A stretch of DNA of 64,000 bases from Chloroflexota bacterium (GCA_009692845.1 SHYK01000005.1:37975-101974), one strand, 5' to 3'. Shown: positions 1 through 64,000, numbered from the stretch's first letter. Notes: generated from the sequence alone by a model not told the origin. Numbers and translations: made by a program.

Positions 1-284
1 TTCGGCCCAGCGGGAGCACCGGCGGGCACAATGGGCTCAAGTCCATCATCAGCGCATTGGGATCCGATGCATTCGGCCGGCTCCGAGTAGGGATAGGGCG
101 GCCGGATGGTGGCGTGGACCCAATCCGGCATGTGCTGGACTCCTTTTCGATCGAGGACCGGGCCATCATTGTTAAAGCAGAACAACTGGCTGCCGACGCA
201 GTCGAATGCTGGGTGGAATTCGGAGCGCATGAAGCTATGAATCGCTTCAACGGGCTTCGCATCGAAACGGAAAACAGCGCTTGA
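1..284 (+). CDS. pth: Peptidyl-tRNA hydrolase, C-terminal part (truncated by window edge)
   Basis: Open frame from base 3 reads [34 protein letters not shown], the Pth core motif; stop overlaps mfd start (TTGA). Confidence 0.88.
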
Positions 285-3200
285 ACCTGGGTGCGCTCCT
301 ACCTCGAGTCCGAGAAGATCCTGGCTATCGAGCGCTGGTGGCCCAGCTCGAATCCGATCTCAAGGGGAAAGCGGCCCGGTTCTCCGTGCTGGAGGCTGCC
401 AAACCCGCCCTCGTTGCTGCGCTGCACGGTGAGCTCAAAGTCCCCACGATCCTCCTGGTCAGCCGGCTGGCCCGAGCTCGCCAGATCGTGGCGGAGCTGC
501 AGGCCTGGACTGAAGACGACCAGGCGGTGCTGCTGTTCCCCGAACTGGATGCCCTTCCTTATGAGCGGATGTTGATCGGTTCCCAGCATCTCGTTCAGCG
601 CTTGCAGGCGATGATGACCCTCACCGGCGTGCTTCCGAGGTCGCCGTTGGTGGTCGTCACCGCCCGGGCGGCTACCGATCGCATCATGTCCCCGGACGAG
701 TGTCGGGGCGCGAATTGGCCCCTGGAGGTGGGTGCGCCGCTGCAGCTGGATCGATTGCTGGGCCAATTGGTCCGGATCGGCTACGAGGCGGTCCAGGTGG
801 TGGCTGGGCCCGGGGAATTCGCCCGGCGGGGCGGGATTCTGGATATTTGTCCGTTTGGTACCGATGGCTCGGCCTTTCGAGTCGAGCTCGAAGGCAACCG
901 GATCGACTCCCTTCGATCCGTCGATCTCGCCACTCAACGTTCGGTTGAGTTCATGGACCGGGCCATCGTGGGTCCTGCCCATGAGGTGTTGCCCGACCTG
1001 CGTCCACAGGATCAGATCGAGCTAATGGGCATGCAGATGGGGCGGGTCAAGCCGAAGATCCGGGACGAAATCGAAGCAGAGCTGGGACACCTCCGCGAAG
1101 GCCGGGCTTTCCCATTCCTGGAATGGTATCGGGGGGTTCTCGGGAAATCGTCGATCCTCGAGTACCTCCCGGCGAACGGACTCCTGCTGGTGGACGAGGC
1201 CGGGGCCATCGGGTCCACCGCGCGGGAGATTCAGCGCCAGGCCGAGTTTCTCGCCATGGACCTCCTGGAGCGCGGCGAAGCCCCCGGCGGCTTGCCCTTG
1301 CCTTACTGGGCATGGGACGACCTTGCAGCGAGGGTCCTGCCTCAGACCGCCCGCCGAATCGATCTGGTGCTGGATCCGGACGCACTTGATGCTGCTTTCG
1401 AGCCGGCCGCGAGCTGGAGTGGAAGACTCCCCGAGCTGTTGCATTCATTGGCCTCCCCAGACTCCCGGCCTTTCCTCGCCATCGTGTCCCAGCAGGCGCC
1501 GCGTTTAGAGGAGCTGCTGAATGAAGATGGCATCCAGATCAAAGCCACCGACCGAGTCGAGCCGGTGAACCAAGTCGAGCCCCATCCGCAAGGCGGGCCG
1601 CTTCCGGTCGAATCGACCCGGTTGGCCCTGATCCACGGGGGCTTGGGCGAGGGGTGGACCAACGAGAAGATCGGGCTTTCCATCCTCACCGACCGCGAGC
1701 TTTTTGGCTGGGCGAAAGTGCACCGGGGCGAGCGCTGGCGAGCACCGATCGCCCGGGAGCGCTTCCTCAGCGATCTGGAAGAGGGCGAGCTAGTCGTCCA
1801 CATCGACCACGGCATCGGTCGCTACCGAGGCCTCGTGCGCGTGATGGACAGCGCGACCAACACCGAGCGTGAGTACATCGATATCGAGTATGCGGAGCGC
1901 TCTCGCCTGAAAGTTGCGGTCGAGCACGCGGACCGAGTGACTCGATATGTGGGGTCCGGAGAAGCGACTCCGACCCTCAGCAGCCTGGGTGGAGGCGATT
2001 GGCAGCGGACCAAACGCCGAATCCGGGCCGCTGTCCAGCGGATCGCGCATGAGCTGGTCGAGCTCTACGCGCGCCGGGAGCTGGCCGAGGGAGTCGCCTT
2101 CGGGCCGGACGGTCCCTGGCAGATGGAGATGGAAGCGGCCTTCCCCTTCGTGGAGACGCCCGACCAGCTCCAAGCCGTGGAGGAAGTGAAGGAAGACCTC
2201 GAAAAGAAACGCCCCATGGATCGGCTGATCGTCGGGGACGTGGGCTACGGAAAAACCGAAGTGGCCCTCCGTGCAGCGTTCAAAGTGGTGACCGCCGGGA
2301 AGCAGGTCGCGGTGCTCGTCCCAACCACCGTGCTCGCCCAGCAACACTACAACTCGTTCCGAGAACGCCTGGCCCCTTTTCCGGTCCGAGTGGAGGTGCT
2401 TTCCCGCTTTTTGACCGACGGCCAGGCTAAAAAGGTCATTGAGGACGCCCGGGAAGGGAAAGTGGACATCGTCATCGGCACCCATCGATTGTTGCAGGCC
2501 GACGTCGCCTTCAAGGACCTCGGATTACTCGTTATCGACGAGGAGCAGCGGTTTGGGGTGGCCCACAAAGAGCGGTTCAAGGAGCTGCGTACCGAAGTCC
2601 ACGTGCTCACGTTGTCCGCCACCCCGATCCCGCGCACCCTGCACCTTTCCCTGGTGGGAGTCCGCGATCTCAGCATGATCCAGACCGCGCCGGATGAGCG
2701 GCTTCCGATTCGGACTTATGTCACCGAATACGACGAAAGCCTGATTCGGGAAGCGATTCTGCGCGAGCTGGATCGGGGCGGGCAGGTTTACTACGTTTCG
2801 AATCGCGTCTATTCAATCGGGCAGGTCGCGGGCCGCCTCGCGGCGCTAGTCCCCGAAGCCCGAATCGGGATCGCTCACGGACAGATGGCCGATGAAGAGC
2901 TCGAGGACGCGATGCTGCAGTTTGTGAACGGGGACGTGGACGTCCTGGTTTGCACCACGATCATCGAGGCGGGCCTCGACCTGGCCAACGTCAATACGAT
3001 CATCGTGACCGACGCCCAGCTATTCGGCCTTGCCCAGCTCTACCAGCTTCGGGGTCGGGTCGGTCGGGGTCCGAATCGGGCGTATGCATATTGCCTCTAC
3101 CCGCGAGACCGCCAGTTGACCGAGATTGCTGAGAAGCGGCTGCGGGCAATTTTCGAAGCATCCGAGCTCGGGGCAGGGTACCGGATCGCGCTCAAGGACC

Positions 3201-3838
3201 TGGAGATCCGGGGGGCCGGGAATCTGCTGGGCGTTGAGCAGCACGGCCAAATCGCCGCGGTGGGATTCGATCTCTACTGCAAGCTGCTCGGGGAGGCGGT
3301 CCAGCAGCTCAAAGACCTTCGAGAGAAGTCGCTGGCCGACGATGGGCTGGCCGAACGCGTGCTTTCGGGCGCCCTGGCTGAAGATCGAACTCCTTCGGTG
3401 AATTTGCCGGTCGCCGCCTTCTTGCCGCCGGAATATGTGCCCGACGAGGCGGTCCGCTTGAACCTGTATCAGCGGCTCTCCAGCGTGCGCGACTCGGTCG
3501 CCCTCAACGATCTGGCCAGCGAGCTCTGGGATCGCTTCGGTCGTGCCCCCCGCCCGGCGGCTGCTCTGCTGGCGCTGATAGGTCTCCGGGTGACTGCCTT
3601 CGAGGCCGGCGTGCGCGAGGTTGGTGTGGACGCGGGAGAGTTGGTGATCCGTTTCTGGGACGAGCGGCCCGTGGACCCCAAGCGGCTGGGAGAAGGGTTG
3701 CACGCGCCCATAGGCGTGCGCTCGAACCAGATTCGGATCCGCATGACGGAGAAGAACCGGCTGCTCGCGGTCACGAGGACCCTGCTCGAACGGTTGAGAG
3801 ACTCACAACCCGAATTGGTGGCCGCTGGCCGCGGATAA
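281..3838 (+). CDS. mfd: Transcription-repair coupling factor Mfd
   Basis: 1185 aa; [16 protein letters not shown] Walker [16 protein letters not shown] helicase motifs, C-terminal TRCF domain. Confidence 0.97.
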
Positions 3839-3880
3839 GGTCCATGTTCACCGCAGTGCTCTCAGTTGGGCTACGGATTC

Positions 3881-4027
3881 GCCGGCGGGTCGAGAGATCG
3901 GGAGATCGCTGAAAAACTGGTGGTGACCGAGAGCACGGTGAAGAAGCACGTGCAGAACATCCTGAGAAAGCTCCACGCCCGAAACTGAACCGAGGCGGCT
4001 ACCTATCTCAACCGGGAGCTCCTCTAG
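3881..4027 (+). pseudogene. Remnant of a LuxR/NarL-type response-regulator HTH domain with in-frame stop
   Basis: Frame reads AGGSRDREIAEKLVVTESTVKKHVQNILRKLHARN*TEAATYLNRELL*; TGA at 3986..3988 sits where such domains usually have Arg (CGA); no N-terminal part. Confidence 0.7.
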
Positions 4028-5787
4028 CCGAGGTGCAAGCCGATGTGGAGGTCGCGGAGCTGGCGCTCGTCGACCCCCGATGGAGCGTTCATCAGGAGAT
4101 CCTGCGCGCTTTGATTCTTCGGGAATGCCATGACTTCCCGGATGTTCGGCTCGTCAACCATCAGCATGACGGTGCGCTCCAACCCGGTGGCGATGCCGCC
4201 GTGGGGTGGAGCGCCATATTCGAATGCCTCCAGCATGTGGCCGATGGACGCTTCCGTCTCCTCCTTGCTGTAACCCATCAGCTCGTAAATGACTCTCTGG
4301 ATCTCCGGCTTGTGGATGCGGATGCTGCCGCCGCCCACTTCGTAGCCATTACAGGCCAGGTCGTACTGATTGGAAGCGATCCCGCCCGGATTGGCCCGAA
4401 TCGCATCCGCGTCCATCACGATCGCGGAGCAGAACGGGTTGTGCATGAAGGTCCAGCGGTTCTCTTCCGGGAGCCATTCCATAAGTGGAAAGTCGATGAT
4501 CCAGCCAAAGGCGAGCAGGTTATCATCGATGAGGTTGCAGCGGCGGCCAACCTCCAGCCGCAGGCGTCCCAGCACGTCGGCGGCGACCAAGGGCTGGTCG
4601 GCCACGATCAGCAGCATGTCGCCCAGGCTCGCCCCTGATCGCGCGACGATCCGCCCGGTCTCCTGCTCAGAGAGAAACTTGGCGGCTCCCCCCCGCAGCC
4701 CATCCGCCTCGACGGCGAGCGTGACCAGGCCCTTCGCCCCGAACTGTTTCGCTTGATCGATCAGGGCATCGGTTTCCTTGCGGGTCAGGGAAGCCCAGCC
4801 GGGTGCAACGATGCCCTTCACGACGCCGCCGGCCGCCAGCACCGCGGAAAAAGCGTTGAATGTGGTCTCGCCGACTTCGTCGGACAGATCGACTAGCTCG
4901 ACCCCAAACCGGAGATCCGGCTTGTCGGATCCCCACCGCCGCAACGCCTCTTCGTAAGAATAGCGTGGGAACGGCTTCGCCATCAGCTTCCGTTGCGAGC
5001 AGGTCTCGGCGATCCGGATGTACAGTTCCTCCATGAGCTCCAGGACGTCGTTCCGCTCTACGAAGGACATTTCGAGATCGAGCTGAGTGAACTCCGGTTG
5101 GCGGTCGCCCCTTTGGTCCTCGTCCCGAAAGCAGCGGGCGATCTGGTAGTACCGGTCCAGGCCGGCCACCATCAAAATCTGCTTCAGCTGCTGGGGAGAC
5201 TGGGGTAGGGCGTAGAACTCACCCGGGTGGACGCGGCTCGGCACGAGGTAGTCCCGGGCACCCTCGAGCGTGCTCTTGGTCAAGATGGGGGTTTCAATCT
5301 CGATGAATCCCCGCTCGTCGAGATAGTCGCGCATGGTCTTGACGACTTTCGCCCGGGTGACGATATTGTTCTTCATCCGCTCCCGGCGCAGGTCGAGGTA
5401 GCGGTAGCGGAGTCGGAGGCTCTCATCCAGGTCGGCGTCGCGGCTGACCTCGAAGGGCAGCGGCAAGGAAGGGTTCAGGACCTCGGCGCGAATCGCTACC
5501 ACCTCGATGGCGCCAGTGGGGAGATCGGAATTCTCGGTCCCGGCTGGACGGAGGGACACCGGGCCCTCGATCTCCAGCACGTATTCGCCGTGCGCTTCGC
5601 TAGCCACCTTGTGCGCATCGGGCGTGATTTCCGGGTTGAATACCACCTGGACGATGCCCGCCCGGTCGCGCAGATCGATGAAGATCAGGCCGCCGTGGTC
5701 GCGCTGCCGATGCACCCAGCCCTGCAGAATAGCGTGCTGGCCGGCATGGCTGGCGGTGAGGTCGCCACAGCGGTGGGTACGGCGCAT
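4024..5787 (-). CDS. aspS: Aspartyl-tRNA synthetase (bacterial type)
   Basis: MRRTHRCGDLTASHAGQHAILQGWVHRQRDHGGLIFIDLRDR, class II motifs, ATGLERTVMLM. Confidence 0.97.
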   Translation of the reverse strand: MRRTHRCGDLTASHAGQHAILQGWVHRQRDHGGLIFIDLRDRAGIVQVVFNPEITPDAHKVASEAHGEYVLEIEGPVSLRPAGTENSDLPTGAIEVVAIRAEVLNPSLPLPFEVSRDADLDESLRLRYRYLDLRRERMKNNIVTRAKVVKTMRDYLDERGFIEIETPILTKSTLEGARDYLVPSRVHPGEFYALPQSPQQLKQILMVAGLDRYYQIARCFRDEDQRGDRQPEFTQLDLEMSFVERNDVLELMEELYIRIAETCSQRKLMAKPFPRYSYEEALRRWGSDKPDLRFGVELVDLSDEVGETTFNAFSAVLAAGGVVKGIVAPGWASLTRKETDALIDQAKQFGAKGLVTLAVEADGLRGGAAKFLSEQETGRIVARSGASLGDMLLIVADQPLVAADVLGRLRLEVGRRCNLIDDNLLAFGWIIDFPLMEWLPEENRWTFMHNPFCSAIVMDADAIRANPGGIASNQYDLACNGYEVGGGSIRIHKPEIQRVIYELMGYSKEETEASIGHMLEAFEYGAPPHGGIATGLERTVMLMVDEPNIREVMAFPKNQSAQDLLMNAPSGVDERQLRDLHIGLHLG

Positions 5788-5815
5788 TGGTCCTCCGATT
5801 CGGTCAAGTTAGCTA

Positions 5816-6053
5816 GGAGCGAGCGACTCTTCAGCGGGGTTTGGGGCAGAGCCTCAAGTTATAGAGCGAAGCGACTCTTAGCGGGGTTTGGGGCGGAGCC
5901 TCAAGTTATAGAGCGAAGCGACTCTTCAGTGGGGTTTGGGGCAGAGCCCCAAGTTATAGAGCGAAGCGACTCTTCAGTGGGGTTTGGGGCAGAGCCCCAA
6001 GTTATAGAGCGAAGCGACTCTGTAGCGGGGTCTGGGGCAGAGCCTCAAGTTAG
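5816..6053. repeat. Five tandem copies of a 47-48 bp unit containing a perfect TTGGGGC-AGA-GCCCCAA hairpin
   Basis: Copies at 5816-5862, 5863-5909, 5910-5957, 5958-6005, 6006-6053; consensus agagcgaagcgactcttcagtggggtttggggcagagccccaagttat. Confidence 0.95.
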
Positions 6054-6085
6054 GGTAATTGTATACTTGACACAGGGTAGTGTGC

Positions 6086-6208
6086 TCATTTAGAATCATC
6101 ATGTGATGAGTTACTGCGCTTTTGTGGCTGGTCTTGCTCGGCTACTTTCTTCAACTCCTTTAGCACGTTTGGCGGGAAAATCCGCTTCGCCAACTCGTCA
6201 TCAGTCAT
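6086..6208 (-). CDS. Small IS-associated protein, unknown function
   Basis: MTDDELAKRIFPPNVLKELKKVAEQDQPQKRSNSSHDDSK, divergent from the transposase and inside the IS. Confidence 0.55.
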   Translation of the reverse strand: MTDDELAKRIFPPNVLKELKKVAEQDQPQKRSNSSHDDSK

Positions 6209-6259
6209 CTCGCTGGCCTTCTTCTTTGGTCGCTCGCTTTTTGGTATTGGAGGTCTCCT

Positions 6260-7201
6260 ATGGCCGTTAACAAGCCTGCCGTGAAACACGAAATGAACAT
6301 CTTCCGATTGATGGAAGACTTCGACACCGATGCTGAGTGCCGCGCTGCTCTGGAAGAATTGCGCTGGCCCGGCGGGATCGAGTGCCCCAGGTGCGAGAGC
6401 CGCAAAATCTCCCGTATTGCAGCTCGCAACCAATTTGATTGTGACTCATGCCGCTACCAGTTCTCTGTGCTCGTTGGCACCGTCTTTCAGGACTCTAAAC
6501 TGCCCCTGCAAAAGTGGTTCATGGCGACCTACCTCATGTGCGAATCCCGCAAAGGCATGAGCGCCAACCAACTCAAACGGACCATTGACGTGAGCTACAA
6601 GACCGCGTGGTTCCTCTGCCACCGGATTCGTGCCGCGATGGCCGACCTTAACCCGGAGCCGCTTACCGGCGTCGTGGAAGTCGATGAGACATTCGTGGGC
6701 GGACTTGCCAAGAACATGCACAAGGCCGACCGAGCCCGCCGCATCCACGGCACCGGTGGCCTCGATAAGGTCATGGTCCTGGGTGCGATGGAACGCGGCG
6801 GAATGGTGCGCTTCAAGGTTGAGAACCACCGGGACCGCGCAACCCTCCATAGCTTCATCGCCTCCACCGTGGACGACGATGCGACTGCGATCTACACGGA
6901 TGAGTTCTCTGGCTACGTTGGCGTTGGTGACGAGAATACGCGGCATGAGACCGTCAGCCACGGCGCAGACGAATGGGTGCGGGCAGACGTTCATACGAAC
7001 ACCGTTGAGGGCGTGTGGTCGCTGTTCAAGCGGTCCATCGTGGGCTCCTACCATCGGCTTTCAACCAAGCACATGGAAGCGTATCTCGCTGAGATGGCAT
7101 GGCGGTTCAACAATCGAGAAAACCCCCATTTGTTCCGAGACACGCTCACTCGCCTGGTGAATTCGGAGAATCTGGAATACAAGGAATTGATCGCTCAGTG
7201 A
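6260..7201 (+). CDS. IS1595-family (ISXO2-like) transposase
   Basis: N-terminal zinc ribbon CPRCESRKI...CDSCRYQFS, VVEVDETFVGG, WSLFKRSIVGSYHRLSTKHMEAYLAEMAWRFNNR. Confidence 0.95.
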   Translation: MAVNKPAVKHEMNIFRLMEDFDTDAECRAALEELRWPGGIECPRCESRKISRIAARNQFDCDSCRYQFSVLVGTVFQDSKLPLQKWFMATYLMCESRKGMSANQLKRTIDVSYKTAWFLCHRIRAAMADLNPEPLTGVVEVDETFVGGLAKNMHKADRARRIHGTGGLDKVMVLGAMERGGMVRFKVENHRDRATLHSFIASTVDDDATAIYTDEFSGYVGVGDENTRHETVSHGADEWVRADVHTNTVEGVWSLFKRSIVGSYHRLSTKHMEAYLAEMAWRFNNRENPHLFRDTLTRLVNSENLEYKELIAQ

Positions 7202-7362
7202 TTCTTGTATTCACGAAGGATTGCGTACCATTCCTGGCGACATCCCAATTGATCAGCGGCTTTTTCCATCTTTTTGAGCATGCCAGAACTCTGCACCATG
7301 CAACCAATGAGGTATCCGAGGACCAGCCCACCGATAAGGCCCACCGCAATTTCAGTGCTCAA
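7195..7362 (-). CDS. 55-aa single-TM small protein (passenger gene; not in supplied ORF track)
   Basis: TTG start at 7362 preceded by AGGGGGTGA; reads LSTEIAVGLIGGLVLGYLIGCMVQSSGMLKKMEKAADQLGCRQEWYAILREYKNH*; begins one codon after the stop of the upstream 205-aa ORF. Confidence 0.65.
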   Translation of the reverse strand: MSTEIAVGLIGGLVLGYLIGCMVQSSGMLKKMEKAADQLGCRQEWYAILREYKNH

Positions 7363-7365
7363 TGT

Positions 7366-7983
7366 TCACCCCCTGCTTGTCCACCATTGCATATAGTTCC
7401 ACCAATATCCAGCTATTTTCGCCAGGAACGAATCCTCTCCGGCGCCAAGAACCTGCAACGCCGCTAGTCCGATTGCGAACCATGTGAGCCGTGTAGCGAA
7501 GTCACCAGAACGCTGTTGGGATTGGTGCGACTCAACGATGATCTTCTGCGTTTGGACCTGGCTATCCAAAATTGCTTTTTGGGAATCGCGCTCCATTACG
7601 GAAAGCCTCTCTTCCCACTTCTTGCGGTCCTCTTCGATATCCCTCATGCGGCGTTCTTCGTAATGCTGCCGTGGGCCGAGGAACCGCTTCCACGGATACC
7701 ATCCTGTACATGCATCTCGGGAAATGCTGAATATCGCATGCACGATAGGCGCCGTACTAAAGCCAGTACGAGGTGGTAATTCAGATAGATCTTGGAGCAG
7801 GTGATTCTGAAAGAAGTCTGGTTCGCTGATAAAGCAATGCGGCATAGCGAAGCCAATGTCCTCAGTGCGTTGCTCCGGAACGTCAACGATATCTGCCTGG
7901 GTCTCAGAGAGAAGTCCCACACCGAGACGCAGTTTTGAGAAAAAACCGCAATTCTTGCAAGTCTTGGGGTCAGCAGATTCCAC
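7366..7983 (-). CDS. 205-aa hypothetical passenger protein: N-terminal Cys motif, coiled coil, C-terminal TM
   Basis: CKNCGFFSK...HCFISEPDF...CTGWYPWKRFLGPRQHYEERRMRDIEEDRKKWEERL...FATRLTWFAIGLAALQVL. Confidence 0.72.
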   Translation of the reverse strand: MESADPKTCKNCGFFSKLRLGVGLLSETQADIVDVPEQRTEDIGFAMPHCFISEPDFFQNHLLQDLSELPPRTGFSTAPIVHAIFSISRDACTGWYPWKRFLGPRQHYEERRMRDIEEDRKKWEERLSVMERDSQKAILDSQVQTQKIIVESHQSQQRSGDFATRLTWFAIGLAALQVLGAGEDSFLAKIAGYWWNYMQWWTSRG

Positions 7984-8103
7984 ACGGCGATCACACCCGA
8001 CCCTGCATCAGGTATACAATCACCCAAGTTAGAGGGGTTCCGAGCCGCGGGCCGGCGCGCCTGGCAAGGCCGACGGGGCGCTGAAGGCGATTATACTCAG
8101 CCA

Positions 8104-9093
8104 ATGGCTCCTAACTGGATTGACATCGCGATCCTCGTCGTGGTCGCCTGGAACATCGCTAGCGCCGTCCGCCAGGGGTTCGTCAGTTCCCTGGTGAGCC
8201 TGCTGGCCTTCTTGTCTTCGATCAGTATTGCGATCATTGCCTATGTGCGAGTCGCGGACTGGTCGGTGGAGAAGTTCGGGGTGCCCGCCCTGATCGCCCA
8301 GCCAATTGCTTTCGGCTTGCTCTGGCCGATCACCGGCTTTTTGATCAATGTGGTCGGCCGCTTCGTTGCGGCGCCCTTCAGCTGGCTGCTGCATGGCTCG
8401 CCGCTCAACCTGCTGCTGAGCATCCTTCCGGGCGGGCTCAAGGGTTTCGCGGTCTGCGGGTTTGTCTTGATGCTGGTGATGGCGCCTCCGCCGCTGCCCC
8501 TGGGGGTTCCCGGTGCCGCCTTCGCCCAGCTCCGCGATGCCATGCAGAGCTCCCAGTTGGCCGGCGATCTGCTCGAAAGAACGAGCGCTTATGACCGCTG
8601 GGCCCGCCGTCTGCTTGAAGAGCCGGTTGCTCAGACGCTGAATTTGCTGACCGTTCCGCCCGGCGGCGGGGAGCGCATTGACCTGAACTTCCGGACAGAT
8701 ATTCCGACCCTGGATGAACTCGCTGAGACCCGCATGCTCGAGCTCTTGAACCAGGAGCGCGGCAAGGACGGCCTGTCCACGCTGCTTCGCGACCCGGGTA
8801 TTGATGCCGTGGCCAGGGCTCATTCGGTCGACATGCTGGCTCAGGGCTACTTTGCTCATGAAACGCCTTCGGGGGTGTCGCCCTTCGACCGCCTCCTCCA
8901 GACTGGGATTCGGTTTCGCGACGCGGGGGAGAACATCGCCTTGGCGCCCACGGTGGAGATCGCCCATCAGGGATTGATGGAGAGCCCGGAGCACCGAGCC
9001 AATATCCTGAACCCGGACTTCAACCGGGTGGGCCTGGGCGTATTTAAGGCGGACGGGATGGGTCGGATCTTCACCCAGGACTTCGCCAACTGA
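8104..9093 (+). CDS. CvpA-family membrane domain fused to CAP/SCP extracellular domain
   Basis: N-term WIDIAILVVVAWNIASAVRQGFVSSLVSLLAFL (CvpA); C-term MLELLNQERGKDGLSTLLRDPGIDAVARAHSVDMLAQGYFAHETPSG...AGENIA...HRANILNPDFNRVGLGV (CAP). Confidence 0.88.
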   Translation: MAPNWIDIAILVVVAWNIASAVRQGFVSSLVSLLAFLSSISIAIIAYVRVADWSVEKFGVPALIAQPIAFGLLWPITGFLINVVGRFVAAPFSWLLHGSPLNLLLSILPGGLKGFAVCGFVLMLVMAPPPLPLGVPGAAFAQLRDAMQSSQLAGDLLERTSAYDRWARRLLEEPVAQTLNLLTVPPGGGERIDLNFRTDIPTLDELAETRMLELLNQERGKDGLSTLLRDPGIDAVARAHSVDMLAQGYFAHETPSGVSPFDRLLQTGIRFRDAGENIALAPTVEIAHQGLMESPEHRANILNPDFNRVGLGVFKADGMGRIFTQDFAN

Positions 9094-9190
9094 AAGAGGA
9101 AGGCCCGCCCGCCCGCCCTATGGAAGTCGGGGGTTTCACCCCCAAGCCCCCGGTCGGACTTGCGGCCCTGTTGTTGCTTGGGGCCGCATA

Positions 9191-10366
9191 GTGCGGCCGA
9201 GACCTTCAGAGGTGGCGCTGCAACCGGCGACCGCGGGGACGGTGGCGGTTTACGTGCACTGGCCGTGGTGCGCCTCTCTGTGTCCTTATTGTGACTTCGA
9301 CAAGCAGGCCACCGATTTTCGGTTGGCGGAGCCCTATGCTGAAGCGCTAATTCAGCACCTGGAGGCGACCCCGCGGCGGACAGTCCATAGTTTGTACTTC
9401 GGTGGCGGGACGCCTAGCTTGCTGCGCCCGGACCGGCTCGCGCGGATCATCGCGGGCGTTGGGGCCCACATGGACGTTCAGAACGACTGGGAGGTCACCC
9501 TGGAGGCCAATCCCAGCGACGTCGTCCCCCGGAAAGTGGAGGGCTATCTCCAGGCCGGAGTGAATCGGATCAGCCTCGGCGTGCAATCGTTGGTTGACCG
9601 GGAATTGCAGTTTCTGGGCCGGCGGCATGACGCTGACAAGGCTATGCGAGCCGCCCGGGCGTTGCGCGAGGCCGGCTGTGTCAACTTCAGCGTGGACCTG
9701 ATGTACGGGTTGCCTGGCCAGTCGCAGTCGGATCTGGATCGGTCCATCGAGGGGCTAGTCGCACTGGAGCCGTCCCATATTTCTTGCTACGCGCTGACCC
9801 TGGAGGCTGAAACACCCATGGGGGCGGACGCCGCCGCCGGACGATTGGAGGTGGCGGACGACGACCGGGTCGCCGACGCTTACGCCCGGATCCAGGAGAA
9901 GTTGGGGACAGCGGGCTTCGACCAGTACGAGCTATCGAATTGGGCGCGACCCGGTCGCCAATCCGTTCACAATCTGACTTACTGGCGGAACGGGGAGTAT
10001 CTCGGCCTCGGTGCGGGCGCCTCCGGGTCATTCATGGGTTTGCGCTACAAGCGGACGCCGATCGTCCCGGTCTACATCGAATCCGCGGCTCGGGGAGGGA
10101 CCGCCTATGTTGAAATCGAGCCCTGGACGACCGAATCCCGGATGCGAGACACGGTGATGCTGGGTTTGCGCCTGAGCGAAGGTATCGCGGATGCCGAGTT
10201 CGTGTCAGCCCACGGCCTTTCGCTCGCCGAATATTGCACCGACCGGTTGGGCGATCTGACCCAGGCCGGCGTGCTCCAATGGCACGAAGGCCGCCTGGCC
10301 CTGGCCCCGAGCTATTACCTGGTCTCTAACGCCGTCCTCGCGGACATCCTGCCGGGGCTGGCTTAA
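9191..10366 (+). CDS. hemW: Radical SAM HemW-like (coproporphyrinogen III oxidase-like) protein
   Basis: VYVHWPWCASLCPYCDFDKQ; SLYFGGGTPSLL; SVDLMYGLPGQS. Confidence 0.93.
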   Translation: MRPRPSEVALQPATAGTVAVYVHWPWCASLCPYCDFDKQATDFRLAEPYAEALIQHLEATPRRTVHSLYFGGGTPSLLRPDRLARIIAGVGAHMDVQNDWEVTLEANPSDVVPRKVEGYLQAGVNRISLGVQSLVDRELQFLGRRHDADKAMRAARALREAGCVNFSVDLMYGLPGQSQSDLDRSIEGLVALEPSHISCYALTLEAETPMGADAAAGRLEVADDDRVADAYARIQEKLGTAGFDQYELSNWARPGRQSVHNLTYWRNGEYLGLGAGASGSFMGLRYKRTPIVPVYIESAARGGTAYVEIEPWTTESRMRDTVMLGLRLSEGIADAEFVSAHGLSLAEYCTDRLGDLTQAGVLQWHEGRLALAPSYYLVSNAVLADILPGLA

Positions 10367-10368
10367 CA

Positions 10369-10390
10369 CCCTCCCCGCAAGAGGGGAGGG
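10369..10390. terminator. Bidirectional terminator between hemW and the prenyl synthase
   Basis: ccctcccc-gcaaga-ggggaggg stem-loop between convergent genes. Confidence 0.6.
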
Positions 10391-10465
10391 AGAGATTACA
10401 CAACGCCGCTCAGATGGGACCTTTCAGGTAAAGCCCAACGCGATGGGCGAGGGGTTTGCGTGGGC

Positions 10466-11500
10466 TCAAACCGCAGGGAGGGCTTCCTCGATCAGGTCAC
10501 GCAATGGCTGGCCGGGCGAACCTGGCGCAACCTGATCCAGGTGGCCGAGCGCTTCGGCTCGGAAGCCGGCGAGGTAGGCCGACGCTTGCGCCCGGATTCC
10601 CAACTCGTCGAGCAACTGGATGGCTTCTCCGGCCTCCGCCGGGTCCAGCGATCTTGGGAGATCGAATATCTCCTGAAAGCGTCGGACTCGCGGGCTATCG
10701 GGGCTGCCGAGCGCGAGGGTGGCCGGCAAAGCCTTCTTCCGAGTGACGATGTCGAGGGCTTCGGGTTTTCCGGTTTCCGACTGGGGGCTCCACACCCCGA
10801 GAATGTCGTCGGCCACCTGGAAAGCCATGCCCAGGGCGCGAGCAAATTGGCTGAACCCCTCCTGGTGCACCATGGCAGCCCCACCGCAGAGCGCTCCCAG
10901 TTCGGCCGCGCAGGCAAATAGACGGGCAGTTTTCCGCTCGACCATGCCGAGGTACGCGTCAAGGGCGACCGTCGGCCCACCCTCCCAGAGCAGGTCCAGG
11001 TATTGGCCCTCGCAAAGGGCTCGGCAGGCGGCGCTCAGGATTCGATAGGCAGCTACGGCGACATCCGCACTCAAACGGGGGTCCGTTTCGAACAACGCCT
11101 GGTGGCTGATGATCAGCAAGGCGTCACCGGCATTGAGGGCCTGGGCCTCGCCCCACTTGGCCCAGACCGTTTCGCGGTGGCGCCTAAACTGACTAACGTC
11201 TTCGATGTCATCGTGGATCAGCGAAAAGTTGTGCACGAGCTCGACCGCGGCCGCGGCCGGAAGGGCCGAGCGCCAGTCACCCCCAGCGGTCTCAGCCACC
11301 AGCAGGCAGAGGGCCGAGCGAAGACGTTTGCCTCCATCTTGAGGCTCGGTGTCGGGCGCCTCCGACCAGCCCAGGTGGTAGCGGATCATCTCGTAGAGGC
11401 CGGCATGCTCGGGCGCCGAGGTTAGTAGCTCCCGCACCGCCCGTTCAACCGCCGGCGTGTACTCGCCAAGCCGGAGGTCGAGCTGGTCAGTCATCCCCAA
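10466..11500 (-). CDS. Polyprenyl (geranylgeranyl/farnesyl) diphosphate synthase
   Basis: DDIEDVSQFRRHRETVW first Asp-rich region and FQVADDILGVW second region. Confidence 0.93.
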   Translation of the reverse strand: MGMTDQLDLRLGEYTPAVERAVRELLTSAPEHAGLYEMIRYHLGWSEAPDTEPQDGGKRLRSALCLLVAETAGGDWRSALPAAAAVELVHNFSLIHDDIEDVSQFRRHRETVWAKWGEAQALNAGDALLIISHQALFETDPRLSADVAVAAYRILSAACRALCEGQYLDLLWEGGPTVALDAYLGMVERKTARLFACAAELGALCGGAAMVHQEGFSQFARALGMAFQVADDILGVWSPQSETGKPEALDIVTRKKALPATLALGSPDSPRVRRFQEIFDLPRSLDPAEAGEAIQLLDELGIRAQASAYLAGFRAEALGHLDQVAPGSPGQPLRDLIEEALPAV

Positions 11501-11589
11501 CCCGGTCCGCCAGTTGCCCTGCTGCTATCCATTCACCCTCCGAGTACGGGCACAATAGTAGCGGGTCCCCAGTCGAGCGGTTGGAGCAC

Positions 11590-12504
11590 ATGAGCAACCC
11601 GCGCCCTTCGATTATCGTGATTACTGGACCGACCGCGGTAGGGAAGACCGCGCTCGCCCTGGCGGTGGCGCGCCATCTGGATGCCGAGATCGTATCGGCC
11701 GATTCCCGCCAGATCTACCATTACATGGACGTCGGGACCGGCAAGCCTACGACTCAGGAGAGGGCGGCCGTTCCCCATCACATGGTGAACGTGGCCTACC
11801 CGGATCGCCCGTACAGCATCGTCGACTATCGGCAGGGCGGTGAGCGCGCACTCGCTGACATTGCTCGGCGAGGCCGCCGGGCGCTGGTCGTCGGTGGAAG
11901 CCCGCACTATCTGGCTGCTCTGCTGGATCGCCTCGAACCGCCGCCGGTCAATCTGGCTTTGCGCGCCTGGCTGGAACAAGCAGATGGTCAACACCCCGGC
12001 CGGCTCGACGCCTGGCTCCGGGCCCTGGACCCGGCATCCGCCGACCGGATCGAAACCCGCAATCGTCGACGAGTAATCCGAGCCATCGAGGCGACCTTGA
12101 CCGTCGGCCGCCCATTCTCCACGGCCCAGGGGGCTCCCCGTGCGATCGACGCCCGCTGGTTCGGCCTCCGGATGGAGCGGCCCGCCCTCTACGCCCGGGT
12201 GGACCGGCGGATTGCCCAGATGATCGAAGCCGGTTGGTTGAACGAGGTGCGAATCCTGGGGATGATGGGATTCGGCGCTGCGCTCCCATCCCTCAGCGCG
12301 ACCGGCTATCCGGAGCTGCTTGAGGTGCTTCAGGGGGAGCAGTCTCTCGACTCAGCGGTCGAGCGCATCCGCTACGCTACTCACGCTTTCGTGCGCCGCC
12401 AGGAGACCTGGCTGCGCCGCGAGAGCCGTATTCACTGGCTCGATAGCGAGGCAGATAATCTCGTGGGTGCCTTCATGGCCGCCGTGGACGGTGGGACTGC
12501 ATAA
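11590..12504 (+). CDS. miaA: tRNA dimethylallyltransferase
   Basis: IIVITGPTAVGKTALALAVARHLDAEIVSADSRQIYHYMDVGTGKP. Confidence 0.96.
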   Translation: MSNPRPSIIVITGPTAVGKTALALAVARHLDAEIVSADSRQIYHYMDVGTGKPTTQERAAVPHHMVNVAYPDRPYSIVDYRQGGERALADIARRGRRALVVGGSPHYLAALLDRLEPPPVNLALRAWLEQADGQHPGRLDAWLRALDPASADRIETRNRRRVIRAIEATLTVGRPFSTAQGAPRAIDARWFGLRMERPALYARVDRRIAQMIEAGWLNEVRILGMMGFGAALPSLSATGYPELLEVLQGEQSLDSAVERIRYATHAFVRRQETWLRRESRIHWLDSEADNLVGAFMAAVDGGTA

Positions 12505-12526
12505 TTCCCGAACCGCCAGATCGGAG

Positions 12527-13435
12527 ATGCGCAACTTGCAGTTCGTCAAAATGCACGGCCTCGGAAACGATTTCGTGCTGTTGGATCTTTTCGAGGAACC
12601 CGCCGAAGCCTCGGCCGTGGACTGGGCGACGCTGGCGAAGGAGGTTTGCGACCGCCATTTTGGGATTGGTGCGGATGGCTTGCTGCTCTTGCTGCCCGGA
12701 TCGAGTGCCGATATTCGGATGCGGATCTTCAATCCGGACGGGTCGGAGGCCGAAAACTGCGGGAATGGCATTCGCTGTCTCGGCCGCTATTTTCACGACC
12801 GTCACCGCTCGGAGCTGCCTGAGATTCACGTCGAAACCGGGGCCGGCCCGGCTACCATCTGGGTACATGCCGACGGCTTGGTCACCGTGGATATGGGGAC
12901 GCCGATCTTTACTCCAGCCCTCATCCCGGTGCTCGCACCAGGTAGCGAGGCCCTGGACGTCCAGGTAGCCCTCGACGGGCAGGCGATTCCGGTCAGCTGC
13001 GTCTCGATGGGTAATCCCCACGCCATCACTTTTGTCGGGTCCGACGGTGTGGGAGCCTACCCGCTCGAATCGGTCGGGCCCCTGGTGGAGCGTCACCCGC
13101 TTTTCCCCCGACGCACCAACTTTGAGGTCTGCGAGGTGGTGGATTCCCACCGAATGCGGATTCGGGTCTGGGAGCGGGGGGCCGGCCTGACCCTGGCCTG
13201 TGGAACCGGCGCCTGTGCCAGTGTAGTCGCCGCCCAGCGCCGCGGCCTGGTGGAGGGTGTGGTGGCAGTCGAGTTGCCTGGGGGCACCCTCAACATTGAG
13301 TGGGACGGAACCGGCAGTGTGCTGATGACCGGCCCCGCCGATTATGTGTTCACCGGCAGCTACTCTCCCCGCGCGTCGGCGCCGGCGAGCAGCGCCACTA
13401 TCGATTCGCTTGCCCTGTCTGGCGTCGCCTCGTGA
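12527..13435 (+). CDS. dapF: Diaminopimelate epimerase
   Basis: [49 protein letters not shown]. Stop overlaps dapL GTG. Confidence 0.95.
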
Positions 13436-14596
13436 TTCAGCCCGCCCGCCGCATCCAGGATTTGCCCCCCTACCTGTTCGCCGAAGTGGATCGGCGCATC
13501 GCCGAGAAGCGCGCGGCCGGCTTCGATGTGATCAGCCTGGGGATCGGCGACCCCGATCTGCCGAGTCCTGCTCATGTCGTGGAAGCGGCCCAGGATGCGG
13601 TGGCCGAGGCACGCCACCATCGCTATCCCGACTATTACGGCTTGCCCGAGCTGCGGGCCGCCATCGCGCGCTGGTACGAGGACCGCTTCGGGGTGCAGCT
13701 GGACCCGACCACGGAAGTCGTCTCCCTGATTGGGTCGAAGGAGGGGATCGCCCACCTGCCGGTGGCCTACGTGGACCCTGGCGATCTGGTTCTGGTGCCG
13801 GACCCTGGCTACCCCGTGTACAGCATCGGCACGCTGCTAGCGAACGGCGTGCCCTACCTGATGCCGCTCAAGGCCGAAAACGCTTTCTTGCCTGACTTGG
13901 ACGCAATCCCGGCCGATGTGGCCCAGCGCGCGCGGTTGATCTGGGTTAATTATCCGAACAACCCGGCCGGCGCCGTGGACGGTCTGGACTTCTTCGAACG
14001 GGTGGTCGATTTCGGCCGCCGCCACGACATCCTGGTCTGCCATGACAACGCCTACTCGGATGTGGCTTATGACGGATACAAGGCGCCGAGCTTGCTCGAG
14101 GTGCCGGGCGCCAAGGACGTCGCGGTCGAGTTCCTCTCCCCTTCCAAGACTTACAACATGACCGGCTGGCGGGTCGGCATGATGGTGGGCAACCCGACCG
14201 CGGTTGAGGCTTTGGGCCGAGTGAAGACCAATGTGGATAGCGGCATCTTCGAGGCGCTCCAGATCGCCGCTATGGCCGCCTTGGACGGCGACCCGGCCTG
14301 GATCGCTGATCGCACGCCCGCTTCCAGGCCCGCCGGGACTCCATTATGACGACGCTCAAGCGCATCGGGATCGATGCTCCGGTTCCCAAGGCGTCCTTGT
14401 ACGTGTGGGCTCCGGTCCCGGCCGGTTATCACTCGGTGGATTTCTGCCTGAAGGTGCTGAACGACGCGGCAGTCTGGCTCACCCCTGGTGTCGGCTTCGG
14501 TTCCCAGGGGGAAGGCTACTTCCGCATTTCTCTCACGGTGCCGACCATCGCCTGGTCGAAGCACTCGAGCGACTGGAACAGGCGCTGAAGCTCTGA
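13432..14596 (+). pseudogene. dapL: LL-diaminopimelate aminotransferase with two single-nucleotide frameshifts
   Basis: GTG start [23 protein letters not shown]...[19 protein letters not shown]; continuity requires frame changes near 14314 (to [21 protein letters not shown]) and near 14543 (to DHRLVEALERLEQALKL*). Confidence 0.85.
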
Positions 14597-14667
14597 CTAC
14601 CCAAACCGCTCACCTGAGGCTCTCGAAGGGCATCCTGGGATGCTTGGTGGTCGGGAGGGAGCCGTAG

Positions 14668-16077
14668 CTGACTGAATTCGACCTGCCCGATGATGAGCTG
14701 GAAGAAGAGTGGAACGAGCCCGAGCCGGAGTGGGAATCGGGTTTTCGGCGTGCAGAGTCATCCGGGCGCCCTCGAGCTCTCCTGGTTGCGATTGAGACAC
14801 CCCATAGCATCTGGGACGCCGCGACTTCGCTCGAAGAGCTGGAGATCCTCTGCGAAGCGGCCGGCCTTGAGCCGGTGGGCAGTGTGACCCAGCGGCTCCC
14901 TCATCCCCACCCCAACCGCTACGTCGGGAGCGGCAAGCTGCAGGAGATCCGGGAGCGGCTGGCCATGGACGCCGTGGATGTCGTCGTCACTGACGACGAA
15001 CTGGCGCCCCGCCAGCTCGCGACCCTCGAAAAAGAGCTGAATCACAAAGTGATCGATCGTACCTCGGTGATTCTGGACATCTTTGCCCAGCGGGCCAGCA
15101 CCCACGAAGGCCGGATCCAGGTGGAGTTGGCCCAGTATGAGTTCATGCTGCCGCGGTTGCAGACGATCTGGGAAGAGTTCGACCGGACGGGCGGCGGCAT
15201 CGGTACCCGTGGACCCGGCGAGACCCAGCTCGAGCATGACCGCCAGCGCATCCGTACGCGGATCAGCCAGCTCAAGCGGGAGATCGAACACGTCCGCGAG
15301 CACCGCGAGCGGGTGCGCAAGCGGCGTCGCCAGGGCGGGATGCCGCTGGTGGCGCTGGTTGGCTATACCAATGTCGGCAAGACCAGCCTGCTGCGAGCCC
15401 TAACCTCCGCCTCCAATGCCCGGGCGTCTGACGCGCCCTTCGTGACCCTGGACCCACTCACTCGGGTGATGGAGCTGGACGGCGGCCTGCCGGTCCTGAT
15501 CTCGGATACGGTGGGCTTCATCTCCAAGCTGCCCCACACTGTCGTGGCAGCTTTTCGTGCAACCCTCGAAGAGCTGAGCGAGGCCGACCTGCTCTTGCAC
15601 GTGATCGACGTCACCGACTCGCGAGCCGAGATCTGCGCCGATATCGTGCGAGAGACCTTGAAAGAGCTGGGCCTGGATGAAAAACCCGTGCTGCTTGCCC
15701 TGAACAAAGCTGACGCCGCCTCAATTGGCGAGGTGCTCCGTCTGCACGACCGGTTCAAGAGGGAGTCCAGCGGCCCAGAGTTCGAGCCCGTCGTGACGTC
15801 AGCGGAAACGGGCGAAGGGCTCGGCATCTTGAAGGCGGTGATCGAGAGGTGGGCGAGCGCCCGGTCGCCGTGGGTCCACGTTTGTGTTCCCTACCAGCGA
15901 TCCGATCTGGTGGATCTGTTCTATCGGCGCGGCCATCCGGTCCGTACCAACTACGACGAGCGTGGCACCGAGATCGAGGGAAACCTTCCCACGAGCCTGG
16001 TCAGGATCTTCAGTCCTTTCATGGTGGCCGACGCCAGCCCGGCCCCACTTCCTAAGCCAAACCGCGCCGCGAGTTAG
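14668..16077 (+). CDS. hflX: GTPase HflX
   Basis: GSVTQRLPHPHPNRYVGSGKLQE; VALVGYTNVGKTSLLRALT; conserved N-term lies upstream of the ORF-track start and no ATG/GTG/TTG is available after the in-frame TAG at 14665, so a CTG start at 14668 behind GGGAGGGAG is proposed. Confidence 0.88.
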   Translation: MTEFDLPDDELEEEWNEPEPEWESGFRRAESSGRPRALLVAIETPHSIWDAATSLEELEILCEAAGLEPVGSVTQRLPHPHPNRYVGSGKLQEIRERLAMDAVDVVVTDDELAPRQLATLEKELNHKVIDRTSVILDIFAQRASTHEGRIQVELAQYEFMLPRLQTIWEEFDRTGGGIGTRGPGETQLEHDRQRIRTRISQLKREIEHVREHRERVRKRRRQGGMPLVALVGYTNVGKTSLLRALTSASNARASDAPFVTLDPLTRVMELDGGLPVLISDTVGFISKLPHTVVAAFRATLEELSEADLLLHVIDVTDSRAEICADIVRETLKELGLDEKPVLLALNKADAASIGEVLRLHDRFKRESSGPEFEPVVTSAETGEGLGILKAVIERWASARSPWVHVCVPYQRSDLVDLFYRRGHPVRTNYDERGTEIEGNLPTSLVRIFSPFMVADASPAPLPKPNRAAS

Positions 16078-16236
16078 ATTTCGTCCGGCGCGCAGCCTGC
16101 CGAAGGTTCGACTTCGCCCGCACCAGAGCTGCGACCGGCCTCGCGGTGACCACGGGCTCACGCCCTGTCCAGTCGTCGCGGATGCTCGGGGTAAAGCCTT
16201 ACTCTGTAGTAAGTCTCTTGTAGAATGAAGGGCTGA

Positions 16237-16310
16237 GGGCGAGTAGCTCAGCCGGTTAGAGCGCACGGCCCACATCCGTGAGGTCAGGGGTTCGAGTCCC
16301 TTCTCGCCCA
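16237..16310 (+). tRNA. tRNA-Val(CAC), with C at position 33
   Basis: GGGCGAG TA GCTC AGCCGGTTA GAGC G CACGG CCCACAT CCGTG AGGTC AGGGG TTCGAGT CCCTT CTCGCCC A; full cloverleaf. Confidence 0.9.
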
Positions 16311-16325
16311 CCCATTTCCAGGCAC

Positions 16326-16365
16326 GAAAACGGTCCCCTGGCGTCGTAGCCGGGGGACCGTTTTC
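16326..16365. terminator. Strong hairpin between tRNA and integrase
   Basis: gaaaacggtcccc ... ggggaccgttttc, 13-bp perfect stem ending in T-run. Confidence 0.75.
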
Positions 16366-16413
16366 TGTGACGGATGGAATACGGATGGAATACGCGCCGT
16401 GCGTGGCCGAAAC

Positions 16414-17700
16414 TCAGCCTCTGAGTGCCCGTTGAACCATCTCGGCGGCTTCCATGTCCATGCCTTGAACGGCGTGCGTGTAAAGGTCCATCGTGATTCC
16501 GATGGTGCTATGGCCGAGGCGGTCGCTCGCGATCTTCATCGACACGCCTGCGCGAAGCATTAGCGTGGCATGGGCGTGGCGGAGATCATGGAAACGGAAG
16601 CTCTCGGGGATCCTGGCTCGCGCCAATGCCTTCTTGTAGTCGCGCAGCACGTTACGGCTGTGAAGCGGAGTTCCGAGGTGAGTCGAGAACACGAGCCCGT
16701 AGTCGGCCCAAGCGATGCCCGCGGCCAGTCGCTCGGCGGCTTGCTGGGCCTTGTGGGCGCGCAGCCCCTGGACCGCTTCGCTTGGGAGCCCGATGGTGCG
16801 GCGGCTCTTGGCCGTCTTGGTCTCGCCGAATACTGGTTCGGTGCCACGGACACCTTGCACCCTGGAGAGAATGCGACGGACGGTGAGGCTCCCCGATTCG
16901 AGATTGATGTCCTCCCACTTCAGCCCCAACAGTTCAGCTTGACGGAGACCCGAGTAGACAGCGAGCGTCCAGAGGGCGGCCAGGCGGTCGCCATGCTGTT
17001 GGGCCGCTTCAGCGGGTGATTTGCCTGCTTTCAGTGCATCGCGATATGTCGCGGCGTTTGCGTTGGCGACGTCTAATAGCTTCCCGAGGGCCATCCCATC
17101 CGGAGGGTGCATCTCCCGACGGGGGACGCTCGGCGGGTCCACGGCTTCGGTGAGGTTGCGCGTGAGATAGCCCCAGCGGACCGCTTGTCCGAACGCCCGG
17201 TGCAAGACGGAATGAAGGTGGTGGACCATCTTCGGCGAATAAGTCGCCGTGGCCGGGCTCTTTTGTTGGGGCCGCGATCGAACCGTCTCGCCGAGCATTG
17301 CGCCATAGAGGCGCTGAAGATCGTCGGGGCGCAGAACCCGGAGCTTCTTTCTCCCGAGCGCTGGCACCACGTGGAGGCGAACGATGCGCTCGTAATGCTG
17401 GTAGGTGCTGAGGCGAACGGTCGCCTTGGTCGCTTCGAGCCAGCGGGCGAAATAGCCCTCGACGGTCTCGCGCTCTTTGGCGGCGTCGCCGATCAAGCCG
17501 TGATCTGCCCGGCTTCGCAGCTCGTCGAGCTTCTGGCGGGTCTCGTTGCGGGTTGATCCTGAAACCGTCCGCACATCGCGCTTTCCATCGGCTTGGTATC
17601 CGACCATGATTTGCCCGGTCCACCGGCCGCCAGCCCGCTGGTAGATGGTCCCTTCGTGTGCTCCCCGTTTGTGGCTCTTGCGTTTCGGCTCGACGGTCAT
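16414..17700 (-). CDS. int: Tyrosine recombinase/integrase
   Basis: GTIYQRAGGRWTGQI N-domain; AVYSGLRQAELLGLKWEDINL; FHDLRHAHATLMLRAG; LGHSTIGITMDLYTHA. Confidence 0.95.
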   Translation of the reverse strand: MTVEPKRKSHKRGAHEGTIYQRAGGRWTGQIMVGYQADGKRDVRTVSGSTRNETRQKLDELRSRADHGLIGDAAKERETVEGYFARWLEATKATVRLSTYQHYERIVRLHVVPALGRKKLRVLRPDDLQRLYGAMLGETVRSRPQQKSPATATYSPKMVHHLHSVLHRAFGQAVRWGYLTRNLTEAVDPPSVPRREMHPPDGMALGKLLDVANANAATYRDALKAGKSPAEAAQQHGDRLAALWTLAVYSGLRQAELLGLKWEDINLESGSLTVRRILSRVQGVRGTEPVFGETKTAKSRRTIGLPSEAVQGLRAHKAQQAAERLAAGIAWADYGLVFSTHLGTPLHSRNVLRDYKKALARARIPESFRFHDLRHAHATLMLRAGVSMKIASDRLGHSTIGITMDLYTHAVQGMDMEAAEMVQRALRG

Positions 17701-17738
17701 CTTGTACTCCCTTGCTTGATTCTTGATTGGGATGCTAG

Positions 17739-18167
17739 TTAGCTGGCTGTCGCCCATTGGGCCCACTTCTCTGCCAGGGAGATCACGCCGAGCCCGTTTG
17801 TTTCGGGCCGGTCAGCGAGAAAGATGGCGGCGGCTTGCAGGCAGCGCAGGCGGACTTCGGTGCCATCAGTGCGCCTGGGAGTTGGCGCTCGAAGCTGCCC
17901 TTTCGGTTCGGAGGCGCCCATCTCCAAAAAGGGGACATCTTCGATGGTCGCGGGTATTTGCGACGAGACTGGCTCAATAGAGCGGACGTAGCCTTTTCCG
18001 TCCAGCGTGAGCCGGGCGGTGGTTCCAGTGGGCGGGATAGTCGGGGCAGGCGATGCGAAGCGGGACAAGTTGAACCACTTGTTTGGCTCTTCGATGGTCA
18101 AGAAGCCAGTGCCCGCGCTATTCCCCTTCGCGATGGTGCGTTCGACGGTGGCGGTCGTGGTCATCAT
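17739..18167 (-). CDS. Hypothetical protein (possible single-stranded-DNA-binding/OB-like fold; speculative)
   Basis: 142-aa ORF in the leftward operon with integrase; TGTTARLTLDGKGYVRSIEP. Confidence 0.55.
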   Translation of the reverse strand: MMTTTATVERTIAKGNSAGTGFLTIEEPNKWFNLSRFASPAPTIPPTGTTARLTLDGKGYVRSIEPVSSQIPATIEDVPFLEMGASEPKGQLRAPTPRRTDGTEVRLRCLQAAAIFLADRPETNGLGVISLAEKWAQWATAS

Positions 18168-18218
18168 GTTTGTCCTTTCCCGGGGCCGGGGCTCGCGAGC
18201 CCCGGTCCCGATGGTTGT

Positions 18219-18377
18219 CTAGCGCTGGGCTGGCTCTTGCTCGCGAACGGTGAGATAGTTTTCGAGAGCTTCGGCAAGCAATTTGGTCATTGGCTTCCCC
18301 GACGATTGCCCAACCAGCCAAAGGCGGTGAATCAACTCTCGGGGAAGCTCGGGCTGGTATCCGCCCTGGCGGCTCAC
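18219..18377 (-). CDS. Small ribbon-helix-helix-like protein (52 aa)
   Basis: GTG start overlapping SWIM gene stop (GTGA); PELPRELIHRLWLVGQSSGKPMTKLLAEALENYLTVRE. Confidence 0.6.
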   Translation of the reverse strand: MSRQGGYQPELPRELIHRLWLVGQSSGKPMTKLLAEALENYLTVREQEPAQR

Positions 18378-18712
18378 AGGACACCGCCGCAAGCGGAGCA
18401 GTAGCCCCAAAGATCGGAACCACGTCCGAAGGGTTTTGGCTTCCAGCATCCGCAGGGCCATTCGATGATCCCGAGGCCGGCGATGCGGATGCCTTCGACT
18501 GCAGCGGCTAGATGGCGGCACTGGTGGCGATAGGTGAAACCGGGGCAGGTGCACCCCGTTGGGTGTCCAGAGTGGAGATTGACCCGGTAAAAATGGCCTG
18601 GGTTCGATTTCGACTCGACTGCGACGCTTTGGCTCCCATCATCCAGCAGAATCTTTTCGCCTAGGGCTTCGATTGTTCGTGGTAGGCTTCGAGGTGCGGG
18701 GCTGGTGCTCAT
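18374..18712 (-). CDS. Small SWIM-type zinc-finger protein
   Basis: CTCPGFTYRHQCRHLAAA (CxCx(n)CxH) after a compact beta-rich N-terminus. Confidence 0.75.
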   Translation of the reverse strand: MSTSPAPRSLPRTIEALGEKILLDDGSQSVAVESKSNPGHFYRVNLHSGHPTGCTCPGFTYRHQCRHLAAAVEGIRIAGLGIIEWPCGCWKPKPFGRGSDLWGYCSACGGVL

Positions 18713-18777
18713 TTCACCTTCTCCGTTTCTGGCCGCCGGGTGTGTGAGAGCTCCCGGCGGCCTTCTCAATGTTTGGG

Positions 18778-18987
18778 TTACGCGGCGATGGCGGCCAAGG
18801 GCGCACCAAGGTAGACGGCGCGCAGGGTTTGATCGACGGTTTCAAGTGTGGCCAAGGCGCCCTCCTCATCGCCCGGCTCGAAGTACGCCTTGAGCGTCCA
18901 GTAATAGGTGCCGTCCTTGGCCCGCTGCAGCTCGATGCTGGACTTGCTCTCGCGGATCGTGGTGGCCATTTGATTGGTCGGTTCCAT
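18778..18987 (-). CDS. Small hypothetical protein of the integrative element
   Basis: 69 aa MEPTNQMATTIRESKSSIELQRAKDGTYYWTLKAYFEPGDEEGALATLETVDQTLR; first ORF of leftward operon. Confidence 0.5.
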   Translation of the reverse strand: MEPTNQMATTIRESKSSIELQRAKDGTYYWTLKAYFEPGDEEGALATLETVDQTLRAVYLGAPLAAIAA

Positions 18988-19103
18988 TGGGATTCTCCTC
19001 CGTTCTTATACTATCTTAATCGATAATGGTATACGTTGTCAACCTATTGTGATAGTTCTTGTATAATCTCAGATAATGAGCCAATCAGACGAAAGGATTC
19101 GAA

Positions 19104-19298
19104 TTGGCGGAAGGAGACCGATTGCTCACAGTTCGCGAGGTTGCGGAGCGGATCAGGACCACAGAGGCGACAGTGCGCCGCTGGCTGAGAGATGGACACC
19201 TAAGTGGCGTCCGGCCTGGGGGCACGAAGCTCGGGTGGCGGATCGCGGAGTCCGAGCTTCAGAGGTTCCTAAGCAGTTCGACGGCGCCCGGATCTTGA
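19104..19298 (+). CDS. Excisionase/MerR-like helix-turn-helix protein
   Basis: LLTVREVAERIRTTEATVRRWLRDGHLSGVRPGGTKLGWRIAESELQRFL. Confidence 0.85.
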   Translation: MAEGDRLLTVREVAERIRTTEATVRRWLRDGHLSGVRPGGTKLGWRIAESELQRFLSSSTAPGS

Positions 19299-19607
19299 AA
19301 CCCCGGGGTATGCCCCCCGCGCTGTATCCAAGGCTCAGGCCGTGGGGCGGTGAATTGTCTTGCGCACCGACCATGAGGGGCGGGGTATCGGGACAGGGCG
19401 TAATAAGGACGTGCTCATCTGTGAGATGTGTCCGCGTCCACCGATTCGGAAAAATGAAAGACTGGGGCTCGAACTTCAAAGTGGCTCAAAGCGCAGCGGC
19501 TCAAGCGGACAAAGCCAAGTTCGACCTGAAGGACTTACAGGCGGTGCTTATCAATGCTTGCTTTGGTTCGATGAGAGCGGGTCAAGGGGGTTAGGGCGGG
19601 ATTGGGC

Positions 19608-20621
19608 TCAGGACCCGAAAAAGTGATGCAGATTCTCCCCCAGTGCTTTGATCACGACCACAGCCAGAAGAATCCCCCAGAGCCAAAACGGCCCATCGGC
19701 AAAGAATGCCACCCACGAAAGTCTCTTCTTCGAACGCGGTAATGGCGAAATCGGGATTGGAAGCGAATCCTGCCGCATTGACGGTCCTCGCTCGTGCAGG
19801 AGCAGATCGCGTGCCAAGACCACTCGGGTGCCCGCCGCTAGGTCGTGAAGTGCCCGGCGATCCTTTCGGACTAGGGGCACCCCAAAAGTCCATCCGATCA
19901 TGAGGTACAAGAGGAATCTGAGCGACGCTCTAAGCACACCGGCCAGGCCGCTTAGGCGCCGGCCATCAGGACCGAGGATCGCGACGCCCAGCACGTACTT
20001 GCCGACGGAACTACCCGCAAGGCCCCAGCAAAACGTGAAGTACACCGCTGCAATGAGGTATCCGAACACGGTCGCCCCGGCCTCGGTAGCCATCAGCTCC
20101 TTTACGAGGCTGCTGTCAAAAGGGGCAGAAGGAACAGGCTGGCGTACTAGAAGCAGCCAGGTAATAACGCCCCACGCAAGGAGAACGCATGCGATGTTGT
20201 CGATCATGCTGGCCAACCATCGGCGGCTCAAAGGCGCCCGCTGGTACCGCTCACCCAAAACCTTGAGACGGCTATCGAGCCCGTGGTTGTCTTCGATGGG
20301 TGCTGTCTGGGTGTCTTCACCCGCCGAGGGCTCCGGGCCTGGGACTCGGCGGCGTTCGGCCTCGAATACTTGAAGGAGTTGCTCGGTCACCGGAACCAAC
20401 ACGCCTGTGTACGCGCGCAAAGCAGCGAGAACATCACCGAACTGTGCAGAGTGGTCGAGGGCCAAAGCGCCGGCGGCGAAGATGCGAAATAGGCCATCCG
20501 TGTACGCTGTGAGCGCTTTTTGCTGCTCAGCCTCAGCTTCGTTGGTCACTCTTGCCGCCGCCGTTTCGCACCAAATTGGCGGGTCTTGCGACCGCGTTGC
20601 CGTGATGCAAGGCGCAAGCAT
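19608..20621 (-). CDS. RDD-family membrane protein
   Basis: APLSRRWLASMIDNIACVLLAW...GSSVGKYVLGVAILGPDGRRLSG...RKDRRALHDLAAGTRVV. Confidence 0.82.
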   Translation of the reverse strand: MLAPCITATRSQDPPIWCETAAARVTNEAEAEQQKALTAYTDGLFRIFAAGALALDHSAQFGDVLAALRAYTGVLVPVTEQLLQVFEAERRRVPGPEPSAGEDTQTAPIEDNHGLDSRLKVLGERYQRAPLSRRWLASMIDNIACVLLAWGVITWLLLVRQPVPSAPFDSSLVKELMATEAGATVFGYLIAAVYFTFCWGLAGSSVGKYVLGVAILGPDGRRLSGLAGVLRASLRFLLYLMIGWTFGVPLVRKDRRALHDLAAGTRVVLARDLLLHERGPSMRQDSLPIPISPLPRSKKRLSWVAFFADGPFWLWGILLAVVVIKALGENLHHFFGS

Positions 20622-20750
20622 ACTCCAGGCAGCAAGCAGTCCATGACGCAGCTAGCAAGGCGGCGGGCAGCCAACGAGAGCCCGAACAAGACGAAGACGG
20701 CCCTCGGTGGGCGGCTACCGTAGCCGCTGTCTCGAAAGACCGTGAGAGGA

Positions 20751-21029
20751 TCAAGGCTGGCGGTCCTTAAAGTTGCCTCGACGCAGGTACTTTTGCTCCT
20801 CAGCGGTGCCCGACTGCCAATATTCTTCTTGGAGCTTTTCTCGTTCCTCCCCTTGAGCAGCGAGAAGCCTGTGCAGCAGGTCAAGTCTTGCATCTTGTCG
20901 CTGTTTCCTCTGCCGATCCCGCCTCTCGCGTTCAGTTCTTTCCTCTTCAAGGAAAATGGACGCCCGGAGTTGCCGGTCGTCGGCCTCCCGTTTGAGCGTC
21001 GGGTTATGGCTCTGAAGCACGTCACCCAA
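20751..21029 (-). CDS. Small charged coiled-coil protein
   Basis: 92 aa, EEERTERERRDRQRKQRQDARLDLLHRLLAAQGEEREKLQEEYWQ; start directly abuts the stop of the upstream ORF. Confidence 0.55.
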   Translation of the reverse strand: MGDVLQSHNPTLKREADDRQLRASIFLEEERTERERRDRQRKQRQDARLDLLHRLLAAQGEEREKLQEEYWQSGTAEEQKYLRRGNFKDRQP

Positions 21030-21224
21030 CTAATTGACCACGAAACTGAAGGCGAAGTAGAGAATTGCCCACAGAACAAGAGCCGCTAGAACCCACCCGC
21101 CGAGTATTCCGAGGGCTTCACCGGTCGGCGGCTTGGCGCCCGGCAGCAATGGCTGGGCATGATAACTTTGAGCGATCCAGATGGTTGCGCCGATGGCAGC
21201 GAGAATCCCAGTGAAGCCTTTCAA
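21030..21224 (-). CDS. Small two-TM membrane protein
   Basis: MKGFTGILAAIGATIWIAQSYHAQ...GILGGWVLAALVLWAILYFAFSFVVN. Confidence 0.55.
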   Translation of the reverse strand: MKGFTGILAAIGATIWIAQSYHAQPLLPGAKPPTGEALGILGGWVLAALVLWAILYFAFSFVVN

Positions 21225-21258
21225 GGGGCGCCTTCAGCCAACGGGAGCGACGGCTGGG

Positions 21259-21456
21259 TCACCGAAGGCGGTCCTTTATCCAAGTGAAGAGACCTGTCAT
21301 GAGGGCAATCGGAAGGCCAATCACCACAATCACAACGACGATCAACACCATAGGCAGAATGGCGGTCCCCAGAAAAAAGGTGAAGACGCCAACCGCGAAC
21401 CCGGCTGGCAGATCACTACTTACCCTCTTTGAAAAAGTCGGACAGGCGCTCGCCAA
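21259..21456 (-). CDS. Small membrane protein (start uncertain)
   Basis: LPAGFAVGVFTFFLGTAILPMVLIVVVIVVIGLPIALMTGLFTWIKDRLR. Confidence 0.45.
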   Translation of the reverse strand: MASACPTFSKRVSSDLPAGFAVGVFTFFLGTAILPMVLIVVVIVVIGLPIALMTGLFTWIKDRLR

Positions 21457-22930
21457 CCATGATGGCAGTGAGGTTCGTGTTTACGTGGGGAATGGTGGGG
21501 AAGATCGAGGCGTCGGCCACCCACAGGTTGTCCATCCCGTGCACCCGGAGCCGCTCGTCGACTACTGCACGGGGGTTGGAAGCGGGCGCCATCATGCAGG
21601 TGCCCGAGCTATGGTGATAGCTATCCATCGTGCTCTGCGCAAAGGTGATCCAGTCATCGCTCGGGGCGGGCTGGATGAGCGGCCCGTAGAACTGCTCCAT
21701 TCCGCCACTGTGGGTCATCTCCATGATGAACTCCATCGCATTACGCATCGCCGCGATGTCCACCGGATCCTCGAGCATGGGTGAATGAACGTTCGGTAGC
21801 TCCGCCGGATCCCTATTCTGGAGGGTGACCCGGCCGCGGTTGGTCTGCTGAACCAGGTTGGCCCCCACTGGGAGCATCGGCTTGAGACTGCCCACCTGGA
21901 TGGGTGCTCCGGCGCCGATGTGGAAATTTCCGCAGGACAGGCTGGGATCGCTCTTGTACACGAGTCGCGCCCGAGGAATGATCCAGTCGGTCTGGTAGCC
22001 GGTCTGGCCCTCGAAGGTCATCGTGATCTTGGCGTGGTCCTGGTGGTTCTCGCCGACCCCGGCCAGGTTGTTCACGACCGGGATCCCCAGCCGATTCAGC
22101 TCGGCCTCCGGGCCGATGCCGGATAGCATGAGAATCTGGGGGCTGTGCAAGGCGCCCGCGCTGAGCACTACTCGGTCAGCCGTCGCCGAGTGAGACTGAC
22201 CTTCCCGGACGTACTGCACGGCGTCCACATGCTTGCCGGAGATCTTCAGCCCGGTCACGAGCGCGTCTGCGACGATGGTGAGGTTGGGCCGCCCTCGAGC
22301 GGGATCGAGATAGGCGACGGTGGTGGATTGTCGCGCGCCATTCTTGATATTGGATGCAGACGGGCCGACGCCAAATGGGTCGGGCCCGTTGAGGTCGGGG
22401 CAGATGGGCAAGCCCATCGCGGTGACCCTTTCGATGAAGGCCTGGACCGGCTCATCCAGGGGCTGATCGAAGGTCCACGGCCTTTTGATATAGATCGGGC
22501 CGCTAGACCCGTGAATCGGGCTATCCGGGAAATCTTGATCCGACTCCATCCGTCGGAGGATCGGCAAGCACTCTTCGTAGGACCAGCTCGGGTTGCCGTG
22601 GGCCACCCAGTTCTCGAAGTCGAGCCGGGTCGGGCGAGGCGCAGCCATCGCGTTGACCGACGAGCCCCCGCCCATGATCCGACCGGACAGCTCGTAAAAG
22701 GTGCTGCCGTCAACCTTTCGCTCGCTCGGATACATGAGGATGTAGTCCGACTCGAGCAGCAGGTTCACGTCGCGGCGTCCCGCCGCCACGATATCCGGCA
22801 GGGGCTGCGGGTCAGGGCCGGCTTCGATAAGGAGCACCTTGCAGGCGGGGTCCTCGGTGAGGCGAGCCGCCGCCGCGCATCCCGCCGAGCCGCCGCCGAT
22901 GATGATGACGTCGAAGATCTCCTGGGCCAT
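21416..22930 (-). CDS. GMC-family FAD-dependent oxidoreductase (choline dehydrogenase-like)
   Basis: EIFDVIIIGGGSAGCAAAARLTEDP; GRIMGGGSSVNAM; SAGALHSPQILMLSGIGP; HHSSGTCMM; WVADASIFPTIPHVNTN. Confidence 0.95.
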   Translation of the reverse strand: MAQEIFDVIIIGGGSAGCAAAARLTEDPACKVLLIEAGPDPQPLPDIVAAGRRDVNLLLESDYILMYPSERKVDGSTFYELSGRIMGGGSSVNAMAAPRPTRLDFENWVAHGNPSWSYEECLPILRRMESDQDFPDSPIHGSSGPIYIKRPWTFDQPLDEPVQAFIERVTAMGLPICPDLNGPDPFGVGPSASNIKNGARQSTTVAYLDPARGRPNLTIVADALVTGLKISGKHVDAVQYVREGQSHSATADRVVLSAGALHSPQILMLSGIGPEAELNRLGIPVVNNLAGVGENHQDHAKITMTFEGQTGYQTDWIIPRARLVYKSDPSLSCGNFHIGAGAPIQVGSLKPMLPVGANLVQQTNRGRVTLQNRDPAELPNVHSPMLEDPVDIAAMRNAMEFIMEMTHSGGMEQFYGPLIQPAPSDDWITFAQSTMDSYHHSSGTCMMAPASNPRAVVDERLRVHGMDNLWVADASIFPTIPHVNTNLTAIMVGERLSDFFKEGK

Positions 22931-23080
22931 TGCTGTTGCTCCTTCCTGCCCCACAAGAGCCTCGTAAAGCTTGCTCAGGGCGAGGGTCGAACCTCGCTGG
23001 TCGCCGTAGTATATGGTTGTGATCTCATTCTTGGTTGCTGTCCTCGGTCCTGAGTTGGATAGGAGCGCGAGAGGTGCTTG

Positions 23081-23542
23081 ATGCTGTTTAGCGGAACGAT
23101 GACCCTCGATGCTGAAGCCGGCAAGGTCTGGGATTTCTTGCTCGATGCGAAAGCATTCGCGGCCTGCGTGCCGGGCGTCGAAAAGGTTGTTCAGATCGAC
23201 GAGCGGACATTTGAGGGCGTCATCCAGGCGACGGTGGGCCCCATCTCGGGCGAATTTCCGTTTCGGGCGGAAATAAAGGACAGCAAGCCCCCCACTGAGC
23301 TCTCGGCTCTGGTGCACGGCACCGACTCGATTACCAGAAGCACGATCGACGCCGAGCTGAGCCTGGTGCTGACCGCACTCCCGGCTGATCAAACGGAGCT
23401 CGGCTATAAGGCGGTCGTCAACATCAAAGGCAGGCTGGCCATCATTGGCGACATGGTCCTGCGCGCTACGGCGGCGGTGATGCTGGAGGAGTTCAAGGAC
23501 CGCGTCCGTCGCAATCTCGAGAGCGACCTGGTGACGTTTTGA
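23081..23542 (+). CDS. CoxG-like SRPBCC protein (CO dehydrogenase subunit G family)
   Basis: MLFSGTMTLDAEAGKVWDFLLDAKAFAACVPGVEKV. Confidence 0.85.
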   Translation: MLFSGTMTLDAEAGKVWDFLLDAKAFAACVPGVEKVVQIDERTFEGVIQATVGPISGEFPFRAEIKDSKPPTELSALVHGTDSITRSTIDAELSLVLTALPADQTELGYKAVVNIKGRLAIIGDMVLRATAAVMLEEFKDRVRRNLESDLVTF

Positions 23543-23543
23543 C

Positions 23544-23576
23544 AGGAAATGCGCCGTAGCATGCGGCGCATTTCCT
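23544..23576. terminator. Hairpin downstream of coxG-like gene
   Basis: aggaaatgcgccg-tagcatg-cggcgcatttcct, 13-bp perfect stem. Confidence 0.55.
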
Positions 23577-23681
23577 ACCGGGAAGCTAAGATACCGGCAC
23601 AGTCAGAAAGTGTTGGAACCTGGGACGCAGATCCGCCCACCATCCGGTCGAACCTGGGGCGGCGGATTCGGAGGAGGAAGG

Positions 23682-24071
23682 ATGAATACATTGGAGCGGC
23701 CGTTCACCCTGGATCACCTCGACCACGTCGTGCTCCGGGTGCATGACGTGGAGAAGTCGAGCGATTTCTACCGGATGCTAGGGGGCGACGTGGGAGAGGA
23801 ACGGGGCGCGGGCGTCCCGGTCCACATCACGGATGGTCAGACCATTATTCTGCAGCGCCACCCCGAATACGTCCCCGCTGACCTCACCGCGATCGACCAC
23901 ATCAACTTGAATATTCATGCCCCGGACATGCAGCAAGTAAGCGCCTATCTGCTGGCGAACGGCGTTGAGTTCGTGCGCGAGGTGCCGACCCAGGGCGGTG
24001 ATACGGTGAGGGTCTTCGACCCTGACCGGAACGTCATCGAGATCCGGATCGTTCGGGAAGGGTCCCGCTAG
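23682..24071 (+). CDS. VOC/glyoxalase-family protein
   Basis: LDHLDHVVLRVHDVEKSSDFYRMLGGDV...VFDPDRNVIEIRIV. Confidence 0.88.
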   Translation: MNTLERPFTLDHLDHVVLRVHDVEKSSDFYRMLGGDVGEERGAGVPVHITDGQTIILQRHPEYVPADLTAIDHINLNIHAPDMQQVSAYLLANGVEFVREVPTQGGDTVRVFDPDRNVIEIRIVREGSR

Positions 24072-24145
24072 ACCGTTCACCCAGTGCACCAGCGCCTTGG
24101 CCAGCAGCCGACGGCTGGAACCAGCTTGGCGATGACCAATTCCAG

Positions 24146-24517
24146 CTACCATGAACCACGGTCCCAGCCGCGCCCTACAAGGTGCCGCGGCGGAAGAGAG
24201 CGCGCTCGGGCCGATCCCAACTGGGGGTTTTGGGGGTCCGGTCCATGACGCTCAGCGAGCGTGGGGCGAGCGTGATTTTTTCCATCGCCATCATGCTGAC
24301 CCTGGGCGAGGCCGTGCGAGAGCGCCATCGAATAGCAGCTCGCATGTGAAGCCGCCAGGAGCTCCTCGGGGCTAGTGCGTCCAGACGGCGCATCGGTTCG
24401 CGAGGCCCAACTGACTGGCAGATCCTTGAATAGCTGGGTAGTCGCGGCCGTAACAAGACCTTTTCCCGTGAGCAAGTCTCCTTCCCAACTCGCTTCGGCG
24501 CGGCGATCTAGTCCCAT
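24146..24517 (-). pseudogene. Truncated/frameshifted OsmC-family protein
   Basis: N-term RRAEASWEGDLLTGKGLVTAATTQLFKDLPVSWASRTDAPSGRTSPEELLAASHASCYSMALSHGLAQ is OsmC-like, then similarity is lost. Confidence 0.6.
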
Positions 24518-24924
24518 TTGCCCTCTCTCATTGGGCGCCCCCCGGGACAGGAGAGCCCTCAGCAAACCTGTGGGCTGCGTCTTTGATGGGGCCTGCGTCG
24601 CCCACGGGCCGGATTAAAGACTGCCGGGCGCACGGCCCGCAATGAGCCGATGCCCATGCCCATTTTCCGGTCATCAGAATTGGGCCTTTTTCGGGAAAAC
24701 TCCGGCATTTTTTGGTAGTAAACGAGCATCAATTGGCCAGAACGGCCAGAAATCTGGACGAACCGGCAACCTCCGTCGAGTTTAGGCAAAACGGGACATC
24801 TATCAGGAAGTCCGTGCCTGACTACGTCGGCGAGTCGGGACAACTCTTCGCGGGGGCGCAGACGGCCTATGTGGGGCGGACCCATGCTTTCGCGCCCCCT
24901 TCTTGTCCGCGTGGAAAGTTTCAT

Positions 24925-25209
24925 TTATTGGCCATCGGCCCATCCCCCCTTGGGTTCGAACTCGAAGGCATGTGCGAGGTCGACCATCAAGGCCGCCAAA
25001 GAGTCATAAGCCGGCACACGCCCAGAGTGAATGTCCTCCAGCGCGCTATCGATCCGGGCGAGCAGGAAACCATGGTCACACCAATGTCGGCAGAGCGCGC
25101 TTCGCGAGAGGCCATGCAGCAGCGCAAGCTGGCGGTAAGGTTCGCCAGTGTCCAAGGCCGCGTCGATATCGACTCGATTGCGGTGTAGGCAAACGCTGCA
25201 TCGGCGCAT
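24925..25209 (-). CDS. Small Cys-motif/HTH DNA-binding-like protein
   Basis: CSVCLHRNRVDIDAALDTGEPYRQLALLHGLSRSALCRHW. Confidence 0.65.
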   Translation of the reverse strand: MRRCSVCLHRNRVDIDAALDTGEPYRQLALLHGLSRSALCRHWCDHGFLLARIDSALEDIHSGRVPAYDSLAALMVDLAHAFEFEPKGGWADGQ

Positions 25210-25237
25210 TCCTAATCCTCCTTCCTAGCCACCGTGG

Positions 25238-28135
25238 TCACGGCCGATCCGGCGGGGCAAAGTGCCCGGTAGGTTGCGGGTGGCACTCTCCGCACACGCG
25301 GCCTCCGCCATGCTCTTGCTTCCGCTCCCACCATGCGAGGGATCCGCACACGGAGCAGGGCGCCGACGCCTCCGCTAGTCCGGGCCCAATCGGCCCAAAG
25401 AGCCCAATGCGGCCCGCGTCGTCCGGATCCAGGCACCGAGCGCCGGGGATTGGGCCGGTATCGTGGGCCCGAAGTCCGTCGGGCGCGGCTGCTTCAGGCC
25501 CATGTTCAGGCCCGAATCCGCTGCGATCCACGAACGGCGGAGCGCTCCCTGGGCCCAATGGGCCTGCTGGGCCCGTTGTGTCCGTACCATCTCCCCACAG
25601 GCGTTCGGCCAGGATATGAAGCACGGGGCGTCGCACGCCTTCGAGTGTGTGTCGGACCGTATGCTTGCCGCGTCCGGTGTCGACCGAGGCCAGCAGCCCC
25701 TTTTCAGAGAGTCGTTTCCAAAGGGTCCGGTCTGTCACACCGATTATGCTGCCCTGATCACGAGCCAGAGCCTGCGCTGCCGCATAGGTAGCTCCGGGCT
25801 CTAGGAAGAGATTGTCGGCATCGAGCCAGCCGATGCGCTGCCCTTGGGGGCGCCACTCGGGCCGCTGGTACTCACCAGTGCCGACAGCCGACTCGCGCCA
25901 CCCCCAGCGGTTAGCATTGACGGGGGCGGCGCCGCCCCCGTCGGCGAGATGCGCTCGCCCGGCAACAATTGCGGACCTGACCAGAGACAGGAACTGGCGC
26001 GCCGGATCCTCGCTGGCTTGGTGCTCCGCTTGGTCCTGCGCCATGAGTCCGAGCGCAGCCCAGGCGCGGTTCCGGATGACATTGGCCTCGCTTGTGCTAA
26101 TAGCGCTGATGTCGACTGCAAAGTGCAGCCACAGGTCCCAGCCAAGCATGAGGCTGGCGACCGCATCGGGGGTCCGCCGGTGCAGAACCGCCTGGTGAGC
26201 CTGCTCTCTCAGTGAAGCCGCTCTGTCGCGCATGGTAGCCCGAAGTTGGTCGATCTGAGGGGCGAGCCAGCGGATGTATCCGGCCATGGCTTGGGCGTAC
26301 AACCCAGCCCGGGCGTCCTGCTGAGCTTTGCTGAGGTGCGCCATGTTCACGTCCTCGGGGCCGACAGCGTCCACGGCTATTCGGGCGCGCAAGGAATGGC
26401 CCCGTGGAACGTCTTCGCCCGTAGAGAGAATCAGCCCGCGTGGCGCGTAGGTTTGGCGCAGTTGGGTATCGGCGGCCATCCGGCCTCGGCCCGCTTGATT
26501 GCCAGCACCGCGAAGCAGGCGGTCGGCGGTCGCGTGCAGTCGCGCGATGTCGGCCGGACTTCCGCTGGGTGCGAAATCGTCGACAACCATGAGCGCATCC
26601 TTTGCTTCGAATGCCAATCGCTCGAGGAAGTTCGCCGTTGCAGACCAGGCGGCGGGGAGGTGATGCCGATCGAAGCCTTTGCCGAAGTGTGCTTGGAGTA
26701 GGGCCGCTAGCTCACTCTTGAACACCCCGGTGGGGCCCGATATGTGCACAGCCAGGTCCACTGGTGAGACCTCGGCTAACGGCGCTCTATACGCGGCGGC
26801 AATTAGCGGAACCATCACCGCGTCGGAGGCAACGGCCAGGAGGTCGAGCGATGCACGGACTGCCTGGCGAAGTCCCTCGCCCTGTGGTGGATCGGGTAGT
26901 TGAAGCCGTGCGAGGGGCCCGCCCATGGACACCTCGATGCCGTCGACCGGCCCATTGGGCCCGATAGCGCCATCTGCGTGGAGATAGAGCCAGAGATCAT
27001 TGATCTTCCGCCAGCCGGAGTGCTCATAGACGCGGGACTGCGGCACGTGTCCGGACAGGAGTTGAATGGCTGCGCGAAGGCGATCCCTTGTGCCCATCCC
27101 CGCTCCGACGACTGCATTCGTGCCCCACGCCACCACCGGCCAACTCATTGCAGCAAACTGCGAGATAGGCACACGAGCGATGCCGAGTGGGCGCCCGTCA
27201 TCACTGGTGCCATCGATCCGCAGCTCACACCGCTCGTTGGCGCCGTCGTCCGCGACAATCTGGGAAACGATTCGGGCCGAAAAGTTGGCCAGGGGTATGA
27301 GCACGTCGCCGTCCCGTTCCCGCTTACGAAAACAGATGCGGCCATGGTCGATGACATAGGGCCCCGTGAGATCGTCGTCCGTCTCGGACAGCCACTTGTC
27401 GAATGGGACCACTGCCCGCTGCAGCTCTTCCAACTCGTGGCCATCCGCCAGGAGATCGTCGACGCCAGTCTTCGCGAGATTGATCATGCCACGTTGCTCC
27501 AAGAGGGTTGACCAGGCGAGCATCGAAACCACCGCTCGGCGGTTCTGGAGCCAGCGGGCGAGTCGCAGCCCGGCCAGCCGAACTTGCGCGTTTGTGAGGA
27601 TGTCGCTGTCAAACGCGATCACAACCTCTCGGCCCCCGAGCACGATGCTGTCGAAGTCCGCCTGAAGGCTTGGCACCTTCCATGCCCAGACTCCGGGAAC
27701 GTTGATGGCGACGATGCCACGTGAGGCAAGGGCGTCCGCCTTTTTGCTGCCTTCGGTGATCCAAAGGGGCAAGTCGGGATCCGCGAGCGCAAGGCGGCAA
27801 CTGGGTGGCACGTCGAGGCGCAGGGCGATCTTGGCGGGTACGTCGTACTTGATCGGCTTGCCTGCTTTGGTGATCCGCGGCCGGTCCCAGCGGAGCACCG
27901 AATAGGGATGCTCTCCAGCGGGATCATGCTGGGGAATCACCATTGCCGGGAAGCTTTCTGCGTGGAGCTGAGTGCCCCTGAAGTTGAGGACCCCACCGGC
28001 CTTGAGCGTCTTCCATTCTGGCGCGGACCAGTAACCGCGTTCCGCGATGACCTCTGGCGAGATGCCCGAGCGCTCTAGGATCGCCCGGTGCTCCTGGGAA
28101 AGCGGGAGTCGGCCGATGCTGTCAGGTTCAGTCAT
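25238..28135 (-). CDS. Replication protein: DUF3854/TOPRIM-like N-domain, P-loop helicase-like domain, C-terminal zinc ribbon
   Basis: LWITEGSKKADALASRGIVAINVPGVWAW; Walker A ISGPTGVFKSELAAL; ALMVVDDFAPSG; C-term CSVCGSLAWWERKQEHGGGRVCGECHP. Confidence 0.8.
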   Translation of the reverse strand: MTEPDSIGRLPLSQEHRAILERSGISPEVIAERGYWSAPEWKTLKAGGVLNFRGTQLHAESFPAMVIPQHDPAGEHPYSVLRWDRPRITKAGKPIKYDVPAKIALRLDVPPSCRLALADPDLPLWITEGSKKADALASRGIVAINVPGVWAWKVPSLQADFDSIVLGGREVVIAFDSDILTNAQVRLAGLRLARWLQNRRAVVSMLAWSTLLEQRGMINLAKTGVDDLLADGHELEELQRAVVPFDKWLSETDDDLTGPYVIDHGRICFRKRERDGDVLIPLANFSARIVSQIVADDGANERCELRIDGTSDDGRPLGIARVPISQFAAMSWPVVAWGTNAVVGAGMGTRDRLRAAIQLLSGHVPQSRVYEHSGWRKINDLWLYLHADGAIGPNGPVDGIEVSMGGPLARLQLPDPPQGEGLRQAVRASLDLLAVASDAVMVPLIAAAYRAPLAEVSPVDLAVHISGPTGVFKSELAALLQAHFGKGFDRHHLPAAWSATANFLERLAFEAKDALMVVDDFAPSGSPADIARLHATADRLLRGAGNQAGRGRMAADTQLRQTYAPRGLILSTGEDVPRGHSLRARIAVDAVGPEDVNMAHLSKAQQDARAGLYAQAMAGYIRWLAPQIDQLRATMRDRAASLREQAHQAVLHRRTPDAVASLMLGWDLWLHFAVDISAISTSEANVIRNRAWAALGLMAQDQAEHQASEDPARQFLSLVRSAIVAGRAHLADGGGAAPVNANRWGWRESAVGTGEYQRPEWRPQGQRIGWLDADNLFLEPGATYAAAQALARDQGSIIGVTDRTLWKRLSEKGLLASVDTGRGKHTVRHTLEGVRRPVLHILAERLWGDGTDTTGPAGPLGPGSAPPFVDRSGFGPEHGPEAAAPDGLRAHDTGPIPGARCLDPDDAGRIGLFGPIGPGLAEASAPCSVCGSLAWWERKQEHGGGRVCGECHPQPTGHFAPPDRP

Positions 28136-28382
28136 GGGTCTTGCGCCCCGCACCGTCGGCCCGGACGCGCTCGATGGCGGCATCGGCCAGCGCTTCGGCG
28201 GCACGGCGGCTCACCACTACGCGGCGCTCGCTGATTTGGATCAGTAGCCCAAGCCGCCTGGCCTGAACGTAGCTTTGGGCCCGCCCGAGCGGTGGTGAGA
28301 AAAACTCGCGACCCCAGGCTTCGACGTTGAGGAAAGGGGCTGTCTTGTTGTTGCCGGTCGATTCCACGGGTATCCTCCACAC
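28128..28382 (-). CDS. Small hypothetical protein upstream of and overlapping the primase gene
   Basis: ORF overlaps primase start by a few bases; AWGREFFSPPLGRAQSYVQARRLGLLIQISERRVVVSRRAAEALADAAIERV. Confidence 0.45.
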   Translation of the reverse strand: MWRIPVESTGNNKTAPFLNVEAWGREFFSPPLGRAQSYVQARRLGLLIQISERRVVVSRRAAEALADAAIERVRADGAGRKTHD

Positions 28383-28457
28383 GCTTGCCGCGTCTGTGGA
28401 GGAAGGTAGAGGTTGGTTTTGTAAGTCCGAAAGGGAGGACAGTGGAAAACTTACCGA

Positions 28458-29264
28458 CTAGGCGAGGGCGATACCCAGGTCGTCGGCCCAGTCGCGGACT
28501 TGGTCCCAGACAGTCTGGCGGTGCTTCTGCACGCGGCGACCGATCTCAGCGAAGTTAATTCCGACGCACACGTGGAGATAGAGTTGTTCTGCTCCTGACT
28601 TCAGGGCGTCCGGCTCAAAGCTTCTGGACCGCCGTGAAAAGCCGGCGTCACGCAGTTGAGTTTCAATCCTCTCGGCTTGCTCGACGGCCTGCTGCCGAAG
28701 GTCGGCAAACAGCCGATCGAGTTCTTGCGCGAGCCAATCACGGCTCACTGTGTCTGCGGGATAACTCAACAGACCGCCCCCAGGGAGTTGTAAGCGGATG
28801 GTGCGGTCAACCGCCGGATCATCCCACTCGAGAAAGTCAGGGAACAGGTGGGGCTCGGGAAACTGCTCGAAGTACCCGTAGGACATGATAAGGTCACGCG
28901 CCGCGCTAGCCGGCAGCTTCCACTTTTGGGAGAAGGTCTCGATGAGGGCGAAGGCCGGGCGAAAGTAAATGAACTCACTTGAGCTCAAGTGCCGCCGATC
29001 CGCAGAATTGCCATGGTCAGGCGGATCAAGAGGTAGGATGAAGCGCAGCAGCCAGGCTCGTTCCGAGATGCCGGCGGGCGCCAGTCCGTCCACCGCCGAA
29101 AAAAGTGACGAGAGCTCCATGAGGAAATGGCGGTCTTGACTCAGTCGGTCGTAATAAGCTCGCTTTCTCATGAAGTTCAGCGCGCCGTCCGGGAAAAAGC
29201 TTCGATCAGGGGCGGGTGGGTACCTACTCTCGTTGACATAGAAGTCACGGAAGTCGGCAAACAA
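28458..29264 (-). CDS. Hypothetical protein of integrative element, C-terminal HTH-like region
   Basis: TTG start at 29264 preceded by GAGGAGGTG; LHVCVGINFAEIGRRVQKHRQTVWDQVRDWADDL. Confidence 0.6.
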   Translation of the reverse strand: MFADFRDFYVNESRYPPAPDRSFFPDGALNFMRKRAYYDRLSQDRHFLMELSSLFSAVDGLAPAGISERAWLLRFILPLDPPDHGNSADRRHLSSSEFIYFRPAFALIETFSQKWKLPASAARDLIMSYGYFEQFPEPHLFPDFLEWDDPAVDRTIRLQLPGGGLLSYPADTVSRDWLAQELDRLFADLRQQAVEQAERIETQLRDAGFSRRSRSFEPDALKSGAEQLYLHVCVGINFAEIGRRVQKHRQTVWDQVRDWADDLGIALA

Positions 29265-29527
29265 GAAGCACCTCCTCGATGGTGCGAATGAGCCGGGCCC
29301 CGGCGTTCGAGGCTGCCAGGCTTTCGAGGGGTGATCAGCCCCTACCCGGCTTGCTGCCAGTGTAAGCGGAGGGCAACCGCGACGCTGCTGCCTGCTAGGC
29401 CCGGTCGCAATTCTGGATGGAATACCGATGGAATCGCGGCCAGACGGGGCAAGACCGATCACCGGAAATGAGCGGTTCTAGGCACGAAAACGGACCCAAC
29501 GGGACGGGGAAAGACCCCTTCTGGAAA

Positions 29528-29574
29528 CCCACATCCGTGAGGTCAGGGGTTCGAGTCCCTTCTCGCCCACCCAT
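29528..29574 (+). repeat. attR: 3' half of tRNA-Val plus 5 nt, exact copy of 16269-16315
   Basis: 47/47 identity by eye; no 5' tRNA half present. Confidence 0.95.
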
Positions 29575-29585
29575 ATTCAGGCAGC

Positions 29586-29609
29586 AAACGCCCGCGCAAG
29601 CGGGCGTTT
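29586..29609. terminator. Probable original tRNA-Val terminator, now separated from the tRNA
   Basis: aaacgcccgc-gcaa-gcgggcgttt followed by T-rich tract. Confidence 0.8.
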
Positions 29610-29628
29610 TTGTTGCCGCGACGCTGCC

Positions 29629-30612
29629 TCAACTCAGCCGGGTAGCTCCGTACCAGTGCTCCATCCAATAGGCGTCGGTCAAGTGTGAGATCACCACACC
29701 CCGCCTCTCGTCCACGGCGTGGATGAACTGACCGTTCCCCATGTACAGGCCGTTGTGCGACAGCCCCATCACATCGGTGTCCTGGAAGAACACAAGATCA
29801 CCTGGCCGAACCTCGGTCGGATGTGGCCCCGCTTCGTATTGCCCACCAATATCCCGCGGGATAGGCCGCTTGATCGTGTCCTGTACGAAGTACACGAACC
29901 CCGAGCAGTCAAACCCGTCTGGACTTACGCCGCCGTAAACGTAACGCGCGCCAAGGTAGCGTCGGGCCGTCTGGATCGAAGCGGGCGCTCCGTCCGCCGA
30001 TAGCGGCGTCGGACTGATTGGCCCCACTATTGGGGTTGGCCGCGGCCGGGAGGTCGGCTGCGGGGTGACAGTCGGGAACGGCGTGGAGGTGGGAATAGCC
30101 GTTTGGGTCGGGCCCGGCGTAGGCGATGAAGTCGGGCTTGGCGTAGGTGATGGCGTAGGGCTGGGCGCAGGCGTTGGTGTACTCGCAGCCGTCGCACTCG
30201 CCCGATTATTTGGTACCACCAGCGCCTGTCCCTCGACAATCAGATCCGCCGAGTCGAGCCGGTTCATCGCGACGAGCTGTTCCACGCCGGTGCCGAATTG
30301 GTCGGCGATCGCGCCGAGAGTGTCCCCCGCCTGGACGAGGTATCTGGCTTGGTCGCCGCCCGATGCGGGTGCCTGTGCGCGGGCGGGTGCCTCGGACCGC
30401 AGCTTGAGCTCGACGCCGATAACGACGAGGTCGGCGTCCTCGATGCCGTTCAGTTCGATGAGCTTCGCGAGATCGACGCCGGTGCTCAGGGCAATCGCCC
30501 CCAGGCTGTCGCCCGGTGCCACTACGTAGCTAATTCTTTCTGTTTGAGCGCTGGCCGCTCCTGCGTGGATGATTGCCAGGAGGGCCGCGAAGCTCAGGAT
30601 TCCTCGCCGCAT
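29629..30612 (-). CDS. Secreted LysM x2 - P/T-rich linker - NlpC/P60 endopeptidase
   Basis: Signal peptide; YVVAPGDSLGAIALSTGVD and YLVQAGDTLGAIADQFGT; YVYGGVSPDGFDCSGFVYFV...DLVFFQDTD...HNGLYMGNGQFIHA. Confidence 0.93.
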   Translation of the reverse strand: MRRGILSFAALLAIIHAGAASAQTERISYVVAPGDSLGAIALSTGVDLAKLIELNGIEDADLVVIGVELKLRSEAPARAQAPASGGDQARYLVQAGDTLGAIADQFGTGVEQLVAMNRLDSADLIVEGQALVVPNNRASATAASTPTPAPSPTPSPTPSPTSSPTPGPTQTAIPTSTPFPTVTPQPTSRPRPTPIVGPISPTPLSADGAPASIQTARRYLGARYVYGGVSPDGFDCSGFVYFVQDTIKRPIPRDIGGQYEAGPHPTEVRPGDLVFFQDTDVMGLSHNGLYMGNGQFIHAVDERRGVVISHLTDAYWMEHWYGATRLS

Positions 30613-30867
30613 CCCACAAGGATAACCGTTCCGAGTGAGCGGCTGTCGATGCGGCTGCACGCTTTTATACCCCTGTGATAGCAATGTGAGCGGCGGGCAG
30701 TGCCCGCTGCCATAGGCGGAAAGACCTGGCACTCCCCTCAGGGTTGGTCGCGCGGTCCGTTTTGGAAACGTCTGAGCCCGAGCAATTGGCGCGGAGAAAT
30801 AAGTGGTGGAAGTAGCGTAGACTAGGTTCCGAACGCGCTCAAAAAACGGTCAGCCGAGGACGGTCCA

Positions 30868-31110
30868 GTGGTGAAACGTCGAGTCCGCTTCTTTTTTTCG
30901 ACAGATCTCGTGAGCGAGCCGGTAGTCTACCTGCTCGGCAAGGAGTTCGACGTCGTGACCAACATCCGGGGCGGGGAGGTTACCCACGATTCCGGTTGGC
31001 TCTACCTCGAGCTGAGCGGCGAGGATGCGGAGATCGATCGCGCCATCCAATGGACCATCGAGCGAGGCGTCCGGGTCGATCCCATTGAGGGCGACATCAT
31101 CGCGGGCTGA
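30868..31110 (+). CDS. NIL-domain protein
   Basis: RRVRFFFSTDLVSEPVVYLLGKEFDVVTNIRGGEVTHDSGWLYLELSGEDAEIDRAIQW. Confidence 0.8.
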   Translation: MVKRRVRFFFSTDLVSEPVVYLLGKEFDVVTNIRGGEVTHDSGWLYLELSGEDAEIDRAIQWTIERGVRVDPIEGDIIAG

Positions 31111-31298
31111 TAGCTAGGGCGGTCGCCTCGGTTTGCCTTTAGCTGGCGCCGATCTCATCGAGGTTGGCGCCGATGGTTCATCGCCGGTTGGCGTATAACT
31201 GCAACGCTCGCACGATTCCTTGTCTTGTAGCCAAGAGCCGATCGTTCTGGCTGAGGTCGGGGTTCTAGCGGTAGCCAAAATGAAGGGGAGACTAACCC

Positions 31299-32273
31299 AT
31301 GTATAAGGGGCAAAAAGTCGTCGACGTTCATGGCCACATGACCACCCCCGATCGATTCCGCAACTACGCCATGGGGCTCATGAGTATTCGCAGCCCCGGC
31401 ACCGAGCCGCTCAAGATCTCGGACGATGAGCTTGACCACTCGCTCGGGGAGCACGTGACCGCGCTCGACAAGCGCAATATCGACGTGCAGCTCATCAGCC
31501 CCCGCCCGGTCGCCATGCTCCACTGGGAATCGCCCCACATCCAGGAGCAGTGGTGCACGGTCACCAATGATGTCATTGCCCAGACTGTCCGACTGCATCC
31601 GGACCGCTTCGGTGGCATCGCCCAGCTCCCCCAGAGTAATGAGCACGACACCAGCAACTGCACCGCCGAGCTGGAGCGGTGCATGACGACCCTGGGCTTC
31701 GCCGGCGCGGTCCTGAACCCGGATCCGAGCGGTATGCGCGACGTGCCGGGCGTCAACGAGGAGTACTGGTATCCGCTCTATGAAAAGGCCCAGGAGCTGG
31801 ATGCGCCGCTGCTGGTCCATCCGTCGATCACCAAAGACAAGCGAGTTCGGGCGATCCCCCACAATTACCAGATCAACAACGTCTGGGAAGAGTACCTGGC
31901 GACCTTGCTCTACATCGCGACGGATGTCTTCGAGGTTTTCCCTCGCCTAAAGGTCGTGATCTGCCACGCCGGTGGCGCGCTGAGCCGCCACAGGGATTCG
32001 GACATTCGGGACGGTGATCCGCTGCGCAAAGACATCCAGGAGCGCTTCGTCAACAACCTGTTCTTCGACACCTGCGTTTACGACGGCTCCTTCATGCGGG
32101 CGGCCGTCGACCAGAAGGGTGTGGATGCGATGCTGTTTGGCACCGAGATCGGCGCCGCCATGCGTACCGACGTGGTGAGTCTGATCGATGCCCTTCCCTC
32201 CCTGACCGACGAGGACAAGATCAAGATCTTCAACACCAACCCCCGTCGGGTGTACACCCACCTCGAAGTCTGA
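31299..32273 (+). CDS. Amidohydrolase-family (ACMSD-like) metal-dependent hydrolase
   Basis: KVVDVHGHMTTP; PLLVHPS; VVICHAGGALSR; MLFGTEIG. Confidence 0.88.
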   Translation: MYKGQKVVDVHGHMTTPDRFRNYAMGLMSIRSPGTEPLKISDDELDHSLGEHVTALDKRNIDVQLISPRPVAMLHWESPHIQEQWCTVTNDVIAQTVRLHPDRFGGIAQLPQSNEHDTSNCTAELERCMTTLGFAGAVLNPDPSGMRDVPGVNEEYWYPLYEKAQELDAPLLVHPSITKDKRVRAIPHNYQINNVWEEYLATLLYIATDVFEVFPRLKVVICHAGGALSRHRDSDIRDGDPLRKDIQERFVNNLFFDTCVYDGSFMRAAVDQKGVDAMLFGTEIGAAMRTDVVSLIDALPSLTDEDKIKIFNTNPRRVYTHLEV

Positions 32274-32288
32274 GTCGCGGCCTACGAT

Positions 32289-32321
32289 AAGAAAAGGGCC
32301 CGCATGGCGGGCTCTTTTCTT
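32289..32321. terminator. Rho-independent terminator after amidohydrolase
   Basis: aagaaaagggcccgc-atg-gcgggctcttttctt. Confidence 0.85.
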
Positions 32322-32440
32322 TAATCGACGCCGGTTACCGGTCTCCATCTCGATTCCTCAAAGTTTGACGCATTCGCTCCGACCACCTAAGATTCTGTGC
32401 CCCGTAGGCCTCTGGTCTGGCACGTTGCCCTGGATAGCAT

Positions 32441-34207
32441 ATGACTGACGCGGTGCAAGTCGAGCCGATCGCTGTCAGCACGACGATCAGGCCACCCTCG
32501 CACAACCTCAAGAACCTCACTCCTGAGCGGCTCGAGGCACTCCTCCAGATCAGTCTGCATCTTTCACAAGCGCGTGATTTGCCCCAGCTCGCCGAGGAGG
32601 CCCTCCGACGCGCGCTGGATTTCAGTGACTGCGAATCGGGGTCCATCATGCTGCTCACCGAAGATGGGTCCCGACTCAGAATTGTGGCTGCGGTGGGGCT
32701 GGCACCCGAGGTGGGAGATCGGTATTACCCCGCCCACGCCGGGGTGACTGGAATCGCGATGAATGCCCGACAGCCGGTCTTCCTCCGGGGTAACGATATG
32801 AATGTTGACGTGAAGGGGAAGCGGTCGAGCGCAGCATCCCGCGAGGAAGCACCCTCGGTTTGCGTGCCCCTGATCACGCCGCAGCAGCACGTGCTGGGTA
32901 CCTTGAACTTGACGCCCAGCCGGACTCCATTGACCTCCTCGAGGAGGATTCGGCCGTCCTGGACGCGATGGCTCGGCAGCTGGCCGTCCTGCTCGAAAAC
33001 ATGATGCTGCGGCAGGAGCTCGAGGACCACGTTGAGGAGCTTGTCGCGCTCTACCGAGCCAGTCACCTCATCGTGACGGGCCACGAAGAGGAAGATGCCC
33101 TCGAAGTCATGCTTCACATTGTGGCCCAGGCCCTTGCGGCGTCTTCAGCCAGCATATTCGAGCTTGGCCCTGATGGCTCACTCCACGGCATAGCGGCCTT
33201 CCGGTCGGAAGCGGGAGCCCCCCGGACCCGCCGGGAGCGGCCCCAATCCGATCCCTTGCTCATTCAGCGGGCGATCTCAGAAGCGGCCATCGTGCCCTTC
33301 GGTCGGTGGCCCGGGCAGAAACCCACCCACGCCAAGAGTAGCTATGGCTGGTTGGCGGCCCTCCAGTCCGGCCCAAAGGTCATCGGGCTGCTGGAAATAG
33401 GCCTGAGCACGGGGGGGCCGTCCATGCCATTTTCGTCCCGCCGGTTGGCCGGGCTGGTGAATCAGGTGGCCCTCTCCCTTGCCCACACCCGAGCGCTCGA
33501 TACTGCGCTGACTCGCGAGCGACAGCTGGGCCTCTTGCTCGATCGGCTGATCGCAGTCGAAGAAGACGAGCGTCTCCGAGTAGCCCATGAGATTCACGAT
33601 GGGCTGGCCCAAATGGTGGCCGGTGCCCACCAGAGCCTCCAACACGTCCATGATTCTCTAGATCTGGATCCCGCTGGACTCGGAAAGGAATTCGACCGCG
33701 GCCTCGAAATCTTGCGTCAGGCGTTGGCCGAAGTGCGGAGGGTCATTGCGGGTCTGAGGCCACTGGGTCTCGAAGATTTTGGACTCGCCACCGCGGTGCG
33801 CGAGCATCTCACCCTGCTCCAGAACCAGCTGGGGTGGGATGCGGAGCTCCTCACCCGCCTGCGCACCCCGCGATTACCGGTTCCGGTGGAGGTCGGTCTG
33901 TACCGAATTGCTCAAGAAGCGCTCAACAACGCGGCCAAGCACGCCCAAACACCCAAAGTGCGGGTGCGGCTGGAGGAACACGAGACCGGGATCGTGCTCG
34001 AGGTGCGGGACTATGGGCGCGGCTTCCAGGTGGAGGAGACCCGCAACGGCCATGGGTCGCGGGATAGAGTGGGACTGGCCGGCATGGAGGAACGCGCCAA
34101 GCTGCTTGGCGGCACCTGTCGGGTCATCTCGACCCCCGGGAACGGGACCCGGGTGCGGGTCGAGCTACCCCCCGCAAGAGCTATCGATGAACGGGACCGA
34201 CGGGTGA
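32441..34207 (+). pseudogene. GAF-domain sensor histidine kinase (HisKA_3/HATPase) with single-nucleotide frameshift
   Basis: First ORF GAF (ALDFSDCESGSIMLL...) joins second ORF (QPDSIDLLEEDSAVLDAMARQLAVLLEN...EDERLRVAHEIHDGLAQ...RIAQEALNNAAKHA) only via a frame change near 32911. Confidence 0.82.
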
Positions 34208-35089
34208 TCCTGGTCGGGCGCGATGACCTTCCCGCGGCCCCACTCGTCGCTCGTCCGATCGCCATTGGTGTCCCCCGGGCTGAAGGTCTTCGCTGGAGCG
34301 GTACAGGGGCCAGCCGTTGTACACGACCTGACGACGTCCGTCGGCACGGGTCTTGCTGGTCAGCTTGCCGGGCAAATAGATGGACCCCGCGGGATTCCCG
34401 GGCACCACGAGGGGAGGCCACACTTTTGAGCAGCCATCAGCGTCCCGGCAGTCGGGCACTGCATCGTCGTCAGAGATAAAGAGATAGAGGGTCTTGCCGG
34501 TGGCATCGGTGAGAACCGGGTCTTGCCCATAGTTGGCTGCCAGCAGAATCTGAGTTCCGGGTCGGTCATTGACGACCGCTACCTGCCAGAGACCTGCCGC
34601 CTGACCCTGTCCGCTGGTGTCTCCGGGCTGGCGGTCGCCGGAGAAAGTGTACAGTGGCCAACCGTGATAGGTGATCTGCAAACCGCCATCGCTTCGTGCA
34701 AGGCCGCCGAGGTCGAGATCGAGGCCGTTCGGTGATTGGATCGCTCCATCAGGGCTGAGGAGCGGGGGCCAGGTGGCGACCGGTCCGCTGAAATTGACGC
34801 TTTCGTTCGGGGCGTCGCCTCGGTAGATATAGAGAGTCCGCCCGTCCGGGCGGGTCAAGATTGCCCCAAGGTTGCCCGCTTGGCGGGTGCCGACCGACGG
34901 CTGCGTCGGGGCCGCTTGAGGGCGTGAAGTGGCTCCGGCCGGTGCTCCCGGACGAGTCGTCGCTCCCACCGGAGAGCCGACGTCCGCCTGGGTCGGGCGC
35001 GCAGCAGCCCGCCCCGGGGAGCTGGGAGCACAGCCGCTCAATAGAATGAAGGCGCTAAGGCTCATCGCGGCGGCGTTCACATATTTCAT
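34165..35089 (-). pseudogene. Lipoprotein with 'secreted repeat' (Lipoprotein_15-like) units, frameshifted near the 3' end
   Basis: Lipobox LSGCAPSS; repeats GRTLYIYRGD..., YHGWPLYTFSGDRQPGDTSGQG, GKTLYLFISDD..., YNGWPLYRSSEDLQPG then DTNGDRTSDEWGRGKVIAPDQ in another frame. Confidence 0.82.
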
Positions 35090-35311
35090 TTGATGCAACC
35101 TTCATAAGTTACCGTAGGGAGCCACGGGTACCTTGGTGAGAGTAGGTGGGGGAGGAAGAACTTGGAGGTGACGATTGCTATGATGCGGGCTGGCGGGCTT
35201 GGTTGGCTAGTTGGTTCTGAGCTTGGTGGTCGATTCCGTCGCAACTCGCCTCGGTGGATCAGGATCCTGGATATTGACGGCCACGCTGCCGTGCCAGGGA
35301 GAAGGTGAGGA

Positions 35312-36343
35312 TTGGCGCTAACGTTGGGACGGGGAGACCGAAAGGGTGCCACGGTCACTTTTGAGCATGCCAGCAAGTACTACGGCGCGAGCCCGGGCCC
35401 TTCCCCCGCCGTCGATGACCTTTCCCTGCAAGTCGAGCCGGGCGAGGTCTGCGTCCTGGTGGGCCCGAGCGGTTGCGGGAAGACCACCAGTCTGAAAATG
35501 GTCAACCGTCTGGTCGAGCCGTCCAGCGGCCGAGTTCTTATTGATGGGACCGATGTGGCGGCCGTGGATGCCGTGAGCCTGCGGCGATCGGTGGGCTACG
35601 TGATCCAGCAGGTCGGGCTCTTTCCGCACCAGACGGTGGCCGAAAATGTCGGAACGGTGCCAAAGCTGCTTGGTTGGCCGAGGGCGCGCATCAACGCCCG
35701 GATAGATGAGCTGATGGACCTGGTGGGGCTCGATCCCGATCAGATGCGCAACCGGTACCCGGCTCAGCTCTCTGGGGGCGAGCGGCAACGGGTCGGGTTG
35801 GCCCGCGCGATGGCTGCCGAGCCACCAGTCATGCTGATGGACGAGCCTTTTGCCGCGGTCGATCCGCTGGTCCGTGAGCGGCTGCAGGATGAGCTCCTGC
35901 GAATCCAGAGGCAACTTGGGACCACCGTGCTCTTTGTCACCCACGACATCAACGAGGCGCTCAAGATGGGCACCCGGGTTGCCGTGATGGAGCAAGGGGG
36001 CCACCTGGCCCAATACAGCCCCCCCGCCGAAATCCTGGCTCGACCCGCCACCGAATACGTCGCCCGTTTTGTCGGTGCTGACCGGGCGCTCAAGAGCCTC
36101 GCCCTTCGAACTCTTGGGCAGATGGACCTGGAAGCTCGTAGGGGATCTGCCGAGATCCAGGACCAGAGTATCAGTCTCGGAGCTGATCAAACGGTGCGAG
36201 ATGCGCTCTCGGCTTTGCTCGCCGCCGGGCGTGCGGAGGGACCGGTTTTTGGCAGCGACGGCCGATTCCTGGGGTTTTTCACCCTCGACGCTCTGGTCAA
36301 GAGCTTTGTTCGGGAGCCCGAATCGAGTGGGAATTCAACTTGA
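35312..36343 (+). CDS. opuCA: Glycine betaine/osmoprotectant ABC transporter ATP-binding protein
   Basis: VLVGPSGCGKTTSLKMVNRL; LSGGERQRVGLARAMA; CBS-like C-terminus. Confidence 0.93.
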   Translation: MALTLGRGDRKGATVTFEHASKYYGASPGPSPAVDDLSLQVEPGEVCVLVGPSGCGKTTSLKMVNRLVEPSSGRVLIDGTDVAAVDAVSLRRSVGYVIQQVGLFPHQTVAENVGTVPKLLGWPRARINARIDELMDLVGLDPDQMRNRYPAQLSGGERQRVGLARAMAAEPPVMLMDEPFAAVDPLVRERLQDELLRIQRQLGTTVLFVTHDINEALKMGTRVAVMEQGGHLAQYSPPAEILARPATEYVARFVGADRALKSLALRTLGQMDLEARRGSAEIQDQSISLGADQTVRDALSALLAAGRAEGPVFGSDGRFLGFFTLDALVKSFVREPESSGNST

Positions 36344-36996
36344 ACCCGGGTGAGCCGCTGATACGCTGGGATTGGGTCTGGGCGCACACCTCAGATATCG
36401 GCCAACGAGTGGCAGAGCATTGCGTGCTGGCCGGCATCGCCGTGCTGTTCGGGTTCTTGCTGGCATTCGGGCTGGCCATACTGATTCGACAACAGCCGCT
36501 GACGTACGAGCCGATCACCTGGGTAGCTGGGGTGATCTATACCGTCCCCAGCTTGGCTCTGTTCGCGCTCCTGATCCCGTTCACGGGCCTTTCGCTCATG
36601 ACGGCGGAAATCGGGCTGATCGGCTACACCCAGGTTATCCTGGTGCGCAACATCGTGAGCGGCCTGCGTTCGGTGGCGCCGGATATTCGGGAGGCGGCCA
36701 TTGGGATGGGTTGCACGTCGCAGCAATTGCTCTGGAGGGTTGAGCTACCGCTGGCGCTACCCATCATCGTCGCTGGGCTGCGCGTCACTACGGTCTCAAC
36801 GATCGGGCTGACCACGGTGACGGCTTTGATTGGTCAAGGCGGGCTGGGCTTCTTGATCCTGGACGGCATCCAGCGTTTCTTCAGCACACCCCTGCTGGTG
36901 GGAGCGTTCCTGTCAGTGCTGTTGGCGATCGGGGCTGATCTTCTTCTGGTGTTCGTGGAGCGGCTGAGCAGTCCCTGGAAGCGAGCCATAGTTTGA
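36340..36996 (+). CDS. opuCB: Osmoprotectant ABC transporter permease
   Basis: GVIYTVPSLALFALLIPFTGLSLMTAEIGLIGYTQVILVRNIVSGLRSVAPDIREAA. Confidence 0.9.
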   Translation: MNPGEPLIRWDWVWAHTSDIGQRVAEHCVLAGIAVLFGFLLAFGLAILIRQQPLTYEPITWVAGVIYTVPSLALFALLIPFTGLSLMTAEIGLIGYTQVILVRNIVSGLRSVAPDIREAAIGMGCTSQQLLWRVELPLALPIIVAGLRVTTVSTIGLTTVTALIGQGGLGFLILDGIQRFFSTPLLVGAFLSVLLAIGADLLLVFVERLSSPWKRAIV

Positions 36997-37712
36997 ATTT
37001 CCTGATCGGCGTTGGCGCCTGGCTAGTAGGTCCGGCTCACTGGCAGGGCGGGGATGGCATCCCGGTCCGTGTCATGGAGCATTTGTCGATGTCGGTCGCC
37101 GCGTGGGCTGTCGCGCTCTGTCTGGCCTTGCCGTTGGGCCTTTTCCTCGGCCATACCGGTCGCGGTGGGGGCGTCGCAATCAATGTCGCCAACATCGCGC
37201 GGGCGATCCCGTCCCTGGCGGTTTTGTCTCTCTCGCTTCCACTCGCGTTTGGATTGGGACTGGGGCTCGGATTCTGGCCAACGGTGATCGCCTTGGTGCC
37301 ATTGGGCATCCCGCCGATCCTTATCAATACCTACACCGCGATCCGCAGTGTCGACAAAGACATCGTCGAGGCGGCCCGGGGGATGGGTATGGATGGGTGG
37401 CAGGTACTCCGTCAGGCCGAAGTACCCACCGGTGCGCCGGTCATCCTGACCGGACTTCGAACCGCCGCGGTTACGATTGTGGCGACCGCAACTCTCGGGG
37501 CGATCGTGGCCAGTGGTGGACTGGGTAGGTATCTGGTCGATGGTTTGGCTCGGCAGGATGAAACGCGGCTGTTCGTCGGGGCGCTATTGGTGGCAATTCT
37601 GGCGATGCTGACTGAAGGGGCCTTCGCCTGGTTGGGCAAGGCGGTGGTGTCCCCGGGATTGCAGCAGGCTGGGCGCCACGACCAGGAGCCATGGATGATG
37701 TGGACAGGATAG
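36993..37712 (+). CDS. opuCD: Osmoprotectant ABC transporter permease
   Basis: IARAIPSLAVLSLSLPL...PILINTYTAIRSVDKDIVEAARGMGMDGWQVLRQAEVPTGAPVILTGLRTAAV. Confidence 0.9.
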   Translation: MNFLIGVGAWLVGPAHWQGGDGIPVRVMEHLSMSVAAWAVALCLALPLGLFLGHTGRGGGVAINVANIARAIPSLAVLSLSLPLAFGLGLGLGFWPTVIALVPLGIPPILINTYTAIRSVDKDIVEAARGMGMDGWQVLRQAEVPTGAPVILTGLRTAAVTIVATATLGAIVASGGLGRYLVDGLARQDETRLFVGALLVAILAMLTEGAFAWLGKAVVSPGLQQAGRHDQEPWMMWTG

Positions 37713-37754
37713 TTGCTGTATCCTCTCGGCGGTGAACAACGATAAGGAGGAACA

Positions 37755-38663
37755 GTGAATCGAACTCGCGCACTCGGCCTCATATTGCTCGCGGCTGCCT
37801 TTATGGTTGCCTGCACGTCTTCCGCACCGTCCGGACCGAAGCCAAAGGTCATCATGGGCTCGGCCAATTTCGGAGAGCAGGTCGTGCTGGGCGAGATTTA
37901 CGCTCAGGCGCTCGAAGCGAATGGATACACCGTCGATCGCAAGCTCAACCTGGGCAGTCGAGAGATTGTGGCGCCTGCGCTCGAGAAGGGCGAGATCAAT
38001 GTCTATCCGGAGTATCTGGCGACCTATCTCACCTTCGTGACCAAGGACCCAAATCAAGCCTCCCCCGATCCTAAGGCTACGGCTCAGAAGCTGGCGGATG
38101 CCGTGAAGGGCAAGGGGATCAGCGTTCTGGACTTCGCCGCGGCCCAGGATCAGAATGTGTTCGTGGTTACCAAGGCAACCGCTGACAAATATGGACTCAA
38201 AAACGTAAGTGACCTCTCGAAGGCCAACGGGCAGTTGGTTCTGGGTGGTCCCCCCGAATGCCCTGATCGCCCGTTCTGTGGGAAGGGCCTGAAGGATAAG
38301 TACGGGCTAACTTTCAAGGACTTCAAGGCGCTCGACGTCGGCGGGCCGATCACCATTCAGTCGCTCGAAGGCAACCAGATCGACGTTGGGCTGCTCTTCA
38401 CAACCAACCCTCAGATTGGGATCAAGGGTTTCGTCGCGCTGAACGACGACAAGGGCCTGCAGCAGGCCGACAATATCGTGCCGGTGGTGCGGACAGATCT
38501 GTTGAACTCGGCACCCGCTGATTTCAAGTCCACGCTCAACAACGTCAGCTCTAAGCTGAGCACGGTGGAGCTGATGAACCTGAACAAGGCACTCGACATC
38601 GATAAGACGGACGCCAAGGTGGCAGCGGCCGCCTGGCTCAAGAAGCAGGGCATCGTCAAATAA
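37755..38663 (+). CDS. opuCC: Osmoprotectant ABC transporter substrate-binding lipoprotein
   Basis: Lipobox FMVACTSS; VIMGSANFGEQVVLGEIYAQALEANGYTVDRKLNLGSREIVAPALEKGEINVYPEYLATYL. Confidence 0.93.
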   Translation: MNRTRALGLILLAAAFMVACTSSAPSGPKPKVIMGSANFGEQVVLGEIYAQALEANGYTVDRKLNLGSREIVAPALEKGEINVYPEYLATYLTFVTKDPNQASPDPKATAQKLADAVKGKGISVLDFAAAQDQNVFVVTKATADKYGLKNVSDLSKANGQLVLGGPPECPDRPFCGKGLKDKYGLTFKDFKALDVGGPITIQSLEGNQIDVGLLFTTNPQIGIKGFVALNDDKGLQQADNIVPVVRTDLLNSAPADFKSTLNNVSSKLSTVELMNLNKALDIDKTDAKVAAAAWLKKQGIVK

Positions 38664-38696
38664 GGACCGTCGCACTCGAAACTGTCGGATAGCCTT

Positions 38697-38747
38697 GTGG
38701 CCCTCATCCGTGCGAACCTCGAATGAGAAAGCACAGATGAGGGCCAC
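38697..38747. promoter_or_regulatory. Hairpin whose 3' arm includes the putative start codon of the GNAT gene (terminator and/or translational control)
   Basis: gtggccctcatc ... gatgagggccac (12-bp perfect stem) plus inner gtgc/gcac. Confidence 0.6.
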
Positions 38748-39315
38748 TTCTTCGGGGCTGGATTATTACCCGGTCACGTCGAGCCGGTTGGCTGACCTGG
38801 ATCGCTTCTCAGAGGAGCACGGCAAGTTTTGCTATTGCTCCTGCATGCGCTGGCGGATGACGAGCACCGAATTTCGGGGGTCGTCCAAGGCCGAGCGCGT
38901 CGCGGCGCTGCAACAGTTGGTTCGGGTCGGATCGCCGGTTGGGGTGCTGGCCTATCTGAATGGTGATCCGGTCGGCTGGTGCTCGGTGGCCCCGCGCGCA
39001 ACCTACCGAGGGCTGGAAAGATACCGGGCGTTGGCGAGGATCGACCCTGCCCCGGTCTGGTCGGTGGCTTGTTTCTTTCTTGATCGGAGCATCCGCCGGA
39101 GTGGGGCCACACTTGAGCTTCTGAGTGCGGCGACGCACCATGCGATTAGCCAGGGAGCCGAAATCGTGGAAGGGTATCCGGTGATCCCGGGGGCCCGCCT
39201 CTACACATATATGGGTTCGGCGGCGACGTTCTTGCGGGCCGGATTCGAAGATGTCACGCCAGAAGGCCGGCAGCGGCTGGTCATGCGCTACGTGGCTCAC
39301 AAAAGTCACTCTTGA
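38737..39315 (+). CDS. GNAT-family N-acetyltransferase
   Basis: PVGVLAYLNGDPVGWCSVAPRATYRGLERYR...VWSVACFFLDRSIRRSGATLELLSAA. Confidence 0.78.
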   Translation: MRATSSGLDYYPVTSSRLADLDRFSEEHGKFCYCSCMRWRMTSTEFRGSSKAERVAALQQLVRVGSPVGVLAYLNGDPVGWCSVAPRATYRGLERYRALARIDPAPVWSVACFFLDRSIRRSGATLELLSAATHHAISQGAEIVEGYPVIPGARLYTYMGSAATFLRAGFEDVTPEGRQRLVMRYVAHKSHS

Positions 39316-39346
39316 GATCAGTTGGCTGCAAGAGATCCGAACGGCC

Positions 39347-40270
39347 TTAGCGGCTCAGGATGCGCTCCAACTCGGTGATGACCCGGTCCGGGGCAATGCT
39401 GAGCATGCATTGATGAACCGGGAGCAAGCAGGCCTCGTTGCGGAAGCGGTTCTCCTCGCACAGGAAGCAGGGCTCGTCTGGCTCGAGCACGGTGACCCAC
39501 GGAACAGTCGGAGCCCAGAGCCGGCGGGGGCTGGCCCCGAAGAGTGCGATAGTTTGGGCACCCGCTGCCGCGCCCATGTGCATCAGGGCACTGTCCACCG
39601 CGACCAATGCGGTTGCCCGGGTGAGAGCCCCCGCCACTTGAGGAAGCGTGAGCCGCCCCCTCAGATCGGTCGCCCCGGCACCGATCAGAGCTTCATCAGT
39701 AGTACCGGCATGATATTCGTTGGTCTGCCGATCCGGATCCGCACCGAGTAGCCCAACGTCCAGACCTGAATTCAGGCACCAACGTGCTACTTGCGTCCAG
39801 TATTGGGCAGGCCAGAGCTTGGCGCTCCGGCGGCCGCCGCTAGCGAACAAAATCGCCGGAATTGGCCCCTTTGGGAGTTCGACTGGCGTTTCCGTGCGAG
39901 CGAAATCAGTCTGCTGGCGGGCCAGCCGGCAATAGATCTCCGCGATGAACTGGCTCTCCAGCTCGGGATAATCGTCGAGCAGATCTGGGCGGTCCCATCG
40001 GTCGTAGGTGAGCCGATCGATGCCCATCTGTGGTGGATTGTGCTCGGGGTGATCGGGATCGGGGGTGGCCCGCACCACAAATTGAGCATTGACAAGACGG
40101 GTCGCCTGAGCGGCCGCCGGATCACCTTCGAGGTTGACGACGAGGGTGTAGGGACCCGCCGTTTCGATCCGGTGGCGGAGGAACTCTGGTAGCTGCTCGA
40201 TCCCGTCATCAGTACCAAACAGCGAATGGCGGGCATCGACGAGCGGGCTGGCCTCTTCTAACTCCCGCAC
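39347..40270 (-). CDS. Glycosyltransferase family 9 (heptosyltransferase-like); real start probably upstream
   Basis: ILFASGGRRSAKLWPAQYWTQVARW; ALVAVDSALMHMGAAAGAQTIALFGASPRRLWAP; homologous-looking HVAVIYCDQAGAFLVATPLLRALRERYPSI encoded upstream of GTG 40270. Confidence 0.82.
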   Translation of the reverse strand: MRELEEASPLVDARHSLFGTDDGIEQLPEFLRHRIETAGPYTLVVNLEGDPAAAQATRLVNAQFVVRATPDPDHPEHNPPQMGIDRLTYDRWDRPDLLDDYPELESQFIAEIYCRLARQQTDFARTETPVELPKGPIPAILFASGGRRSAKLWPAQYWTQVARWCLNSGLDVGLLGADPDRQTNEYHAGTTDEALIGAGATDLRGRLTLPQVAGALTRATALVAVDSALMHMGAAAGAQTIALFGASPRRLWAPTVPWVTVLEPDEPCFLCEENRFRNEACLLPVHQCMLSIAPDRVITELERILSR

Positions 40271-40429
40271 GTGCTCGCCGCCCAGGTAGTCGAGGACGAT
40301 GCTGGGATAGCGCTCGCGGAGTGCTCGGAGTAGCGGGGTCGCTACTAGAAAGGCGCCGGCCTGGTCGCAGTAGATGACCGCTACATGGGGATGAGGCCCG
40401 AGATCCTCGCCCTGGTAAGGAATGAGACT

Positions 40430-40545
40430 CTCGGTGGAGAACAGCGGACTTACTCCGAGGGCGAAAGGTCGAGGTGGATTGACAGAGCTTGTTCTGAGCG
40501 TGTCGACGGACTCACCACGAAAGGCTCGTCATACCTTGGGACGGG
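40430..40545. repeat. Candidate dispersed intergenic repeat (REP-like)
   Basis: aacagcggacttactccgagggcgaaaggtcgaggtggattgacagagcttgttctgagcgtgtcgacggactcaccacgaaaggctcgtc; resembles abundant repeat text in GC-rich environmental genomes (recollection, not searched). Confidence 0.4.
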
Positions 40546-40643
40546 TTCTCGCTCGACTGGTCAGGCGAAGAGCGATCCGTATTGGCTGGTCACGCCGGAT
40601 AGCACCTGGATCAGGCCCGGATTCTCGGTCTCGGTGATCGTCA

Positions 40644-41884
40644 TCACTGCGTCCGGGACGCGCACGTTTTGCGTCCGCCCATCGGCGCGAAGCGTACATT
40701 CCGTACCATCGAGGAGAGGATGAGCTGAGCGGCCGGCTCGGTGTGTATCTCCCCGGTTGGATCGTCCTGGAAGAGCTTGAACGACGAATAGTCGCCGGTG
40801 AGGTCGTGATAGAGCCACTGGACCGACTTACGGCTCGGTGTCGCGTCCTCGACGTATTCACCGCCGCCTTCCTTTTGATAGAGCCGAAACTTGCGACGCT
40901 CGCTGGCGGCCCAGCTCTGCAGGAGCGGGGTGACGACCTGCTGCCAGTTGCGGCGCGTCACTGGGTCGTTGTTGAGGACGAAGCGAATCTTGGTGATCCG
41001 CGGGTTCGCTAGCGCCGGCTGAAGATAGACGGCGAAGCCCTCCGGATAGCAGATTTCCCCGAGGGTTGCGCGGCCCCAGTACATAAAGCCGGAGCCCCGC
41101 TCGGCGTACTGACGACATTCCTGGGCGGCCGCCTCCCACGGAGAGACGACGCGCAGAGGGCGCACAGTTTCGGCAACCGAAGCGACGTCGCCCCGCGGCG
41201 CAGCGCCCAACTGGAGATCCATCTTTTCGCCGTGAATCTCGGTCAGGGGCTGGACCAGGTTGGCGTTATAAGGCTCGAAGATCTCCAGAGGCGGCTCGCC
41301 CGGCTTGATCCGATACGCGCCCTGCTCTTTCCAGGCGATCTGGCTCTTGGTGATCCAACTGAAGGCATCGGTGTAGACGGGTTTGGTCACGAGGGTGTGT
41401 CCGCCGTCACTCATTGCTTCAACCCGCGCGGACCAATCCGCGTGCCGGCCGAAGACATCTTTGACGACGTTCCCCTCCCAGTCTACCTGGACTTCGCCCA
41501 TATCGAGCCCAATGCGAACGCTCAGGTAGCGGTGGCCACGCAGCCGTTCCTGGATCTCCATGGCGCGCTCTACCGCTACGGCGGGGGAGAGGAAGACCGC
41601 CATGAAGCCGTCGCCGGTGGACTTGACCACCTGTCCCGCCCCATCGCGAGTGATCGCATCGGTCAAAATCCCATCATGCTCGTGGCGGATGTCGTGGTAG
41701 GCCTGCTCGTTGACGCTGGAAGCGAGGCTCTCTTTGAGTGCCGTCGAGCCCTTGATGTCTGAGAAAAAATGACCAGGACATCCGTGGCACCGGAGTGGCG
41801 GGGTGTCCATCCTGAAGACACCGGCGCTTTCGGCGTGTTGGAAGTGTCTGCTGGTTTTGGTCTTCCGAAGAGATCACGCAGCAA
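40644..41884 (-). pseudogene. Class III adenylate/guanylate cyclase-domain protein with homopolymer frameshift
   Basis: LRDLFGRPK...ATDVLVIF in one frame joins FSDIKGSTALKESL...VVKSTGDGFMAVF...VRIGLDMGEVQVDWEGNVVKDVFGRHADWSARVEAMSDGG at a T6 run (41764-41769). Confidence 0.85.
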
Positions 41885-41991
41885 TTAGAAATCAACCCCC
41901 GAGCGGCTGCTGAAGCACCGAAGTATAGCTTTTTTCGGACACAGAGATTCGCCTATCCTATTGGGCGATTTCATCCGACGAGGAGGCTAGT

Positions 41992-42744
41992 TTGCATCAA
42001 ATCGTGCTGCTCCGCCACGGGGAAAGCATCTGGAACCAGTCGAATCGGTTTTCTGGATGGACCGATATTGGCCTGTCCGAACAAGGCGTGGTCGAGGCGA
42101 AGCGCGCGGCCGAGCGGCTTGAAGAGGCCGAGATCACCTTCGATGTAGCGTACACCTCAGTCTTGAGTCGAGCAATTAAGACCTTGTGGATCATCCTCGA
42201 GGCGATGGACCTCATGTGGATCCCGGTGCACAAGCACTGGCGGCTCAACGAACGGCACTATGGCGCGCTGCAGGGTCTCGATAAGATCGAAACGGCATTG
42301 ATCCACGGTGAAGATCAGGTTCAAATCTGGCGGCGCAGCTTCGATATTCCACCGCCGCCCCTGGATCCGACCGATGAGCGTTGGCCTGGCCGGGATCGCC
42401 GCTACGACGACCTGGCTCCATCCGACCTACCACGCACCGAAGCGCTCAGCGATACGATCGAGCGTTTCCTTCCCTATTGGAATGGAACGATCGCGCCGGC
42501 GATCGCCTCCGGCCAAAGGGTGCTGATTGCCGCCCACGGTAACAGCCTTAGAGCGCTGGTGAAGCATCTTGATGACCTGTCGGACGAGGAAATCGTCGAT
42601 CTGAACATCCCGACCGGGATTCCACTGGTCTACGAGTTGGGTGATGATCTGGAGCCGATCAAGCATTACTACCTGGCTTCCGATGAAGAAGTAGCTGCGG
42701 CCGCGGCGGCGGTGGCGGCCCAGGGACGGATCAGTTCCCGCTGA
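41992..42744 (+). CDS. gpmA: 2,3-bisphosphoglycerate-dependent phosphoglycerate mutase
   Basis: [61 protein letters not shown]. Confidence 0.95.
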
Positions 42745-42872
42745 CGAGGTGAGTGGGGTGAGGTCGAATGACCGATGGGCCGGCGTCAAGACAACTGAGG
42801 AGCGCGACGAACCCTCGGTGCTGCTTTCTGAAAGGAATGAGCCGAGACAGAGCGCGAGCCCGCTTTGAGCCG

Positions 42873-44165
42873 TTAGGCGGGTTCAGTGAGCAGCAGGGAG
42901 GCCTGCTCTTCGCCGACTGGCTGAGGAACCGTCCCCCGATGCTCGACCACGAAGCGGGCAACCAGGCTCGCCGAAGTGAGGGCGCCGACAACCGTCAGTA
43001 AGGCCACGTGGTTGTAGCCGTACTGCTCGACAATAATGCCGCCAAGGAAAGATCCCAGCATCACCCCAGAGTTGAATGAGCTCTGATTGATCGCCTGCAT
43101 GGTCGCGCGCGCCCCGGGCACGACCTCGCTGATGATGGCGCTGGCCGCGGTGAAGCGCATGCCCATGGGGATGTTCCGGAAGAAGTTCAAGGCGGCAGCA
43201 ACGGCTAGGCCGACATTCGAATAAGCCAGGACCAAGAGGAAGGGGAGACTAGCGACGACCGAGAGGCTCATGAAGGGCTTGTGGCCGACCCGATCCCCTA
43301 AACGCCCGCCGATCTGCGCTCCGATCAGGGTCCCTAGCCCGGCCAGCCCGAAAATCGGCGCGAGCTCTCCGGTGCCGATGTGATAGCGGTTGATGAGCAA
43401 GGCCCCTAGGTAGGTCTCGAAGGCCATGAGACCTACGCTCATCGAGAAGCTGGAGCCGCACACCGCGAGCGCCGACCGGGTCTGGAGTACCGCTCGGTAG
43501 CCAGCTCGGTAAGACTGGATCAGCGTGGCTCGAGAGCGGATCGGTTGATCGGGGTCAGCCGACCCGGCTGCCTCGCTCGGGGTCGCCAAGGCAGCCGGGC
43601 GGTAGAGCCAAGCCAGAACGATGGCGGCAACCCCGGTGGCGATTCCAACCATGGCGAAGGACCAGCGCCAGCTGAACGCGGCTGCCAAGAGCGTAGCCAT
43701 CGGGATTCCCATGATGCTCGCCAGGGTGTTGGCACCGACCGTCCAGCCATACGCTTTTCCGCGCTCGGCATACGGAAAAAGATCCCCCACCGCGGCGAAA
43801 ATGGACGGCCCCATCGCAGCAGCGCCCAGACCCGAGAGGATCCGGCTCGCGACCATAAGCTCGTATGTTGGAGCCACGGTCGCGGCGAATGAGGCCAATG
43901 CGAGCAGACTGGTGCCGCCGACTAGCAAGGGCCGTCGCCCCAGATAGTCGCTGAGCGGTCCGATTAGCACCGCCAGGAGCGCAGAGGGCAGCGCGGTGAA
44001 AGTCACCAACGCCCCGGCCTGGGCGATGCTGACCTGAAATTCGCGACTCACGTCCACTAAGAGCGGGCTGAGGATGAAAATCGACATTGGGAAAACGAAG
44101 GAGCATCCCGCCAGGACGGCTAGGAGAACTCCCCGCCGAGCGTCGGGCGGGCTATCGGCGGTCAA
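42873..44165 (-). CDS. MFS transporter (DHA-type); TTG start assumed
   Basis: LIGPLSDYLGRRPLLVGGTSLLAL; multiple TM segments; ILSGLGAAAMGPSIFAAVGDLFP. Confidence 0.88.
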   Translation of the reverse strand: MTADSPPDARRGVLLAVLAGCSFVFPMSIFILSPLLVDVSREFQVSIAQAGALVTFTALPSALLAVLIGPLSDYLGRRPLLVGGTSLLALASFAATVAPTYELMVASRILSGLGAAAMGPSIFAAVGDLFPYAERGKAYGWTVGANTLASIMGIPMATLLAAAFSWRWSFAMVGIATGVAAIVLAWLYRPAALATPSEAAGSADPDQPIRSRATLIQSYRAGYRAVLQTRSALAVCGSSFSMSVGLMAFETYLGALLINRYHIGTGELAPIFGLAGLGTLIGAQIGGRLGDRVGHKPFMSLSVVASLPFLLVLAYSNVGLAVAAALNFFRNIPMGMRFTAASAIISEVVPGARATMQAINQSSFNSGVMLGSFLGGIIVEQYGYNHVALLTVVGALTSASLVARFVVEHRGTVPQPVGEEQASLLLTEPA

Positions 44166-44176
44166 GGTCGCCTCGC

Positions 44177-45496
44177 TCAGGGGAGAGCGAGCTCCCCGGT
44201 GAGGGCGTCGATGAACTGCCGGGCAGTTCGGCCGGAGCGGGCGTTGTGGCGCTCGGCCCACATCAAGGCCCGCTCTTTGAGCTGATCTCCCGGGAGGCTG
44301 ATCTGCCGGCTGTCCGCCAGGGCACTCACAATCTTGAGGTAACGGTCCTGATCGGGCCCACCGAACCAGACACGCAGCCCAAACCGATCCGAGAGCGAGA
44401 GCTTCTCGTCCATCGTATCGAGCTCATGGACGTCGGTTGAGAAAGCCTCCTCTCGGTCCGAAAAGCGCTCGCGGACCACGTGCCGTCGATTAGAGGTGGC
44501 GTAGACCACGACGTTTTCGGGGCGCGCTTCAATGCTGCCCTCGAGCAGGGCCTTGAGCGGCTTGTACCAGGTCTCGTTCTCTTCGAATGACAGGTCGTCG
44601 ACAAAGAGGAGAAACCGTTGCTTTCGGTCGCGAACCAGGGCTAGGATCTGAAACAAGTCGAACAGAGCCTCTTTGGGGACGTCAATGAGGCGCAGGCCCC
44701 GGTCACCGAAGGCATTGAGCAGCGCCTTTACGGTGGAGGATTTCCCCGTCCCGCTCTCGCCATAAATGAGCACGTTATTGGCCGGCAGCCCAGCGGCGAA
44801 TCGTTCCGCGTTTCGTACCGCCGGTTCCTGCTCGCGTTCGTAAGTGAACAGGTCTTCCAGGCGAATCGGATCCGGGTGGTCGATTCCTTCGAGGTGGCCT
44901 TTTTCGCTTTCGTGAATCCATCGAAAAGCGCGAAAGCGGCCGAAATCCCCCACGCCGGTCGCCGCGTAGGTCAAGGCCAGGCGCTCCAGGTAGGAGGGCC
45001 AGTTGGTTGATGCGCCGAGGTCGCGCTTGAAGGAAATCGCCTCGGGGGTGTGTAGCGCTGGCCCGCCCCCGAGGGGACGATGATCTGTCCAGCTGGGCCG
45101 GGTGTCGTCTCCGAGCGCGGCAAAAGCCTCGGCGGCCACGACTGCCCCTCCCTCCCAGTACAGGTATTGGAGCAAACCGAGCTCACGTCGCACCTGGTTG
45201 AGCAGGCGGTCGCCGATCTCCGATGGGCCGGCCCGCTCGGCCTTTCGACTGTAAATATTGTCCGAGGCGAGCACGCGGTCCAGGAGATGGTTTTGCCAGG
45301 CGTCACCGACCGGCGCTTCTGGGTAAAGCTCGGCCTCCTCGGCCAAAGCAGAGAGGAGCCGGGCGGCGGGCGCCTGCGCCGGCTCGACCATCAGAGTCTT
45401 GGCGGCGCGACCGACCGGATCGTCGAGGACATCGTGGAAAATAGCCAGTCCATCGATGGTCCGACGGAGGCTCCGTCGGTCGGGGACATGGCTCAA
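44177..45496 (-). CDS. DUF815-family AAA ATPase
   Basis: NNVLIYGESGTGKSSTVKALLNAFGDRGLRLIDVPKEAL; FLLFVDDLSFEENE; VVYATSNRRHVVRERFSDRE. TTG start overlapping ispG stop. Confidence 0.9.
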   Translation of the reverse strand: MSHVPDRRSLRRTIDGLAIFHDVLDDPVGRAAKTLMVEPAQAPAARLLSALAEEAELYPEAPVGDAWQNHLLDRVLASDNIYSRKAERAGPSEIGDRLLNQVRRELGLLQYLYWEGGAVVAAEAFAALGDDTRPSWTDHRPLGGGPALHTPEAISFKRDLGASTNWPSYLERLALTYAATGVGDFGRFRAFRWIHESEKGHLEGIDHPDPIRLEDLFTYEREQEPAVRNAERFAAGLPANNVLIYGESGTGKSSTVKALLNAFGDRGLRLIDVPKEALFDLFQILALVRDRKQRFLLFVDDLSFEENETWYKPLKALLEGSIEARPENVVVYATSNRRHVVRERFSDREEAFSTDVHELDTMDEKLSLSDRFGLRVWFGGPDQDRYLKIVSALADSRQISLPGDQLKERALMWAERHNARSGRTARQFIDALTGELALP

Positions 45497-46575
45497 TTCA
45501 CGCTCTCGGGCTGCCAGGCCTCGATCTCTTCGAGTAGGGCGGCGATCACCTGCGATTCGGGGACCCGGCGGGCGGGCTTTCCCCGGATGTAGAGCATACC
45601 CACACCGCGGCCGCCGACAACCGCAATGTCCGAATCGGCGGCTTCGCCCGGCCCGTTTACCGCGCAGCCCATGACTGCTACCTTGACTTCCTTTGTGACG
45701 CTCTTCAGCGCCTCCGACACCTGGAGGGCCAGCGCGGGCAGATCGACTTGGGCCCGGCCGCAGGACGGGCAAGCCGTGAGCATAGGGCCTTTGCTCCGAA
45801 TCTCCAGAGCCTTCAGGATTTCGAAGCCGGCCGTCACCTCGTCGGTCTTGTCGGCAGTGGTCAGCGATACCCGAATGGTGTCGCCAATTCCTTCGGCGAG
45901 CAGAGCTCCGATGCCCATGGCGGACTTGATGTAGGCCGGCATGGACGCTCCTGCTTCGGTCACGCCCAGGTGCAGCGGATAATCGATCCGTTGGCTAAGC
46001 AGCCGATACGCCTCGACCATGCGGGGCACGTCGCTGAACTTCACCGAAACCGCGATGTCGTTGAAGCCCATGTCTTCCAAGAGATGCACGTGGTTCACTG
46101 CCGATTCGCAGGCCGCCTCGGGAGTCGGATAGCCATATTTCTCGAGCAGCTCGTGCTCGATGGAGCCGGCATTCACTCCGACTCGGATCGGAATCCCGCG
46201 CTCTTTGGCGGCGTCCACGGCCAAGTGCACCGCCCGCATGCCATCGGCGTTGATGATGTTGCCCGGGTTGATACGAATTTTGTCGGCGCCCTTTTCGATC
46301 GACATGAGCGCCATGCGGTAATCGAAATGGATGTCCGCGACGAGTGGGATCGTGGTCTGCTTGCGAATCTCGCCGAACGCCTCCGCCGATTCCTTGGTGG
46401 GAACGGCAATGCGGACGATCTCGCAGCCCGCCTGCTCGAGGGCGTTGATCTGAGCCATGGTCGCATCAATGTCTCGGGTATCCGAGCTGCACATCGACTG
46501 GACTGCGATGGGAGCGTCGCCGCCGACGGGCACGTTGCCGATCATGATTTGTCGGGTTGGCCGACGTTCGATCAT
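45493..46575 (-). CDS. ispG: 4-hydroxy-3-methylbut-2-enyl diphosphate synthase
   Basis: RRPTRQIMIGNVPVGGDAPIAVQSMCSSDTRD; TACPSCGRAQ; VMGCAVNGPGEA. Confidence 0.97.
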   Translation of the reverse strand: MIERRPTRQIMIGNVPVGGDAPIAVQSMCSSDTRDIDATMAQINALEQAGCEIVRIAVPTKESAEAFGEIRKQTTIPLVADIHFDYRMALMSIEKGADKIRINPGNIINADGMRAVHLAVDAAKERGIPIRVGVNAGSIEHELLEKYGYPTPEAACESAVNHVHLLEDMGFNDIAVSVKFSDVPRMVEAYRLLSQRIDYPLHLGVTEAGASMPAYIKSAMGIGALLAEGIGDTIRVSLTTADKTDEVTAGFEILKALEIRSKGPMLTACPSCGRAQVDLPALALQVSEALKSVTKEVKVAVMGCAVNGPGEAADSDIAVVGGRGVGMLYIRGKPARRVPESQVIAALLEEIEAWQPESVN

Positions 46576-47441
46576 TCTGCCGTCCTCACGTTCATTTCTT
46601 GGCCAAGCGTCTCCAGACGCGCCATTACCGATGCAACGTCGCCTTCTCGGGTCGATGCTCCTGCGCAAACTCCAACCACCGAGCTGGCTTGGAACCAGCC
46701 CGGCTCCAACTCTTCAACTGTTTCTACGAGATAAGTGGGCACGTGTTCGGACGCCACGTCGACCAGACGTCGAGTATTCGAGCTGCCGCGTCCGCCCACT
46801 ACGACGACGACACTGCATTCGAGGGCCAGGGCCGCGGCCTCTTCCTGAGCCATGCGGGTCCACGCGCAAATCTGGCCGTGGTTCGCGAGCTCGCTGGTTT
46901 TGGTCTTGAGCACCTCGCAGATCTGGTCGTAGTCGGCCAGCAGAACGGTCGTTTGGGCGAGCGCGGCGATGCGCTCGAAGGAGGTCAAGGCCTCCGCTTC
47001 GGCGAGCGAATCCACGATCAAACCGTGCTGGGTGTAGGCAATGGTGGCCCGGGCTTCCGGATGGTCGTGATGGCCGTACAGGATGACTTGCCACCCGCTC
47101 TCTTCGAGGGCCTTGGCTTTCTGCTGCACCGCGCGGACGATCCCGCAGGTCGCGTCGACGATCGGGAGGCCGAGCTCCTGGGCTCGGGCGAAGGTCACTG
47201 GCGACTCCCCATGTGCGCGCATGACCAGCGTTCCGGGGACCGCCGGCACCTCGCCATCGATAACCCGAAGCACGCTGAGGCCGCGTTCTTCCAACTCGTG
47301 CATGGCGGGCCCATTGTTGATGAGCTCGCCGGATAGGTATACGGGTCCTTCGGTCACGGCCCGGGTGCGCAGAGCGATCGTCCAAGCGCGCTTGACCCCG
47401 CCACAAAAGCCGCTAAATCGCGGGGCACGGATTACTTGCAT
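46572..47441 (-). CDS. ispH: 4-hydroxy-3-methylbut-2-enyl diphosphate reductase
   Basis: APRFSGFCGGVKRAW; VDATCGIVRAVQQKAKALEESG; VVVVGGRGSSNTRRL; ATGA overlap with ispG. Confidence 0.96.
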   Translation of the reverse strand: MQVIRAPRFSGFCGGVKRAWTIALRTRAVTEGPVYLSGELINNGPAMHELEERGLSVLRVIDGEVPAVPGTLVMRAHGESPVTFARAQELGLPIVDATCGIVRAVQQKAKALEESGWQVILYGHHDHPEARATIAYTQHGLIVDSLAEAEALTSFERIAALAQTTVLLADYDQICEVLKTKTSELANHGQICAWTRMAQEEAAALALECSVVVVVGGRGSSNTRRLVDVASEHVPTYLVETVEELEPGWFQASSVVGVCAGASTREGDVASVMARLETLGQEMNVRTAE

Positions 47442-47603
47442 CTTTTCTCTCAAGTGAGATTGCCCAGCTATTGTAACCGCGCAGCCAGGGCCCGCTGGCA
47501 AAGGCTGGCGCGATGCTGGGAGCCTCGCTCCGAACTCATACCGCGGGTCGCAGGGGCCACGGGAACCGGACGCCGGCGTGAAACTGATTTAAGATCAGGC
47601 CGC

Positions 47604-49322
47604 ATGGGTGGGCTGATTTCGACTCGACGTAGCTCCTGGCTGGGCGCCGCGCTCCTGGTGGCCGCGGTCTCCTCTGGCTGTGTTCCGCCGAGCCCCGAAG
47701 GTGGCTCAGGTTCGGGATCGACCGGAGGTTCACCAGGAATCATGGTGCTGGCGGTCGCCGGCGAGCCCCGAACTCTGGTCCCCTCAGTCGGGAGTGATAC
47801 TCCCGGTCCGGCCGATCAGCTTTTCGAAGTCCTTCACCAGTCGCTGGTGAGCTACTCGCCGGCTGGGCAGCCGATCCCGCGAATCGCCCGGTCGCTTCCA
47901 TCATTGGCCGATGGGACCTGGCGCCTCTTCCCCGACGGTTCGATGGAAACGGTCTACCAGTTGAGGGATGACGTCCGGTGGCAGGATGGCTTACCCCTGA
48001 CCGCCGATGACGTGGTGCTTGGTTGGCGCATGTTCAACAGCAATGCCCTGCCAATCGTTTCGCGTCGCGTGGCCCGCTTGATCGATTCGGTAACCAGCCC
48101 GGATCCGCACACAGCCGTAATGCATTGGCGCGCACCCTACACCTTCGCCAACCAGCTGTCCGGCTTTGATCTGACGATTCTCCCAACCCATTTGCTCGAA
48201 GCGCCCTTCGATCTGTTGCCCCAACAGATGGCTGGACATCAATACTGGCAAGCCGCTTTCGTGGGGCTCGGTCCCTACCGACTGGTGCACTGGTATGCGG
48301 GTATCTCCCTCGAACTGGATCCGGTGGCGGACTATTTCTTGGGGGCGCCCCGGGCGGCCCATATTTCAGTTCATTTCATGCCGGACGACGGATCCGCGAT
48401 GGCTGCCGTGCTTACCGGTTCGGTGGACGTCGTGCTCCCCCGTCGAGCGGCGCTTGGAATCATGCAAAGCGCCCGCCAGTGGGGCAACGGCGGTGGTTCG
48501 CTTATCGTGGCTCCTACCTATAGCTGGGTATTTGTGGCGCCCCAGTTCATGAATCCGCAGCCGCCTGCCCTGATCGATCCCCGGGTGCGCCAGGCATTGG
48601 CCTATGCCATCGACCGTGGGGCAATCGCCGAGGCGGTGGCCGGGGACGCTGCCCTGGCGGCTGAGCTCTGGATCCCGCCATCCGACCGCAGGTATCAGCT
48701 GATCGCCTCCGGGGTTCCCCGCTATCAGTACAGCGTCGATCGGGCGGCCGGTGCACTGCGGGAGGCCGGCTGGCGTCGGGATGGAAACGACGGGGTTCTG
48801 GTCAACCGGGGAGAGCGACTCGAGATGGAGCTGAGTAGCACTGCAGAATGGTATTCGACGGCAGCGCTGGTCGGCGACTATTGGCGCCAGCAGGGGGTGA
48901 TGGTGAAGGAGAACGTCATCAGTCTGGGCACGGTCTTCGACCGGGCCGGCCGATCCACCTATCCGGGGGCCGAGCTGGCCGGTGCAATGGCAGGGTTGCC
49001 TTTCCTGGATAGTCGGCTGCGTACGTCCAACGCACCCGGGTCGGATAACGGATTCGCCGGGGTTAACCGCGGTCATTACGCCAGCCCGGTGATGGACTCG
49101 CTGCTTGACCGAGTGTGGGGAGCTCTGGATCCGACCGCTCGTGATGGCGCGGAAAACCGGATCGCCCGGCAGGTGGCTGAGGATTTGCCGATCATCGGCC
49201 TTTACTTCTACCCGACCATGACCCTGATTCGAGGTGAGGTCCGGAACGTGGTTCCGCCGGACGCGCTCCCCCCGGTGGCTCGCCCGATGCTGACCTGGAA
49301 CGTCCATGAGTGGCAGAAGTGA
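47604..49322 (+). CDS. Peptide/oligopeptide ABC transporter substrate-binding lipoprotein (SBP family 5)
   Basis: Lipobox VSSGCVPP; YQLRDDVRWQDGLPLTADDVVLGWRM; RQALAYAIDRGAIAEAV. Confidence 0.9.
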   Translation: MGGLISTRRSSWLGAALLVAAVSSGCVPPSPEGGSGSGSTGGSPGIMVLAVAGEPRTLVPSVGSDTPGPADQLFEVLHQSLVSYSPAGQPIPRIARSLPSLADGTWRLFPDGSMETVYQLRDDVRWQDGLPLTADDVVLGWRMFNSNALPIVSRRVARLIDSVTSPDPHTAVMHWRAPYTFANQLSGFDLTILPTHLLEAPFDLLPQQMAGHQYWQAAFVGLGPYRLVHWYAGISLELDPVADYFLGAPRAAHISVHFMPDDGSAMAAVLTGSVDVVLPRRAALGIMQSARQWGNGGGSLIVAPTYSWVFVAPQFMNPQPPALIDPRVRQALAYAIDRGAIAEAVAGDAALAAELWIPPSDRRYQLIASGVPRYQYSVDRAAGALREAGWRRDGNDGVLVNRGERLEMELSSTAEWYSTAALVGDYWRQQGVMVKENVISLGTVFDRAGRSTYPGAELAGAMAGLPFLDSRLRTSNAPGSDNGFAGVNRGHYASPVMDSLLDRVWGALDPTARDGAENRIARQVAEDLPIIGLYFYPTMTLIRGEVRNVVPPDALPPVARPMLTWNVHEWQK

Positions 49323-49358
49323 GGTGGGACGAACCCTCGTCGAAAGGCAGGAGGGTAA

Positions 49359-49910
49359 GTGACAAGTCCTAGTCAGGCGGTCATCCTGGTGATTCTTGGC
49401 CTGGCCACCCTGTTGGGCTGGAACTTCTGGCGCGGGCGGACCGGAATCCTGCCGCTGTACTACGTCTCGGTGGTGATCCTGGTTGCACTGGTCATCGCGA
49501 CCGGAAGCCAGGTGTTGCAGCTATCGGGCTTCATCGAGCCAGCCAACGCGGCCGCTATTTACATCGCACTCTCGGCCTGTGCGACCAACCCCACCATGTG
49601 GCGGCAGGAGGTCAGCAAGGATCTCGAACGTACCCGTTTGTATGCTGCGCTGCGCCCTCGGGACTTCTTGTCCTGGCGGGGCTGGCTGAAGGTGGTGGAT
49701 CGCATCGGGGCGGTGCGAGCGGTCCTCGTCTACCTGGCGCTCTTTTTGGCCGGCCTGGTCGGTACTGCGCTGACCGCCCAACCCACGACGGTGAGTCTAG
49801 CCCCGGATCGGGCTCCCTACGTCCTGGTCCTGGCTCCAGTCGTTTTATTTGCGCTGTTGAGTGCCTGGTACTTGTATCTGGCGGCCCGTCGCCTGGTGCC
49901 GGGGGCTTGA
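49359..49910 (+). CDS. Multi-TM membrane protein, unknown function
   Basis: 183 aa with several hydrophobic segments. Confidence 0.65.
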   Translation: MTSPSQAVILVILGLATLLGWNFWRGRTGILPLYYVSVVILVALVIATGSQVLQLSGFIEPANAAAIYIALSACATNPTMWRQEVSKDLERTRLYAALRPRDFLSWRGWLKVVDRIGAVRAVLVYLALFLAGLVGTALTAQPTTVSLAPDRAPYVLVLAPVVLFALLSAWYLYLAARRLVPGA

Positions 49911-51096
49911 GCTGATTCCACCGCCGGCCACCCTTCTGCTCGGCCAATCCGGCGGACCGACGGCAGTCATCAATGCCAGTCTGGCCGGCGCCATCGAAGC
50001 AGGCCGAGTCGACCAGCGAGTACAACGCATCCTCGGCGCGCAGTTTGGGGTGCGGGGCATCATCGAGCGGGACTTTGTCGATCTGGCTCAATTGACTCTG
50101 TCGGAACTCGATCAGTTGGCCAGTACGCCCGGGGCCGTCCTGGGATCATCGCGCCTCCGACCCTCCGACCAGGAAGTCGAAGCAGCCCTGGAATCCCTGG
50201 GTGAAATCGGTGTGAGCTGGCTGAGCTTCATCGGCGGAAATGACTCCGCCGATCTCATGCATCGTCTGCATCTAGCTGCGCGCTCCCGAGGCATACCCTT
50301 GAATGTGGTCGGCATTCCCAAAACTGTGGACAACGATTTGCCCGAGATGGACCACGTCCCCGGTTACGGAAGTGCCGCCCGCACTCTCGCCATCGCCGTT
50401 CGGGGCTCAGGTGCAGACACCGCGGCAATGCGTCACAGCGACCCCGTGAAGGTCATTGAAGTACCCGGTCGGAGCTCCGGTTGGCTCGCCGCTGCCGGTG
50501 CCCTCGCCCGCGCCGCCGCCAGCGACGCGCCACACGTATTGTTTTTCCCCGAACGCCCTCGTCCCCTGCTCCAGATGGTGCAGGAGGTGAAAGTCCCTCT
50601 GGACGCGCGGGGGTTTGCGGTTGTGGTGATCTCCGAGAATCAACCCGATGAGGGTGGGCAGCCGTTGGCCGGGGGTGACGCCGTTGCAGTCGATCCCTAC
50701 GGCCATGCCTACTTTGAAAGCCCCGGTTTGGCGCTGGTACGAGCCGTTCGACGCGAGCTCGGGGTGAGTGCTCGGTACGAACGGCCGTCCAGCATCTTGC
50801 GCAGCTTCAGCGGTGCCCAATCGAACACTGACCTCGATGAAGCGCGGGCGGTCGGGACTGAGGCCGTACTCCGCGCGCTACGAGGTGAGTCCGATGTCAT
50901 GGTGGCGATCGAGCGAGAAGAAGGGACGGGCTACCGCGTCCGCTATGGCGCGGTCCCCCTTGGGGCGGTGGCCTCCCAGGAGCGTCGCCTACCCGACGAA
51001 TTCATCTCCGCCAACGGAATTGACATAACAGAAGCATTTCTGCATTACGCTCGCCCGCTCATCGGCTTCCCGCTGCCCCGGCCGATGACCCTCTGA
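49861..51096 (+). CDS. 6-phosphofructokinase (PPi/ATP type); true start may be CTG 49912
   Basis: LLLGQSGGPTAVINASLAGAIEA; SFIGGNDSADLMHRL; VGIPKTVDNDLPEMDHVPGYGSAAR. Confidence 0.9.
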   Translation: MPGTCIWRPVAWCRGLELIPPPATLLLGQSGGPTAVINASLAGAIEAGRVDQRVQRILGAQFGVRGIIERDFVDLAQLTLSELDQLASTPGAVLGSSRLRPSDQEVEAALESLGEIGVSWLSFIGGNDSADLMHRLHLAARSRGIPLNVVGIPKTVDNDLPEMDHVPGYGSAARTLAIAVRGSGADTAAMRHSDPVKVIEVPGRSSGWLAAAGALARAAASDAPHVLFFPERPRPLLQMVQEVKVPLDARGFAVVVISENQPDEGGQPLAGGDAVAVDPYGHAYFESPGLALVRAVRRELGVSARYERPSSILRSFSGAQSNTDLDEARAVGTEAVLRALRGESDVMVAIEREEGTGYRVRYGAVPLGAVASQERRLPDEFISANGIDITEAFLHYARPLIGFPLPRPMTL

Positions 51097-51159
51097 GTGA
51101 TAGAATTCGGCCCGCTCTGGACGATGGACTCGATCAGTCAATAAGCGGCAGGTTGTGAA

Positions 51160-52293
51160 TTGGAAATCCCGGTAAGCACCCAGGAAGAGGTCGTCCGCGA
51201 GGGCGACCTCCTCACCATCAATATGGGCCCCCAGCACCCGAGTACCCACGGCGTGTTTCGCATGGTGCTGACGCTCGATGGGGAAACGGTGGTGGGCTGT
51301 CGCCCGGTAATGGGCTATCTCCATCGCTCGGTCGAAAAGCTGGCTGAAGAGCGGACCTATCTGCAGGACATCATTTTTACCGACCGGCTCGACTACCTCG
51401 CGCCGATGACCACTAACCTGCCATTCGCCATGGCCACCGAGCAACTGGGTGGGATCGAGGTTCCCGAGCGAGCTGAGTACATCCGGGTCATCATGTGCGA
51501 GCTGCAGCGCTTTGCCAGTCATTGCGTGGCAATCGGAACCTTTGCCTCGGATGCCGGTGCCTTCTTCACTCCGATGATGTACACGTTCCGCGAGCGCGAG
51601 CGCATTCTGGACGTTTACGAGCAAGCGTGCGGTGCACGCATGACGGTGAGCTACATCCGGTATGGCGGAGTCGCTCGAGACCTGACCGACGAGTCGGTCA
51701 CGACCATTCGTGACTTCGTGGCGGAGATGGATCGCAACATCGATGAGTTCGAAGGCATGATGACGCGCAATGAGATCTTCCGAGCTCGGACGGTGGGCAT
51801 GGGAGTGCTGGCGCCAGACACGGCGGTGGCCTACAGCATCACCGGTCCCATGCTGCGGGCCAGTGGCATTCCCTATGACATCCGGCGAGCCGAGCCCTAC
51901 TCGGTGTACGACCGCTTCCAATTTGACATCCCGACTCGGGAGGGCGGCGACTGCTACGACCGCTACATGGTTCGCGTCGGCGAAATGCGGCAAAGCAAGC
52001 GGATCCTGGAACAAGCCCTCAAGGACCTCCCGGACGGACCGGTGGTGGGTAAGATCCCGAAGGTCTTTCGGCCGGCCAAGGGCTATAGCTACGCACGCAC
52101 CGAGAGTCCGAAAGGCGAGATCGGCTTCTACCTGGTGAGCGAAGGACGGCCGGAGCCCTACCGGTTCCACATCCGCGCGCCTAGCTTCATCAATCTCGGG
52201 GTGCTCAGCCAGCTGGTAGTGGGCAACAAGGTGGCTGACGCGGTAGTGATTCTGGGGAGTATCGACATTGTCATGGGCGAGGTCGACCGTTAG
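51160..52293 (+). CDS. nuoD: NADH-quinone oxidoreductase subunit D
   Basis: TINMGPQHPSTHGVFRMVLTLDGETVVGCRPVMGYLHRSVEKLAEERTY. Confidence 0.96.
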   Translation: MEIPVSTQEEVVREGDLLTINMGPQHPSTHGVFRMVLTLDGETVVGCRPVMGYLHRSVEKLAEERTYLQDIIFTDRLDYLAPMTTNLPFAMATEQLGGIEVPERAEYIRVIMCELQRFASHCVAIGTFASDAGAFFTPMMYTFRERERILDVYEQACGARMTVSYIRYGGVARDLTDESVTTIRDFVAEMDRNIDEFEGMMTRNEIFRARTVGMGVLAPDTAVAYSITGPMLRASGIPYDIRRAEPYSVYDRFQFDIPTREGGDCYDRYMVRVGEMRQSKRILEQALKDLPDGPVVGKIPKVFRPAKGYSYARTESPKGEIGFYLVSEGRPEPYRFHIRAPSFINLGVLSQLVVGNKVADAVVILGSIDIVMGEVDR

Positions 52294-52378
52294 CCATGAA
52301 TAGGACATCTTATTCTTGGAGAACGAATGAGATCGAAGTCGCCAACCCAGAAACTATCAACTAGGACACCTTAAAAAG

Positions 52379-52837
52379 ATGTTTGGAAGTGGGATTGCCC
52401 AGGGGATGATGATCACCTTGCGGCACTTCTTTGGGCCGAAATCGACCATTCAGTACCCCGAGCAGCGGGCGCCGCTGGCGACCGGGTTCCGGGGCCTGCC
52501 GCGGCTGGTGTTTGACGAGGACCCCGAACATCTGCGCTGCGTGGCCTGCAGCATCTGCGCCAACGCCTGCCCGGTCGAGGTCATCCACATAGACACCCAC
52601 CGAGGCGAGGATCGCAAACTCGTGCTGGACCGCTTCGACATCGAGGCGGGCGGCTGCGTGTATTGCGGCCTTTGCGTTGAAGCCTGTCCCTTCGAAGCGC
52701 TCACCATGATGCATAGCTTCGAGATGGCCGTCTACAACCGCGACCAGCTGTTCTGGACCAAAGAGATGCTGGCGCTAAAGGCCACCCCCGAGAGCGAGGC
52801 CGACCGAATTCGAATCGTGGGCGGCAACGAGAAGTAG
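52379..52837 (+). CDS. nuoI: NADH-quinone oxidoreductase subunit I (2x[4Fe-4S])
   Basis: CVACSICANACPVEVIHI and CVYCGLCVEACPFEALTM. Confidence 0.94.
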   Translation: MFGSGIAQGMMITLRHFFGPKSTIQYPEQRAPLATGFRGLPRLVFDEDPEHLRCVACSICANACPVEVIHIDTHRGEDRKLVLDRFDIEAGGCVYCGLCVEACPFEALTMMHSFEMAVYNRDQLFWTKEMLALKATPESEADRIRIVGGNEK

Positions 52838-52841
52838 CCGC

Positions 52842-53612
52842 CTGAACGACCGGCAGCGGGAGCTCGCTCGCGACGCCGCCTTCACGCGCTCAATCAAGCA
52901 GAGAATACGTTCCCTGCTGGCCCCGAACCCCGGTGGACGCTACCTCGACGTCGGTTGTGGGTTGGGAGATGACGCACGAGAGCTGGCTCGACTCGTCGGC
53001 CCAGACGGGCGAGTGGTCGGGCTAGATCTCAGCCCGGAAGTGCTGAGTCGAGCCCGGACCTCGGCCGCTGGCAGCTCCCCAGGAGTCAGCTACGTTGCAG
53101 CGGACGGCCATCGGCTCTGCTTCTCGGACCGCTCATTCGATGGCTGTCGAGCGGAACGAGTGGTGCAGCACGTCGATGATCCCCAGTTGGTGGTGAGTGA
53201 GATGGCGCGGGTCACGGTGAGCGGTGGCTCAGTGGTGATCTTTGCTCCCGATTGGGGCAGCGCCGTCATTCACGGGGCGGAGCCCGTCGTCAGCGTGGCG
53301 GTCCTACAGGCGTGGGGTCGATCGATTCGCCACGGGTCCGTCGGCGGAGGCCTGCCGGGGCTGCTCCGTGAGGCAGGCCTGGATGAAGTCGTTGTGGAGG
53401 CCTGGGCCGAGCTCACGACGCTAGAGGGCTACCCGGCGGCGCGAGGACAGCACGATTGGGATGTCGCCGCCGCCGCGCAGGCGGCCGCCGCAGCCGGGGA
53501 CATCTCGGAGGCTCAGGCCGAAGCCTGGCTGGATGAGCTCGACGAATCGGTTCAGCAAGGGCGCTTCCTCATGTCATTGACCTGCTTCGTAGCCAAAGGG
53601 ATAAAGCCCTGA
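52842..53612 (+). CDS. Class I SAM-dependent methyltransferase (possible CTG start)
   Basis: GGRYLDVGCGLGDDARELARLVGPDGRVVGLDLSPEVLSRAR; conserved motif I precedes the ORF-track start. Confidence 0.85.
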   Translation: MNDRQRELARDAAFTRSIKQRIRSLLAPNPGGRYLDVGCGLGDDARELARLVGPDGRVVGLDLSPEVLSRARTSAAGSSPGVSYVAADGHRLCFSDRSFDGCRAERVVQHVDDPQLVVSEMARVTVSGGSVVIFAPDWGSAVIHGAEPVVSVAVLQAWGRSIRHGSVGGGLPGLLREAGLDEVVVEAWAELTTLEGYPAARGQHDWDVAAAAQAAAAAGDISEAQAEAWLDELDESVQQGRFLMSLTCFVAKGIKP

Positions 53613-53647
53613 CCTCAGTGGAGGCCCTACGATCCCCAGTATGAGAA

Positions 53648-54940
53648 TCAGTCGGTAGGAACGCTGATACCCGGCCTGGGTACCGGTTGGCCGCTGGCGT
53701 AGAAGGCTCGGTTGGCCGAGACATAGCCGTCGAAGTCCGAACGGACATAGCTGCGCGGATCGACGTTGAGGGCAGCTTGAAAGCTGGCATACAGCTCGGG
53801 GCAAGTGTCGGCAAAAGCGTGCGGGTTGCGGAAAAACATCTCGAAGTAGCCAGCGATGAACTCGCCGTCATTGTGAAAGACGTAGGGGTGACCCAGCGGC
53901 GGATCGTCGCCGTTCCGCCCCTCGACCGCCGCCAGGTATCTTTCGTGCTCGCGACGCTTTCCGTCCAAGAAGAGCTGTCGGGCAGCGGGCTGAAAGTATC
54001 GGCCGTCCCCCGGAGCGAGCCCGGGTAACGTTCCCTCGGCGCGGCCGATGCGGCCATCCGCAATATTGACCGCGTCCAACAGGTGCCCTAGTTCGTGGAG
54101 TAGCGGGCAGGTCCCGGGGACCGTCTCGCTGTAGCCTTCGAACAGCCGTGACATGACCAGCTGTACCGCCTCAACCTCGGGGTTGTAGTCGCCGCCCATG
54201 ACGCCGCCCTCGTGGGCGAAAGCAGAATCGTTGGCATAGATCCAGATGTGGCGGGGACGGTGCAAGAAAGCAGCAAGCAGATCGGGATGGCCGAAGAAGA
54301 TCTCCGCCAGCTGGGCAGCCACGATCCCGGTAACGCTGAAGGCAATCCGCTCGGCCAGTTCCGGGCGTGCAGGGTCGATCAGCCGGATGTCGGCATTCGG
54401 GTTCGTCGCTATCGAAGTGGCCAGGGTCCAGAATCGCCTGGGAGCCTCCGAATCGGCTGCGCGGAGGGGCGGGGCATAGAGATCGAGCGCCCGGTATTTG
54501 CGGGTGGCTTCGGCCACGACAGCGGCGAGCTGTGGGCGGCAGCCGCCTTTGCCGGCATCCAGGTAATCGGCAAATCCGGCGATGAGGCCAGCCACGGGTA
54601 CCGCGCCGATCTCCTGGCCGAAGTCCAGGGTATCGGTCGATTCAAAACTCTGGGCGCCCAGCTGTAGTCGAGTGCCTTCGCGTGTGCTTTCGATCGAGGG
54701 ATGGAGCGATCCGATCTCGTCGAGTTTGGCCTGGAGCACCCGGCCTGGGTGGGGATTGGTTGCAGCGGCCGGTTTCCCGAAGTACCCCGGCCCCCAGGCA
54801 CTCGATTGGGAAGCAACCAAACGACCGCGTTGCTCGAAGCGCCGCCGGCGGATCCACCTGGCCGCCCTGAAGCACCAGCCGGGCAGTCTCCAAATGAGAA
54901 TGCCGACTGTGAGCAGACCGAGCAGCGACTCGGGACTCAT
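53648..54940 (-). CDS. Zinc-dependent metallopeptidase, MtfA/M90-like
   Basis: HELGHLLDAVN zinc motif with downstream GEFIAGYFEMFFRNPHAFADTCPELYASFQAALNVDP. Confidence 0.72.
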   Translation of the reverse strand: MSPESLLGLLTVGILIWRLPGWCFRAARWIRRRRFEQRGRLVASQSSAWGPGYFGKPAAATNPHPGRVLQAKLDEIGSLHPSIESTREGTRLQLGAQSFESTDTLDFGQEIGAVPVAGLIAGFADYLDAGKGGCRPQLAAVVAEATRKYRALDLYAPPLRAADSEAPRRFWTLATSIATNPNADIRLIDPARPELAERIAFSVTGIVAAQLAEIFFGHPDLLAAFLHRPRHIWIYANDSAFAHEGGVMGGDYNPEVEAVQLVMSRLFEGYSETVPGTCPLLHELGHLLDAVNIADGRIGRAEGTLPGLAPGDGRYFQPAARQLFLDGKRREHERYLAAVEGRNGDDPPLGHPYVFHNDGEFIAGYFEMFFRNPHAFADTCPELYASFQAALNVDPRSYVRSDFDGYVSANRAFYASGQPVPRPGISVPTD

Positions 54941-57237
54941 CGCGGACTCTCGACGCGGCCAATTTGGTAGGTGTCGCCGACCCCCATCGAAAGTCTTTTT
55001 CCAGTCGATGATTCGTAAACGATCAGATCGATCGTGAGGGGATACAGAGCCGCCGGCGGGATGCTCAAGTGAACCTCATCGGGAATGACGTCGCCCGCGA
55101 CCCAATCTGAAGTGGGAAGGGCGCCGCCGAGGGGAGGGCTGTCGTGTTGGGCGACCAGTGAGCCGTCTCGGGCCAGCAGCTGAACCGAAATCGTGTAGTC
55201 GAGGCTGGGCTGCTTTTGAGCTACCCAGAGGAGCTGTACCGTGAGATCTCGCCCGGCCGAAGCCGGAGCGGCACCCAAGGTAGCGCTTCCGAGTCCCAGC
55301 TCGTCTCCAAATATGGTCAAGGGTTTACTCGCCCAGATGGTGGTCGGAAGGACTTTGATTCGGCCGAGAATCGCGACATCGCCACCCGCCGTTGGCCCGG
55401 TGGTAGGGAGGCGAGCCAGGTCCGGAAAGCCATAGAAACCAGAAGTGGCAACGTACATTCCGGCCGACGCGCCGGCCGGAATGGGGACATCAAACTCGTC
55501 GTAGATGAGATCGCCCTGGCGCCAGAGGCCGGTCGAAGCGGACCCGTTCGCCGGAACCCGGTCGATCCCGGCCACTGTCTTGCCATCGAAGGCTACCAGG
55601 TGCACGAAGGTTCGGTACGAGCGGGGAACGTCCTGGAGCGCTTGCCAGGTGAGCCGAGCGTGGACCGAGTCGCCGGAGTCTGCCCGGAGCGGGGTCAAGT
55701 TGGCCCGGACTAGCCTGATCAGCTCGCCGAATTCGATGTTGACGGTTGGCTCGAGGGCCGCTGCGTCGGCCGCGCTCAGGCGTTGCCCGAGCTGGTACTC
55801 GGGCAAGAACAGCCACGACGGAGTGAACGCCGCCAAGCCAGCCACGACAATCGTGAGGACAGCGGCAACCGCCATATGAGTCCGGCGGGGAAGGAGTGCG
55901 CGCCACCCCGCGATGACCGCGACGACCAGCATGGGCAGGGCCGGAAACAGATAACGGCCGTTGGGACCGAAAAAGCTCAGCGAGTAGCGAATGATTGCGG
56001 CATCGACGAGGGCCACGGCCAGGGCGGCGGTCCCGACGTAGGGGAGCCAGGACCTCCAGCCCGGCCGAGCCAGCCAGCCCGCCCAACCGAGCCCGGCCAG
56101 ACCCACAATCACGACGAGCAGCGCGGTATCCAGCAGTAGATCGTGGGCAAACACCATTTGACCCGCCCCGAACATCAGAGTGCGCCAGAAGTCCGAAGCC
56201 GGCGCCCATTCCGCGCCGAATTCCATCGCCAGGCTGGCCATGGTGATCGGGCGAGGATCGATCGGCCAAAGGGGATTAGTGGAAAACACTCCCCACCCAA
56301 GCGGGTCGCCGTACAGGATCTGGTTGCGCGCTAGCCACCAACCCGCGATTCCGACGTACACCCCGAAGGCGGTGGCCATCCAAGACGCGAGGGCACGGAG
56401 ACCGCCGTTCGAGAACCGATCCTCCATCCGTTCATGCTGAGGCTCTCGAAGCACCGTTCCGGGCTGTGATGTCCAAGTCGCCATGGCTGCCGCGAAGGGC
56501 AGTAGCAATCCCAGGGCAAGTCCAGAGGCCTTGGCGAGCACCGTCAAACCTAGCAGGGCCGCGCAGAGAGCGATGTTCGCCGTCGTCGGCCTCCGCAGGA
56601 ACACCAAAACGCGCCAGAGTCCCAGTGATGCAAAAGCGGCCACCCAGCTATCGTGGTGCACGGTTGCCGCGGTGACCAGGAAGCCCGGGATAAACCCCAC
56701 GATCGCCATAGCCAGCGCGCCCAACCCAAAGGCTTGCGGACCGAAGAAGAAGCGAGCGATCTGGTAGGTGGCGAAGAGCACCAGGGCGCCCGCGACAACT
56801 GACAGTAGCCGCGCGACGTGCATCCCCCGTGTGGCGCCCGAATACGGGAATTGCTCCGAGGCATCGCCGTGAAAGATCCGGTTGTAGCCGCCGTAGTTGG
56901 GATCGCCCCACCGGAAGTCGGTATTGACTCGCGCACTTTCCTTGGGATTCGAGGTATCGATGGGGGCGATCGCCGCCGCGACCAGGAGGTAGTAAAGGGG
57001 CGGATGATGGGCCAGCAAGACTTCTTGGGGCTCGCCGTGGGTGGATTGCTCGGGCAGGGCGTGCCGAGTCAGCAGAAATTGGGCGTAGTGGTAGTGGTCG
57101 ATCTCGTCCACCGCTTCCCAGGGGGGAATGACCAAGCTGTAGTAGACAGCGAGTGCGATGAAGCCGCCCAGGACGCCGACCGGCAGCCACCGAGACGCCA
57201 TCAGTTGGGGCCGATTCTTGATGGCATCATCCTGCAA
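54937..57237 (-). CDS. GT-C type membrane glycosyltransferase (DUF2142/ArnT-like)
   Basis: PPWEAVDEIDHYHYAQFLLTRHALP; AHHPPLYYLLVAAAI; many TM segments; C-terminal beta domain. Confidence 0.75.
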   Translation of the reverse strand: MQDDAIKNRPQLMASRWLPVGVLGGFIALAVYYSLVIPPWEAVDEIDHYHYAQFLLTRHALPEQSTHGEPQEVLLAHHPPLYYLLVAAAIAPIDTSNPKESARVNTDFRWGDPNYGGYNRIFHGDASEQFPYSGATRGMHVARLLSVVAGALVLFATYQIARFFFGPQAFGLGALAMAIVGFIPGFLVTAATVHHDSWVAAFASLGLWRVLVFLRRPTTANIALCAALLGLTVLAKASGLALGLLLPFAAAMATWTSQPGTVLREPQHERMEDRFSNGGLRALASWMATAFGVYVGIAGWWLARNQILYGDPLGWGVFSTNPLWPIDPRPITMASLAMEFGAEWAPASDFWRTLMFGAGQMVFAHDLLLDTALLVVIVGLAGLGWAGWLARPGWRSWLPYVGTAALAVALVDAAIIRYSLSFFGPNGRYLFPALPMLVVAVIAGWRALLPRRTHMAVAAVLTIVVAGLAAFTPSWLFLPEYQLGQRLSAADAAALEPTVNIEFGELIRLVRANLTPLRADSGDSVHARLTWQALQDVPRSYRTFVHLVAFDGKTVAGIDRVPANGSASTGLWRQGDLIYDEFDVPIPAGASAGMYVATSGFYGFPDLARLPTTGPTAGGDVAILGRIKVLPTTIWASKPLTIFGDELGLGSATLGAAPASAGRDLTVQLLWVAQKQPSLDYTISVQLLARDGSLVAQHDSPPLGGALPTSDWVAGDVIPDEVHLSIPPAALYPLTIDLIVYESSTGKRLSMGVGDTYQIGRVESPR

Positions 57238-57356
57238 GCCCAGGTGCCATACTTCCGCGACGCCGCAGAACAGAGGCTTATCGGGCCTGGCAGTTTAGGT
57301 AGGAGCCGCGTGTACCGTCAACGAATCGTCTGGCCTTTCGACTTGCCCAGTCGGCA

Positions 57357-58489
57357 ATGAAGCTCTCCTCTCCCGGCCGGTCCCTGGCCATGAGCGCCCT
57401 GGCCCTGGTGGCATTGCTCGCTGGCGGTCTCTGGGTTCGGGAGCGTGCGGCAATTGCTGGCTTGCCTGCTGCGCCCGTGGCCGCCTTCGACGACCAACAG
57501 ATCCCGGAAGCGAGCTGACCCACGGTGCTTGGTACGAGCTGGCCTTTACCCGACCGTCGACTGCGGCGGCCCCTCCCCAGGCTACCGTCGAGCGACTGCT
57601 GATAGGTCTGGTGGACCGGAGCGAGCAGACCATTGATCTTGCTATCTATGAGCTCGATCTTGATTCCGTGGTCGATAGCCTGGCTCGCGCGGCCCATCGT
57701 GGGGTGAGGGTCCGCATGGTGATCGAGTCCGACCTGGTGGGCAGCCCCAAGCCCCGGATCAAGGCCGAGCTGGAACAGCTCCGGTCGGCCGGAATCGTCA
57801 TGGTGGCGGACCGACCCGATCACACGATGCACGACAAGTTTCTGGTCGCGGATGGACGCTGGGTCGAGACGGGCTCGTGGAACTACACGTTCAGCGAGAC
57901 CTACCGAAACAACAACGACGTCATCGTCATCGACTCGCGGGAGCTGGCGATGAACTACACCGCTGAATTTGAAAAGATGTTTGTCCAGCGCCAATTTGGG
58001 GGCGCGAAGGCCACCGGAATCCCGTTTCCTTCACTGGTGCTCGCGGGTGCTCGGGTCGAGAACTACTTCGCTCCGGAGGATCGCCCGGCTAATCGAGTGA
58101 TTGCCTGGATTGGCACCGCGCGCCAGACTATCCACTTCCTCGCCTTCGCCTTCACCCACGACGCCATCGGCGATGCCATGTTGGAGCGCTTTCACTCGGG
58201 TGTGGAAGTCGGCGGTGTGTTCGAGGCGGCGGATGCGCGGAATCGGTTCTCGGAATACGCTCGCCTCAAGGTGGCTGGCACCAATGTGCTGCTGGACGGC
58301 AATCCTTGGAATCTGCACCACAAAGTAATCGTGATCGACGGCCACGTGACCGTCTTCGGCTCATTCAATTTTTCGAACAATGCCGATCGCGCAAACGATG
58401 AAAACCTGCTCATCATCGACGACCGCGGCCTGGCCGCCGCCTTCGAAGGCGAGTATCAGCGGCTGCGCTCCGAAGCCCAGCGCACCTAG
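57357..58489 (+). pseudogene. Phospholipase D-like nuclease/transferase, secreted, single-nucleotide frameshift after signal peptide
   Basis: Signal peptide MKLSSPGRSLAMSALALVALLAGG...QQIPE joins ELTHGAWYELAFTRPS...; two HxK motifs HDKFLVADGRWVETGSWNYT and HHKVIVIDGHVTVFGSFNF. Confidence 0.85.
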
Positions 58490-58746
58490 ATCTCTTTGTC
58501 CGGTAAGGCGGGCCTTGTGCCCCGCCGAAACTCGGCCAGCCGCCAATGTGGTGCCGCGGATGAGCCCCGTCCCGCCTTAACTTTTGGGGATGATTCGATT
58601 GCGCAACCTGTCGATGAGCAGGATGGCAATGATCCAAGCGCACGGCCCGGGTGCTAAGATACGCAGCGTTTCGCGGTGGGCAGGCCCCACGCTGCCGTCT
58701 TGAAGACGCTGTGTTGAGAACCCGCTTAAACCACGGTCAGGGAGAG

Positions 58747-59448
58747 ATGCCGATGTTCTACGAGCTGCGTAACTACGATGTCGCGCCGGGCAAACAAGAG
58801 GCCCTGCTCGATCGCTTCGCCACCTTCACCACCCTCAAGTGGAAGGAGTATGGCATCCGGCTCACTGGGTTCTGGACTCCCGAGATCGCCGAGCCGCAAA
58901 CCAACCACGTCACCTACATCCTGGCCTGGGAGAGCTTCGAAGAGCGGATGAAAAAGTTCCCCGCCTGGCAGGCGGACCCAGAGCGAGCCAGGAAGTGGGA
59001 AGAGACCGAAGTCGAGGGCCCGTTGGCGCGCCGGGTCTACAACCTGTTCATGGAGCCCACCGACTTCTCACAGCTCGACCGTGGCGTTCCCTATGGATCG
59101 GACCCTTCGGGGAGAAGTCCGTATCTCTTCGAGCTGCGCGAGTACGACGCGATGCCGGGGAAAAGGACCGCCCTGGTCAATCGCTTCGGTAACTTCACCG
59201 TGGACTGCTTCACCAGGCACGGCTTCCGCCAGGTTGGTTACTGGCTCCCCGTCATGGGCGGCCACAACCACCAGCTGATCTACTTTCTAGCCTGGGAGAG
59301 CTACGAAGAGCGATCTCGCTGCTTCGATGCCTTCCGGGCCGACCCGGAACGGCAGCGAGCCTTCGCGGAGAGCGAGAAGGACGGCGTGCTGGTGGAGCAC
59401 GTGAACAATTCGATCTTGCGCCCGGCCGCATTCTCCCCGATGAAATAG
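58747..59448 (+). CDS. Tandem-domain NIPSNAP family protein
   Basis: MFYELRNYDVAPGKQEALLDRFAT and YLFELREYDAMPGKRTALVNRFGN. Confidence 0.88.
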   Translation: MPMFYELRNYDVAPGKQEALLDRFATFTTLKWKEYGIRLTGFWTPEIAEPQTNHVTYILAWESFEERMKKFPAWQADPERARKWEETEVEGPLARRVYNLFMEPTDFSQLDRGVPYGSDPSGRSPYLFELREYDAMPGKRTALVNRFGNFTVDCFTRHGFRQVGYWLPVMGGHNHQLIYFLAWESYEERSRCFDAFRADPERQRAFAESEKDGVLVEHVNNSILRPAAFSPMK

Positions 59449-59491
59449 CTCCGACGGACTACGCCGCTTGGGTCATGTTCTGGCGTGCACG

Positions 59492-60670
59492 CTAGACGAC
59501 GCCCAGGCCCACGTAATTCTCGGCGAGGCTCGTCATGGCGGCTCTTGAGGTCGTGATGTAGCGGAGCTGTGAGAGCTGCAACTGCTGCTGGAAGCTCGAA
59601 TCTTCACCGTCGCCGAGCTTATGGAGCATCTCGGAATACCACCAGGAAAAGTGCTGGACTCGCCACACTCGTCGCAGGCAGGTACCGGAGTAGCTCTCGA
59701 GAAGATCGGTCCGTCCCGAGCGGTACCAATCCACCATTGCATCCGCCAGGACTCGTGCATCAAAGATCGCGAGATTCATTCCCTTGGCCCCGGTCGGCGG
59801 GACGATATGGGCAGCATCTCCGGCGAGGAAGAGCCGCCGGTATCGCATGGGCTCGATCACGTAGCTGCGGATATCGGTGATGCCCTTCTCTACGATGGGG
59901 CCCTCGTTCAGGGTCCAATCGGGGTCTGGGAATCGCGCGTGCAGCTCATTCCAGATCCGGTCGTCGGACCAATTCTGAATGACTTCGTTGGTTGCACACT
60001 GCAAGTACAGACGAGTGAGCTGGGGCGAGCGCATCGTATGCAAAGCGAATCCTCGCTCGCTGTAGGAGTAGATCAGCTCATCGTTGGAGGGTGGCACCGC
60101 AGCGAATATGCCCAGCCAGGAGAAGGGGTACGTTTTTTGAAACTCGACGACTGCTCCCGACGGAATCGCGGCCCTGGATACTCCGTGAAACCCGTCGCAG
60201 CCGACCACGAAGTCCGCTCGCAACTCCTCAATGGCCTCGTTTCCTCGGAATCTGATCGTCGGTAGATCCGAATCCAGACCATTGATGTCGACCGCTTCAG
60301 ACTCGAAGAGGATTTGGCCGTGGGCATTCAAACGCGCCTCGATCAAGTCCTTCACGACTTCGTGCTGGCCGTAAATGAAGACTGACTTGCCGGTTAGCTC
60401 GGTGAGGGGAATTCGGTGACGGGTCCCGTTGATCATCAGCTCAATGCCGTGATGAACCAGTGCCTCACGACGAAGGCGGTCACCAACCCCGGCCTCGCAG
60501 AGCAGGTCCACCGTGCCCTGCTCGAGCAGGCCCGCTCGCATTCGTCGCTCGACGTATTGGCGCGACCGGCTCTCCAGCACCACCGACTCGATGCCTTCGA
60601 GCGCGAGTAAATGCGAGAGCACGAGCCCGGCCGGACCCGCCCCGATGATTCCGACCTGCGTGCGCATCAT
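59492..60670 (-). CDS. pobA: 4-hydroxybenzoate 3-monooxygenase
   Basis: TQVGIIGAGPAGLVLSHLLALEGIESVVLESRSRQYVERRMRAGLLEQGTVDLL; LAGDAAHIVPPTGAKGMNLAIFDARVLADA. Confidence 0.95.
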   Translation of the reverse strand: MMRTQVGIIGAGPAGLVLSHLLALEGIESVVLESRSRQYVERRMRAGLLEQGTVDLLCEAGVGDRLRREALVHHGIELMINGTRHRIPLTELTGKSVFIYGQHEVVKDLIEARLNAHGQILFESEAVDINGLDSDLPTIRFRGNEAIEELRADFVVGCDGFHGVSRAAIPSGAVVEFQKTYPFSWLGIFAAVPPSNDELIYSYSERGFALHTMRSPQLTRLYLQCATNEVIQNWSDDRIWNELHARFPDPDWTLNEGPIVEKGITDIRSYVIEPMRYRRLFLAGDAAHIVPPTGAKGMNLAIFDARVLADAMVDWYRSGRTDLLESYSGTCLRRVWRVQHFSWWYSEMLHKLGDGEDSSFQQQLQLSQLRYITTSRAAMTSLAENYVGLGVV

Positions 60671-60869
60671 CGAGACACCTCACTGGAGTACGAGAGCGAG
60701 CAGCCCTGCCGAACTTCGTCGACGGGCGGGACCCATTTATCGGCCCGAGCCCCGGTGCGAGTCAAGCGGTCCTAAGTATCCGGGGAGAAGAATTTGAGAG
60801 TTGACTGATTCCGCCTCGCCGTTGCCCGGATGCCCGCCATCTATTGCTGAGTAAGCGCAGCTGGAGGGT

Positions 60870-62456
60870 TCACTGTGGGGCGCTGGCGATGTGAAGGATC
60901 TTTCCTGAGGACGTTGAAATGGGTGGAAGGCGCTGCACCTGCAGAAAGCCGGCCTCCCGCCACATAAGCTCTGCGACTCGCTCGGCAGCCGCGCCCCGGC
61001 CGATGGCGGTCAGAAATGTATTGGCGACGGCGTCTTCGTCCATGGAGCCCAGCCTTGGATGGACCAGCAGCCGTAGCTGGGGGGTGCCGCCTTCGCCTTC
61101 TTGCTCGACGAGCTGGTAGTCGGTGGGGCCGCCACCGAAGCGGGAAGGAAGCAGTTCCTCGAGCACTCGGATGACGTCGACATCCAGAAAAGTGATGCCG
61201 CCGGCGGTGAGCTTCTCGAAGCTGCGAATGGTGTGGAGGTGGGTGGTCCACCCAAGGTCTTCCATGGGGCAGCCACAGGGCTGCTGGGACAAGGTGGCCG
61301 AGTCACCAAGGGAAGCATTGAGGAGGATGAACGAGGCGGTTGGGCGCAGCGAAGAGATAAGAAGAGCCTGGCCAGGGAATAGCCCAGGGACGTCTGCGCC
61401 CGGTTGAATCAGGGCATGGGATTCGTTGAAGACGTGCATGTCATCCGGCGCCTGGGGCGCGAGGCAGCCTTTGGCCACGTAGCTCGCCTCGGTGGAGCCA
61501 TAGGCGGGTGCTACCCGAGCGCCCACCTGGCGAATGGCAGCCATCCGTTCCGATGTGGCCGGCTCTCCCACCACAGTGAACTCGGCTCCCTCGATCTGGA
61601 CGCCGGTTGATGCCGCCGCTGCGCACAGCCGGACCGCGTTACTCACAAAGGTATGTATGTGGGGGGGGCCGCCCGACCGGAGCACCCCTTGCATCCACAT
61701 CAAAATCGGCCCGAGGTTGTCCAGGGGCACGTATTCCATGGGCGGTAGACGGACGCCAGCCGCCAAGCTGGCCCACCGTAGCAGGCGCCCACTCCAGAGA
61801 TAACGCGCGCCGAGGCCGGCCGCAGATGGATCCACCGATGAGAACCAGCGGGACGGACGAGCCTGGGCGATGCTGTATTCCAACAGGTGGTCGAGCGGCC
61901 AGCCACCCGGCACTCCCCAGATGGCGTGCACCCAGCCCTCCGCTCCGCGAGCGTGCAGGTGTAGGCAGGTGTTGATGGCGCGTTCGCGGTAGCGGGCGGG
62001 GACCATAGATGGCGATCTCCCTCGCCCTCGGCCGCGATCGCCCCAATTGACCTGGGTGCCCATGAGCGGGTTTCGCAGGTTAGCCGGGTCAATCGTCATA
62101 TGGGCGCTGCCCCGGACCACCGGCTGCAATCCCTTCGCCTCTTCTACGGTGAGATAAACGCCCTTCTGATACAGGGTGTGCAAGGCGCCCTCCACCCCCT
62201 CGGCGTTTAGCAGGTTCTCTAGGTCCCCGTACTCACAACCCGCGAAGTTCAGGAGGGGTAAATAGGGGCTGTCCGGGTAGCCGTAAATGGCCCGGCGAGC
62301 GGTCTCAAGCAACGCTTCGGTTCGATGTTCTAGCCGATAGCGCAAGGTGGCCAACGCCTGTTCAAAGGTTAGTCGGTGGCGCAGGCCCTCGGGGATCCCA
62401 ACCAGGAAACGAATCCCGTTGAGCACCTCGCCAATTGAGGGGAGAGATTCTCGCAA
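60870..62456 (-). CDS. PaaK/LuxE-like adenylate-forming enzyme
   Basis: APAYGSTEASYVAKGCLAP; GGITFLDVDVIRVLEELLP; acyl-protein-synthetase-like architecture. Confidence 0.7.
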   Translation of the reverse strand: MRESLPSIGEVLNGIRFLVGIPEGLRHRLTFEQALATLRYRLEHRTEALLETARRAIYGYPDSPYLPLLNFAGCEYGDLENLLNAEGVEGALHTLYQKGVYLTVEEAKGLQPVVRGSAHMTIDPANLRNPLMGTQVNWGDRGRGRGRSPSMVPARYRERAINTCLHLHARGAEGWVHAIWGVPGGWPLDHLLEYSIAQARPSRWFSSVDPSAAGLGARYLWSGRLLRWASLAAGVRLPPMEYVPLDNLGPILMWMQGVLRSGGPPHIHTFVSNAVRLCAAAASTGVQIEGAEFTVVGEPATSERMAAIRQVGARVAPAYGSTEASYVAKGCLAPQAPDDMHVFNESHALIQPGADVPGLFPGQALLISSLRPTASFILLNASLGDSATLSQQPCGCPMEDLGWTTHLHTIRSFEKLTAGGITFLDVDVIRVLEELLPSRFGGGPTDYQLVEQEGEGGTPQLRLLVHPRLGSMDEDAVANTFLTAIGRGAAAERVAELMWREAGFLQVQRLPPISTSSGKILHIASAPQ

Positions 62457-62575
62457 GTTGGTGATGAACCTCTATGCAGTGAATGGCCTCGGGGCCCCGA
62501 ATTCACGTCGCCAATAGAGCAAAGCCGTTGACGTAGTGTCGGGCAATCGTTTCGCCGTATTCGTGCCGCGTTAAC

Positions 62576-62620
62576 TGGTACCCCCGGCGCGACTCGAACG
62601 CGCGACACACGGTTTAGGAA
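62576..62620 (-). tRNA. 3' fragment of a tRNA-Arg(CCT)-like gene (anticodon loop to CCA); putative att site
   Basis: Minus strand TTCCTAAACCGTGTGTCGCGCGTTCGAGTCGCGCCGGGGGTACCA; no matching 5' half adjacent. Confidence 0.75.
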
Positions 62621-62965
62621 TTCAAAAAATACCGTCTGAGGGGGTCCAAACAGGGCTATTCTAGGCACAAACCGTCCCACCGTGTCCACCCGTTTCTGAC
62701 CCCGTAGAGTGTCAGTTAGAGTGTCTTTTTTCGACACACGAAAAACCGCGTGTCAGCCCTTTTCAAGCTGGCCTAGTACCACCGCCGAGGCGATCGATTC
62801 ACCACTCGACGCACCTGCCGACGAGCCGAATAGCGAACCACCGCACCGGGGCCACGGGTCACCGCGCGAGCCGTCCAGAACCACGAATGCAGCCCAGAGG
62901 GCGGGCGCATCATAATGCTGGCGATCTCGGATTCCTGTGGCCTGGTCTTTTATGGAGGATAGCTG

Positions 62966-63706
62966 ATGCACTGCTCGTCATTCCTTGCCAACAGCGTCTT
63001 CATTTCCATCAGGGCAGTTGCCTTCACTCTCTTCCTAATTCTCCCCTCGACCGCCTTCGCCCAAGATCTCATCATCGCCACGGTACCTCCCGACCTGCCC
63101 CACTACGACCGCGACGCTTTTCATGTCTGGATCGATGCAGATGGCGATTGTCAGGACACCCGAGCCGAAGTGCTCATCGAGGAGTCCCTCGCGCCGGTCA
63201 CCTTCCGCGCGTCGAATGAGTGCACGGTTGGTATGGGGGACCGGATCGACCCATACACTGAGACACCGTTGCCCCCTGACGAGGAACCGCCCGCCGGCCC
63301 GATCATGGACGAGTCAACGACGCAGCCCGCAGTGTCCGGGGTTCCTGCTGTGCTCCAAGGGATAGAGCAGCCTACCGCCCCCCCAGCGGAGCCGACTTCG
63401 CCACCTCGTCCAGCTCAACCCACCGCAGTGCCCCTCGTGCCCACCGCAGCGCCCCTCGTGCCCACCGCAGTCCCCTTCGTGCCCACCGCAGTCCCCACGA
63501 CTGCTCCGGTGGCCTCCTCCTATAACGTGGCCCCGTACATCGGACATGGTGATATTGCCAATTGCGGAGATTTCCCCAGCCAAGCCTACGCCCAAGCAGT
63601 CCTCCGGGCCGATCCGTCCGATCCGAACAAACTCGACACCGATCGAGACGGTATCGCCTGCGAGTCGCGGCCGAACCCGAAGGACCTGGTGCGGGTGCCG
63701 CGCTAG
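62966..63706 (+). CDS. Secreted protein: partial HNH/DUF1524-like N-domain, P/T/A/V-rich repeats, C-terminal Excalibur domain
   Basis: VWIDADGDCQDTRAEVLIEESLAPVTFRASNECTVGMGDRIDPYTE; PTAVPLV repeats; CGDFPSQAYAQAVLRADPSDPNKLDTDRDGIACESRP. Confidence 0.82.
   Translation: MHCSSFLANSVFISIRAVAFTLFLILPSTAFAQDLIIATVPPDLPHYDRDAFHVWIDADGDCQDTRAEVLIEESLAPVTFRASNECTVGMGDRIDPYTETPLPPDEEPPAGPIMDESTTQPAVSGVPAVLQGIEQPTAPPAEPTSPPRPAQPTAVPLVPTAAPLVPTAVPFVPTAVPTTAPVASSYNVAPYIGHGDIANCGDFPSQAYAQAVLRADPSDPNKLDTDRDGIACESRPNPKDLVRVPR
63419..63502 (+). repeat. Four 21-bp tandem repeats encoding PTA(V/A)P(L/F)V
   Basis: cccaccgcagtgcccctcgtg and three near copies. Confidence 0.9.
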
Positions 63707-63748
63707 AAGCTCGTCGAATCAGGAACGCGCCTGATCCGACTCCAGCGC

Positions 63749-63871
63749 CTAGCTAGCATCCCCAGAAGCCGCCACGGCCTCACTCCGACCGCAGGCAATG
63801 CACGTCCACCAGCCCCGCCGCCAGGGGTCCAGCTCGATCACCATGTGGCCGCAATGCGACGTGGAAATCAC
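63749..63871 (-). CDS. Possible 40-aa zinc-ribbon microprotein
   Basis: GTG start; ISTSHCGHMVIELDPWRRGWWTCIACGRSEAVAASGDAS*. Confidence 0.35.
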   Translation of the reverse strand: MISTSHCGHMVIELDPWRRGWWTCIACGRSEAVAASGDAS

Positions 63872-64000
63872 CGTGAGACGGCAAGGGAACGCTTCTGGTC
63901 ACGTTACGGTGATCGCGGCATAGTGTCCGGAATAAGCTGAGGAGGCCAACACTGCGTGGCTGCGAGCCCCAATAATGGGGTGATTCACGCCTGCGTTCGT

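Follow-up and report, generated by a model that had tools for sequence, protein, structure and literature searches.

The question raised by this locus is what kind of element has settled in the tRNA-Val(CAC) gene of a Chloroflexota bacterium and how it could move between cells. We analysed a window of 64,000 nucleotides—the whole stretch of DNA considered here—which is part of contig C7 of a 1.88-Mb host genome (G000; 10 contigs, 88.9% complete). Our preferred reading, to which we give a probability of roughly 0.7, is that the 13.26-kb element inserted at this gene is an excisable island that has its own replicon, uses a specific integration site and, in its excised form, probably replicates; we class it as a replicon-bearing tRNA genomic island.

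The bounds of the element are precise (Table 1). The exact 47-bp att duplication described in an earlier note on this DNA as bounding a ~13.3-kb tRNA-Val element was found, with both copies located (47/47 identical, 13,259 bp start-to-start) and the tRNA-Val(CAC) gene identified; at such a length a chance repeat is ruled out, and the similarity extends beyond the core to 61 bp at 93% identity. Position 33 of the tRNA, where the 7-base anticodon loop begins, is the first base of the core, which ends 3 bp beyond the tRNA; at attL the element makes good the 3' half of the gene from that loop onwards. An intact tRNA at one end, a displaced 3' fragment as a direct repeat at the other and a tyrosine integrase inside the element adjoining att are the features of the tRNA/tmRNA islands in the Islander set, which includes 2083 islands in the anticodon-centred attP class (PMC4383910), and crossover in the anticodon loop is also shared with them. 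Unlike those islands, the element has a backbone with a TOPRIM-Cch type replication protein, a SWIM protein and a 142-aa protein; a text search of the main text of the Islander paper (PMC4383910) finds no mention of Chloroflexi. By GC profile, the element is not distinguishable from its host (0.620 vs 0.626-0.628), and promoter and terminator scans gave no signal above chance level.

Table 1. Features of the element and its borders (positions in the window)
Feature	Position	Strand	Evidence or remark
tRNA-Val(CAC), target gene	16237..16312	+	ARAGORN
attL core, 47 bp	16269..16315	+	repeat comparison of window
Core-adjacent repeat TTCCAGGCACGAAAACGGTCCC, left copy	16316..16337	+	20/22 match to 29476-29497
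Hairpin, 17-bp stem, T/A tails	16326..16365	.	putative bidirectional terminator for tRNA-Val and int
Paired arm-type repeat GGATGGAATACGGATGGAAT, left copy	16372..16391	+	two 9-mers 11 bp apart
Tyrosine integrase	16414..17766	-	PF00589 3.5e-24, PF14659 2e-11, PHROG_1
142-aa protein	17739..18167	-	30% to G002-element homologue
Small ORF, possibly ribbon-helix-helix	18219..18554	-	overlaps SWIM gene, start uncertain
SWIM zinc-finger protein	18374..18769	-	Pfam 8e-5; 43% to G002-element homologue
69-aa ORF	18778..18987	-	ORF call
HTH_17 excisionase-like protein	19104..19298	+	Pfam 5e-12; PHROG_66; 57% to G002-element homologue
RDD-family membrane protein (cargo)	19608..20621	-	Pfam
Three small ORFs (92, 64, 65 aa), last two possibly membrane proteins	20751..21456	-	
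GMC oxidoreductase (cargo), 505 aa	21416..22933	-	Pfam
CoxG/SRPBCC-like protein (cargo)	23078..23542	+	Pfam; divergent from GMC gene
VOC/glyoxalase-superfamily protein (cargo)	23610..24071	+	Pfam, NCBIfam
Truncated OsmC-like remnant	24146..24565	-	Pfam, NCBIfam; profile positions 2-71/137 matched only
94-aa CxxC and helix-turn-helix protein	24925..25209	-	
DUF3854 TOPRIM primase-like and Cch/Rep-like helicase, putative replication protein, 965 aa	25238..28135	-	Pfam 1.5e-17
84-aa ORF, 3' end inside DUF3854 gene start	28128..28382	-	ORF call
334-aa protein	28458..29462	-	weak C-terminal HTH_23 match, below cut-off
Paired arm-type repeat GGATGGAATACCGATGGAAT, right copy	29415..29434	+	
Core-adjacent repeat, right copy	29476..29497	+	window repeat comparison and motif count
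attR core, displaced tRNA-Val 3' half	29528..29574	+	repeat comparison of window
Hairpin (AAACGCCCGC/GCGGGCGTTT) followed by T run	29586..29609	.	right after attR

While the core of the earlier att description stands, the arm-type repeats inside both ends, 9-bp pairs with 11-12-bp spacing, had been overlooked. Both ends carry GGATGGAATAC[G/C]GATGGAAT internally, that is, two 9-mers with 11-bp spacing, and 12-bp-spaced pairs of other motifs are present at both ends of a related element in the genome G002 and of the tRNA-Arg(TCT) (C3/C5) and tRNA-Arg(CCT) (C7/C6) islands of the host. In 4/4 islands the best 20-mer common to both 200-bp ends is a directly repeated 9-mer pair scoring 17-20/20, all above the maximum of 15-16/20 reached among 60 shuffles, a tandem pair of this kind being expected in 6.7% of random 180-bp stretches; at three further integrase-tRNA loci the pair was seen at one end. 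The arm pairs are a separate line of evidence for genuine att ends on both sides and for an integrase that may still be able to use them. Because paired arm-type sites are known in lambda-like integrases of actinobacteriophages (PMC10865867), they represent expected anatomy, not new chemistry. A further repeat adjoins the cores (two matches within the window vs 0.09 expected). The motif TTCYAGGCACRAA occurs beside both Val cores and again at ~62659, within the terminal part of the tRNA-Arg(CCT) island, and is possibly a site for the integrase, Xis or a host factor. The hairpin at the left end is likely a bidirectional terminator for tRNA-Val and int. The hairpin after attR, previously described as the displaced host terminator, is indeed present, but it need not belong to tRNA-Val alone, as it may equally be the terminator of the convergent LysM/NlpC gene; by eye, there is no clear equivalent of hairpin and T run 3' of the tRNA at the empty site described below.

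An empty site, which the earlier note had proposed to look for in relatives, was found in the same-family genome G004. On its contig C87, the same tRNA-Val is followed ~150 bp downstream by an orthologous LysM/NlpC gene (70% identity), and the element is absent. The G004 site being empty with the same right flank, the element in the window is an insertion. In G004, HflX and the aminotransferase-like gene, which flank tRNA-Val on the left in the window, are together on another contig (L079). The GMC oxidoreductase of the element has no match at 1e-100 in G004, a 76% complete genome, and this gene either arrived with the element or was lost from G004. Elsewhere in G004 (C5 23896-23956; L078 7897-7957) a diverged tRNA-Val 3' half lies at a contig end. 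It begins at the base where the window's att core begins, and probably marks an old att scar or one end of a related island.

A second member in the same family of bacteria defines which genes belong to the backbone. In G002 (contig C272, WHTR01000035.1, "Chloroflexi bacterium Dino_bin42"), a 15.07-kb element sits in tRNA-Leu(TAA) between exact 38-bp repeats at 5565 and 20638, 15,073 bp apart, which correspond to the 5' half of the tRNA up to and including the final anticodon-loop base; a contig of another relative, G084, is QHBP01000419.1 ("Chloroflexi bacterium"). Contrary to the case envisaged earlier, in which relatives would carry the same genes at other loci without the 47-bp repeats, this member at another tRNA has repeats of its own. 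Together with the empty site, it upholds the notion of a tRNA-integrated, non-conjugative element with int, xis-like and replication genes. Common to both elements are Int, HTH_17, SWIM, the 142-aa protein (identities in Table 1) and the DUF3854 protein (39%). In both, Int and DUF3854 are at opposite ends on one strand and the SWIM, 142-aa and HTH_17 genes adjoin Int, with SWIM and 142-aa differing in orientation relative to Int. The other genes of the G002 element encode a DUF5131 protein, an esterase-like hydrolase, a ROK kinase and a SprT-like protein. Since the two elements have only backbone genes in common, cargo has been exchanged while the backbone was kept. Int and DUF3854 were also found together in Chloroflexota and other MAGs; a single-sequence query against genome contigs and viral contigs found nothing, and these relatives were found with an alignment query.

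The backbone suggests how such an element could work. Pfam supports four genes of the set listed earlier (integrase, HTH_17, SWIM and DUF3854), whereas the supposed ribbon-helix-helix ORF gave no match in a Pfam scan. The integrase, scanned as 440 aa (16414-17736), has all its R-K-HxxR-H-Y motifs intact. As a lambda-type tyrosine integrase, it would bind the paired arm sites at both ends and recombine the 47-bp core with the identical sequence in the 3' half of tRNA-Val(CAC), strand exchange taking place within the anticodon loop, so that tRNA-Val would be restored at attL. The HTH_17 protein is a likely excision factor, and the SWIM and 142-aa proteins may have roles of their own. In the excised circle, the replication module, attP and the integration module would be adjacent, with a variable cargo bay opposite, and the DUF3854 TOPRIM-helicase would prime and unwind DNA for copying of the circle.

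The best reading of the DUF3854 protein is a predicted primase-helicase replication protein. Read from the ATG at 28135, it has 965 aa plus stop (966 aa had been given earlier), and the 84-aa ORF upstream may be translationally coupled to its gene. The reading is based on its motifs, its modelled fold and its characterized relatives. First, it contains TOPRIM motifs (TEG and FDSD) as well as a Walker A sequence (GPTGVFKS), and 12 aligned sequences have the TOPRIM residues (TEG, DxD) and Walker A in common. Second, an AlphaFold2 model (pLDDT 78.6, confident apart from the last 117 residues) has as its top PDB matches SaPIBov1 Rep (8tch, 1.7e-14) and SCCmec Cch (5dgk, 3e-14), followed by DnaG-type primases. 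Third, cyanobacterial DUF3854 proteins are plasmid Reps for which autonomous replication has been demonstrated, the CyRepA2 gene and its upstream region being sufficient (PMC10079941). Like CyRepA1/CyRepA2, our protein has its DUF3854 (TOPRIM-related) domain at the N-terminus and a helicase part after it, but the C-terminal part of CyRepA is of DEXDc type vs a Cch/Rep-like AAA+ fold in our protein, and CyRepA replicons are free plasmids, unlike this element. With a putative replication protein of its own (TOPRIM plus Cch/SaPI-Rep-like fold), the element has one of the features of integrating plasmids and replicating islands, and of the labels proposed earlier, "cryptic integrative plasmid" is the best fit to this Rep-like protein. 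No replication origin was identified in the element, and, as the DUF3854 domain is present in phages too, the "Rep" might be what is left of a phage ancestor.

How the element passes between cells is where the main alternatives to a self-replicating island arise. As stated previously, no capsid, terminase, relaxase or T4SS gene is recognisable: none was found in Pfam, PHROGs, PADLOC and NCBIfam scans of the main ORFs, the PADLOC scan being limited to ten proteins, mostly backbone and small ORFs, among which it also found no defence genes. Because there are no recognisable transfer or packaging genes, movement would need a helper—a conjugative element or phage—or DNA uptake. Many relaxase-less islands move via oriT (PMC11389934), and an integrative mobilizable element of this iOriT type, excised and carried from its oriT by a conjugative helper, could well have its own Int, Xis-like and Rep genes as seen here. 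The scanned ORFs include no relaxase family by Pfam, which separates the element from iMOBs, and PF03432 is absent from the host genome, so that we regard this alternative as improbable. PF05065 (HK97 capsid) and PF03354 (TerL_ATPase) are likewise absent from this 89%-complete genome, in which divergent families may escape detection, and this bears on a second alternative, a PICI-like phage satellite that a helper phage would induce and whose copies, made by its own pri-rep, would travel in helper particles. Int, an xis-like gene and a replication protein, no structural or lytic genes and a size of ~13-15 kb are shared with SaPI/PICI elements, although this is a weak indication because many islands qualify, and the helicase part has the fold of SaPIBov1 Rep (E 1.7e-14, 13% identity), its nearest match. 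The layout is nevertheless unlike that of PICIs (PMC6092414). There is no divergent regulator with an xis-pri-rep block opposite to int; the replication gene lies at the far end on the strand of int, with metabolic cargo between, and the protein has a fused N-terminal TOPRIM domain. No terS or other packaging, capsid-redirection or interference genes were detected by Pfam and PHROGs, although some satellites have none and small proteins may escape detection. The PICI/satellite layout proposed in the earlier note is unsupported in that form; what resembles PICIs is the fold. Moreover, SCCmec Cch is an equally good fold match. Remote DUF3854 proteins do occur in tRNA-bounded elements of 9.5-10 kb with an HK97 capsid gene (L118, L167), yet these match the N-terminal domain only, and in none of the tested records of closer, long-type relatives is PF05065 next to DUF3854. 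On balance a satellite seems decidedly unlikely.

Our preferred reading of an island with its own replicon also has to be set against two other known types. SCCmec resembles it in being a non-conjugative island with a replication protein (with the same helicase fold as Cch) and cargo, but SCC elements are moved by ccr serine recombinases, in contrast to the tyrosine integrase at a tRNA gene seen here. The ssrA islands of Dehalococcoides (vcr-GI; PMC3146451) are closer in host and habit, being Chloroflexota elements at an RNA gene with catabolic cargo and without transfer genes. However, they use the serine recombinase DsiB and a 20-bp ssrA repeat, vs a tyrosine integrase and a tRNA-Val target, and are described as without replication genes, which excludes these IMEs as members of the same family.

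The metabolic cargo at 19.6-24.6 kb had been left out of the earlier gene list. The GMC oxidoreductase, whose nearest NCBIfam models (MftG and choline dehydrogenase) are both under cut-off, has paralogues with 61-62% identity at contig C3 1.3-4.5 kb. CoxG and GMC genes are neighbours at C3 0.8-4.5 kb and in G009 as well, and this sequence context suggests a functional pair. The OsmC remnant shows some decay within the cargo. This broken gene and the absence of phage structural genes would fit a decayed prophage or an immobile genomic island that has lost excision, and a truncated integrase at another tRNA in the host indicates that island decay occurs in this genome. Yet the core is identical at 47/47 positions, the arms are nearly identical at both ends, and the integrase and replication protein motifs are intact; we therefore consider an immobile relic very unlikely.

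The kind of element is already known, but the family appears to be undescribed, as no description of DUF3854 islands in Chloroflexota was found in the open-access literature. The mobile elements of uncultured Chloroflexota are mostly little described, and this case supplies an element with known bounds and an empty site, a further member, a defined backbone and clear att and arm structures. It enables such islands to be mined across MAGs and the question to be asked which helper moves them, and provides a basis for an integration vector in a group without genetics. As a caution, mobile cargo may account for metabolic genes found in such MAGs, and in the host genome several contig breaks lie inside islands. 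A more far-reaching idea, which we consider speculative, is that an undescribed family of replicating islands across Chloroflexota (with relatives in Rubrobacter and Planctomycetes MAGs), marked by a TOPRIM(DUF3854)-Cch Rep, a tyrosine integrase and paired arms, is spread by phage packaging and moves metabolic genes between free-living bacteria, the actinobacterial capsid-bearing DUF3854 elements being its satellite branch.

The host genome contains several other islands, which are broken by contig gaps, and what we say about this set is limited accordingly; at least five contig ends are in or beside such islands. The end of a second island lies in the window itself (island 62621-64000, arm pair 62706-62725), where an att at 62568-62620 matches the 3' half of tRNA-Arg(CCT) exactly over 53 bp; the intact gene of this tRNA lies on C6 (core 5299-5351). 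This island runs to the end of C7, across the gap and through C6:1-5298, and by eye encodes a MATE-like transporter and a SNARE-associated-like protein; no integrase was found in its assembled parts. A third island, at tRNA-Arg(TCT), extends from C3:510523 to the contig end and over C5:1-577 (L072, L178), with a 45-bp exact repeat spanning the contig break, an Int 46-51% identical to that in the window, a Rieske oxygenase and an HNH protein. On C2, an integrase adjoins tRNA-Thr(CGT) (324.8 kb to the contig end; L179) and a truncated integrase of 256 aa adjoins tRNA-Leu(CAA) (226 kb; L180), both loci having repeat pairs with 11-bp spacing.

Other DUF3854 elements occur further afield. Three are bounded by tRNA repeats (L118 8190-17790, L167 60-10270 and L128 300-9620). 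The first two, from Mycobacterium numidiamassiliense and an IMG/VR contig, encode the HK97 capsid PF05065 and look like capsid-forming satellites or small prophages; the third, from a Planctomycete, has by eye a prohead-protease-like protein, and all three are candidate capsid-forming satellites. Actinobacterial provirus contigs (L164-L166) were rejected as a guide to the mode of transfer because they are too remote and match mainly the helicase part (query residues 282-872). Finally, a complete 1.5-Mb genome of the phylum (G071 C1; L068) has three equal-scoring DUF3854 copies (874-aa frame) at 242.8, 265.1 and 812.5 kb, which, judged from sequence, is a multi-copy mobile element.
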